From assembly GCF_021130785.1 (NCBI RefSeq), contig NC_060213.1, forward strand, positions 94,666,501-94,730,500: a DNA stretch of 64,000 bases, in the 5' to 3' direction. Below are positions 1-64,000 of the stretch, one piece after another. Position 1 is the first letter of the stretch; every line of letters starts with the position of its first letter. The notes under the pieces were generated by a model, which was not told the DNA's origin, did not search any database, and worked only from the letters and a program-made list of their open reading frames with translations. The DNA is from Homalodisca vitripennis (Eukaryota; Arthropoda; Insecta; Hemiptera; Cicadellidae). The position numbers and the translations under genes are program-made.

Positions 1-950
1 ATTTCTCTCAAGCAATGCAGATTAAGCAATTAGGAGCACGCTATGCTTTCGGCTATTGTTAATGTATAGTAATAACTACCACTCTGGTGTTTTTAGAATG
101 TTCTTTTTCCACGCGATACAATTTCATTTTATAAGAAATATCTATACCTTATAACGGATTTTTATACACCATGCGGGTTTTCATATTTTCTATCGATAAA
201 ATGTGACTTAGTGTCACCCACATGGTGTGCCTTACACTTTCAATAACTTTAGATGTACATTTATATTATCATTTTTATCAAATTAGCACCGAGGGAAATA
301 TTTGTTACAACGTTCTTGTACTCTACACAAGTTTTATGAAACTAAGTCACGTTGTCAAAGAAAACTTTCAAAATTGAGAAATATTCATATTACCTAGTTG
401 GTGTTCTTACCTGCAATAGCCTGATTGTGAGCAGTAGCTCTATTAGAAATGTTCTTTCTTAAAAAATGATCTAAATAGGTACAATATCCCATATATAGAT
501 TACTAAAATTGTACCTATACCTGTTTTGATGTTGTAATTTTAATTATATGAGATTTTTGTAAAGCTGCAACTAGAGAAAATATGGATTCCAATGAGCATC
601 ATAGCCCTTTTAGCAGGCTAATTTGCAACAAAATATAAAATGGCAGAAAACAGCAAGATCAAAGGTTTAGTGTAATTACGAGTAAATCTTGTTTTGCGCT
701 TTAAGAGCATTTTTAATTAAATTTTATACATCAAATTTGACATTGCGTCTTGTCCCGACAAGCAATATAAATTAATAGGCCATAATTATTACGTGTAATT
801 TCAAAAAATTGTAAATATATTTTCTGTAGATGTCAATACTTTTATATAATACATTGTTTAGTAAACAAAGTTATTTTGAATTAATTTTCAAACCAAATAT
901 GTGTTTTAAACAACCTAGGTATCAAATTATGTAAGAGGTATGTAGGTATT

Positions 951-1000
951 AACTATTTGTAAGACATTTATGATATATCATAAATGTCTTACAAATAGTT
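951..1000. repeat. Perfect 50-bp palindrome (copy A)
   Basis: The 25 bases AACTATTTGTAAGACATTTA+TGATA are followed directly by their exact reverse complement, with no spacer. The same perfect palindrome is at 41333-41382 in copy B. It could form a cruciform or hairpin, or be the residue of a foldback element. No flanking target duplication is obvious. Confidence 0.95.
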
Positions 1001-1222
1001 GTACCACGAGGCTAGTTTCAGGAGCGCGCCATGAAAAACTCAGGGACGTGAAGAAATACAACTCTCTGGAGGAAAACTCAGATAAGCACTGAATTGTAAC
1101 AAGATGAAGTTTAGAACTTTACCACTTACGATTTTAGGTCTCTTGAGATCTTACTAACTTGTTTTGAATATAGCTAGTACAAAAATAATTTTAAAACTTG
1201 TGGTTAACTAGGCGGTCCACAA

Positions 1223-1735
1223 TGATTCAATAAACTACAAATATTGTGTAACACAGTTGCCCGGCACTTATAATACACTGTAGTAAATCCTAAATATCAT
1301 ACACAGCATGTATAACTAATTTACACGATTATATCTCAAAGTACTCTCTCCTTACCGAAAGTACGTAGTCTATACCTCTGTCTTCAATAATTCAAAATAA
1401 TAAAAATTGTTTAACACTGCTGGCTTTAACTCATAATGCCCACTCTAGTAAATCTACATGTCATACACAGCATGTATAAAAACTATCTCTCTAAGTACTC
1501 TTTCCTATCCAAAATCACTAAGTGTATAGTACTTTTTATAATTATTAGGTACACTTTAAATAATGTTGAAATTAGTTAGTCTGCACTTTTAATACACACT
1601 CAAATAAATAATAAATATCTTACACAACATGTAAACGTTTAACTATATAAGTACTCTTAACTGATCAAAATCACTGAGTGTTCAAAATGATCCTGTCAAA
1701 CTATGAATACTGTGTAACGCATATTGTTGGTTATC
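1223..1735. repeat. Diverged tandem array, period about 160 bp (copy A)
   Basis: At least three diverged head-to-tail units. The anchor CATACACAGCATGTATA starts near 1299 and 1462, and a variant (TTACACAACATGTAAA) near 1620, giving spacings of about 163 and 158 bp. Other shared blocks in the same order are a run like TGTGTAACAC, an AATACAC/AATGCCCACT block, AAGTACTCT and AAAATCACTNAGTGT. A partial fourth unit begins near 1690. The unit length and AT-rich content suggest an old satellite fragment. Confidence 0.75.
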
Positions 1736-4700
1736 ACCTTTTACCACAAAAAGATTTTGATTTATAAAAAAATAATTTTTTACTAAGACGTGTCAATTAT
1801 ACTCGTAATTACTACATCCACTTCTTAATATTGCTGAAAGTCTGCGATAGTTAATTAGATAAGAGTAGAAAGAATTAAAAATATAAATTCTTTACACTTT
1901 GTTTAAATTTGTTACCCATAGAGTGCAACTAGAATATTTGTATTTGGTATTTGGCACTGAACATATTATGACAGTAGTTATCTTTTTGCTACAAATCGTC
2001 CATAGCTTGTTTTTTATCAGTCGGAATATGCATTCATACTTTTATTTCTTCATATAAGATTTGTATTTGTTTATGTCCAAGTTTTATATTCCCATATATC
2101 CTTGCAAATCGATTTTATGCAAAAGTTTCCATGATTGATACTGCCGTAAATCAAACGATTAAATAGACTTGAATTTACAGAACAAATTACAAAATATTTA
2201 AACATATTTTAAAACTAAAAACAAAGAAGAAATTGAAAAAGTGATATGGGAAGAGGTTTGGCTTTGGAAACAACACGGTACTTAAAATCGCATTAGCAGA
2301 CCCAACTCTTATCTCTTTGTTTTCACTTCTCACACGGATTATATATTTGACTACACGTACATTAACGCCTCGTTTCAAAACAGCATAAAGAACCATATAT
2401 TTTACTTCCAAAAATAAATTATAATTATAATGAATTAAATAAATAACAAGTAACATTTAAATATAACAACATATTGATGATTTTGACAGTAAATAATAAA
2501 CCTTAATTATTAATCATTATATTACTATAAGCTATAACCTTTCAATTTTCTCTTACAATCTCTTTCTCTATTTCCCTCATGTGTACCGTTCTGTGTGTAA
2601 AATAAGATATTGTTTTATTCTTAGGTATTTTGTATCAAGTAACTTATTGAATAGTAATGGTAAAACATATTAGTGACGTTATGGCCCGTAATGAAACTTT
2701 GAACCTATACCAAGGTTTTTAGTAATACATACCTTGAACTTAAATAAACACAAAGCGTCCAAACACTGAAACAATTCTAAAGAGTATACCTAAGAATGAA
2801 TACCTGCAAATATTCAAGTTAATTTTCGAAAATTAGGATCCAAACCAAATCTAAAAAGTATTCCTCTCTAAAGTATCATCGAACTACTAGTAAAAAAGTA
2901 AAAAAATTCAATAACAGATTTTAAATTCGTTAATTTGATAATAATTCTGCTTTTTCATATCCTCTTTCATAGTCCTTCATACTTCATAAACCACTTCAAA
3001 AATATATTTAAAAGCCTGTTAAAAGTCTCTGAAGAGTATTCAATAATAAGAAAAGTATGGTACATATATGTTAGGTTATATTATCATATTTTCAGAGTGA
3101 CTGTATAGTTATGCGGTTATATTTAAAAGGAATTTACTGTGATATTAAAATTCCACGTGACATATCTGATAGAGGCAACGTGGAATATGTCTTGGAAGAT
3201 GTATACTCCATCTAGTGATCATATTTTTTATTATTATTGTCTTTGAATCAATACTATAAGTAGAGAACAGTAGAAATTACCTCAAATAAAATGCGATAAT
3301 GACAAAAAGTTTTGAGGAATACCAAATACTAAAATCACTTAAAACAAAACATAAAAACACCATTAGTGTTGCGGGGCACAGAATTCAAAATCACATAGCA
3401 GCAAACTGTGATCCCTTTGTGTTTTTTTTTATTCAAAATTTACATTGAGTTATATTTTCACTAGATTTCTATCTCTGAAAAAAATTATACATTTCACACA
3501 ATTATTTTATACAAATTAATAAATTTAGTTGAAAATCATAGATTTTAGCGTTTCATGAATAAGTTTAAAAATCCAATAATAAACAAAACTTTTATTTCAA
3601 TTATTATCTGCATATTGTGTAGCACTTCTCAGGTAAACACTATTTAAATAGTACGAGGCTGTATTTCAACTTCTTAAAATAATAGTTTTAGATGATAGTC
3701 CAATACATTAATGCTCACTAAATAATTAGAATAAGATCATAACTTTTGCCTGAATAACTCATCTGTCCATTATATTTGTATAACATAAATTATATAACAA
3801 GTACATATACACCAGTTTTCTTATGTGAAAAGAACGGTCATAATATATTTAATAATATAATTCCCGTGGTTTATAATTCGTAACTATAAACTATTGTGTT
3901 ATTCTTTCTTAACTGCAAGTTGTCGAAAGCTTATAAATTTTAACTTGTGTGTAAGAGGTGACAGCATTGTTGTTCTGCATATCGGTTTTTTACCTTGCAA
4001 ATGCAATTAAATAACGATTATTATTAGTTACATTACTTCCACTATCCCTGTATTTTTCCTTCCACATTATATAGAGTATGTTACTAAATTGAAGTCTTCA
4101 TATTAATTTATAACAGTTATTAACAGAAATGTTTTATCTAAAAAAGATTATAAATTCTCAATTTGATCAGTTACTACTCTAGATAGCAGTTTCATGTTCA
4201 AAGGTCTTAACAAATCTATAATCACGAAACAACAGCGATTTCATTGAATGAGAAACAGTCATTTATAAATGAGACCATGAGCAGCACGCTAGTAAGTTAT
4301 CAGAGTAGGAGATTGCTGACTGTATCACGACATCGTAATAAGTATTAAGTTTCTGGAAATCCTTTACATTAAGTATCCTGTTGTTTCCATTATTGCTATT
4401 AAATAATTAGCTCACTCGTGGATTCAATACTTTTTATGCATGTCAAACAATGAAAAATTCATCTAATTTCACAAAAATTTTGAATAACTTCTTTAAATGG
4501 ATGGAGACATATGTTATTATTTATATTTTGTAGGAATAGTAAAATGTATACATAATCTTAAATACAAAATAATTCATAAATAACAAAATACTTACGTATT
4601 TTTCCATTATTTTTGTGATGATCTGGTTGTATTTAATTTATTTTAATACTACAGGAATCGCACTGACATCAAAATAAAGATAATCGTAAGATTTTACTAT

Positions 4701-6469
4701 TAACTGGGTACAAAGGCAGTACTTGTAGATATCTTGAATGAGTTTGTTATTCCGTGTTAATAAATAAAAAGTTTCAATAAGGCAACCATTTGCATTCCAA
4801 CAAAACATTCAACGCAATCAATTCCTAATATCGACGCTAAAGATAATAAATAAATAATAATCTTTAAATATGTTCAATATCGGTTTTAAAATGCTGGCAA
4901 TCCTTACTTTGTATTAGAAACGGGTGTATACAAATTATTATGCATTATAGCGAAAACAAATTAGAGTTTTATAGTACTTAGATCATTTACAATGAAACTT
5001 CTTGATATATGTATTTCGGTATTTTGTAGGGTTTCCGTGTAGTGGCCAAACAAAGATTAAGTAGGATATAACATCGCATAAATAATTGTAAACACGATAA
5101 CTACCGTAGTTATTAATAGCTTCATACTAAACGTGGTACAGAGATAGTACATATAAATCTTTAGTAGTAATTGGTCAGTCATATACAATAAAAGGTTTCA
5201 AGATTGCAATCATTTGAATTTGGGAAACAAAATTTACTTCCTATGTATCATACCATAAATCAAAGGTAACACTTTTTCAACCACTTTCAAGGAACAATAA
5301 TTAGTCATTTTGTTAGGTCTTAAGGTTTCAAAATGGTGGGAATTTAAGGCTATAGAAGTATCCATTTGGACCTATTCAAACGTATATACTTAAAATCATT
5401 TTGGATTAACTGTAACTAATTTGGATTAAGTTCATAATTTTAAAATGAAATTTATATTCCTCTAGAACATTTTTATTATACGGTTTCAAGTTACGGAGTT
5501 TCTAAAGTGTTTTAGATGTTTGAAAGTGTTATGATTATATCAATACGCCAACTCTGAGAATTATTATTCCATAAGTGTTTTGCACATAAAACATCTAAAT
5601 TACTGTAATGATGAATCTTCAGTTTGACATCGATTGATAATGGCTACATGTGGAATGTAACCGTGAAAGTATTGTAATTTCGTATTATTATTAGCTTTAC
5701 TGCATTATTCAAGTACTATATCTTTTAGCGAAGTATTTTTTTTTATTGTTGTTTCCGAAACCTCAACATTTGTAGCCTGATCGGAAGATGTGGTATCTTA
5801 GAAATAATAATACGAAAATGTTCGTACTATTTGTGTTCCACACCTATACTCAATGTGATAATCAAACCGACCCGTATATTTGAAACTTTGCATAAAGCTT
5901 CATTTAAATAGTGAGAAAAAGACATCCGGTTCATATCACTGCATGGACTTACAACAGTCAGCAATTATACATAAGACTTACGGGTAACCATGTTAACAAC
6001 GAGATAATCACATTATTACTAAATTTTTTATCAAACTCATTATAAATATATGACGTTTTAACATGTGACATAGTAACACGTGTTGCTATAGAACAGAATG
6101 TTTAAATTACATGAAAAATATAAAACCAAAATTTAAGACTTTTATTGTTTTGTGAGGCCTTTCGATAGCGAGGCTATCTTCTTCAGACACATTACAAAAA
6201 CAGAATGTTTGTAAACAACCTCAGAGCATTCTGATACGTGGCAAGTGATGTGTCGCATTTAACCTTCTATTCTAAGGTATAATTTTTTCCATAACACATA
6301 AGTAAGATAAAAATATATCTCGACAGTTCTAGTTTTAATTACTGTAACATATCATTATACATAAACAAAAATAAATTCAAAGATCAGAAGCGTATACAGT
6401 AAAAAGTTAAACATTTTATGTGCTTTATAAGGAGGGAGTTTTGAAAAAAATCATGACCCCTGATTCAAG

Positions 6470-6600
6470 ATATGAGTATATAAGAGGGCGGGCGTTGTTG
6501 ACACTCGACTCAAAATGACGCTATCTATGACGTCATGAGTCGCTGTACTCGGTAATTGAGTGTAAATCAGCGGCTATGTACAGTTATATATAGATCCAAA
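6470..6600 (+). repeat. Dispersed repeat family, member 1
   Basis: GC-richer segment with TATATAAGAGGGCGGGCG, a perfect TGACGTCA octamer and a GAGTCGC...CGGTAATTGAGTGTAAATCA block. Related blocks in the same order occur near 23695-23840 and 31010-31165, outside the duplicated segment, so this is a dispersed family. No coding capacity is seen. It may be a SINE- or MITE-like element or a promoter fragment of one. Confidence 0.6.
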
Positions 6601-9600
6601 AATTTAATTTTTTTTAGGACATTTCTACTTAGTGGCAATGCAACGTTATTATGAAACTTAAATAATGTACATATACACTAAGCACTATACTTCCTGTAAT
6701 GATATTTTTTGACAACAATAATAAAAGAGCAGTTATTTTGTGTATGTATAAGCCAAGTTAAGTTTATTGAAATTGGGGGTAATGTTAAATATTTGCACTG
6801 AATATCTTACTCAATGACAAACGTACTTTTCAGTTAATCTACAATCATGTTAGTTACCTCGTATTCGATCTGAGCTACTAAAGCCTGCCACATCACAGTG
6901 CTCAAATTTTCATGACTCATTTTATATCATTAGATGAGTTATCTCAATTGTAACTAATGCAATTCAAAATGGCACTCAATCAGGCAACTTTCGTGAAGAA
7001 CCTGTAAATTTTACAGGTACAAGGTCAATACTTAGTGGCCAGGTTATATTTCACGATGGTTTTAAGGGATTGTTTCTAAAGCTAACGGTCAATTATAAGT
7101 GTTAATACTCTTTACATGTTCCTGAGCTATATCTGATCAACAGGAGGCACTTATTAAATTTAAAAAATGCACCTTTGTCATATTGAAATGCTAACAAATC
7201 GTTTGAACATGTTTTTTATGTAGTGGTTTATTTCGACACGTTCCAGGTTCTGCGATTCACTTTTACAAAATGTTTTTATAATAAACGGTTCTTTGGATAC
7301 CAAATACCTAAATCAGAGTCATGAATTACTTCATTAATCTTAACCTAAAGTATGTAAATTTATGTGTTGTGTAAACATTTCATTTTGTTCTGTTTGTTCA
7401 TATTATTATACCATATATTTCAGAGGAGTTTTAATCAGGTGTAGGTATAAATAAAGAATATTTTTAATCGTGTCTGATGTCTGATAAATCTCTCAAATTC
7501 TTAGCTGCACTATAATAACAAGGATTAAATTAAAAGTTAAATTTAATTAAAGCGCTCTTGTACAAATAACGCATTTTTCTTGGAATAGCTCAGTAATTAA
7601 ACAAGGTTTACCCTTACTTAAGAAAATTATATTTCCTTCAGTTTCTCTACGTTACATTATAAGATCATTTTTATTGTAAACGTTGTTTTGACATATCTTA
7701 CTTAGTTTGTCTATCTTGATTTAGTGGGTATTTTATTAATGTCAACTTAAAATTGTTCTGTATTAAGTATCTTTAATTTATAAGATATAATTATGTACTT
7801 ATACAATAATTTGTTGTAGTGAAGGGATAACCTATAAAGGTCGTTTATTTGTAAAGTGGTATATGTTTTTCTTAATCATGTGCTTGTACATTAAAATTAA
7901 AAGTCAATATTAGTGCGCACACAAACAATGCAATTAATGTAACGTTCTAAATATTTATTCAAATATTTGGAAAATATAATATTTTAATTAGAAATAATGC
8001 TAAGTAATATATTTGCACAATAGATTTAAAATTTTCCCACTGGGTAAAATATGGTGTTTTACATAAGAGTATTTTTAGGAAAATTTTGTATATTTGGGAA
8101 ATAAAATACAATAACGTAACATCACCACAGATATATACTAAATTAATGTCATAAGGCTGATACATCAAAACAGGATTACCGTAGTCTTTAGATATTAATT
8201 CAGCTAGCTCCTGTATATCCTGTAAGTAGACATGGAATTTTTTATTATTTAGTTACGCAATTTACTATCGTAAATCAATTACAGTATGATAATAAAACAA
8301 TGACACAATAAAATTTGGAAATATGAATAGTTACATAATTTTGTAAATGGATATTTGAAAGAAATAAAAAGTAGATGTTGACTTCTTAAACAATGGATTT
8401 TCATGTATCATAAGCTTTGTTCTAGAAGGAACTGTATTAGATAAAGAGGTTTTAGTTTTTGAATAAAAAATATAAACGTTTTTACTCACATATTATCAAA
8501 GTATGCTATGCCTTTGTTAGTTATCGTGATTTGTGTATATTCTCATAGTTTTCTTGTTTAGTAATAGAAACTATGTTTATGAAAAGAACCATAAATAAAT
8601 GATCAACCCTATATATTTGATTTCATACATTAAAAAATATGTTTCTTTAGGCATTATACCTTGTAAATTTGTTGATACTTATTGTGTAATGCTATTTAAA
8701 ATTCTTCTATAACAAGAAAGCGACATATTTTCAAGTGTTTTTATCCAGTTTAGAAGGAATGAAGCAGTAAACTAACTTTTGTATATGAAATGTATAAATG
8801 CAAATAGATTTGAATAGATTAACTTGAATGCTAGTTTTAGAATATTAATGCTGTATAGAAGTATCTATTGAACTTGGTAATAAACGCCACACCTCATGTG
8901 ACGTAAAAGGCTTTTTATGACTCCATGCACTATTTCTAAACTATATCTAATTTAACTCCCGAGATGTCCTGCGGAGATTTACATCCCCCTTACTGAGTGA
9001 TAGACTTTAAAGACACTAAGCTAAATTCCAAAGTTAACAACTGATGGATGAACTCATTCTTCAATAAAATGAAAATTTTCGTATAATATCTGTTCGTATA
9101 TGTTACATACTTATTATATTACATTTATTCTTTGTATTTTTACGTTGAGTTAACTTTTAAACCAATGTTTAAGTAATACACGTTCCGCTGAGTTGGGAAG
9201 GATACTACAAGAGCTGAAATTTATCATTTCAATGACATAAAGTACTGACTTTAGGCTCTAACTTTTATTGTATGAATAATAGTCATGTGTAAATGTATAA
9301 AAAATCATTTAATTTAACTCGCCTTGTTTATACATCAATTTATTCTGTTATTTTTAAATAACACCATGGTTTCCTATCACTAAACAACAATTTAGATATA
9401 TTTTTAACGATTAGACAAAGCTCATACACTATAATCGAAGTTAGTGCTTCTTATATAGAAACGACATTTTTCCTAAATTTTAAGTCTGCTTGTAAATTGG
9501 ATTTTATTATATCTTTGGAAAGACAGACGTATAGACAAAGAGCTAAACATACATACATAAATAACACGTTTCCAGTTCCTTAAGTAATAGTTAGGCTTGG

Positions 9601-10170
9601 CCAACGCTCAGTTAATATGAGAAGTAAATCCTGAAGTAAATTTCAGGAAGGGCATTAAAGCAAATCCAAGTTCTTCCTTTCCTGTTCATGTAAATCCCTG
9701 GGAAACACCTTTTTACTTTGGAGACTGAATAAGTTTCTTTAAAGGCAATTACGGATACGATAAGTGTAATTCTTAAACAAATACTATTACAATTAAGCTA
9801 TTTGTCGTAGTAAAATTAATAGAAATATATAATTTAATTGTATTAACGTTCTCTATTTTAATCAAGTAACATTTATGTATTATGGATATATTTTCTTGAT
9901 CCGTAAGTTGTATTAAATTTGCCACATTAATTTATGATCAAGCGTTATTTCCCTAATTATAACACTATTGCTGTAGGATGTGCGTTGTTTTAGGTAAGTT
10001 CTTTATGTATGAAAAATTGTAACTAACTGATTTTCATGTAATGATTGTACTTTATTAATAGTAACAAAAATACCCTCCCCAATTTTTCCGTGTTTATATC
10101 AAATATCGCAGATCAGATTATATCTTTTGCAATTTACAAACTAATAAATATTTCAAAGCAATTTTGTTAT

Positions 10171-10236
10171 AACTACTAATATGAACACAATATTACACAC
10201 AGTATCACATTAAAAAGCTCAACATTTATAGAAAAT
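10171..10236. repeat. 66-bp direct repeat, left copy (copy A)
   Basis: Begins AACTACTAATATGAACACAA and ends TTTATAGAAAAT. The identical 66 bases recur at 15794-15859, directly after the 3' LTR. Together they bracket the GC-richer block and the LTR element. The length is far beyond a normal LTR target duplication. Confidence 0.9.
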
Positions 10237-10299
10237 AGTGTAAGACATACGTAATTATTAGTAAAATAAAATTCATAGAATCGATGTACAGATAGTTGC

Positions 10300-10690
10300 T
10301 GGAAAGGAAGTCTTGTATTACAATTCGAGACAAACATCCTCCGGATGTAAGTGGATACGCACATCCGCCCAGACACCGATGGTGAACAAACAGGAAATGC
10401 TTGCTTAAGCAGCGGAAATGCTTATATATAAAAAAAACCGTGCGACGATGTAAGGGGTAGCCATGCTGATATGAAAAATTGGTACTCACCAATTATGATG
10501 GAGAGATTTGGCAGAGGCGTGGTCATGAGCTGGCGGAAGAATAACATCAAAACTGAAGAACAAGGAGGAGAGAAGGAAGTCGAGGACGGGATTTCGAAAA
10601 AGGAAGTTCGGGAGTGCATGGTGCTTGTGTTCGTGTGCGGAAAAATATCTCTAGGCGTAATAAGTGTGAAGTGGAATAAAATGTAAGTAA
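10300..10690. other. GC-richer island of unknown origin (copy A)
   Basis: About 390 bp distinctly richer in G+C than its surroundings, lying between the 66-bp repeat and the 5' LTR. It holds small open frames on both strands: 71 codons at 10471-10686 (+) and 65 codons at 10422-10619 (-). There is a short stem CGGATGT/ACATCCG (10342-10348 with 10361-10367). The plus frame ends next to a donor-like GTAAGT (10683) and the minus strand has a donor-like GTGAGT near 10486, but copy B disrupts the plus-strand donor. No domain is recognised. It may be an exon relic or leftover element sequence. Copy B counterpart: about 50668-51056. Confidence 0.4.
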
Positions 10691-11009
10691 TTTTAGGAAC
10701 TTAGTATATATCAGGGTTCATTAATCATTTACAATTCCATATCTATTTAAATGTTCACAATTTCGAAAATGTAAATTCATGTAAATGTTTAGATATTTTA
10801 AAAGAAAGTTTCTCACGTTAGTCCATGAACTCATAATTATTGCAACACTACAAAATTACTAGTTTATGTTATAATGAATTAAATTAAAAATAAATTGTAA
10901 TGAATAATTTAATATTAAATATGTCTTCAAAGTATTTAGGTATTAAAATTTGTGCTTAATATGTCGGTTGACGCAATCAATTGTTAATTAAAAGTTTTAA
11001 TCAATTTAA

Positions 11010-11160
11010 TGAGATGTTGTCAAAAATAAAATATGTGTTGGTTCATTTGAGGGTATTGTACTGCCAATCTAACCTATTATTAAATCCTCTCACAGCAACG
11101 CTTGCTCATAATATGTCACAACCTTAATCTTAAACTAAACCAAACTTACAAAACCTTACA
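11010..11160 (+). repeat. 5' LTR (copy A)
   Basis: Starts TGAGATG and ends CTTACA. It shares the sequence running from TGAGATG through AAATAAAATATGTGTTGGTT to the CACAACCTTAATCT region with the interrupted repeat at 14453-15793. The 3' edge could instead be 10 bases earlier because CTTACA occurs twice. About 151 bp is short for an LTR. Confidence 0.65.
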
Positions 11161-11178
11161 TGGTGGAGGCGCCAGGTG
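11161..11178 (+). promoter_or_regulatory. Putative primer-binding site (copy A)
   Basis: TGGTGGAGGCGCCAGGTG starts with TGG immediately after the LTR. It resembles the complement of a tRNA 3' end (…CCA), with tRNA-Ala the closest I can suggest, imperfectly. The tRNA assignment is inference. Confidence 0.45.
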
Positions 11179-12563
11179 CATTACAGTTTTATAAAAATTT
11201 TAAGCACACTTCCACTAGATTAAACAGATTAGCACTGTCATTAACAGACTACGACATTGTAGTAAAACATAAACGTGGCACTACAAACGTGTTAGCAGAC
11301 GCCTTAAGCAGAAATCCTTTAGAACAACCTTTGGATGAAGAATTCACGGACGTGTGTTTAACCGTCAATACTTTAATACAGACAAATCTACCCCTACTAC
11401 AAGCTCAAGACAGTTATTTGAAACAAATACGCCTTGCGATGACCTCACCTGAGGCGGTAAATAAAAAAATCAGACGGGCTTCAAGACATTACGAAGAAAT
11501 AGATGGATTGTTATATTTCAAAACTTTCAACGGACGAGAAACTAGAAACTTATTGGCTATACCCCAAAAACAAACACAAGAAATAGTAAAAATTTTCCAT
11601 GACAACCCCTACACGGGTCGACACTTATCACATTATAAAACAGTTTCAAAAATAAAATTACGATATCACTGGCCGAATATGTACCGTGATATCCTCCAAT
11701 ATACAAAAACTTGTGAAGAATGTCAACTACGTAGGCCAAAAACGAACAAAAATTACGGCCTACTACAACCTATTGCACCCTCCATAAAACCCTTTGACAG
11801 AATAACAATAGACTTTGTAGGTAATATTACACAAAGTAATGGTTACAAATATATCCTAGTTACAACCGATGCCTGAACTAGAATGGCATTTGCAACCCCT
11901 TGTAGAAATGCAGATGCGAACACGGTAGCGCAAAAATTATTAAATCTATTCTGCACATTTGGATTTCCTAGAATTATTAATCATGACAGAGGAACACACT
12001 TTATGAATTCTGTAATTTCACAGTTACTAAATGCACTCGGGATTGAACAAAGGCCAGGCGCTGCTTATATGTCACAAGTACAAGGTGCGGTTGAAAAATA
12101 CAACCACACGCTAATCAAGGCAATATCTCATTACGTTGTGGAAAAACCCCAATCTTGGTCAAAATATGTACAAATAGTTACATTTGCCTACAACACGTCT
12201 GTAAACATTTCAACAGGCTACACACCGCACTACCTCATGTTTGGTTACGAAGCTAACTTACCATCTGATTGTATATATTTACAGGTTAATCCCGAAAAAA
12301 TGGTGTTGGAAAATATATAAATTTTAGAGCAAATACGCAAAGTAATGCCGAAAATCATGAAAGAAGCCCAGGAAGCGCAAAAGAAATACTTTGACCGTGA
12401 CAAAACTCATTTGGATTTAAACCCCGGCGATGAAGTCTTGGTCCATTTCCCGAAAGACCACACACAAAAATATAGTAAATTCCTAACACCATTTAGAGGT
12501 CCTTTCCGCCAAGGGCCCTGGTGGTTCAGACGGCTTAGTATGCAAGTAATGTTTCCCACGTAA
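11161..12563 (+). pseudogene. pol: gypsy-type pol remnant: RNase H tail and integrase (copy A)
   Basis: One reading frame interrupted by only two stops (TGA at 11874, TAA at 12318). The N-terminal part matches the end of a Ty3/gypsy RT-RNase H region (…YDIVVKHKRGTTN, then LADALSR). An integrase H-H-C-C zinc finger follows (HDNPYTGRHLSHYKT … TCEECQ). The catalytic core keeps all three acidic positions: D in ITIDFVG, D in NHDRGTHF, E in GAVEKYNHTL. A GPF-like block near the C-terminus suggests a GPY/F module, then the frame degrades. The protease and the RT catalytic part are absent. The first stop is also in copy B, so the element was dead before the copies diverged. Confidence 0.85.
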
Positions 12564-13390
12564 TCGTTTACTACAATAAGAAAACGTACTCTAACTTGAC
12601 ACAACGTACATATTTATAGTTTACTGAGAGATACATGTATATATCGCCTAGTAATAAGGAACACAATATGATGAAGTGTACTAGATATATCATATTTATT
12701 TAAGTTAGTAGATAACAATGCTAACTTAATATACCCTACAAGGACTCCGTTTTTCCTGAGATGCATCTCAAAGAAAGAGACATACATGGTCTATATTATA
12801 TAATCCTAGGATAAACAAATACTTCAATATATGACATATAAATGACATATGACATGTTTAAATATTACATAGCTAATATAACATTGAAGGAAAGTAACAT
12901 ATATCTAACATAGCATGTATTAGCACGGCAATATTTCTCATTAACAAACTATAATGCCTTGATTTGGCAACTTATATTATGATCATAATAATGACTATTG
13001 ACAATAAGCACAAAGAAGGGATATTACATATTCCTCAGAAACAAAGGTGCGTAGTATATTTTTGGATTTATAATAAATTAACATAATTTCGAACCTTATT
13101 TAAGAACACTAAAGATTAACATGCTTAGTAAAAAACTATTACATAGAGCTTGGGAAATACGACACACCATCGAGAGGCCAATAAAAGATTTCTGTAAATA
13201 AAAACCTTAGGCATAAATATGTATTAATTATAAAATATTAACCTAAAATGTATATGTAACCTGTAGATATTAAATGTTAGAATTCTGACACCAAAAAGCT
13301 AACTACAACCAGAGAAACCAGTCTACAAGACACCAATCTACAAGACACCGGTCTACAGCACTCTAACCGTCCCGACCACCCACGAGACAG
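12564..13390. other. Non-coding spacer inside the LTR element (copy A)
   Basis: About 830 bp of AT-rich sequence between the integrase and env-like remnants, without a supported frame. A CAAGACACC-type short repeat (TCTACAAGACACC, then a second unit) lies at about 13322-13352. Env-bearing insect elements normally express env from a spliced RNA, so this could include an acceptor, but none can be assigned. Counterpart in copy B: 52948-53766. Confidence 0.4.
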
Positions 13391-14432
13391 ATGAAGTCCT
13401 TACAGCACTTCCTACTACTACTACTGACAGCACTTGCCATGCCTCTTTTTACCAACTTTGCCAGCACATCAACCCACAACACAGGAGAACCCAATAAGCC
13501 TCTAGTACAAATCTTCACAGGAACGTACTTTACTCCAATGCCTCAGACACTACTTTATATCAGTTCCATCCCTATCATATACAAAAGTCCTTTCAACACG
13601 CAACATTTACCTAAAAACGAACCCTCTCTAAATTTCTGCCCTAAAAAACCTCAACAACTCTCAAACCTTATGCAAGATACACAAAAACCTTTCCAAATTA
13701 CAAACCCCCATACATCAACAAATGGTAGCAGAACACCTACCATTCATCCAAAGACAACAACCAGATAGAAACAGAAGATCGCTCACGTTCGTCGGAGATT
13801 TCTTCGAATTGTGTTGTGACATTGCGACAGAACACCAAATACATGACTTGGTAGACAACATAGGAAGATGTCTACACAGCATTCTCAACACAACAACACT
13901 ACCTACTCTCCGAGCTACCTGCGTATTCACCTGCTTCAACGAAAACCCGATGCCTTTAGTAACACAAGTCTCACCGAACAAATTTCTTGTAACAAATATC
14001 CAAACAAACCTGAAAATAGTATGCTCACATCAGAAGACCCATCACTACATCCAAAAACCGAACAACACAGGTACTCTAGAAATCATCCTACCCTGTGAAT
14101 GCTCTCTACACCACGAAGAATTAACACTTATAAACACAGTAATACCACGTGGTTCCAAAAACCCTGACAACTATCAAATAACACATCTTCTGCCCATTTC
14201 TTGGTCAAAAGTTCACTCTATAATTATATTACCCGTCGAATCAGAAACAAGACAAGAATTACAACATCTCCATGAAATCTTAGATGAAAACTGGACCTTA
14301 TCGACACCCACCTACTTCGTTCACAATATACAAAGACAACACCACTTCCACCTAAAACACATCAACAACACGGAACTCATTTTGTACATTTTATTAGCCT
14401 GGACTTCTATATTAACACTACTTCTTTTATAG
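13391..14432 (+). pseudogene. env: env-like gene remnant, frameshifted (copy A)
   Basis: Two overlapping frames (13391-13768 and 13722-14432). The first begins with a signal-peptide-like leader: a short charged N-terminus, a leucine run, then small residues. The second carries a basic RNRR site followed by SLTFVGDFFEL, which has the look of a furin-type cleavage site plus fusion-peptide start. It then has several cysteines and ends with one hydrophobic membrane-anchor-like segment. Leader, basic site, hydrophobic start and C-terminal anchor fit a retroviral/baculovirus-F-like envelope of an insect gypsy element. The frame changes between leader half and cleavage-site half, so the gene is broken. 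The family is inferred from layout, not from an alignment. Confidence 0.65.
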
Positions 14433-14521
14433 CCCTCTACTTCATCCTCTAATGAGATGCTATTACAAATAAAATATGTGTTGGTTCATTTGAGGGTGTT
14501 GTATTGCTAATCCAACCTATT

Positions 14522-15708
14522 TAGTTATTTATTTATTTCAACGGTACACACCATTTATACAAATAGAATAGTACAGAGTAACTTAGTGTTTTAGTTTTAT
14601 ATATAAGTACAACAGTAACAAGAATATGACTAGGATTAATAAATACTACACAACAATAACAAAATATGAAACAAATAGATACATTACTTAACGAATGGTA
14701 ACAAAAACAATATTGAATTAAACTAGGAAAATAAATAACAAGACTGACATTAGTACCTATAGGCTAGCTGGCTAGCTAAATTACATATCAAATAATGGAA
14801 GCTACCTTACATCTAAAAGACACAACAGATTCATTATAAAAGTCTACATGAGTAGCAATATCACTTCCAGTTCTCAGGAGTCTAGAGAGACCGCTGTGGT
14901 AGGAGTAATAAGTCGAACGATGGCGTCTTTGAAATATCGTTCTGGAACGGGTTCCTCTTCAGACAGAGAGATCAACACTGCTGAGTAGAACCGGGCAGTC
15001 AACCAATCCATTTACTAGCTTGTATAACGTAACCAAGTTAGTGATTTGACGCCTCGAATCCAGTGGACGGAGAGCAAATTGGTTTTCAATCTCAGCAATG
15101 GGAGTGCCAAAATAGTTCCAGCCAAGCCGGCAGCCAAGCATCCTGACAAAGCGTTTCTGTACGTTGTTTAGACTGTGTACATGGTTGAGTTGATAAGGCG
15201 ACCAGATAATAGACCCATACTCAAGAATAGGGCGGACTAGGGCTTTGTACAAGATTACCATAGAGTATGGCGAGACGAAGTGTTTAGTTGATCTGAAGAT
15301 GAATCCAAGCAACGAGTTGGCTCTAGAAACTATATGCTGTATGTATGGATCGTAGGGACTGAGAGAAGATGAATGGAACACACCCAAGTCCTTGAATTTA
15401 ACAACTCTTCTCAGTGGAGCATTATCCAGCAAATAGTCTATTAAGATGATGTTAGAACTACGTTTAAAAGATAGTACAACACATTTGCCAGCATTCAGCT
15501 CCATACCATTAGAACTGTACCAGTTAACGATGTTATTTAGTGAGCATTGCAGGGCTTTACCATCAGAATGAACCTTATCAAAAATCTTTATGTCATCAGC
15601 ATATATGAGGAAGTTTGAAAGTATAATCCCATGGATGTCATTCATAAAAATCAAGAAGAGTAAGGGACCCAAGTGGGACCCTTGGGGACCCACTAATCCC
15701 TTGGGGAT
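14522..15708 (-). mobile_element. 5'-truncated non-LTR retrotransposon nested in the 3' LTR (copy A)
   Basis: Minus-strand LINE fragment of about 1.19 kb interrupting the LTR. Its 3' end faces 14522 and ends in a tail made of AAATAAATAAATAA-type repeats. A short TATT duplication flanks it (14518-14521 and 15709-15712). It contains only the end of the reverse transcriptase and the downstream region, a typical 5' truncation. Its position inside the LTR orders the events: gypsy first, LINE second. It is present in both large copies. Confidence 0.85.
14959..15693 (-). pseudogene. Jockey/CR1-like reverse transcriptase C-terminal fragment (copy A)
   Basis: A 244-codon open frame without internal stops. 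It starts in the RT palm (GPQGSHLGPLLFLIFMNDI), includes the catalytic YADDIKIF box about 30 residues in, then LNAGKC and the LGV block. It continues into the region after RT with LYKALVRPILEYGSIIW and VQKRFVRM, characteristic of Jockey/CR1-type LINEs. The RT fingers and the endonuclease are missing, so it cannot be functional. In copy B the same region has several frameshifts. Confidence 0.85.
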
Positions 15709-15793
15709 TATTATTAAATCCTCTCACAGCAGCCCCTGCTCACAATACATTATATTATTTCACAACCTTAATCTAAACAAAACCAACCTTACA

Positions 15794-15859
15794 AACTACT
15801 AATATGAACACAATATTACACACAGTATCACATTAAAAAGCTCAACATTTATAGAAAAT
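15794..15859. repeat. 66-bp direct repeat, right copy (copy A)
   Basis: Exact repeat of 10171-10236. It abuts the end of the 3' LTR (TTACA, then AACTACT), while the left copy is preceded by TTAT. Confidence 0.9.
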
Positions 15860-16735
15860 GGAATTACATTTAAAAAATTTTAATGTGTCTAAACATCACT
15901 AATTAAAAGGATCTTAAATTTTATAAATTATACAGTGCGAACGTAATAAATCTTTAATTATAACATACTATACTACCTTTTTTAATTATGACGATGAATT
16001 TATTGAATTAATTAGAACTATAAAATTATATTATTTTAAGTCACGTATGGAAAAGGTTCTAAAAGGTCTAGAATGTATTATGTTGTGTAAAAGGCGGCAG
16101 TTAAGGGATTTGACGAAGTCTGCGATGCGTGTTGTACGTGCGTTGAAACTCTAACAAAGAGAAAATAGACTTATTTGCCCTTTGCTGAGGATGGTTTCAT
16201 CCATTAAGACTGTAGTGTTCTGTCTACTGTCGTCTGAACTGTATATTTGACCTGATTTTATTCAACAAATGTAGTAGTCTTATAATCTTTTATGTAAACT
16301 ACTGATTATGGAAAGGTTAAAATGGAACAATCTAATCTAATTGAGGAAAGGTAGAATTATGCCATGGTGTGTTTTGCAAAATATGTTTCGTTGAGACTGG
16401 ATTGAAAAATTTAATTCTACACACTCTAACATAATTATATAAATTAAAGTTTGACAAAACTTTAAGTGTTTTATTCCCTTAGCAGAAAAAGAAATTGTTC
16501 AAGCTAACTACATCTTAGGCTCCTATGATTAAAGCAAAATCCATATATAACTCTTATTTAATTTAAAATTTAACATCTAAATATAAGCCACCAGGCTATA
16601 GTAAGGATAGGTATATAATAACGTGTTTAAGCACTAACACTAATTAGTCCCATTAGTATATATAATATAACATCAAAGATTGTTATATTTATATTTATTG
16701 CATTCTACAATACAGTTTGTTTATACAGGGTGAAT

Positions 16736-17050
16736 AAAAAGTTGAACCCCTACCCCTCCATTTTGTTAAAAAATTATTTTTCCGGTATCTCTGGCAATTA
16801 TTTTGCATGGCAAAGAGATCTCTAGTTTTAACAATTGTATTAGGCTCTTTAAAATAAGAGATTACTTGCGAGGTGTTTTAAACCATTTCACATCTTTTAG
16901 TTGTCCTCAAAATCCTGCATTTTTGGTAGATTTAAAACATTTTTAGAATCACCAAGTAAAACTTTCTTTCCTATTTCCATCACTACTAAATGGAAGGTAT
17001 CTATTTAGAACATTATAATAGACGTTTTAGAACAAAGTAGGTACACTCTG
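16736..17050. mobile_element. Possible short MITE with CAGGGTG ends (copy A)
   Basis: Starts TA-CAGGGTG and ends CACTCTG, a near-complement of its start; copy B (57124-57457) has the exact complement CACCCTG. The end motif equals the first bases of the mariner at 57726. A clean TA duplication on the right is lacking and the inverted ends are only about 7 bp, so this is tentative. Confidence 0.35.
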
Positions 17051-17267
17051 TTTTATTCTTAACCATTGAATTGTGTACCTATAGTCGTTGCAGATATTAT
17101 CAAGTATAATTTGAATGTATCGCGTAACTGAGGTTATTTTCTGAATTTTAAGTCTATAACTCATTAAAATCTTTATTTGTATTGTTGACAGAAAGAAAGG
17201 CAGATAATCACAAAGAAAATAAGCTGTATTTCCTAAAAACACTCTAAATAACATTTACTTTGTGTAT

Positions 17268-17390
<123 letters not shown>

Positions 17391-18230
17391 ATAAAATAAA
17401 AGTTAGATCACTGTTTACAATAAAACCATTCACAACCAAAACTTCTACGACAACAGATGAACAAAAACTGATAACTCTTCAACAATAATAATTTGATTTC
17501 CTTTGTCGAAGAAAAGTCGGAGCAGAGTAATCAACGCTTCGAAGGGTAGTTGGTGCCCTTTAAGTGTTTTATTGTTTTACTTGCTGTCATTTTCATTTAT
17601 TACGTATTGTTATTGCTGTTAATGTTGTTTTATTACCTTAGCGTTGTCAAAAACTATCACTCAAGGGGCTGTTTTATTCCATTTCTAACTCTTGATCTCT
17701 AAGTCTAAATGACCGTACGATATCTTACGAAATAAATAACCTATACACTTCAAATATCTAGGAAGCTCTATTTGTATGTAAGCAACATCGAGTTGATTGC
17801 AAAAAAAGAAATTAAATTAAATTTACTTTACTCATATTAGATTTCAAAGGTTAAATGCATTACATGTTGCCTAGATATTGTAGTACATATATCAAATTTT
17901 GTAACTTGGTGAGTAAAAGAATATTGATTCAACAGTGTTTTGAAACCCAAACTATGAAGACAATTTTCAATGCATTTCATAACGCTCGTAAAGTAGTCAC
18001 ATAGCTTAAATATTCCTCAAGTTTAAAATCCTATCATGCACTTACGTTGTCTTAGCCAAAGATTCGAGAAATACCCAGTGAAAAACTATTCTAAAAAGTA
18101 TTCTGATCACAAGTTTTTCTACAACAAGCCTGGATGCGATAACCTTTAACGATATTTTAATGCCGTAAAGAGTTTTATTTAGTTTAAAAGTTCAACATAT
18201 TTTAACTTGATTTAAATAGTTAAAAGTGAC

Positions 18231-18419
18231 CTGTGAAAATTAGTTTGAAACAGGATAATCTAGAGATTCAGTTTTAAGAACGAAATAATTAACAACTACA
18301 CAGCACAGACAGTTATTTGAAATAAATAAGTCCTTGACTTGCGTACATAAAACTTTTAATATTAATAATTTTTTATCTTACAATTTTGTCAACGGATCTT
18401 TCAAACTCCTTACACCAAG

Positions 18420-18512
<93 letters not shown>

Positions 18513-18559
18513 GTGAGTGTGTGATTTTACTGTGAGCTTGGATTCAAAAAAGTTAGCAA
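18231..18559. other. Segment present only in copy A
   Basis: Copy B joins the flanks directly at about 61004 (…AAAAGTGAC|AAGATTTTAACAAGCC). The segment includes the TA/TG microsatellite. A deletion in copy B near the unstable repeat is the simplest reading; insertion in A is not excluded. No inverted ends are seen. Confidence 0.8.
18419..18510. repeat. (TA)n(TG)n compound microsatellite
   Basis: About 14 TA units running into about 32 TG units, then TTGTGAGTGTGTG. It lies inside the block absent from copy B. Confidence 0.98.
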
Positions 18560-19892
18560 CACGATTATAACAAGCCATTGTTTTGAATTTTGTAAATTAA
18601 AATTTACAATTTTATTTTATTATGTTAAAAAAATTTTGGAATATGTTAAAAATTAGAACTTTCTACCTTTGATGGTTGTTTAGTAAAAAACTAATATAAT
18701 AAACACATAAAGACGGACGGGCGGAAAACAATGCATTTTAGGACATACATGTAAAGGAACGTTTTGGTTTATTCTAACCCTTGGAACAACCTCCTGTAGT
18801 CTGTTGGTGTATTTCAGTTACACTCTGTATATATAGGATTACAGTAAAAAAGTGAACTTTTAAAAATATGTTTTTTATAGATTCACATTAATTGGGAAAA
18901 GTTTTTTAACGTTACCAAATATTCCTGTGATTGTTACATTTTAAAGTGTTTGGATTTATATTTTAAAAACTTTTATCAAATAACGAAAATGTGTATCTTA
19001 TTTTAGTCATTATAAAGTAAAGTATTGGATGAAATATATTTATTTGCACCGTAACTCAAGAGTACTGATGCTTAGTGGTTACTAACGCAAATTCCTGGGT
19101 GCTAAAACAACAACACACTGTAGTATGAATTACAAGAACCTAATTATTATTTTTATACTTATGCTTTTATCTATACTGTATGGTTATTCGGAAGAACTGT
19201 ACAGAAATACATAATCTTTATTTTCGGTTTACCTGTATATTTGATATCAAAGCAATCAATTATTTCTCAACAATAATTCAGAATAATTTAGATATTAGAC
19301 ATGGCTGTTCATTACGTGGGATTTCATAACGAAATAATTATTGAAGTTGCATTTCTGATAAGTTATTTAATGTAGAGGCATGGGAATGTAAGAGTAAGTC
19401 CACTTGTAACATTATGTCCCACATGACTTGCAACTATTGGATTTACAAGTAACAAAGGGTCTTGTTACATTGACTGAGGGCCTCAGGAGTCTGACGAAAA
19501 CTAACTAATGTATGCTCTGGAGTATTAGTTAGGGTCCCTTGGTATCCTTGATAGACTGAGCTATCACCCTGTAACTGTCTATACTTAGTATCTAATATAG
19601 TATAAATATTATTGTCTAGGAAACATTACTCTTTGCTTTGTGTTTCACTGTAGGTCACTCTTATTGCGTAAACCAAATTGTCCCTTGGGTTCAGACAAAC
19701 TCTATGTCTCTTTATGTAAAAAACTACTTTTTTTATTACACTCATCACCATAACCCAACACACCTCTACACTTTTCACCTCTGAGTATTTTAAAATGTAT
19801 CTCATATAATTACTTTAAATTATTACTGTATAGTATCTTACAAGTATAACGTTAATTGTCGATAAAAGTCAAGCGTTTTGCTAACTATGTTA

Positions 19893-20759
19893 ATTACTAT
19901 ACTCCTTGAAATTGTAGATGATGTACTTTATGCCACATAGATACTTAATCTTTTGCAGTTTAACTTCCACATAACAATAATATATCCCCAAACAGACAAT
20001 CCGATGCCTCCTTTATTTTTCCTAGGTAAATCATATCCAAATATTATTACATAATACATACGTTGCTACAGAAACTGTTACACATACATAACGTAAGTAA
20101 AGAATCCTTTTTCTGAGGCCTTAATGCACTCTTAATGGCTTTAGCTTCTAACTACAAAACCTAAAGATTTTGATCTCTAATTGGAGACAGGAGTCGTGTT
20201 TTAGGGAGCAGATCATTTTAGTAGATATTACTACATAATTTTTGTATCTAACAATAAATTAATATGAGTAAATTCATGTGACTGAGACTTTTGTCGGTTA
20301 CAAATTCAAAGACTAGTGGGGTGGAGCCTCAAATAAGAATCTTTTGTTCTGTCCTTTGTATGCCTTAGTAAGTTAAAATAGCTATGGTAAAAGAGATGGA
20401 TAAATTCAATTTTTCCAGTTATTAAATATGACTATATGCTATACTTACTTTGCATAAAACATTACTTTAACGTATCATATGTATTTTGCTTTTGAAATGA
20501 ATATAGGAATTTGCTTAACATTTGTTTTCAAGTTTAATCATTTTGTAAAAGTTGTAAGGATAAAATTTAATGAAATGCAAATTAGACGTTACAACAATAG
20601 ATATGTCACGGCTCTGAACAGGAAACTCAATGCACAACTTCCTTATTCGAAACTAAGGTGTGAAGCCTAAGAGAGCGCTAAAGACTTCCACATCGACAGT
20701 GAGTTGGTTTTTTACTAAAATTAGAATAAACTTGTTTTAATAAATTATAAGCTAGGATA
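19893..20759. other. 867-bp segment present only in copy A
   Basis: Copy B reads straight from CTAACTATGTTA to GTATTTTGAGG at about 62314-62315. The extra block lacks terminal inverted repeats, a target duplication or an A-tail, which favours a deletion in copy B. A 63-codon frame inside (20479-20670) has no recognised feature. Confidence 0.8.
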
Positions 20760-21937
20760 GTATTTTGAGGCCTATTTTTTAAGGTCTTTATATTCTATAA
20801 ATATAATTACTCAAATTCATGAAACGTTTAGATTACAAGTGACAACATGATCGATCAAAGCCAAAGACCTTACAGACCTCATAGATCGTAAAATATGAAG
20901 GTTTGATAAATTTAATTTGCATAAAAATAGTAACCACAGAGTGATTATAATAATGAGAATACGTCATGGTATGTTACGTATATAATCATTTTGACCTTTA
21001 AAATATTAACTATTAAAACATGTTTTTATTTAAATTTGTTTACATTGCTTTCGGTGTTGTGCAGCGAGATTTTTTAACTCTGTTCCATATGAAATTCTCT
21101 GGTATTTAATTTGGAATACAAGGAAAATAAATGTTGATGGAAATTCAAGGACACCAATCTTTAAAGAAGTTTATTCACGAATTAATTTCTTTGTTACACT
21201 CGATAACCATTGTGCTACATACAACACAGTGGTAATAAGTAAAAGTAAATTTTTTAAAATGTACTTATGATATTATTCTATAAGAAAATATATAACGGTT
21301 TAGTCATATTTTTTTTAATTCCTAATTTTAACGTAAATTTATCAAACCATTGTTACATATTATTATACTAGCATATTAACGAGAAATATATAAAGAGAGT
21401 AAGGGAATAAAATAAATTTGTGCCACAAACAAAAACAGAGTTGAGATTGAAGTAGATAGAATGCGAATCAACCTAGTTCGTTGAATGAAAAACGGAAATT
21501 AAAACCTGGAAAGCGAAGAACAGTTCACCGTGAACTTTTCATACTTGTTTTGTTGTTCTGTATTATTTTCATGGATGTAACTTTAGCTGAGTACAACTTC
21601 TGTTGAGTCTAAAAGTCTATTCATTTAAACATGTTTATTTTTTGAATAGTTAGATGATACATTAATGCATCACGTTGGATTACTTATTGGCTACATATTA
21701 GCAGATAATTCGACTACAGAAATGTTGAAAGAAAATTCACTGATACAAAAACTAGAATAAGTTATATGGCGCCATATGCCAATCCATTGCATTTGTTTAG
21801 GTGTCATTAAAGTCTATCCTACAGTAAACTGACACAATTTCTTTTTGTTTGTCTCAGTATATAAAAAAATAATTTGTTAATTCGATGAATTTTAATCAAT
21901 GGTTATGAGTTGTTATTTTAAATATTTGTTAGCTTAA

Positions 21938-22556
21938 CCCTAGAACACTACCGTGTTTTGATATACTTTTGTTACTACCGATACGTAACTTTTACTTTAG
22001 CATGTTTATTTTTGTTGTTTTAGGTTATGTAAAGGTTTATTTTCATGCCTGTGTATTGTTGTGTTTGTGTAGTTTCTTGCCTATGTGCTTATTTAAGGTG
22101 ATGATGCGTGTGTTTAAGCGTGTGTGTGCGTGTATGTAATGCGTGCATGTGTGATAAATGATGTTTTCCTAATCTTCATATCTGCAATGCCATAAAAAAC
22201 TCATCCTTTCCAAAAAGCCTACAAATTGTCTACTAACTCCAAGACTTTTTACTTACCAAAAAGAACCTAATATAGTTTTTAGTTTACTTATTTTACTATA
22301 CACACTTATACGTAAAATATACGTATTTTTTATCAAGCAATACTACCGCTACGTAAAATTGACGCATGGTCTAAATAAAAAATAAATATTAGATAAGAAA
22401 AAGAACTACACACGCCCTTACACTTCGGAGGACGAACGACCATTGATCAGTAGAAGCAATGCCCAAAGCTTAAACCGGAAGGTTGGGGGGGGAGAGTAGG
22501 TGTGACTATAAACATGACGCGTATACGTAAAACTTACGCACGGTAGTGTTCTAGGT
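21938..22556. mobile_element. piggyBac-type MITE, 619 bp (copy A)
   Basis: Flanked by TTAA on both sides (21934-21937 and 22557-22560). Terminal inverted repeats are CCCTAGAACACTACCGTG and, inverted at the right end, ACCTAGAACACTACCGTG: 17 of 18 match, the terminal base being mutated. TTAA targets and a CCC start are hallmarks of piggyBac elements. There is no transposase, so it is non-autonomous. The interior has several TACGTAA/TACGTATT motifs near both ends, possible subterminal binding repeats. Also present in copy B from 63519. Confidence 0.9.
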
Positions 22557-23694
22557 TTAATCTTCATGATAAATGCAATTTTTTAATTTAATAGTAAAAA
22601 CAGAACTAACAATACATTTGTATTGAGAATATGTTTTCAAAACTATTAGTAAAAATTTTATTCAACCAACATGTTAAAATACATATGTGTTTTATATAAA
22701 GAATTTCCAATTTAACTTTCTGTTCTAAATAAATACTGCTAAAGTAAGAATTGAAAATTAATGGGCATGAGCTATAGTTATTTACAAGTAAAATGTGTAG
22801 GATAAACATATTTTCATTTAAATAATAACCACCTATTTAAATTCAGGTGTAAATTAATAAGTAGTGGGAAAATATTCAAGTCTAACTGATTCCTCGTGTC
22901 CTGAAAGTAACTGTATTGGAAGAAACACTACTTCAAACCGACTGAACCAGAGTTAAGTAGCTGGCTTGTTATGTAACAAAAATGATGTTTTTCTAATTTA
23001 CCATGATTTTAAGTTTATCTTTTGAACATTAAGTTGTCTGCCTGTTCTTCTACCTGTACGTCTGTTTGAGTAATAACTCTTTATATAAGGGTAAGCTTTA
23101 AACCCTCTAGAGATAAACGTATCTGATTATAAAAACAAAAAATAGCAATGGAGCTTAAAATAATAAGATGTTTTACAATTCGCTTACGATAAACGTTGAT
23201 TTGTAAGAGAAAATGTAGAATAAACAATTTGTTAAAAAAACCACAGCATACTCTAAATTTATCATGTGAAATTTTTCAGTAAGGTACCAACACAAGTGGT
23301 AATATTAATTACTTTGTAAGATTATTTGGATTCTTGTAATGATAGATTATTGTATTTTAACCAGATAGATCGTTATATTCTATCGGGTCTTCAATCTCCT
23401 TTTAAAAGATATACTTATATTGTTACACGACTGTTTCATTTCGAGTAATGTATTTTCACCACTTGGATAAATATTCATGTTCGTTTATAATATCACAACT
23501 TCAATATATTACGCATATGTGTAATATTATAATGAATTTACGGGAGTTAACATGAAAATTTATTTCCTACTAGCAGAGAACATAATTTTCAGTGTGGCCT
23601 GTCCTGCATGTCATTCGTGACAAATAAATAACATAAGAAATTTGTCGTAAGAAAAAGGCACTATATGTTTTTTTTTATTGCCTTAGATTTGGTT

Positions 23695-23840
23695 TTATTA
23701 CTCCCTTATATAAAAAGTCCGTTGTGGGCGACTGTAGAAATCCGGCTCAGTATAACCTGTCTGTGACGTCACGAGTCACGGTACTTGGCAATTGCGTACA
23801 AATCACCTGTTAAAACATGTGTTGGCTTTACTTTTACTTA
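23695..23840 (+). repeat. Dispersed repeat family, member 2
   Basis: Shares with 6470-6600 an upstream CTTATATAAAAAGTCCG-like block, a TGACGTCACGAGTC block, CGGTACTTGGCAATTGCG and ACAAATCACCTGTTAAAACA. It is clearly diverged. It lies in the unique interval, so it is independent of the large duplication. Confidence 0.6.
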
Positions 23841-24469
23841 TAAATCTTTTATAAAACTTAAATTTATTTAATTAGCTGAGATATGACACTCTCTCCTAGT
23901 ACTCTCCATAATAAAATGTTGTTAAGGTTGTCATGAATATAAAATTACACTTTTATAAAAATCATCCCTGTTCATGTTCTGTTAGTGTGAAGGTTTTGGC
24001 AGTATATTCAAATTATTTCATTTGTACATTAAAAACTACTTTTTTCCGTCAAAGTGGCTCGTAAATCTTTGGATGACGTATTTTCCTTAAGATATAAATG
24101 TTATACAAACCAGAATCAATAGCCTTTACCAATGCAAACAAATAAATATTCATTAAAGGTTCATCTCTGCTATTAGTTGTATAATATTGCTTATGTAAAG
24201 AGTTATTTGAATTTATATTTCTTATGTGTCAATCGTATCCAAATAATATGCACTGCACATAACTAAAATCGTTCCTCTTGATCTAAAACTGAGCCATATA
24301 ATAGTGATAGAATTTTAATTTAACTTAAATACATATATACATTCTAAGAAAGAATCATAAAAATTTCATTTCAAATTTAGGTACCGCTATAACAAAAGCC
24401 CTTTTTTGAACGGAAAAGAGCTATAGATAGATGTACTTCTTTAAACGCTATTTTTTATCTGTTATTGTT

Positions 24470-24665
24470 GTACCTGTAGCACGCAGGAACACGTAATAAA
24501 ACAGGGTTAAGTGTGATAGCGATAACCCCGACTGACATATTACGGACGAACACTTCCTGGTGTGATAACCTGCAGGATGTGTAATTGAATATAATTACAC
24601 TGCTGAGTATCACGCTACCAGGTGAGAAGTGATTGGTTGACAACACGCATGCTCGCCATAACTTA
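24470..24665 (-). repeat. Inverted dispersed repeat, left member
   Basis: On the minus strand this reads CTCACCTGGTAGCGTGAT … ACACATCCTGCAGGTTATCA … CGTCCGTAATATGTCA … TATCACACTTAACCCTG. The same blocks in the same order are on the plus strand at about 27865-28050. A minus-strand frame (24455-24751) covers it, and its partner gives similar peptides (FSPGSVIL versus FSPCSVIL; NYTSCRL versus NYTSYRL), although neither looks like a known protein. Confidence 0.7.
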
Positions 24666-25003
24666 CCTGCAAGTAACGGTATTTTGAATGTGGCAATTTT
24701 ACGTACTGATATAAGTTTTAAAGCACGGGTTAGTGCGTATTTGAAGTGCATGGAAATCGTTATTATAGTAATGTTATGGTTAAACCTGCTTTTATTTTAT
24801 GCAAGTTATTGAGACAATTTATTTTACACTTTCTTTGTTTTTAATGTTCTTTTCCTCTTCATTTTGTTTCACTTATGAAACTTTATATATTTATAAAGCC
24901 TTAATCATTATTCTTTCAATTTAAAGTCATTTATCTATTCTTTTAGCTTAAACTATTATTCGCTATGGATTATATATAACTGCCGTTTTGTAAATGGACA
25001 GCC

Positions 25004-25102
25004 ACCCCCCCCCCCCCCCACCCCCCCCCCCCCCCACCCCCCCCCCCCCCCACCCCCCCCCCCCCCCACCCCCCCCCCCCCCCACCCCCCCCCCCCCCCA
25101 CC
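25004..25102. repeat. Poly-C minisatellite
   Basis: Runs of about 12-16 C separated by single A, five or six times. It is translated artificially into a proline-rich frame. Such tracts are prone to sequencing error. Confidence 0.95.
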
Positions 25103-26800
25103 ATATTTTATCTGTCAAGGTATTACATAAAAATACACCTAACCACTCTTTTAAATTTAAAAAATTTACATTTTTTCTACGAAAAAAAATTGTTCAAAAA
25201 AAGTTTAAAGAAAAAAACATTGACGGGAAATTCTATTTACTCAGTGGCTAGGGTGGGTATAATTGAGTTTTTCCCCAAAAGAATTTGCCAATTTAGAACA
25301 TTTGCCCCATTTTAACAAATTATTCTTTTTAAAAAAAATTTCTATCTTTTTTTATAAAATTCTTAAATTATTATTTTAAAAAAAAAATATAACGTAGTTT
25401 TCATGTACAATTTAGTATAGGAAAGTGTTACACGTAAGATAAAAATATATTATCTTGAAGTTCCAGGGTTTTTTAAAAACTTATTGCAGTGTAAAGCTAG
25501 CTTAATTACGAATGTGTGTGTGTGGTGTGTGTGTGTGTGGGGTGTGTGTGTATTCCTTTATTAGTTAGAGTTTGATTTAGGCAATTCGTTTAGTTTTTAA
25601 GTAAAATAAAGTAAAGTGTTTTTTTAAAAGGGCAACGTTGGGCTAAGAAACCCCTAAAACACTTAACAGGAAACCAACGGCTGGAGGGAATTTCAAAAAC
25701 ACCGTCGATGGCCGGGGCGATTAGCTGCTTGAAAGTACAGAATCGTTAGAGGTCACCCAACCAAGAAATAGCCAGTTTGGGCTTGTTTGGGAAAGCCATG
25801 AAAACCCATTTATTTGGGGAAGTAATTTTAAAAAAGGTATTTTTTGCCAGATTTTGATAAAATTTAATCAATAAGATTTATTAGAAAATATTTTAGTGTC
25901 CCGTTTTAAAAACTATTTTTTTGTTATATCAGGAAACTTATGTTTAAAATTTGTAATATTTTATAAATTATTAGCAGATACCATTGGGGTTTAGCAATTT
26001 TTTAAAATCGAAGGGCACGTTTTCTTTGAAAAACATTTTGGTATATAATGGAGCCCCAAATTAAAAAAAACATAAAATATATGAGCAAAAAATTATTTAG
26101 TATCCCTGTTTGAGGTTAAAAATCAAATAATTCTTTTTAAAAATCGTCTTTTTATTAGGATTCCCCAACGTTATGCGACCCATATTGTGTTAATAGCCAA
26201 GCTTTGTCATTAACATAGCATATAAGTTATATATTTAAGGGATTAATTATTAGGTAGCGAAACAGGGGGTCTAATCTTTTTTAATAGTATTAATATCTCA
26301 AAACAGTTGGATACACAAGGCTTTATGTTTTAGAGCTTTTTAACATCAAAGAGTTCTGCGATAATGTATAAAAAGTGGGGCTAAGCATCTTTGAAAAAAT
26401 TATTTTCTAGGTATGTTTGTGACAAATTTTATTTTGTGCGGGGTGCACAAATTTTTTCAATAGGTTTTTTTTTTCGTTTTTTCTGCCAAAAATTTTAATT
26501 TATAGTGAAAGTTTCATTGAAAAACACACTGAAACCCCGTTTTCTTGGCCGTTGTATAGCGTACTCCATTTTTTTAAATTTAATACAACGTAAAAAACCT
26601 TATTTAATAGAAGATTTTTTTTGTATGGTTTCGCCATTTAAATTTACAACGAGTTAACAAAAAAAATAAATATTTAAATTTTTATGTAAATATTTGCGTA
26701 AAAATATGTGTTTTATTTAAAAAAATAAAACAATCAGTATTTTATTACTATGTAAAAAAAAATTGTATTAAGATGTTAATTACTGACATTTATACTACCA
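25103..26800. other. Homopolymer-rich, possibly low-accuracy sequence
   Basis: Downstream of the poly-C tract the sequence shows an unusual density of A, T and G homopolymers (for example GGGGTGTGTG, many runs of A7-8 and T7-9). Elsewhere such runs are less common. No frame or element is recognisable. This fits an unpolished long-read stretch, but it may be genuine low-complexity DNA. Confidence 0.4.
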
Positions 26801-27662
26801 AAAATTAAGTAATAGTTTAAACAATTAAATTAAAGCTTCTTAACTTCATTAACCTTTCTGGTAATAAATGGCTGTGTTTGAACAAAACTAATTAAATAAA
26901 GAAATAAACATAAATATTTGATTGATTACAGCCAACATAATTAGCTATGATTAAAGCGAGTTGAATGATATGACTTCTGTTTTTTTTATATTTACTGAAG
27001 TAAAACACGCTAAAAATTATATTTCTTTTATGGAGTGAAATATTCAGTTAATAATTGTTTTGCACCGGAATATCGTTTCTGAACGTTGGGGTAAAATATA
27101 AAATATACACGACACTCTTTTGACAGCTACACCAGCAGTGTTGTTTTCCTGTAATATCTGGAACGTGAAATGTTCCTATCAAATTGTTTAATTCAAGAAT
27201 TCCAACTTGTTTTTAACACTTGTATGAGTGTTTAAATTGTCCGGTTTCTCTACACACACTATTAACGACAAGAATATGAAGTATTGTTTTTAAACGAACA
27301 AGTTTGAATTATTTTAATAATAAAGATGATATACAAAAGAGAACACAAAAAAATAGTTAATAAACGCAACTGAAGTAGCTTACATATTTTAAAGTTCATA
27401 AAAAAGCGTCATTTATTTGGAAAACTGCATTTTGCTTATTTTACTTCCTATTTTTAAGTATGTATAATAATTATTAAATTGTTTTTAGATAAGAAAAAAT
27501 ATAAAATAATTAAGAAAACTCCATTGGATATCTTCTATTAGAGCTGGAATTAAAAATTTTCGTTAAATAAACTATAAGAGCTTTTTAATGATTGAACAAA
27601 AGAATAATATAATTTGTACTTATATTGCTTTAATATATTTTTATTACATATATGTGTGCGTG

Positions 27663-27665
27663 CGC

Positions 27666-27752
<87 letters not shown>
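27663..27752. repeat. (CG)n(TG)n microsatellite
   Basis: About nine CG units followed by about 36 TG units. It generates spurious open frames on both sides. Confidence 0.97.
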
Positions 27753-27754
<2 letters not shown>

Positions 27755-27864
27755 GAGTTCTTTTCTTTATGTAAAATTTTTACAAAAAATTATACAAGTG
27801 AAGTTAGAATTTTAAATGATCCTCTTTCTTGTAATTTTACACGTATTCTCGTATTCACGTTGAG

Positions 27865-28050
27865 ACGACGCGTGTTGCTTTACCATAAGTTCTCACCTTG
27901 TAGCGTGATCCTGTGTACTTTAATTAAAACCAATTATACATCCTACAGGTTGGCACCTTTAGGAAGTCCCCGTCCGTAATACATCAACCGACCGTTACCG
28001 TTATCACTCCTGGCCTTGTTTGTAGAATATAGTGCTTCTGCGTGTTCATG
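27865..28050 (+). repeat. Inverted dispersed repeat, right member
   Basis: Plus-strand partner of 24470-24665: CTCACCTTGTAGCGTGAT, TACATCCTACAGGTTGGCA, CCGTCCGTAATACATCA, TTATCACTCCTGGCC. Arms are diverged and about 3.2 kb apart. They may be independent copies of one family or the decayed ends of one larger element. Confidence 0.7.
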
Positions 28051-31009
28051 GTTTATGCGTACTCTTTTTTACAAATAGGTCAACCATAAAAGAGTATAGT
28101 TTGCTGACAAACAATATTATTCCATAAAAGGCCACTTTATGATTGTAAGTCATGTTTAAAAATGTTTATATATTGTTATTATTGTGGTTGTAGATAATAA
28201 TTGTATTCTTTTCATTTGATCCTTGCGATAAATTGAGTTACATTTGTACCTCTGGCATTTCTTACCAAATTAAATACTGTTTTGTGGTACTGTTTTATAA
28301 ATATTATATATTTTCAACAATAATATAAAATATGTCAAACTAGATACAATATTTCCTTGCTCTTAGCAATTTGTCTGTATATTCAGAAATATGGTGATAT
28401 TCAGGTGTTAGGTTGTTGCCTAAAGTGTGGCCTACCACTAAATACCGTAGGTCAAGAGCTCTAAACAGCACAAACTTATAAAGTATCGCAATAAAATAAC
28501 CACCAAATTCCTCACAGTCATTATAAACTTTCTCTACCCTCTTCACAAAAAATAACTAGCTATCCCTATACTCAATTATTTTATTTCATTACATATTTGT
28601 GCATTTTTGGTGTTTAGCAACGTAAATGACAATAATAATTAGTTGATTTTACTCATTCTTAGATATTTTTTTTCTGTAGTTGCGGATAAATAATGATATT
28701 CAAGTCTTAGATTCATGCCCCTAGTGAGGCCTATACTGAACTGTAGGTTAAAACTGCATCAACGGAACGGCTGTGGGAAAGCTCAAAATTATGACGAAAA
28801 GCGAACGCATTTCTGTCTTGTAACCTACTTTGACGTCGACATCAATTTTAACTCTTTCCGAGGCTAATATGAATGACATTGGCTGAAATATTTTAAATTA
28901 CATTAAAAATGTGCGCATGTTTCGTACATACATTTCAGACCCTCCAATACGCAAGGCTAAAATCTGGATCATGTAAGTGTGGATCTTAAAAGTATCAATA
29001 ATTTACAAAAGCAATAGTTCATTTATGTATTTCTTTAAAAAGTTGAATTTCTTTATATACGAATATAATAAGAGCCCCTTGTAAAAGGGGTCCATACCTA
29101 GATCAAGGCTCGATACTATCTTCCTCAGCTGTATTTTTAGTCTGCTTACGTTGTGTCTGATAATCAAACATACTTAATCAGGATCTGATTCAAAGCAACA
29201 AATAGAAAGGAGAAAAGAGAAAAATGCTTGGAAAGAAATTTATATTACTAGAAAAGAAACCATATAGTATGAAACTTGTATATCTAGCTTAATTTTGTTT
29301 GTTCATTTAGCTCCACCACTTAGAAACCACTCATTGCACCTATCTTTGCACTTGCTTTTGGAGTGACAGGAAATTCTGGATGTTTAAGGTAAGGCGTAGA
29401 GGTTGCAACCTGTCCAGAACTTAAGAGGAAAATATCGGACTATATCTCAATCATGTCTCCTTAGGTTTAAGAGATGGCTATCCTCTCCAGCTAAAGGGGG
29501 ATAGGGAACATCTCTCTTCATGTCCCAGCTAAACATAGAATTTAATACAAATGGTACTTCATCCATTCCAACGATTAAATTCTTTAGAAGACTAGACAGT
29601 AAAAAAAAACTAGACCCATCAAAATTAGCTGTTCCTACTTTAGGTCCAACTGGGTAAAAAACATTCAGAATGCTTTTTCCAAGAGTTATAATAATAATAA
29701 TACAAACGTGAAATTTTGCTTTCACTCAACGAAAAGAACCTACTAGTTTTTTTCCTCATTGATATTATTCTCAAATAGTTTAATTTTTTACATAAATGAT
29801 GTGTTCGAGTAAATTCTATTTCCGAAGAAAATTTTGAGTTTGCCTTCGTGCGCTACTTAAGAAAATATTTTGGAAAGGTTTTATTTATTGCCATTATAAT
29901 TTCCGGCGGTCACAGTAGTATAACTTCTTGTTCCATAATATTTTTGCCTTTTTTCCCTATAAAAACATATATGTATAGACACACGGCTCTTATAAGCCTA
30001 TTTCTGTGAAATGGCAACTAACATGAGTTTCATAACAGTCTTTAAATGTATAGTAGAAGTTAGATTGATTTCTGTTCTGTACTTGCACTGCTAGCAGTTA
30101 CATACTGCTTTGCACGAAATTTAGTAAGCACTGCACATGTATGACCACTGCTGGTTAAGTGAATTATGTTTCTGACGCCAATTTTGAGTTTGAATTATTA
30201 CCAAAATCAGGAAAATATGTAAAAATTGTTATATTTATGACCATTGAAATTTAACTTCGTTCCTAGTGTTTATTGTTCCAGAGTAGATTATGCTTTCTTT
30301 CCCCATCAAAGTATATATATATATCACGGATAAAGAAAGCCTACTTCTTGCCAAAATGCAACAAATATACGTTTAAAGAGACTTTAAATTTGTAGTAAGT
30401 GTTAGATAATAGCTTAGATTTTTATATCTAGTGCTTAATATGTACTAATTTAATTTTTTCCAAGTAAATTATCAATTACAACATTTACGTGTTTGATTCT
30501 CCATAAACTGAACCAATATTTTTAGTACATAAGAAGCTTGAATTGGTACATTAATACAAATTGCGCAGTCCATTAAACTTTTACCTAGCATGCTTTTGCC
30601 GACAACTTCAAAGGAAGTCTTCGAAGTCTAATTCAGACTATCTTATAGTTTAGGACATTTTCTAGGGCATATGCATCTTTACAGTATTGCTGCATATCTA
30701 AAAACTACATGAAAACAGGAGATTTCACTTTAGAGAATATACGCAACTACAAATATAAACAAAATTGAAAATATTGGTAAATTTATTGAAAAATATGATT
30801 GTGCAATATTTTACACAGAACAGTCTATTACATTTGGACAGACATTAGATTACAATTTTCAGGGGAATAGGTTGAAATTTTTAGGCGTGAGAGCAAAACA
30901 AACAAGTACACTTCGCATTTATAATACTATTGGGATACACAAAAAGAAATCTAAAAAAGCACAGTATTTTCAATGAGTATTGCAAGATAAAGTAATTATA
31001 TTTTGTTAT

Positions 31010-31165
31010 AATGTATCTTACCCTAGCAGATTCCGAGCGAGCGATTCTAAAATCTCAGGCCGTATAATTTACACACTCAGTGATGACTCGACCCGCCTGC
31101 ACCGTGTAATTGCGTATAAATCACTAACAGAAACACGTTTTGCTTTTACACCAAAAATTGCTCAT
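31010..31165 (+). repeat. Dispersed repeat family, member 3
   Basis: Contains GATGACTCGACCCGC, CACCGTGTAATTGCGTATAA and ATCACTAACAGAAACACGTT, matching member 2 block by block. A 106-codon open frame (30980-31300) overlaps it but looks incidental. Confidence 0.55.
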
Positions 31166-31569
31166 CTGCTTTTAAATGTTCTTTATATTTTATTTTGTAC
31201 GTTCAATAATACTAGTAAATATTCTTGGTCAAATTCATTCAAAATATCCTTCTATAATTTCCCCTCAAACTTACTAGAATATAGTAGCAAAGTAACGTGA
31301 TCATGCTTTAAAATATTATGTATTATACCAAGTTGTTTGACATGTGTTGATATAGTCATATATGGAATCCTTGTAACTGTAGAAACCAGTGGAACTTATA
31401 ATGGAGGAGGAATAAAAAAAGCGTATATGTTTAAACATTGACTCAGATAATGTCCAAAATATTTTTTCATAAATAATATGTAATTATATAATAATGTTAT
31501 TCAGATACAGAATATTATGAAGATATTTATTGATAAAGTTGTGTTTCTATTTGTAAAAATTCACCACCC

Positions 31570-32490
31570 TTGCTCAAACTACCGAAGATGGCATACCGCT
31601 CCCTTGCTATTGAAGTGCAACCAAAAAGCATTGTTCAGCAGTTCAGATGAATCCTGCACATCACACATTCTACAGAGCGGGTCCTCCTGAAGGATGCCAA
31701 CTCTGTAAAGATGCTTCCTCAGGTGACCATGTCCCGTGGTCAGACCTATAACCCGAGAAGACATAGATCTATTTAGTGAAAGAAGATCCAGCGCCACACT
31801 GGAGGAAGGCGACTGTAATACCATTCTGCTCATTCTCATGCTCGGCTGCAACCACCACCTTCTCTCATGTTCTGCGCGACCCCATTTCGAGACAGTCCCA
31901 AAGTAAGGATTCACACCTTTGAACACAGCAGAGCGGTTGAGGACCCGTCATAATTGACGTTGAGCCCCAGTTGGCCAGGGCATCAGGTCTTTCATTCCCA
32001 GGGATCTCCCATTGACCAGGAACCCAACAAACGGTCACATTGTTCTTTCTGGTAAGGGAGGAAACGGCTTGATAGCAATCCCAGACTAGTTTGGATTTAA
32101 TCACACAAGAGTTCAGCGCCATCAGTGCTATCTGTGAAAATGTTAATCATCTTTCTCCTATATCGCAGACGAAGACTCTCACGAGCACATTCCATAAAGG
32201 CTGCAACCTCCGCCGGAAAAACCGTAGGCCACGGAACCACACTTTTTGTTTTAGAGCCATCTGTAAACCATTGAAGCTCCGCTGGTGGAAGATGTTTCCA
32301 TCCCTCCGACCAATCATCCCTAGAACCTATCACAATCCTAAAGGGTTTATCAAAGGTATACTTTTGTGGCATCTGATCAGAGATCATGTGAAGAACATCC
32401 TCCTGAAACAGGATGCTAATTCTATGCTAATAAACTGCCCCAGCCTCATAGAATTTTGTTTTTCAGAAGCCAATATTTCTCCAACAGTAT
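31570..32490 (-). pseudogene. LINE remnant: RNase H domain and C-terminal tail
   Basis: Three minus-strand frames (32387-32097, 32122-31865, 31926-31579) cover one protein broken by frameshifts. The first has the RNase H strand LQWFTDGSKT with its Asp, then FPAEVAAFMECA with the catalytic Glu, then NIFTDST with the next Asp. The second has VCWVPGQWEIPGNERPDALA, the final RNase H block (GNERADALA-type), with a degraded WVPGH histidine. The third contains the post-RNase H tail, LRKHLYRVGI and DPLCRMC. This order is typical of I/LOA/Jockey-superfamily LINEs with RNase H. RT and endonuclease are not seen upstream. Confidence 0.85.
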
Positions 32491-33689
32491 GTTGCGGGTA
32501 CCAATTGACTCACTGACCATGGACCATGGGAGAGTGTCGACCCGATCCAGCTCAATCTAGGATGCTGTGTCGATGGCCAATTGGTGAACGAAAGCCGGAA
32601 CCACGTACTGCATCAGCAGCGTCACTTTTTGGTGGAAGTTGAAGGACAGACGCCTGAACCTGGTGGCTGACAAACAGAAGACGTCTAGGTGCTGTCGGTT
32701 CTTGAACCCATTACGGCTGGAGAATGGAAATCCCAGTTAGCCGAAGGTAGATCCCGCGGCGTATACTTTGAAAGTTGACCCTGGATGGTTATGGTGGATC
32801 GCGATATATTGGATGTAGCCCTGTAGTCACCACTCGGTTCGGTACTCCTGGTCTTGCAGCCGCAGCAATCGATTCTCCTCCTCTGTCCAGAGGTCGGAAA
32901 CTCTTAATAAAGGGCCGTGCCAGCTTGTCCACGTTTCGGGCATCTGGTTGGTATGTGTTGCGGTGCAGTGTCAGACCCGGCTGGGTGGAGTCTGTTCTCC
33001 CGCAGCTTCAAGCGAACGTATCAGCTGCGGGAGAGGCGGTGGTCCTCTGCACCACGCATAGTGGGTCGCTATACAATTCCACCTTCGGTTCAGCGATTGG
33101 TATTTTGTGTACCGAAAAACGGAGATGATTCGGAATCCTGGGACAGATGATGGTTTATGATATATACCGCCCTGGTGAACTAGGAGCGGCACAGGTGGCA
33201 GATGGACTCCACTTACGGGTAAGTAAAAATTGCGATCTCTTCCTGGTCCTTGCCAGTAGCCTAGACTGGGGCGATGTCATCACCGCCTCTCTACCTTGGC
33301 AAAGCTACCTCCCCTGGGGGCGCAAGAGGGTATACTAGGATTTGTTGCTAGATTTTAGAACAGGGTTTTAATTTGTCCCCGTGGTGTTGACTCCCTAGAT
33401 AAGTTTAATTTGTAGGGGACTGTCCCCTTTTAAGGCCCCAAGTTTTGGCCACCCCTCAGGGTGTTTACAACCTCCCATTAGAATTTAACAGAATTGTATT
33501 ACACCATTGTAAATGTACAGTATGGCCCCCTGGGGCCCACAGGAGTATTTCGGAAAACTACTCCTATAGAAGTAATACACAGGCGGCGTTTAAGAACTTA
33601 AAAACTTTTGAGATGTCAACATCGATTAACAGCAATAAAGTAAATTTTTCATATTTTTGTGTGTGAAAGTGAAAACATCATGTAGATAG
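32491..33689. other. GC-richer repeat-derived block of unknown identity
   Basis: About 1.2 kb with higher G+C than the flanks and several modest overlapping frames (32775-33128, 32917-33150, 33147-33338). None shows a domain I recognise. It sits directly upstream of the R1-type LINE on the same strand, so it may be that element's 5' UTR. It could also be the upstream part of the minus-strand LINE. The composition changes sharply at both edges. Confidence 0.45.
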
Positions 33690-33731
33690 GCGTATTTAGG
33701 AAGAGAACATGTGAAAGAAGAAGCCAAAATG

Positions 33732-35208
33732 ATGTCGGATGTAAAGAAGGAGAAGGAGAGAAGAAAGTTGGAAAGGAGAAGGAAAAAAGGGAAAGTGAAA
33801 TGAGAGGGAATGAGAGGATATAATGGGAGAGAAAGAGATTGAAGCATAGGTGAACACAGGCAAAGATGGAAAGAGATTATACTCAGAGTAGGGAAAGAAG
33901 AAGGATAGAATAGAGAGAGAGAATGCGGAGAGGGAGGAGAAGGATAGGATTAGAAATGAGGTAGAGAGACAGGAAGGAGAGAAGAAGGATAGGGAGAGGA
34001 TGGAATTTGAGAGACAGATCTTGGCACAGCACTCGAGAAGAAGTAATCTTGAGGGGTCACCACAGGCAGGGAGACAGTAAAGAAGTGGAGAAGAAAATAA
34101 GTCGGAAGAATAGGCGACTTGCCATGCAGGAGGAGACAAAACTAAGGAAGAAACAAAGAAGAGAAAGACAAGAGAGGAAGAAAGCCCAGCGAAGGAAAAG
34201 ACGAAGAACAGGAGCAATAAACCCTGTGATGATGAAGAAGAAGGTATAGTAGAAATGGAGATTGGAGGAGAGAAAACAGGATTTGAAGATGGTAAGCAGG
34301 ATGAAGGAGCAGGTGAAGTATAAGACGGTTGAGCAAGGTACAGTCGGTGAGAGAGATGAGGAAGGAAGTTAGGAAGATGGAATTGGAGAAGGAGTGATCG
34401 GAAGAGAGAGTAGAGGAAAGGAGAGAGATAATCAACATGTTGAGCGGGATGGCTATGGAATGAAGTCGAAGTGAAGGAGAAGTAATAGTAAGAGAAGGAG
34501 TATCCTTTGCACAGATCGTGAGAGAGGAAAGGAAGAATAAGTAGCCCCTGATAGTAACAGGCACCAGAAGCGAGTCGATGAAGACCCCGAATGTTGTCAT
34601 CATTAGGAAGGAAGGCAAGGAGAGTGAAAAGGTAAGGAAGAGGATGAAGGAGGTCGTGTTTTCATAGGAAAGAAAGGATTTAAGTAAGGAGGATTGACGA
34701 AGATCAGGAATGGAATAGCGTTGGATGTAGTATCGAGGGAGGAGGTGAAGAGGATGATTGAGAGCGAAGAGATTATGAAGGCAGGGATGGAAGTAAAGGA
34801 AGAGGCCTATTGTGATGATCTATGATGTGGAATTACCTTTGTATAATGAATAAAATGTATGGAATACATAAAGGATGTGTAAATAGAAAAAAAATACGAA
34901 GGAAGACATACAACATTAAGACTAGGATTATGGAAGGAAAGGGTGATAGGAGGAAGAAGCTTGGGAGTTTGGTTAGTAGTGTGGTAGGATTAGAAATGCG
35001 TTAAGGAAGAAGGAGAGAATTTTTCGAATGAACGTCTATAAAAATAAAGGACTATGTTGACCTGACTCGCTGGTACCAGTGCCTGAGATTTGGCCATGTG
35101 GCAAAATTTTGCAATGTTACGAAATCGTGTCCCATAAGTTCTGAAGAATACGATATCAAAGATTGCAAGCAACCGGAGGATTGTGCCGTTGAAGTGCGTC
35201 AACTGTAA
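33732..35208 (+). pseudogene. R1-type ORF1 (gag-like) remnant with CCHC region
   Basis: Broken frame rich in Lys, Arg and Glu. The clearest piece is 34007-34249, which is strongly basic and would be coiled and RNA-binding. The C-terminal part encodes WYQCLRFGHVAKFC (35071-35112), a CCHC zinc knuckle in which the first cysteine appears replaced by tryptophan. It is followed by a second Cys-rich stretch, IKDCKQPEDCAV, and a stop at 35206. R1-clade gag proteins end with such knuckles. Antisense frames over this region (33626-34618) are shadows caused by purine bias. Confidence 0.7.
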
Positions 35209-35386
35209 ATAAGGATGGGAGGACTGACCTGAAACCATGGACGTCAGATAGATGGAGTGTCCGGTGTTTTGATGAGTGGAAAGAAGGTACTTGGAGTCCA
35301 TAGATTTTGAGGATTAGGGTCGGTCAAAGTGAACTGTGGAAGAGGTGTGATTGCGAAAGGTGAGTTTTTGTTGAATTACGAAGAGA

Positions 35387-35960
35387 GTGGCTGTTGTTTG
35401 GTCAGTTTTGCAGAAACCATACATGAAAGAAGGACGATTCGCGGCTGCTGGAGTGAAGTTGCTACAGGACAGAAAGGTGAGTGACGAAAAGGTATTGGTG
35501 GCTGTTGCGGTGTTGGATGAGAGAGTGCAGGTTTTTGGGAGAAATGATGAGTCAGATAGGGGTTGTATGGTCGTGGACGTGAGAGTGTGTGATTGTGATT
35601 TGACTGTTGTGAGTGTGTATTGCAGAGGCCACGAAGATATCCGGGAGAGTCTGCAGAAACTTGGGAGAGTCTTGAGAAAAAGAAAAGGAAGGAAGGTTTT
35701 CATTGCAGGTAACTTCAATGCGATATCGGAGCTGTGGTTTGCGAGTGATTTGAATGAAAGTGGTGAGAGAGTGAAAGAGTTCGTTATGACTGAGGGACTG
35801 GAAGGGATGAATGAGAGGAGCAAATAGACATCTGTTGAAGGTACGAGAGGGAGGATGTCAAACATTGATATCAAACTTGCACCAGATGACATTTGTAGGT
35901 GGTTCACGGGATGGAGGGTTTGGGCAGAACTAATTAGCGACCATCGGATGATGATTAGAG
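35387..35960 (+). pseudogene. R1-type endonuclease domain remnant
   Basis: A 146-codon frame (35387-35827) plus a continuation in another frame after a stop. It shows the AP-endonuclease-like core: VVSVYCRGHEDI, then VFIAGNFNAISELW (the usual GDFNA with Asp changed to Asn), then the distal block WRVWAELISDHRMM containing the conserved SDH. These position the domain as the target-nicking endonuclease of an R1-clade ORF2. The Asp-to-Asn change and the internal TAG argue against activity. Confidence 0.8.
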
Positions 35961-36059
35961 AGATGAGTTTGAAAAGAGGAGAAGTAGAAGGTGTAGTTGT
36001 GGATGTCACAAGGTGGAATGTTAGGAGGGCGAATTGGCAGAGATGTTGGAAGGTGATGG

Positions 36060-36064
<5 letters not shown>

Positions 36065-36121
<57 letters not shown>

Positions 36122-36220
36122 AGATCTCGGGAGAGTCAGAAGATAGAGAGAGGAGTAGAAGAGCGATTTTGAGATGAGAAGAGAGAGAGAGATGAGAGAG
36201 GAGAGAGAGAGAGAGAGGGA
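36065..36220 (+). repeat. (GA)n tracts inside the R1-type LINE
   Basis: Two GA-rich runs (about 36065-36121 and 36180-36218) lie between endonuclease and RT remnants. They probably expanded from the purine-rich coding strand. Confidence 0.9.
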
Positions 36221-36699
36221 GATGAGCAGAAAGGCGAAGAGAAGGAGAAGGGAATTGAAGAGATGAGGGAAGGAGAGGAAGATTCGTGGGGCCAATCTAA
36301 TAGGCTGATAGGTGGAAAGATCAATAAGGAGGTGTTATTAGGATTGGTATTGAAGTATAATGGACAGTTGATGCGATGAGTATAGTTGATGCGATGTGTG
36401 AATTTCTGAGGGTCTTGGTTCTTGACGACACAGAGGAGGAGGATGATGATGGTCATATAGAAAAAACAGACAGGATGGTATATAAGTGAACGAGGGAGAA
36501 GATGTACGACATTTTACCTAACAGGAGACTTATTGAGCGATAGAGAGAATCAAGAATAGGAAGGCACCTGGAATAATAAAGGGACGACAGAATAAAGGGA
36601 GAAATGCTGAAGGAAGCAAGAAGAGCCGTAGGAGAAGTGATACTGAGAGGCGGGAATGAGGTTCTATAAGAAGAAAGATTTTCAGAGAGATGGAAAAAG

Positions 36700-37340
36700 G
36701 GTCTGGTGAAAGTATTCCTGAAAGGTAAGGAAAAAGATCTGAAGCTGGTAAAGAGCTATCGGCCGGTCACCATACTGCCTGTCATGGGGAAATTAGTTGA
36801 ACGGGTAAAATTAATCAAGAGATTTCATCAGAGAGTTCTGATTCAGAGAATAGGAGAGAGGCAGTACGGCTTCAGATAGGGGCGTAGTACGGTGGATGCA
36901 CTGGCTAGTATGGAGACCGTGATGGAGGAGAGATACGTGATGAGAGTTTTCATGAATATTGCAGGTGCATTTGGAGGAGCCTGGTGGCCAGAGATTTTAG
37001 AGGTGCTTAAGATATGGAGATGACTGGGAAATATATGGAAGGTGGTAAGAGACTATTTTAGGAATAGGGAAGTCAAGATTGACATAGGAGGATCGACAAG
37101 TGGAAAGAGGGTAACCAGGGGATGCCCGCATAGATCGATTCTGGGATCCCTTCTTCGGAATGTGCTTTTTGAAGGTGTGCTGGGACTAGACATCGGTCCC
37201 AGTGCTGAGGCTCTGACCTATGCAGATGATTGCTTGGTGCTGGTGGGAGGAAGGAGTAGAGTCTGGGAGAAAGAAGAGTAAGAGAGGTGATGTCTACGGT
37301 GAAGGCGTGGTGTGACGGCAGGAAGCTCAGGATATCGGCC
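36700..37340 (+). pseudogene. R1-clade reverse transcriptase remnant
   Basis: RT motifs in order: SYRPVTILPVMGKLVE, RQYGFR followed by an in-frame TAG (36877) where R1 elements have GRSTVDA, VFMNIAGAFGGAWW (the motif A region, expected Asp residues changed), an in-frame TGA at 37021, KRVTRGCPHRSILGSLL (motif B region), and YADDCLVLVGG (YADD at 37219-37230). The frame then ends at 37279. Fingers and thumb are incomplete. The similarity to the R1 clade is strong, but stops and altered catalytic residues make it a pseudogene. Confidence 0.85.
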
Positions 37341-37382
37341 TGAAGCATACCTGAAGTACGATAGTAGGTAAGGTGACTTTAG

Positions 37383-37419
37383 GATAAGTATAGACTCGGG
37401 GCTTGAGTCTATACTTATC
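37383..37419 (+). repeat. Perfect hairpin, 15-bp stem, 7-base loop
   Basis: GATAAGTATAGACTC, loop GGGGCTT, then GAGTCTATACTTATC, an exact complement. It lies just after the RT remnant. It may be a template-switch palindrome formed during decay. Confidence 0.9.
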
Positions 37420-37930
37420 TGAGTATACTTATACTCCTCTTTTACCTGAGAAGATATAAGGTAAAGAAAAGGTACGAGGTAAGGATGATAAGGCATGCTA
37501 GTTAGTACGATTGAATATTGTGACTGACATTTGCTTGCTGTTGCAAGTTCAGCAGCTGCGGAGTCACGAGGAGTGACATAACCCGATGAAGCATAGTGCA
37601 CAGGGCGTTATGATAGGGAGACACGGATAGGTTTTATAAAGAGTACCGATACGTCTCATAACCTGTGACGTGCACAGGTTAGAGGCGTCGGGCCAAAGAA
37701 GGTGGCACAGGTAAAGAAGATAATGGTGCAATGCCCAAAGCACGGAATGGATAACATCATGCATGTCGGTACGACGTACTGACTAAGGAGGCTTTTAGCC
37801 TATAGTCAGGGGTGGCGGTGGGTCATCTAGGGGCAACCCCATATCATCCGTGTATGCTATATGAAGTTGAGAGGGGCATGACAGGGCGAACTCCGCCTCA
37901 TTAATAAAGTAATTTTTATTCATTTATTCA

Positions 37931-39350
37931 ATCCATTCATGCATATAATAGAACCACAACGGTTTTCACACCCTTGAAAATACCTAATTAATAACTAGAA
38001 GAGCAACTCAAGCAACTTTCCTTTGAAGGAAGTAAAGCTTTCAAAATTGTTTGGAAGATTATTTAAAAGGATTTTATCACCAAAGGCTGTATTGTTTTAT
38101 TATATTTTTCTTAAACTTTAATCAGTCTTAGTAAAAGTTAAACGATGTCAGTGCTCTCACAATTAAACTCTTTTATCACGCAGCCTAAAAATGAAGTACG
38201 TTTTTTATAGCGATAAAAGTTTTCACATTATTTAAAGTGTTTAAAATGCGTTTCAATTATAATAAATGTTCTATAAAATCGGGGTAAAAGAACTTCACAA
38301 TTAACTACAAATAAAAAAAGTTTTTCTTTTATGACATAATATAAATGAAAATGTATTGGTAATTTTTTCAGATATTTAAATTTTACAATATAAGATTGAT
38401 TAAATTAAGTTATATACATTAAAAACGAATTTTGACGAACTTAATACTTTTTGTTTTAAACTTATTACTTACTACGCTAATTTAACCTATGTTTCACTTA
38501 ATAAAAATATCGTTATTCATCTACTTCATACAGATCCTGATCAATAAATATAATCTTATACAGGAATATAAATCATTGTATTTGATTTACTGTACAATCA
38601 AACATCAAAATAAAATCTACCCATACTTGATCCAAATTACATGCAGGATAGCATAACTTATTTTAATATTATTTGTATCATAAAAGCGAACCAAGACTTA
38701 TTCTGATTCCTTATTACAGGGAATTAGATTTTTTTAATTATTAATAATAATAATATTTTAAACCATTAGAAAAATAACTACTGTATTAAAATTAAATACA
38801 CATTTTTAAATTATTAAACTATGAACTGCACAAGGAAACCTCAGTCTCAGATTTTCTAGTTATAACTCTTTTGTAGTAAACTCGATGTCGTTCTCTACAG
38901 TTTTTGTATAATTACGATAATTTTATCTTAATATTCCAATGTATAAGATATATGACCTTGAGATACTAAGACTACGTGAGATACACTTTAAGTGTTCCTA
39001 TGTACTGGACTTCGTAGCCTAACACTTATTTTTAATAGAGCCAAAATAACTGTGAAAATTCAGATTTTTATAAAAACGGCTTTTTTATATATTGTTTTCT
39101 AATCGTATTATTTGCAGTTAATTTACAACTGTGTGATTTAATATAAGCACTCCTTAAATCTTTTCATTTGGAGTGTTTGAACTATTTATAATGATGGACT
39201 TGTTACATAACAAATATAACTCATCTGCAAAGGTTTGTAAATATCAAATCAAAATAAAGGTAAAGGATTAAACGTTTTGTTATGCGTAATTTATTGTAAA
39301 TATAAAAATTTGTCCTTAACTTCAAAGATAAACATTAAACCAAAACAGGA
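37931..39350. other. AT-rich non-coding stretch before copy B
   Basis: No gene or element is recognised in these 1.4 kb. The junction with copy B at 39351 shows no visible repeat or target duplication. The matching sequence before base 1 is outside the window. Confidence 0.6.
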
Positions 39351-40051
39351 ATTTCTCTCAAGCAATGCAGATTAATCAATTAGGAGCAAGCTATTCTTTG
39401 CTATTGTTAATGTATAGTAATAACTACCACTCTGGTGTTTTTAGAATGTTCTTTTTCCACGCGATACAATTTTCATTTTATAAGAAATATCAATACCTTA
39501 TAACGGATTTTTATACAACATGCGGGTTTTCATATTTTCTATCGATAAAATGTGACTTAGTGTCACCCACATGGTGTGCCTTACACTTTCAATAACTTTA
39601 GATGTACATTTGTATTATCATTTTTATCAAATTAGCACCGAGGGAAATATTTGTTACAACGTTCTTGTACTGTACACTTTTTATGAAACTAAGTCACGTT
39701 GTCAAAGAAAACTTTCAAATTGAGAAATATTCATATTACCTAGTTGGTGTTTCTTACCTGCAATAATCTGATTGTGAGCAGTAGCTCTATTAGAAATGTT
39801 CCTTCTTAAAAAATGATCTAAATAGGTACAATATCCCATATATAGATTACTAAAATTGTACCTATACCTGTTTTGATGTTGTAATTTAATGATATGAGAT
39901 TTTTGTAAAGCTGCAACTAGAGAAAATATGGATTCCAATGAGCATTAAAGCCCTTTTAGCAGGCTATTTTGCAACAAAATATAAAATGGCAGAAATCAGC
40001 AAGATCAAAGGTTTAGTGTAATTACGAGTAAATCTTGTTTTTGCGCTTTAA

Positions 40052-41081
40052 CCCTTAAAGCGCCAAACAGTTTCAGCTAATTTCTGGATTAGCGCTCATT
40101 TATTATAAAAAAATTAAAATTAGATTTTTCTCAACGCTAATTTTTATTTATTTTTTTAGGTGAAAAAAATATAACAGAAAACTGCAAAAAAAATATCTTT
40201 TATCATATTTATTGCCCAAAATACACATGATTTTACTATGTAGTGTTCCAGCTCCTTTATAAATTTTACCTAATGCTTACTTTTTCCTTTTTTTATTATG
40301 TATATAAATGATGACATTGCCTGCTTATATGTACTAGAATAGAACTAGAAAATAAGTATATTACATATTTAATACAAAGTTATTATAAAAAAATTAAATT
40401 TACATGCCAAAAATTTGAAAACCAAATATTTTTCAAATTCTTAGTCCTCTAACGGGTGTTATATTTATAATTACAAAATGGCTTTCGGATGTTTATAGAA
40501 GTAAATAAAAGAACACTTTATTGGAGTAAAAACAAGCCTAAATATAAATAATAAAAGTAAATGTAGAATTTCGGAACAAGAGCCAAAATACATAATTATA
40601 AATATAAGGAGTAAAAATATTTTTGCGAGGAAAAAAGATTTTTATCGCCATTCAAGAAACTGTTTATTTCAAAAGTTTAATAAATTTCATAAAAAGATGA
40701 TCATATAATACATAAAACTACACAGTAGTTTACCGGTCAACTATTCGCACTGCTTCAACAGGATATGAAAAAGAAACACAAGAGCTACCGGGCGAGGCAG
40801 TGACGTACGCGTAAATGCGCTTGCGGCGTTGAGCAATACTACCAAACTGCCAGCTGTTCAACAAAAACCGGTTCAGTATCGATCGATAAACACAAAGATT
40901 GTCACGTAATGTGGCACAGCCCCGCTACACTACTGTAACATACACCCCTCACAGTCTAGCGGACAAAATCTGAACTAACAGTGCAAAATAGTAAAAACAA
41001 GTATATTGCGCGTCTACGCGCTTACGGCGTTCAGAGCAAAGTCGATCCTCGCGCGCATATGCGCTTACGGCGCTTTAAGGG
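40052..41081. mobile_element. piggyBac-type MITE, 1030 bp (copy B only)
   Basis: Flanked by TTAA at 40048-40051 and 41082-41085, with perfect 13-bp terminal inverted repeats CCCTTAAAGCGCC. Copy A has the intact empty site with one TTAA at 701-704 (GCGCTTTAAGAGC). The right half has repeated motifs such as TGCGCTTACGGCG and CGCGCTTACGGCG near the end. No transposase is present. Insertion postdates the split of the two copies. Confidence 0.95.
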
Positions 41082-41332
41082 TTAAGAGCATTTTTAATTA
41101 AATTTTATACATCAAATTTGACATTGCGTCTTGTCCCGACAAGCAATATAAATTAATAGGCCATAATTATTACGTGTAATTTCAAAAAAATTGTAAATAT
41201 ATTTTCTGTAGATGTCAATACTTTTATATAATACATTGTTTAGTAAACAAAGTTATTTTGAATTAATTTTCAAACCAAATATTTGTTTTAAACAACCTAG
41301 GTATCAAATTATGTAAGAGGTATGTAGGTATT

Positions 41333-41382
41333 AACTATTTGTAAGACATTTATGATATATCATAAATGTCTTACAAATAGTT
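41333..41382. repeat. Perfect 50-bp palindrome (copy B)
   Basis: Identical to the palindrome at 951-1000, with no spacer and no mismatch between arms. Both arms stayed identical in both copies although neighbouring bases differ. Confidence 0.95.
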
Positions 41383-41599
41383 GTACCACGAGGCTAGTTT
41401 CAGGAGCGCACCATGAAAAAGTCAGGGACGTGAAGAAATACAACTCTCTGGAGGAAAACTCAGATAAGCACTGAATTGTAACAAGATGAAGTTTAGAACT
41501 TTACCACTTACGATTTTAGGTCTCTTGAGATCTTACTAACTTGTTTTGAATATAGCTAGTACAAAAATAATTTTAAAACTTGTGGTTAACTAGGCGGTC

Positions 41600-42115
41600 C
41601 ACAATGATTCAATAAACTACAAATATTGTGTAACACAGTTGCCCAGCACTTATAATACACTGTAGTAAATCCTAAATATCATATACAGCATGTATAACTA
41701 ATTTACACGATTATATCTCAAAGTACTCTCTCCTTACCGAAAGTACGTAGTCTATACCTCTGTCTTCAATAATTCAAAATAATAAAAATTTTTAACACTG
41801 CTGGCTTTAACTCATAATGCCCACTCTAGTAAATCTACATGTCATACACAGCATGTATAAAAACTATCTCTCTAAGTACTCTTTCCTATCCAAAATCACT
41901 AAGTGTATAGTACTTTTTTATAATTATTAGGTACACTTTAAATAATGTTGAAATTAGTTAGTCTGAACTTTTAATACACACTCAAATAAATAATAAATAT
42001 CTTACACAACATGTAAACGTTTAACTATATAAGTACTCTTAACTGATCAAAATCACTGAGTGTTCAAAATGATCCTGTCAAACTATGAATACTGTGTAAC
42101 GCATACTGTTGGTTA
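41600..42115. repeat. Diverged tandem array, period about 160 bp (copy B)
   Basis: Counterpart of 1223-1735. The anchor motifs start near 41680, 41843 and 42002, keeping the 159-163 bp spacing. Confidence 0.75.
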
Positions 42116-45100
42116 TCACCTCTTACCACAAAAAGATTTTGATTTATAAAATAATAATTTTTTACTAAGACGTGTCAATTATACTCGTAATTACTACATC
42201 CACTTCTTAATATTGCTGAAAGTCTGCGATAGTTAATTAGATAAGAGTAAAAAGAATTAAAAATATAAATTCTTTACACTTTGTTTAAATTTGTTACCCA
42301 TAGAGTGCAACTAGAATATTTGTATTTGGTATTTGGCACTGAACATATTATGACAGTAGTTATCTTTTTGCTACAAATCGTCCATAGCTTGTTTTTTTAT
42401 CAGTCGGAATATGCATTCATACTTTTATTTCTTCATATAAGATTTGTATTTGTTTATGTCCAAGTTTTATATTCCCATATATCCTTGCAAATCGATTTTA
42501 TGCAAAAGTTTCCATGATTGATACTGCCGTAAATCAACCGATTAAATAGACTTGAATTTACAGAAACAAATTACAAAATATTTAAACATATTTTAAAACT
42601 AAAAACAAAGAAGAAATTGAAAAAGTAATATGGGAAGGGGTTTGACTTTGGAAACAACACGGTACTTAAAATCGCATTAGCAGACCCAACTCTTATCTCT
42701 TTGTTTTCACTTCTCACACGGATTATATATTTGACTACACGTACATTAACGGCTCGTTTCAAAACAGCATAAAGAACCATATATTTTACTTCCAAAAAAT
42801 AAATCATAATTATAATGAATTAAATAAATAACAGGTAACATTTAAATATAACAACATATTGATGATTTTGACAGTAAATAATAAACCTTAATTATTAATC
42901 ATTATATTACTATAAGCTATAACCTTTCAATTTTCTCTTACAATCTCTTTCTCTATTTCCCTCATGTGTACCGTTCTGTGTGTAAAATAAGATATTGTTT
43001 TATTCTTAAGTATTGTGTATAAAGTAACTTATTGAATAGGAATGGTAAAACATATTAGTGACATTATGGCCCGTAATGAAACTTTGAACCTATACCAAGG
43101 TTTTTAGTAATACATACCTTGAACTTAAATAAACACAAAGCGTCCAAACACTGAAACAATTCTAAAGAGTATACCTAAGAATGAACACCTGCAAATATTC
43201 AAGTTAATTTTAGAAAATATCATCCAAACCAAATCTAAAAAGTATTCCTCTCTAAAGTATCATCGAAATACTAGTAAAAAAGTAAAAAAATTCAATAACA
43301 GATTTTAAATTCGTTAATCTGATAATAATTCTGCTTTTTCATATCCTCTTTCATAGTCCTTCATACTTCATAAACCACTTAAAAAATATATTTAAAAGCC
43401 TGTTAAAAGTCTCTGAAGAGTATTCAATAATAAGAAAAGTATGGTACATATATGTTAGGTTATATTATCATATTTTCAGAGTGACTGTATAGTTATGCGG
43501 TTATATTTAAAAGGAATTTACTCTGATATTAAAATTCCACGTGACATATCTGATAGAGGCAACGTGGAATATGTCTTGGAAGATGTATACTGCATCTAGT
43601 GATCATATTTTTAATTATTATTGTTTTTGAATCAATACTATAAGTAGAGAACAGTAGAAATTACCTCAAATAAAATGCGATAATGACAAAAAGTTTTGAG
43701 GAATACCAAATACTAAAATCACTTAAAACAAAACATAAAAACACCATTAGTGTTGCGGGGCACAGGATTCAAAATCACATAGCAGCAAACTGTGATCCCT
43801 TTGTGTTTTTTTATTCAAAATTTACATTGAGTTATATTTTCACTAGATTTCTATCTCTGAAAAAAATTTATACATTTCACACAATTATTTTATACAAATT
43901 AATAAATTTAGTTGAAAATAATAGATTTTAGCGTTTCATGAATAAGTTTAAAAATCCAATAATAAACAAAACTTTTATTTCAATTATTATCTGCATATTA
44001 TGTAGCACCTCTCAGGTAAACACTATTTAAATAGTACGAGGCTGTATTTCAACTTCTTAAAATAATAGTTTTAGATGATAATCCAATACATTAATGCTCA
44101 GTAAATAATTAGAATAAGATCATAACTTTTGCCTGAATAACTCATCAGTCCATTATATTTGTATAACATAAATTATATAACAAGTACATATACACCAGTT
44201 TTCTTATGTGAAAAGAACGGTCATAATATATTTAATAATATAATTCCCGTGGTTTATAATTCGTAACTATAAACTATTGAGTTATTCTTTCTTAACTGCA
44301 AGTTGTCGAAAGCTTATAAATTTTAACTTGTGTGTAAGAGGTGACAGCATTGTTGTTCTGCATATCGGTTTTTTTTTACCTTGCAAATGCAATTAAATAA
44401 CGATTATTATTAGTTACATTACTTCCACTATCCCTGTATTTTTCCTTCCCAACATTATATAGAGTATGTTACTAAATTGAAGTCTTCATATTAATTTGTA
44501 ACAGTTATTAACAGAAATGTTTTATCTAAAAAAATTATAAATTCTCAATTTGATCAGTTACTACTATAGATAGCAGTTTCATGTTCAAAGGTCTTAACAA
44601 ATCTATAATCACGAAACAACAGCGATTTCATTGAATGAGAAAACAGTCATTTATAAATGAGACCATGAGCAGCACGCTAGTAAGTTATCAGAGTAGGAGA
44701 TTGCTGACTGTATCACGACATCGTAATAAGTATTAAGTTTCTGGAAATCCTTTACATTAAGTATCCTGTTTTTTCCATTACTGCTATTAAAAATTAGCTC
44801 ACTCGTGGATTCAATACTTTTTATGCATGTCAAACAATGAAAAATTCATCTAATTTCACAAAAAATTTTGAATAACTTCTTTAAATGGATGGAGACATAT
44901 GTTATTATTTATATTTTGTAGGAGTAGTAAAATGTATACATAATCTTAAATACAAAATATTTCATAAATAAAAAAATACTTACGTATTTTTCCATTATTT
45001 TTGTGATGATCTGGTTGTATTTAATTTATTTTAATACTTTAGGAATCGCACTGACATCAAAATAAAGATAATCGTAAGATTTTACTATTTAACTGGGTAC

Positions 45101-46849
45101 AAAGGCAGTACTGTAGATATCTTGAATGAGTTTGTTATTCCGTGTTAATAAATAAAAAGTTTCAATAAGGCAACCATTTGCATTCCAACAAAACATTCAA
45201 CGCAATCAATTCCTAATATCGACGCTAAAGATAATAAATAAATAATAATCTTTAAATATGTTCAATATCGGTTTTAAAATGCTGGCAATCCTTACTTTGT
45301 AATAGAAACGGGTGTATACAAATTATTATGCATTATAGCGAAAACAAATTAGAGTTTTTATAGTACTTAGATCATTTACAATGAAACTTCTTGATATATG
45401 TATTTCGGTATTTTGTAGGGTTTCCGTGTAGTGGCCAAACAAAGATTAAGTAGGATATAACATCGCATAAATATTTGTAAACACGATAACTACCGTAGTT
45501 ATTAATAGCTTCATACTAAACGTGGTACAGAGATAGTACTTATAAATCTTTAGTAGTAATTGGTCAGTCATATACAATAAAAGGTTTCAAGATTGCAATC
45601 ATTTGAATTTGGGAAACAAAATTTACTTCCTATGTATCATACCATAAATCAAAGGTGACACTTTTTTAACCACTTTCAAGGAACAATAATTAGTCATTTT
45701 GTTAGGTCTTAAGGTTTCAAAATGGTGGGAATTTAAGGCTATAGAAGTATCCATTTGGACCTATTCAAACGTATATACTTAAAATCATTTTGGATTAACT
45801 GTAACTATATTTGGATTAAGTTCATGATTTTAAAATGAAATTTATATTCCTCTAGAACATTTTTATTATACGGTTTCAAGTTACGGAGTTTCTAAAGTGT
45901 TTTAGATGTTTGAAAGTGTTATGATTATATCAATACGCCAACTCTGAGAATTATTATTCCATAAGTGTTTTGCACATAAAACATCTAAATTAACGATGAA
46001 TCTTCAGTTTGACATCGATTGATAATGGCTACATGTGGAATGTAACCGTGAAAGTATTGTAATTTCGTATTATTATTAGCTTTACTGCATTATTCAAGTA
46101 CTATATCTTTTAGCGAAGTATTTTTTTAATTGTTGTTTCCGAAACCTCAACATTTGTAGCCTGTTCGGAAGATGTGGTATCTTAGAAATAATAATACGAA
46201 AATGTTCGTACTATTTTTGTTCCACACCTATACTCAATGTGATAATCAAACCGACCCGTATATTTGAAACTTTGCATAAAGCTTTATTTAAATAGTGAGA
46301 AAAAGACATCCGGTTCATATCACTGCATGGACTTACAACAGTCAGCAATTATACATAAGACTTACGGGTAACCATGTTAACAACGAGATAATCACATTAT
46401 TACTAAATTTTTTATCAAACTCATTATAAATATATGACGTTTTAACATGTGACATAGTAACACGTGTTGCTATAGAACAGAATGTTTAAATTACATGAAA
46501 AATACAAAACCAAAATTTAAGACTTTTATTGTTTTGTGACGCCTTTTGATAGCGAGGCTATCTTCTTCAGACACATTACAAAAACAGAATGTTTGTAAAC
46601 AACCTCAGAGCATTCTGATACGTGGCAAGTGATGTGTCGCATTTAACCTTCTATTCTAAGGTATAATTTTTTCCATAACACATAAGTAAGATAAAAATAT
46701 ATCTCGACAGTTCTGGTTTTAATTACTGTACCATATCATTATACATAAAGAAAAATAAATTCAAAAATCAGAAGCGTATACAGTAAAAAGTTAAACATTT
46801 TATGTGCTTTTATAAGGAGGGAGTTTTGAAAAAATCATGACCCCTGATT

Positions 46850-46985
46850 CAAGATATGAGTATATAAGAGGGCGGGCGTTGTTGACACTCGACTCAAAAT
46901 GACGCTATCTATGACGTCATGAGTCGCTATACTCGGTAATTGAGTGTAAATCAGCGGCTATGTACAGTTATATATAGATCCAAAA
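46850..46985 (+). repeat. Dispersed repeat family, copy-B counterpart of member 1
   Basis: Duplicate of 6470-6600 through the large duplication. It retains the TATATAAGAGGGCGGGCG and TGACGTCA motifs. Confidence 0.6.
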
Positions 46986-49900
46986 ATTTAATTTTTTTTA
47001 GGACATTTCTACTTAGTGGCAATGCAACGTTATTATGAAACTTAAATAATGTACATATACACTAAGCACTATACTTCCTGTAATGATATTTTTTGACAAC
47101 AATAATAAAAGAGCAGTTATTTTGTGTATGTATAAGCCAAGTTAAGTTTATTGAAATTGGGGGTAATGTTAAATATTTGCACTGAATATCTTACTCAATG
47201 ACAAACGTACTTTTCAGTTAATCTACAATCATGTTAGTTAAGCCTGCCACATCACAGTGCTCAAATTTTCATGACTCATTTTATATCATTAGATGAGTTA
47301 TCTCAATTGTAACTAATGCAATTCAAAATGGCACTCAATCAGGCAACTTTCGTGAAGAACCTGTAAATTTTACAGGTACAAGGTCAATACTTAGTGGCCA
47401 GGTTATAATTCACGATGGTTTTAAGGGATTGTTTCTAAAGCTAACGGTCAATTATAAGTGTTAATACTCTTTACATGTTCCTGAGCTATATCTGATCAAC
47501 AGGAGGCACTTATTAAATTAAAAAAATGCACCTTTGTCATATTGAAATGCTAACAAATCTTTTGAACATGTTTTTTATGTATTGGTTTATTTCGACACGT
47601 TCCAGGTTCTGCAAGTTTTTATAATACAAAATGTTTTTATAATAAACGGTTCTTTGGATACCAAATACCTAAATCAGAGTCATGAATTACTTCATTAATC
47701 TTAACCTAAAGTATGTAAATTTATGTGTTGTGTAAACATTTAATTTTGTTCTGTTTGTTCATATTCTTATACCATATATTTCAGAGGAGTTTTAATCAGG
47801 TGTAGGTATAAATAAAGAATATTTTTAATCGTGTCTGATGTCTGAAAAATCTCTCAAATTCTTAGCTGCACTATAATAACAAGGATTAAATTAAAAGTTT
47901 AATTTAATTAAAGCGCTCTTGTACAAATAACGCATTTTTCTTGGAATAGCTCAGTAATTAAACAAGGTTTACCCTTACTTAAGAAAATTATATTTCCTTC
48001 AGTTTCTCTACGTTACATTATAAGATCATTTTTATTGTAAACGTTGTTTTGACATATCTTAATTAGTTTGTCTATCTTGATTTAGTGGGTATTTTATTAA
48101 TGTCAACTTAAAATTGTTCTGTATTAAGTATCTTTAATTTATAAGATATAATTATGTACTTATACAATAATTTGTTGTAGTGAAGGGATAACCTATAAAG
48201 GTCGTTTATTGGTAAAGTGGTATATGTTTTTCTTAATCATGTGCTTGTACATTAAAATTAAAAGTCAATATTAGTGCGCACACACAAACAATGCAATTAA
48301 TGTAACGCTCTAAATATTTTTTCAAATATTTGGAAAATATAATATTTTAATTAGAAATAATGCTAAGTAATATATTTGCACAATAGATTTAAAATTTTCC
48401 CACTGGGTAAAATATGGTGTTGTACATAAGAGTATTTTTAGGAAAATTTTGTATATTTGGGAAATAAAATACTATAACGTAACATCACCACAGATATATA
48501 CTAAATTAATGTCATAAGGCTGATACATCAAAACAGGATTACCGTAGTCTTTAGATATTAATTTAGCTAGCTCCTGTATATCCTGTAAGTAGACATGGAA
48601 TTTTTTATTATTTAGTTACGCAATTTACTATCGTAAAATCAATTACAGCATGATAATAAAACAATGACACAATAAAATTTGGAAATATGAATAGTTACAT
48701 AATTTTGTAAATGGATATTTGAAAGAAATAAAAAGTAGATGTTGACTTCTTAAACAATGGATTTTCATGTATCATAAGCTTTGTTCTAGAAGGAACTGTA
48801 TTAGATAAAGAGGTTTTAGTTTTTGAATAAAAAATATAGATGTATTTACTCACATATTATCAAAGTATGCTATGCCTTTGTTAGTTATCGTGATTTGTGT
48901 ATATTCTCATAGTTTTCTTGTTTAGTAATAGAAACTATGTTTATGAAAAGAATCATAAATAATGATCATCCCTATTATATTTGATTTCATACATTAAAAA
49001 ATATGTTTCTTTAGGCATTATGCCTCGTAAATTTGTTGATACTTATTGTGTAATGCTATTTAAAATTCTTCTATAACAAGAAAGCGACATATTTTCAAGT
49101 GTTTTTATCCAGTTTAGAAGGAATGAAGCAGTAAACTAACTTTTGTATATGAAATGTATAAATGCAAATAGATTTGAATAGATTAACTTGAATGCTAGTT
49201 TTAGAATATTAGTGCTGTATTGAAGTATCTATTGAACTTGGTAATAAAACGCCACACCTCATGTGACGTAAAAGGCTTTTTATGACTCCATGCACTATTT
49301 CTAAACTATATCTAATTTAACTCCCGAGATGTCCTGCGGACATTTACATTCCCCTTACTGAGTGATAGACTTTAAAGACACTAAGCTAAATTCCAAAGTT
49401 AACAACTGATGGATGAACTCGTTCTTCAATAAAATGAAAATTTTTGTATAATATCAGTTCGTATATGTTACATACTTATTATATTACATTTATTCTTTGT
49501 ATTTTTAAGTTGAGTTAACTTTTAAACCAGTGTTTAAGTAATACACGTTCCGCCGAGTTGGGAAGGATACTACAAGAGCTGAAATTTATCATTGAAATGA
49601 CTTAAAGTACTGACTTTAGGCTCTAACTTTTATTGTATGAATAATAGTCATGTGTAAATGTATAAAAAATAATTTAATTTAACTCGCCTTGTTTATACAT
49701 AAATTTGTTCTGTTATTTTTCAAATAACACCATGGTTTCCTATCACTAAACAACAATTTAGATATATTTTTAACGATTAGACAAAGCTCATACACTATAA
49801 TCGAAGTTAGTGCTTCTTATATAGAAACGACATTTTTCCTAAATTTTAAGTCTGCTTGTAAATTGGATTTTAGTATATCTTTGGAAAGACAGACGTATAG

Positions 49901-50536
49901 ACAAAGAGCTAAACATACATAAATAAATAACACGTTTCCAGTTCCTTAAGTGATAGTTAGGCTTGGCCAACGCTCAGTTAATATGAGAAGTAAATCCTGA
50001 AGTAAATTTCAGGAAGGGCATTAAAGCAAATCCAAGTTCTTCCTTTCCTGTTCATGTAAATCCCTGGGAAACACCTTTTTACTTTGGAGACTGAATAAGT
50101 TTGTTTAAAGGCAATTACGGATACGATAAGTGTAATTCTTAAACAAATACTATTACAATTAAGCTATTTGTCGTAGTAAAATTAATAAGAAATATATAAT
50201 TTAATTGTATTTAACGTTCTCTATTTTAATCAAGTAACATTTATGTATTATGGATATATTTTCTTGATCCGTAAGTTGTATTAAATTTGCCACATTAATT
50301 TATGAAAGCGTTATTTCCCTAATTATAACACTATTGCTGTAGGATGTGCGTAGTTTTAGGTAAGTTTTTTATGTATGAAAAATTGTAACTAACTGATTTT
50401 CATGTAATGATTGTACTTCATTAAAAGTAACAAAAATACCCTCCCCAACTTTTCCGTGTTTATATCAAATATCGCAGATCAAATTATATCTTTTGCAATT
50501 TACAAACTAATAAATATTTCAAAGCAATTTTGTTAT

Positions 50537-50602
50537 AACTACTAATATGAACACAATATTACACACAGTATCACATTAAAAAGCTCAACATTTATAGAAA
50601 AT
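50537..50602. repeat. 66-bp direct repeat, left copy (copy B)
   Basis: Counterpart of 10171-10236. Its partner is at 56187-56252, so the arrangement predates the split of the two large copies. Confidence 0.9.
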
Positions 50603-50667
50603 AATGTAAGACAATACGTAATTATTAGTAAAATAAAATTCGTAGAATCGATGTACAGATAGTTGCT

Positions 50668-51056
50668 GGAAAGGAAGTCTTGTATTACAATTCGAGACAA
50701 AACATCCTCCGGATGTAAGTGGATACGCACATCCGCCCAGACACCGATGGTGAACAAAGAGGAAATGCTTGCTTAAGCAGCGGAAATGCTTATATATAAA
50801 GAAACCGTGCGGCGATGTAAGGGGCAGCCATGCTGATATGAAAAATTGGTACTCACCAATTATGATGTAGAGATTTGGCAGAGGCGTGGTGTTGAGCTGG
50901 CGGAAGAATAACATCAAAAACTGAAGATACAAGGAGGAGAGAAGGAAGTCGAGGACGGGATTTCGAAAAAGGAAGTTCGGGAGTGCATGGTGCTTGTGTT
51001 CGTGTGCGGAAAAATATCTCTAGGCGTAATAAGTGTGAAGTGGAATAAAATATAAG
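50668..51056. other. GC-richer island of unknown origin (copy B)
   Basis: Counterpart of 10300-10690. The plus frame is not preserved and the GTAAGT at the old donor position now reads ATAAGT, which weakens an exon interpretation. Confidence 0.4.
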
Positions 51057-51378
51057 TAATTTTAGGAACTTAGTATATATCAGGGTTCATTAATCATTTA
51101 TAATTCCATATCTATTTAAATGTTCAAAATTTCGAAAATGTAAATTCATGTAAATGTTTAGCTATTTTAAAAGAAAGTTTCTCACGTTAGTCCATGAACT
51201 CATAATTATTGCAACACTAAAAAATTACTAGTTTATGATATAATTAATTAAATTAAAAATAAATTGTAATGAATAAGTTAATATTAAATATGTCTTCAAA
51301 GTATTTAGGTATTAAAATTTGTGATTAATATGTCGGTTGACGCAATCAATTGTTAATTAAAAGTTTTAATCAATTTAA

Positions 51379-51529
51379 TGAGATGTTGTCAAAAATAAAA
51401 TATGTGTTGGTTTATTTGAGGGTATTGTACTGCCAATCTAACCTATTATTAAATCCTCTAACAGCAACGCTTGCTCATAATATGTCACAGCCTTAATCTT
51501 AAACTAAACCAAACTTACAAAACCTTACA
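51379..51529 (+). repeat. 5' LTR (copy B)
   Basis: 151 bp, TGAGATG…CTTACA, almost identical to 11010-11160. The putative primer-binding site TGGTGGAGGCGCCAGGTG follows at 51530-51547. Confidence 0.65.
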
Positions 51530-52947
51530 TGGTGGAGGCGCCAGGTGCATTACAGTTTTATAAAAATTTTAAGCACACTTCCACTAGATTAAACAGACTA
51601 GCACTGTTATTAACAGACTACGACATTGTAGTAAAAACATAAACGTGGCACTACAAACGTGTTAGCAGACTCCTTAAGCAGAAATCCGTTAGAACAACGT
51701 GTGGATGAAGAATTTACGGAAGTGTGTTTAACCGTCAATACTTTAATACAGACAAATCTACCCCTACTACATGCTCAAGACAGTTATTTGAAACAAATAC
51801 GCCTTGCGATGACCTCACCTGAGGCGGTAAATAAAAAAATCAGACAGACGGGCTTCAAGACATTACGAAGAAATAGATGGATTTTTATATTTCAAAACTT
51901 TCAACGGACGAGAAACTAGAAACTTATTGGCTATACCCCAAAAAACAACAAACACAAGAAATAGTAAAAATTTTTCATGACAACCCCTACACGGGTCGAC
52001 ACTTATCACATTATAAAACAGCTTCAAAAATAAAATTACGATATCACTGGCCGAATATGTACCGTGATATCCTCCAATATACAAAAACTTGTGAAGAATG
52101 TCAACTACATAGGCCAAAAACTAACTAAAATTACGGCCTACTACAACCTATTGCACCCTCCATAAAACTCTTCGACAGAATAAAAATAGACTTTGTAGGT
52201 AATATTACACAAAGTAATGGTTACAAATATATCCTAGTTACAACCGATGCCTGAACTAGAATGGCATTTGCAACCCCTTGTAGAAATGCAGATGCGAACA
52301 CGGTAGCGCAAAAATTATTAAATCTATTCTGCACATTTGGATTTCCTAGAATTATTAATCTTGACAGAGGAACACACTTTATGAATTCTGTAATTTCACA
52401 GTTACTAAATGCACTCGGGATTGAACAAAGGCCAGGCGCTGCTTATATGTCACAAGTACAAGGTGCGGTTGAAAAATACAACCACACGCTAATCAAGGCA
52501 ATATCTCATTACGTTGTGGAAAAAACCCCAATCTTGGTCAAAATATGTACAAATAGTTACATTTGCCTACAACACGTCTGTAAACATTTCAACAGGCTAC
52601 ACACCGCACTACCTCATGTTTGGTTACGAAGCTAACTTACCATCTGATTGTATATATTTTACAGGTTAATCCCGAAAAAAAAATTGTGTTGGAAAATATA
52701 TAAATTTTAGAGAAAATACGCAAAGTAATGCCGAAAATCATGAAATAAGCCTCAGGAAGCGCAAAAGAAATACTTTGACCGTGACAAAACTCATTTGGAT
52801 TTAAACCCCGGCGATGAAGTCTTGGTCCATTTCCCGAAAGACCACACACAAAAATATAGTAAATTCCTAACACCATTTAGAGGTCCTTTCCGCCAAGGGC
52901 CCTGGTGGTTCAGACGGCTTAGTATGCAAGTAATGTTTCCCACGTAA
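51530..52947 (+). pseudogene. pol: gypsy-type pol remnant (copy B)
   Basis: Same RNase H tail and integrase as 11161-12563, but split over at least four frames (51659-51919, 51877-52128, 52261-52635 and a tail). It shares the TGA after TTDA with copy A. Extra lesions include an added A in the AAAACATAAACG region, short in-frame insertions near 51845 and 51945, an earlier stop at 52126, and an added A near 52522. Integrase D-D-E positions are still readable. Confidence 0.85.
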
Positions 52948-53766
52948 TCGTTTACTACAATAAGAAAACGTACTCTAACTTGACACAACGTACATATTTA
53001 TAGTTTACTGAGAGATACATGTATATATCGCCTAGTAATAAGGAACACAATATGATGAAGTGTACTAGATATATCATATTTATTTAAGTTAGTAGATAAC
53101 AATGCTAACTTAATATACCCTACAAGGACTCCGTTTTCCTGAGATGCATCTCAAAGAAAGAGACATACATGGTCTAAATTATATAATCTTAGGATAAACA
53201 AATACTTCAATATATGACATATAAATGACATATGACATGTTTTAAATATTACATAGCTAATATAACATTGAAGGAAAGTAACATATATCTAACATAGCAC
53301 GGCAATATTTCTCATTAACAAACTATAATGCCTTGCTTTGGCAACTTATATTATGATCATAATAATGACTATTGACAGTAAGCACAAAGAAGGGATATTA
53401 TATATTCCTCAGAAACAAAGGTGCGTAGTATATTTTTGGATTTATAATAAATTAACATAATTTCGAACCTTATTTAAGAACACTAAAGATTAACATGCCT
53501 AGTAAAAAACTATTACATAGAGCTTGGGAAAAAATACGACACACCATCGAGAGGCCAATAAAAGATTTCTGTAAATAGAAAACCTTAGGCATAAATATGT
53601 ATTAATTATAAAATATTAACCTAAAATGTATATGTAACCTGTAGATATTAAATGATAGAATTCTGACACCAAAAAGCTAACTACAACCAGAGAAACCAGT
53701 CTACAAGACACCAATCTACAAGACACCGGTCTACAGCACTCTAACCGTCCCTACCACCCGAGACAG

Positions 53767-54822
53767 ATGAAGTCCTTGCAGCACTTCCTACTACTACTAC
53801 TGACAGCACTTGCCATGCCTCTTTTTACCAACTTTGCCAGCACATCAACCCACAACACAGGAGAACCCAATAAGTTCTAGTACAAATCTTCACAGGAACG
53901 TACTTTACTCCATGCCTCAGACACTACTTTATATCAGTTCCATCCCTATCATATACAAAAGTCCTTTCAACACGCAACATTTACATAAAAACGAACCCTC
54001 TCTAAATTTCTGCCCTAAAAAACCTCAACAACTCTCAAACCTTATGCAAGATACACAACAACCTTTCCAAATTACAAATCCCCATACATCAACAAATGGT
54101 AGCAGATCACCTACCATTCATCCAAAGACAACAACCAGATAGAAACAGAAGATCCCTCACGTTCGTCGGAGATTTCTTCGAATTGTGTTGTGACATTGTG
54201 TGTGACATTGCGACAGAACACCAAATACATGACTTGGTAGACAACATAGGAAGATGTCTACACAGCATTCTCAACACAACAAACACTACCTACTCTCCGA
54301 GCTACCTGCGTATTCACCTGCTTCAACGAAAACCTGATGCCTTTAGTAAACACAAGTCTCACTGAACAAATTTCTTGTAACAAATATCCAAACAAACCTG
54401 AAAGTAGTATGCTCACATCAGAAGACCCATCACTACATCCAAAAACCGAACAACACAGGAACTGTGGAAATCATCCTACCCTGTGAATGTTCTCTACACC
54501 ACGAAGAGTTAATACTTATAAACACAGTAATACCACGTGGTTCCAAAAACCCTTACAACTATCAAATAACACATCTTCTGCCCATTTCTTGGTCAATAGT
54601 TCACTCTATAATTATATTACCCCTCGAATCAGAAACAAGACAAGAATTACAACATCTCCACGAAATCTTAGATGAAAACTTTACCTTATCGACACCCAAC
54701 TACTTCGTTCACAATCTACAAAGAACCAACGCCACTTCCACCTAAAACACAACAACAACACGGAACTCATTTTGTACATTTTATTAGCCTGGACTTCTAT
54801 ATTAACACTACTTCTTTTATAG
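53767..54822 (+). pseudogene. env: env-like gene remnant (copy B)
   Basis: Counterpart of 13391-14432. The leader half is cut by a stop after 53876 and by indels. The cleavage-site half (54096-54365) keeps RNRRSLTFVGDFFEL but carries a 12-bp in-frame tandem duplication (GTGTGTGACATT-type, near 54189-54212) absent from copy A. It frameshifts near 54350 and continues in 54464-54745 in another frame. The membrane-anchor end is out of frame. Confidence 0.65.
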
Positions 54823-54842
54823 CCCTCTACTTCATCCTCTAA

Positions 54843-56186
54843 TGAGATGCTATTACAAATAAAATATGTGTTGGTTCATTTGAGGGTGTTGTATTGCTAA
54901 TCCAACCTATTTAGTTATTTATTTATTTCAACGGTCCAACACCATTTATACAAATAAAATAATACAGAGTAACTTAGTGTTTTGGTTTTATATATAAGTA
55001 CAACAGTAACAAGAATATGACTAGGATTAATAAATACTACACAACAATAACAAAATATGAAACAAATAGATACATTACTTAACGAATGGTAACAAAAACA
55101 ATATTGAATTAAACTAGGAAAATAAATAACAAGACTGACATTAGTACCTATAGGCTAGCTGTATAGCTAAATTTCATATCAAATAATGGAAGCTACCTTA
55201 CATTTAAAAGACACAACAGATTCATTAAAAAAGTCTACATGAGTATCAATATCACTTCCAGTTCTCAGGAGTCTAGAGAGGCCGCTGTGGTAGGAGTAAT
55301 AAGTCGAACGATGGCGTCTTTGAAATATCGTTCTGGAACAGGTTCCTCTTCAGACAGAGAGATCAACACTGCTGAGTAGAACCGGGCAGTCAATCAATCC
55401 ATTTACTAGCTTGTATAACGTAACCAAGTCAGTGATTTGACGCCTCGAATCCAGTGGACGGAGAGCAAATTGGTTTTCAATCTGAGCAATGGGAGTGCCA
55501 AAAATAGTTCCAGCCAAGCCGGCAGCCATGCATCCTGACAAAGCGTTTCTGTACGTTGTTTAGACTGTGTACATGGTTGAGTTGATAAGGCGACCAGATA
55601 ATAGACCCATACTCAAGAATAGGGTGGACTAGGGCTTTGTACAAGATTACCATAGAGTATGGCGAGACGAAGTGTTTTAGTTGATCTGAAGATGAATCCA
55701 AGCAACGAATTGGCTCTAGAAACTATATGCTGTAAGTGATCGTAAGGACCGAGGGAAGATGAATGGAACACACCCAAGTCCTTGAATTTAACAACTCTTC
55801 TCAGTGGAGCATTATCCAGCAAATAGTCTATTAAGATGATGTTTAGAACTACGTTTAAAATATAGTACAACACATTTGCCAGCTTTCAGCTCCATACCAT
55901 TAGAAACCGATTAGGTAACGATGTTATTTAGTGAGCATTCCAGGGCTTTACCATCAGAATGAACTTTATCAAAAATCTTTATGTCATCAGCATATATGAG
56001 GAAGTTTGAAAGTATAATCCCATTGATGTCATTCCATAAAAAATCAAGAAGAGAAAGGGACCCAAGTGGGACCCTTGGGGACCCACTAATCCCTTGGGGA
56101 TTATTATTAAATCCTCTCACAGCAGCCCCTGCTCACAATACATTATATTATTTCACAACCTTAATCTAAACAAAACCAACCTTACA
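54843..56186 (+). repeat. 3' LTR, split by LINE insertion (copy B)
   Basis: Left part 54843-54911, right part from 56102. Same split point as copy A. Confidence 0.7.
54912..56101 (-). mobile_element. Nested 5'-truncated Jockey/CR1-like LINE (copy B)
   Basis: Duplicate of 14522-15708. The RT tail is now broken into frames at 56120-55911, 55873-55613, 55701-55477 and 55541-55350 by one-base indels. The YADDIKIF box is still readable. Confidence 0.85.
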
Positions 56187-56252
56187 AACTACTAATATGA
56201 ACACAATATTACACACAGTATCACATTAAAAAGCTCAACATTTATAGAAAAT
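56187..56252. repeat. 66-bp direct repeat, right copy (copy B)
   Basis: Counterpart of 15794-15859, again directly after the 3' LTR. Confidence 0.9.
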
Positions 56253-57123
56253 GGAATTACATTTAAAAAAATTGTAATGGTGAGTCTAAACATCACTAAT
56301 TAAAAGAATCTTAAATTTTATAAATTATACAGTGCAAACGTAATAAATCTTTAATTATAACACACTATACTAACTTTTTTAATTATGACGATGAATTTAT
56401 TGAATTAATTAGAAACTATAAAATTATATTATTTTAAATCACGTATGGAAAGGTTCTAAAAGGTCTATAATGTATTATGTTGTGTAAAAGGCGGCAGTTA
56501 AGGGATTTGACGAAGTCTGCGATGCGTGTTGTACGTGCGTTGGAACTCTAACAAAGAGAAAATAGATTTATTTGCCCTTTGCTGAGGATGGTTTCATCCA
56601 TTAAGTCTGTAGTGTTCTGTCTACTGTCGTCTGAACTGGCTATTTGAGCAGATTTTATTCAATAAATGTAGTAGTCTTATAATCTTTTATGTAAACTACT
56701 GATTATGGAAAGGTTAAAATGGAACAATCTAATCTAATTGAGGAAAAGGTATAACTATGCCATGGTGTGTTTTGCAAAATATGTTTCGTTGAGACTGGAT
56801 TGAAAAATTTAATTCTACACACTCTAACATAATTATATAAATTAAAGTTTGACAAAACTTTAAGTGTTTTATTCCCTTAGCAGAAAATGAAAATTGTTCA
56901 AGCTAACTACATCTTAGGCTCCTATGATTAAGCAAAATCCATATATAACTCTTATTTAATTTAAAATTTAACATCTAAATATAAGCCACCAGGCTATAGT
57001 AAGGATAGGTATATAATAACTTGTTTAAGCACTAACACTAATTAGTCCCATTAGTACATATAATATAACATCAAAGATTATTATATTTATATTTATTGCA
57101 TTCTACGATACAGTTTGTTTATA

Positions 57124-57457
57124 CAGGGTGGATAAAAAGTTGAACAGCTACCCCTCTACTTTGTTTGTTAAACAATTATTGTTCCGGTATCACTGGCAAT
57201 TATTTTGCATGGCAAAGACATCTGTAGTTTTAACAATTGTATTAAGCTCTTTAAAATAAGAGATTACTTGCGAGGGTGTTTTAAACCATTTAACATCTTT
57301 TAGTTGTCCTCAAAATCCTGAATTTTTGGTAAATTTAAAACATTTTTAGAATCACCAAGTAAAAAAAATTCCTTTCCTATTTCCATCACTACTAAATGGA
57401 AGGTATCTATTTAGAAACATTATAATAGAAGTTTTAGAATAAAGTAAGTACACCCTG
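57124..57457. mobile_element. Possible short MITE with CAGGGTG ends (copy B)
   Basis: Better preserved than its partner at 16736-17050, with exact 7-bp inverted ends CAGGGTG/CACCCTG. It is preceded by TA but followed by TTTA, so the target duplication is uncertain. Confidence 0.4.
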
Positions 57458-57678
57458 TTTAATTCTTAACCATTGAATTGTGTACTTATAGTCGTTGCAT
57501 ATATTATCAAGTATAATTTGAAAGTATCGCTTAACTGAGGTTATTTTTTGAATTTTAAGTCAATAACTCATTAAAATCTTTATTTGTATTGTTGAAAAAA
57601 AGAAAGGCAGATAATCACAAAGAAAATAAGCTTTATTTCCTAAAAACTCTAAAAATAGCATTTGCTTTGTGTATGTAA

Positions 57679-57725
<47 letters not shown>
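57679..57725. repeat. (CA)n(TA)n microsatellite at the mariner insertion site
   Basis: About 13 CA then about 10 TA units, ending in the TA that abuts the mariner left end. It corresponds to 17270-17390 in copy A. Confidence 0.97.
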
Positions 57726-58175
57726 CAGGGTGTATATTATGTCTGGAAACACCCAAATATATCCTTTAATAATTTAAATATAAATTTGAAACCTCTTACA
57801 ATCGTGATAGAGATTGGGCATCTACTTTTTGGAACAATGTTTTGTTATGTCACACCAACGGGGGACGTTCCTGCCGAGGGTATCGTGAATATTCTTAATG
57901 GAAGCCTATACCTTGTGATACATAATTTTAAAGGTAATAGCTTACTGAATTGAATGCCACAAAACCGCATCTCAAAGGAATTATTCTATCAGAAAATAGA
58001 GCATTTTTAGTATTGAAAATTTACTGATGTTCAACAATGTAATTTTAACATGGTTCTTGCCACAAAATGTGTTACACTAATTTTTTAGCATTTTTTAAAT
58101 GTTCAATTAAAATAAAATAAACAATTTATTTTTAAGCTGGTTTCATTAGTACAAATTTACCAGTTTTTATTACAA
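57726..58175 (+). repeat. Mariner left terminal inverted repeat
   Basis: Complementary to 59658-60101, from CAGGGTG to about CAGTTTTTATTACA. Only occasional mismatches and one-base indels separate the arms. Confidence 0.9.
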
Positions 58176-58479
58176 TGAATAAAACTTATGAGTCACTTTC
58201 TCTGATTACTTATGAATCTGTACTGGTGTTTTCCAGTCAGCAGGAAGGTTTTAAAGAGACAAAGGTCACTAGCCTATGAGAAACATTATTGTGTTATTAA
58301 TCATCTGGTCTACAGGTTTCAGTTTGTTGAGCATGGAGCTTTCACTAGACAGGTCTAAGCTTGGGAATTACAAATGGACAAAGGTCATATCATTCCTGTC
58401 GAGTTAATCAGTGTCTCTGAAGCATTGCTGCCCAACAAGTTATCTAATTACAGTAGTTCAGTTTTTATTTGGCATTTTA

Positions 58480-59594
58480 ATGGAATTGTCTGAAAGAGAA
58501 CGAATTACTCTGTTGATGATGCGAGGATATGGCGATCGTCAAAGATCTTATCGGGAAGTTTGTAATTTGTTTAATGACACTTTCCCAGAAAGGAATCCCA
58601 TAAGTGTTTCAACAATATCAAAAACTATTGAGCGTTTTGAAATGACAGGGAGTGTACGTAATCGGCCAAAGTCGGGTAGGATACAATCTGCACCAGATGA
58701 AGAACATGCACTAGATGTTTTGCAAACATTTATTGAAGACCCACATACATCGCTCAGAAAAGCTGCACAGCAACATGATATGCACCCTATGTCTGTGAGT
58801 AAGATTTTGAAAATTAATAAATACAAACCATTTAAAGTTCATTTAGTCCAACAGTTAAGTGAGGATGATTACGACAGAAGAGTTGAGTTTTGTGAACTTG
58901 TGATGCGCAAATGTGATGACAATAGAGATTTTCTGACCAACATACTATTTTCTGATGAGGCAACTTTTTTTCCTAAATGGCAATGTTAACAGGCACAATT
59001 GCCGTTACTGGGCTAGTGAAAACCCACATTGGATTACTGAGTCCCATTCACAGCAACCACAAAAACTGAACGTATGGTGTGAAATTTTAGGTAACAAAAT
59101 TGTTGGACCCTTTTTCATCAATGGAAATTTTAAATGCCGAACTTTACTACAATATGCTCCAAAATGAAATAATCCCAGCTATTCAAATTGCATCAGGAGA
59201 ATACTTTGATAATGTATGGTTTCAGCAGGATGGTGCTCCACCCCATTATGGGAGACAGGTAAGAGAGTATTTGGATTTAAGGTTTCCTCATAAATGGATT
59301 GGCCGAAGAGGAGAAATCGAATGGCCTCCAAGATCTCCGGATTTGTCACCAATCGATTATTTCCTATGGGGTCATTTAAAATCCAATGTTTATAGAAGAA
59401 AGCCTCATAATTTGGAAGACCTAAGAAACAGGATTATAGAGGAGATTGCTTTGATAACTGAAGAAATGTTAGGCAACTCTGTCGAATCATTTTACACAAG
59501 ATTGGCTCATTGTCAAACCGTAGAAGGAACACAGTTCGAACAATTGCTTTTGACACCAAATGCAGGTAAAACGTTTGTTGTAAGACTTTTCTAA
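58480..59594 (+). pseudogene. DD41D mariner-family transposase, two frame breaks
   Basis: About 370 codons, full length for a mariner transposase. An N-terminal helix-turn-helix region reads VCNLFNDTFP…SVSTISKTIERF, then a second DNA-binding helix region follows. Catalytic residues: D in LFSDEATFF, D in WFQQDGAPPHY, D in SPIDYFLWG, with 41 residues between the second and third, hence DD41D. The C-terminal end is VVRLF. I chose the ATG at 58480 (MELSERERI) over an upstream in-frame ATG at 58411 because family proteins start near this block. The frame breaks at about 58970 (after a run of T) and about 59130 (run of T) are single-base changes in or next to homopolymers, so they may be mutations or sequence errors. 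Confidence 0.9.
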
Positions 59595-59657
59595 CAGTAT
59601 ACATTATTTTCTATTTGTAATAAGAAATCAATAACATAAGTATTTCCATAATTGTAC

Positions 59658-60099
59658 TGTAATAAAAACTGGCAAATTTGTGCTAATAGAACCAGCTTAA
59701 AATGAAATTTTTGTTTTATTTAATTGAACATTTAAAAAAATGCTAAAAAATTAGTGTAACACATTTTGTGGCAAGAACCATGTTAAAATTACATTGTTGA
59801 ACATCAGTAAATTTTCAATACTAAAATTGCTCTATTTTCTGATAGAATAATTCCCTTGAGATGCGGTTTGTGGCATTCAATTCAGTAAGCTATTACCTTT
59901 AAAATTATGTATCACAAGGTATAGGCTTCCATTAAGAATATTCACGATACCCTCGGCAGGACGTCCCCCGTTGGTGTGACATACCAAAACATTGTTCCAA
60001 AAAGTAGATGCCCAATCTCTATCACGATTGTAAGAGGTTTCAAATTTATATTTAAATTATTAAAGGATATATTTGGGTGTTTCCAGACATAATATACAC

Positions 60100-60101
<2 letters not shown>
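59658..60101 (-). repeat. Mariner right terminal inverted repeat
   Basis: Inverted partner of 57726-58175. It ends in CACCC directly against a TA repeat, two bases short of the left arm. Confidence 0.9.

Positions 60102-60161
<60 letters not shown>
60102..60161. repeat. (TA)n microsatellite right of the mariner
   Basis: About 30 TA units, then ATAATAAAATAAAAG as in copy A at 17387. It probably grew from the TA target duplication and the original TA tract. Confidence 0.97.
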
Positions 60162-60163
<2 letters not shown>

Positions 60164-63100
60164 ATAAAATAAAAGTTAGATCGATGTTTACAATAAAACC
60201 ATTCACAACCAAAACTTCTACGACAACAGATGAGCAAAAACTAATAACTCTTCAACAATAATAATTTGATTTCCTTTGTCGAAGAAAAGTCGAAGCAGAG
60301 TAATCAACGCTTCGAAGGGTAGTTGGTGCCCTATAAGTGTTTTATTGTTTTACTCGCTGTCATTTTCATTTATTACGTATTGTTATTGCTGTTAATGTTG
60401 TTTTATTACCTTAGCGTTAGCAAAAACTATCACTCAAGGGGCTGTTATATTCCATTTGTAACTCTTGATCTCTTAGTCTAAATGACCGTACGATATCTTA
60501 CGAAATAAATAACCTGTACACTTCAAGTGTCTAGGAAGCTTTATTTGTATGTAAGCAAAATCGAGTTGATTGCAAAAAAAGAAATTAAATTAAATTTACT
60601 TTACTCATATTAGATTTCAAAGGTTAAATACATCACGTGTTGCCTACATATTGTAGTACATATATCACATTTTGTAACTTGGTGAGTAAAAGTATATTGA
60701 TTCAACAGTGTTTTGAAACCCAAACTATGAAGACAATTTTCAATGCAATTTCATGACGCTCGTAAAGTAGTCACATAGCTTAAATTCCTCAACTTTAAAA
60801 TCCTATCATGCACTTACGTTGTCTTAGCCAAGGATTCGAGAAATACCCAGTGAAAAAACTATTCTAAAAAGTATTCTGATCACAAGTTTTTCTACAAGAA
60901 GCCTGGATGCGATAACCTTTAACGATATTTTAATGTCGTAATTGAGTTTTATTTAGTTTAAAAGTTCAACATATTTTAACTTGATTTAAATAGTTAAAAG
61001 TGACAAGATTTTAACAAGCCATTGTTTTTAATTTTGTACATTGAAATTGAAAATTTTATTTTATTATGTTACGATTTTGGCATATGTTAAAAATTATAAA
61101 TTTCTACCTTTGATAGTTTTTTTAGTAAAAAACTAATATAATAAACACATAAAGACGGACAGGCGGAAAACAATGCGTTTTAGGACATACATGTAAAGGA
61201 ACGTTTCGGTTTATTCTAACCCTTGGAACAACCTCCTGTAGTCTGTTGGTGTATTTCAGTTAAACTCTTTATATATATAGGATTACAGTAAAAAAGTAAA
61301 CTTTTAAAAAATATGTTTTTTATACATTTACATTAATTGGGAAAAGTTTTTTAACGTTACCAAATATTCCTGTGATTGTTAAATTTTAAAGTGTTTGGAT
61401 TTATATTTTTAAACCTTTTATCAAATAACGAAAATGTGTATGTGTAAGTATTGTATGAAATATATTTATTTGAACCGTAACTCAAGAGAACTGATGCTTA
61501 GTGGTTACTAACGCAAATTCCTGGGTGCTAAAACAAAAACACACTGTAGTAAGAATTACAAGGACCTAATTATTATTTTTATACTTATGCTTTTATCTAT
61601 ACTGTATGGTTATTTGGAAGAACTGTACAGAAATATATAATTTTTATTTTCGGTTTACCTGTATATTTGATATCAAAGCAACTAATTATTTCTCAACAAT
61701 AATTCAGAATAATTTAGATATTAGACATGGCTGTTCATTACGTGGGATTTCATAACGGAATACATTATGTTTCATATCTGATAAGTTATTTGATGTAGAT
61801 GCATGGGAATGTAAGAGTAAGTCCACTTGTTACATTATGTACCACATGACTTGCAACTATTGGATTTATAAGTAACAAAGGGTCCTGTTACATTGACTGA
61901 GGGCCTCAGGAGTCTGACGAAAACTAACTAATGTATGCTCTGGAGTATTAGTTAGGGACCCTTGGTATCCTCGATAGACTGAGCTATCACCCTGTAACTG
62001 TCTATACTTAGTATCTGATATAGTATAAATATTATTGTCTAGGACACATTACTCTTTGCTTTGTGTTTCACTGTAGGTCACTCTTATTGCGTAAACCAAA
62101 TTTTCCCTTGGGTTCAGACAAACTCTATGTCTCTTTATGTAAAAAACTACTTTTTTTATTACCCTCATCACCATAACCCAACACACCTGTACACTTTTCA
62201 CCTCTGAGTATTTAAATATGTATCTCATATAATTACTTTAAATTATTACTGTATAGTATCTTACAGGTATAACGTTAATTGTCGATAAAAGTCAAGCGTT
62301 TTGCTAACTATGTTAGTATTTTGAGGCCTATTTTTTAAGGTCTTTATATTCTATAAATATAATTACTCAAATTCGTGAAACGTTTAGATTACAAGTGACA
62401 ACATGATCGATCAAAGCCAAAGACCTTACAAACCTCATAGATCGTAAAATATGAAGGTTTGATAAATTTAATTTGCATAAAAATAGTAACCACAGAGTGA
62501 TTATAATAATGAGAATACGTCATGGTATGTTACGTGTATAATCATTTTGACCTATGCATTTTTCCATATGACTTTAAAATATTAACTATTAAAACATGTT
62601 TTTATTTAAATTTGTTTACATTGCTTTCGGTGTTGTGCAGCGAGATTTTTTAACTCTGTTCCATCTGAAATTGTCTGGTATTGAATTTGGAATACAAGGA
62701 AAATAAATGTAATTGATGGAAATTCAAGGACACCAATCTTTAAAGAAGTTTATTCACGAATTAATTTCTTTGTTACACTAGATAACCATTGTGCTACATA
62801 CAACACAGTGGTAATAAGTAAAAGTAAATTTTTTTAAATGTACTTATGATATTATTCTATTAGAAAAAATATAACGGTTTAGTCATATTTTTTTTTAAAT
62901 TTCTAATTTTAACGTAAATTTATCAAACCATTGTTACATATTATTATACTAGCATAATAACGAGAAATATATAACGAGAGTAAGGGAATAAAATACATTT
63001 GTGCCACAAACAAAAACAGAGTTGAGATTGAAGTAGATAGAATGCGAATCAACCTAGTTCGTTGAATGAAAAACGGAAATTAAAACCTGGAAAGAGAAGA

Positions 63101-63518
63101 ACAGTTCACCGTGAACTCTTCATACTTGTTTTGTTGTTCTGTATTATTTTCATGGATGTAACTTTAGCTGAGTACAACTTCTGTTGAGTCTAAAAGTCTA
63201 TTCATTTAAACATGTTTATTTTTTGAATAGTTAGATGATACATTAATGCATCACGTTGGATTACTTATTGGCTATATATTAGCAGATAATTCGACTACAG
63301 AAATGTTGAAAGAAAATTCACTGATACAAAAACTAGAATAAGTTATATGGCGCCATATGCCAATCCATTGCATTTGCTTAGGTGTCATTAAAGTCTATCC
63401 TACAGTAAACTGACACAATTTCTTTTTTTTTGTCTCAGTATATAAAAAAATAATTTGTTAATTCAATGAATTTTAATCAATGGTTATGAGTTGTTATTTT
63501 AAATATTTGTTAGCTTAA
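60162..63518. other. Non-coding AT-rich stretch (copy B)
   Basis: Collinear with copy A 17390-21937, minus the two blocks at 18231-18559 and 19893-20759. No gene is seen. Confidence 0.65.
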
Positions 63519-64000
63519 CCCTAGAACACTACCGTGTTTTGATATACTTTTGTTACTACCGATACGTAACTTTTACTTAGCATGTTTATTTTTGTGTTTT
63601 AGGTTATGTAAAGGTTTATTTTCATGCCTGTGTATTGTGTTTGTGTAGTTTCTTGCCTATGTGTTTATTTAAGGTGATGATGCGTGTGTTTAAGCGTGTG
63701 TGCGTGTATGTAATGCGTGCATGTGTGATAAATGATGTTTTCCTAATCTTCATATCTGCAATGCCATAAAAACTCATCCTTTCCAAAAAGCCTACAAATT
63801 GTCTACTAACTCCAAGACTTTTATTTACCAAAAAGAACCTACTATAGTTTTAGTTACTTATTTTACTATACACACTTATACGTAAAATATACGTATTTTT
63901 ATCAAGCAATACTACCGCTACGTAAAATTGACGCATGGTCTAAATAAAAATAAATATTTAGATAAGAAAAAGAACTACACACGCCCTTACACTTCGTAGG
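63519..64000. mobile_element. piggyBac-type MITE (copy B), cut by window end
   Basis: TTAA at 63515-63518, then CCCTAGAACACTACCGTG, as at 21938. It matches copy A until the window stops at the equivalent of 22431, so its right terminus is not visible. Confidence 0.88.

Follow-up and report, generated by a model that had tools for sequence, protein, structure and literature searches.

The 64,000-nucleotide stretch of Homalodisca vitripennis DNA analyzed here (the window) contains a 2.4-kb element that is, with a probability of about 0.88, a young, high-copy DNA transposon of the Tc1/mariner superfamily belonging to the DD41D type with long terminal inverted repeats (LTIR). The kind itself is not new, as long-armed DD41D elements are already known from aphids. 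The assignment would extend the long-TIR DD41D group to a leafhopper, at a copy number far above that in the aphid paper and with many open, closely similar transposase genes. The element is otherwise an ordinary young DNA transposon; its noteworthy features are how large and how recent the burst is, the division of the arms into two zones, and the junctions with TA runs. It also makes two questions testable in one animal, namely whether RNA silencing is provoked by long inverted arms and what keeps the two arms alike.

Table 1. Positions, in the window, of the element, its parts, and the corresponding empty site.
Feature	Position	Strand	Remarks
Whole element, LTIR-type DD41D transposon	57726..60101	+	Ends compared with 28 intact copies
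TA target-site duplication, left	57724..57725	.	TA on both sides in 25/28 intact copies
5' inverted arm	57728..58174 (447 bp)	+	Outer ~362 bp near-identical to 3' arm, innermost ~85 bp more diverged
3' inverted arm	59658..60101 (444 bp)	-	From the arm alignment
Transposase gene	58480..59550	+	Likely start MELSERE at 58480; 356 aa when intact; three frames in window copy
First catalytic Asp codon (FSDEATFF)	58954..58956	+	Invariant in 50-sequence alignment
Second catalytic Asp codon (QQDGAPPH)	59229..59231	+	50-sequence alignment
Third catalytic Asp codon (SPDLSPID)	59355..59357	+	41 residues past second Asp
AATAAA, possible poly(A) signal	59661..59666	+	Just inside inner edge of 3' arm; putative function
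Left-junction microsatellite, (CA)13 then (TA)10	57680..57725	.	
Right-junction TA microsatellite, 58 nt	60102..60160	.	
Empty site, copy A	17271..17400	.	116-nt (CA)n then TATAATAAAATAAA, without element

The copy number was determined using searches of the whole H. vitripennis assembly (2.30 Gb in 14,901 contigs). The original prediction had proposed a search for other genomic copies with the same ends, and such copies were found in abundance: a 41-nt pattern of the element end (up to 2 mismatches) occurs at 1146 + 1152 = 2,298 places, and an 80-nt pattern of the ORF start (up to 3 mismatches) occurs at 510 + 503 = 1,013 places, where the reversed control gave 0 in both cases. The 100 ends that were listed are all on contig C1; 62 of them make 31 pairs and 38 are unpaired, and the pairs consist of 25 spanning 2,367–2,481 bp and six spanning 920–1,668 bp, the latter with internal deletions. 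In the protein search with P0001, a DUF4817 protein of Homalodisca liturata, 106 loci were scored among 42,052 first-look candidates; 102 of these contain no stop and four contain one stop, and 26 share the top score with 100% identity to P0001 over 391 aa. A second query, P0003, gave 114 scored loci at 67–68%, many at the same places as the P0001 loci. Judging from these sequence counts, the family comprises about 1,000 closely similar copies with more than 100 open transposase genes.

The pairwise substitution among 19 intact copies has a median of 0.34% (171 pairs, 0 of which are identical over the full length), where these copies are the top-scoring ones and are hence biased to youth, the whole family being more diverse. 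The window copy differs from the 19 copies by a median of 0.55%, which agrees with the young age predicted for it. These values point to a mobility of the family that is recent or may be ongoing. The identity of the H. liturata protein to 26 loci fits a very recent spread, either before or after the split of the species. P0001 probably derives from a transcript, and a H. liturata transcriptome is mentioned in the H. vitripennis genome paper (PMC8496328).

When the first 715 bp of the element served as a DNA query, 40 of 477 candidates were scored, from which 39 copies besides the window copy were retrieved. An intact ORF was present in 0 of the 37 copies measured in this set, nor was it present in the window copy; the DNA search skips words that are common in the genome, and its set is biased, seemingly toward error-rich copies. 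The reading of the family as dead, which this set had suggested, was overturned by the 102 of 106 loci found open in the protein search. L018, one of the two copies left unmeasured, is at a place that was scored open in that search.

As shown in Table 1, the element is bounded by TA and carries two long inverted arms. In the 28 intact copies (a set that leaves out L059, L070, L071, and L073, for which one end was not found in the retrieved sequence), the canonical ends are TA/CAGGGTG...CACCCTG/TA, where the slashes mark the borders of the element and TA is present on both sides in 25 copies. The commonest intact length elsewhere in the genome is 2372 bp, and the lengths among the 19 intact copies range from 2346 to 2374 bp; their arms are 447/446 bp long in 10 copies, and both arms are within 443–448 bp in 17. 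In the window copy, the best local alignment of the arms pairs 447 with 444 bp at 96.7% identity, and the comparison of 57728–58180 with the reverse complement of 59652–60101 gives 436 identical columns out of 455, gaps counted. In the repeat search these arms appear as four gap-free pieces, 141 nt (99%), 95 nt (100%), 171 nt (92%), and 60 nt (85%) in length, and pieces of such size and identity are not due to chance. The arms thus match far beyond a few dozen bases, as expected from the predicted length of about 450 bp with high identity. Internal transposase sites (IR/DR) were considered as the reason for the long arms and were rejected, as the 5' arm of one intact copy contains no good second end motif; no repeat of at least 10 nt was found inside that arm.

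The outermost TG of the 3' end, which is present in 28/28 intact copies with both ends retrieved, is missing in the window copy, where CACCC runs into the TA run starting at 60102 and the right-hand TA falls inside this run. One or both terminal bases are also missing at TA-run junctions at the 5' ends of L021, L023, and L050 and at the 3' end of L041, as at 60101 of the window. The loss is possibly the result of slippage at the junction or of sequence error.

The comparison of the two arms within each copy divides them into two zones. In the pairwise alignments of the 28 intact copies, the outer 362 bp show 0.7% mismatches (median 2.5 per copy, range 0 to 8), and the inner 85 bp show 8.7% mismatches (median 7, range 6 to 9), to which gap columns add a median of 3. 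The window copy, with three outer and seven inner mismatches, fits this pattern. A MAFFT alignment of all arms had given an inner divergence of 13–20% with about 20 fixed columns, a value inflated by misplaced gaps; the pairwise comparison gives 8.7%, with 7 substitutions and 3 gap columns. The inner substitutions are the same set at the same coordinate in 22 or 23 of the 28 copies and are mostly shifted by indels in the others; since these differences are common to the copies, they predate the burst. Only one column of the outer zone (249) has a different majority base between the arms, and this column is polymorphic.

This pattern suggests that, in the founder of the burst, one arm was copied onto the other and the outer parts became alike in this way, for example through template switching as a gap was repaired. 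The alternatives are selection acting on the outer arms and a homology between inverted arms that may simply weaken toward the inside; the inner zone is also short, and part of it is A-rich. Copy L038 is rearranged and has a 5' arm at both ends, where about 765 bp of the 5' part meets, head-on, about 2,075 bp in the reverse orientation; such a copy with two 5' arms is expected if repair can switch between arms. Conversion still going on between the arms left no visible signal: 0 minor alleles in the outer zone are common to both arms of a copy, against 25 found only in the 5' arm and 28 only in the 3' arm, a comparison with little power (permutation mean 0.12).

The transposase of the window copy, read through its frame breaks, is 370 aa long, with spacings of 90 and 41 residues between the three Asp residues (DD41D). 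The closest database protein among the matches listed is P0001, with 99% identity over 96% of this read-through. Database homologues at E up to 0.001 number 3,193, and the second Asp spacing among the 120 of them listed is 41, the value given in the original prediction, in 119 and 40 in one. The Pfam search on the three window pieces placed DUF4817 above and DDE_3 below the cut-off; PF01359, which every Mos1 relative among the 120 listed carries, was not among the matches at E up to 1 for these three pieces, which were searched in place of one whole protein. The AlphaFold model, based on 50 sequences, has a mean pLDDT of 79 and a pTM of 0.58. The first 35 residues of the 391-aa frame, upstream of MELS, are of low confidence in the model, in accord with a start at MELSERE. 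The comparison of the model with known structures using Foldseek matched Mos1, SETMAR, and Sleeping Beauty (best E 1.4e-15), with TMt values of 0.73–0.88 for the catalytic-domain chains.

A DUF4817-type helix-turn-helix domain together with an RNase H-fold catalytic domain bearing three Asp residues would constitute a DDE/D transposase, which would bind the ends and cut the element out; the excised element would then be pasted at TA, usually within alternating TA runs. Such cut-and-paste activity is assumed here from what is known of the family.

The TA duplication and the DDE/D RNase H-fold and helix-turn-helix domains found with Pfam and Foldseek place the element in the Tc1/mariner superfamily. 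The original prediction had called it a mariner, a name that is not supported in the strict sense: the spacing is 41 against 34 in mariner (DD34D), PF01359 was not found in the three window pieces, and the arms of 447/444 bp compare with a published mariner range of 13–34 bp (PMC5490172). A quick tree was built from 46 rows, made up of 30 of the 120 DD41D homologues, 15 of the 120 Mos1 relatives, and Sleeping Beauty; in it, the 15 DD34D proteins split off on a branch with an SH-aLRT of 100. This tree covers the DD34D and DD41D part of the one proposed earlier. Sleeping Beauty is placed among the DD41D rows on a very long branch (4.95); with this branch and the quick method, no placement relative to Tc1 is claimed. 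The superfamily, the TA target, and the fold of the catalytic domain are common to the element and to mariner DD34D elements such as Mos1 and Mariner-2_DF; the latter, described from the fire ant, also shows a young burst, with 332 intact of 857 copies (PMC6307670).

The closest likeness is to the LTIR DD40/41D group, which Bouallegue et al. (2017) described in aphids, beside rosa and apart from mariner DD34D, as elements of more than 2.3 kb with TIRs of 460–466 bp (PMC5490172). According to the same description, Apismar5.1 of the pea aphid is a DD41D element of 2307 bp with TIRs of 466 bp and an ORF of 370 aa, and Apismar5.2 is a DD40D element of 2423 bp with TIRs of 460 bp; Zhang et al. (2016) is cited there for the DD41D "Lsra" elements. 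Compared by this published description, the present element looks like a leafhopper member of the group, as Apismar5.1/Lsra LTIR elements and the present one have in common DD41D, a length of about 2.3–2.4 kb, arms of about 450–466 bp (447/444 bp here, slightly below the stated ">460"), the TA duplication, an ORF of about 356–370 aa, and internally deleted derivatives. It differs from Apismar5.1 in the terminus (TCACCAATTT... in the latter), in having about 1,000 copies against one listed, and in its leafhopper rather than aphid host. The arms, judged unusually long in the original prediction, are unusual for a mariner or rosa element, but arms of this kind are what defines the LTIR DD40/41D group as published (PMC5490172). 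For bees, DD41D/VS elements of 1024–2258 bp have been described (PMC8472432). Homalodisca was not found in the open-access papers listed on DD41D, LTIR, Lsra, or long TIRs, and neither "mariner" nor "Tc1" occurs in the main text of the H. vitripennis genome paper (PMC8496328).

The element could alternatively belong to the rosa clade and have gained its long arms separately from the LTIR elements of aphids, in which case "LTIR" would denote a recurring form instead of a clade. With rosa elements such as Crmar2 and Apismar4, it shares DD41D and the TA duplication, and its GGGTGT terminus is common with Apismar4.1 (PMC5490172, Table 1); the ends begin with CAGGGTGT, close to the Apismar4.1 terminus AAGGGTGTCTC and unlike Apismar5.1, and the two arm zones of differing divergence indicate that arm length and identity can change. 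On the other hand, the aphid rosa elements have TIRs of 27–32 bp and lengths of 1.3–1.36 kb (PMC5490172), and the length, the ORF (356 aa from MELS), and the arm size of the present element are close to those of Apismar5.1. An independent origin is rather unlikely on this balance, and the element is treated here as LTIR type. The state of the window copy is also open to two readings, as its transposase ORF is split over three frames. Relative to one intact copy, the window copy has 12 substitutions, seven one-base insertions, and one one-base deletion, in keeping with the near-intact transposase that had been predicted. The same comparison for 35 indel-rich copies (those of the first 39 that passed a length filter, with L009, L018, L031, and L038 left out) gives 777 insertions, 667 of them of 1 bp, 70 deletions, and 400 substitutions, against 15 insertions, 4 deletions, and 189 substitutions for 27 intact copies. 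An elevenfold excess of insertions, outnumbering even the substitutions, is typical of noisy long reads and is not usual in evolution. Because this excess of 1-bp insertions appears both in the window copy and in the 35 others, the frame breaks look largely like assembly error, and the window copy may be intact in the insect itself. That the copy is truly dead, with frameshifts from biological decay, would account for the three frames needed, and its 10 substitutions relative to the closest of the 28 intact copies indicate that it is not the youngest; decay is nonetheless unlikely in view of the insertion excess, to which seven of its own eight indels conform. The error pattern carries a practical warning that copies may look decayed in this assembly and yet be intact in the insect.

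The window also contains a direct repeat, with copy A at 701–22431 and copy B at 41082–64000 (spacing about 40.4 kb), which differ by 2.0% substitution over 20,351 aligned bases with 102 gap openings. In copy B, which holds the element, the alignment to copy A stops at 57705 (17298 in A) and resumes at 60161 (17388 in A), and the part of A between these points contains none of the element, so that its predicted absence from copy A is borne out. The repeat is either a tandem segmental duplication or a pair of unmerged haplotypes. In the latter case, the element would be a heterozygous, segregating insertion rather than a difference between paralogues, which is a real possibility, if somewhat short of an even chance: the divergence is near the published H. 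vitripennis heterozygosity of 1.2–1.7% (PMC8496328), but both copies are on the same contig in the same orientation with no N in the window, and a true tandem duplication would look alike. The lone empty site also bears on the TA runs at the junctions. Among 25 reconstructed empty sites, an alternating AT run of at least 6 is present in 23 and one of at least 20 in 11, compared with 5.5% and 0.2%, respectively, of 6,633 TA sites in a background consisting of one 64-kb window. Long TA runs flank the 28 copies on both sides in five cases, on the left only in six, on the right only in five, and on neither side in 12. These one-sided runs, together with the short TA run at the empty site, make growth at the junction a serious rival to target choice: the runs could have grown after insertion, seeded by the TA duplication, without any target preference. 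At the filled site the TA runs measure 20 nt and 58 nt, compared with just a short TATAATA next to (CA)58 at the empty site of copy A. Insertions without long runs still lie in short alternating AT, as the 23 of 25 sites show, and targeting of TA microsatellites is reported for plant elements (PMC8449440); growth after insertion is plausible without being the favored account.

In C. elegans, Tc3 and Tc1 are DD34E elements, and the arms of Tc3 are about 460 bp long. The arms of these elements, like the present ones, could pair in read-through RNA. Read-through RNA of Tc1 has been reported to fold on its arms and to feed RNA interference (PMC3878927); such silencing based on double-stranded RNA is reported for Tc1 and is only a possibility for the present element. 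The computed duplex energy for the arms of one intact copy, taken as RNA, is −724 kcal mol−1, which indicates strong pairing, and it is plausible that the long arms form a hairpin of double-stranded RNA. The AATAAA in Table 1 is the first AATAAA or ATTAAA past the stop in the intact copy L048, the next being near the outer end of the arm, and its exact 21-nt context is present in 24 of the 28 intact copies. The mRNA of the element itself could end at this candidate signal, before most of the 3' arm; AATAAA is common by chance in such AT-rich DNA, and the motif is a lead only.

A more far-reaching proposal, which we regard as quite improbable, is that the arms are dynamic and not a fixed relic: the founder would have copied one arm onto the other over the outer ~362 bp directly before the thousand-copy burst, and the inner ~85 bp would have kept the older differences together with a poly(A) signal at which the mRNA would stop short of the pairing part. 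If this were true, renewal of the arms and insulation from self-made double-stranded RNA would let a long-armed element escape silencing and explode in number.

Several minor observations were made in addition. In L062, a second element end adjoins the intact copy, apparently in the opposite orientation, with a short TA stretch between them. The left flanks of L012, L052, L057, and L076 contain CACCCTGTATA shortly before the insertion, as if a similar-ended element were at the same place. A scan of viral contigs as transfer vectors with P0001 gave two pattern matches, neither of which was confirmed, and a tRNA search (bacterial setting) and Rfam gave no match in the window. The mitochondrial COX1 of the assembly (446 aa used) is 100% identical to the H. 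vitripennis protein; the next matches listed are at 92%, and no full-length H. liturata COX1 is among the 120 names listed. The COX1 matches in the genome comprise 31 stretches (E up to 0.001), of which the large contigs C1–C9 carry 22, and these represent many nuclear copies of mitochondrial DNA. At 57122–57457 of the window, and also from 16724 onward in copy A, a second TACAGGGTG end occurs, and a CACCCTGT about 330 bp downstream may be its partner; this TACAGGGTG end is present in both A and B, and the region is perhaps a short non-autonomous element that is older and has related ends.
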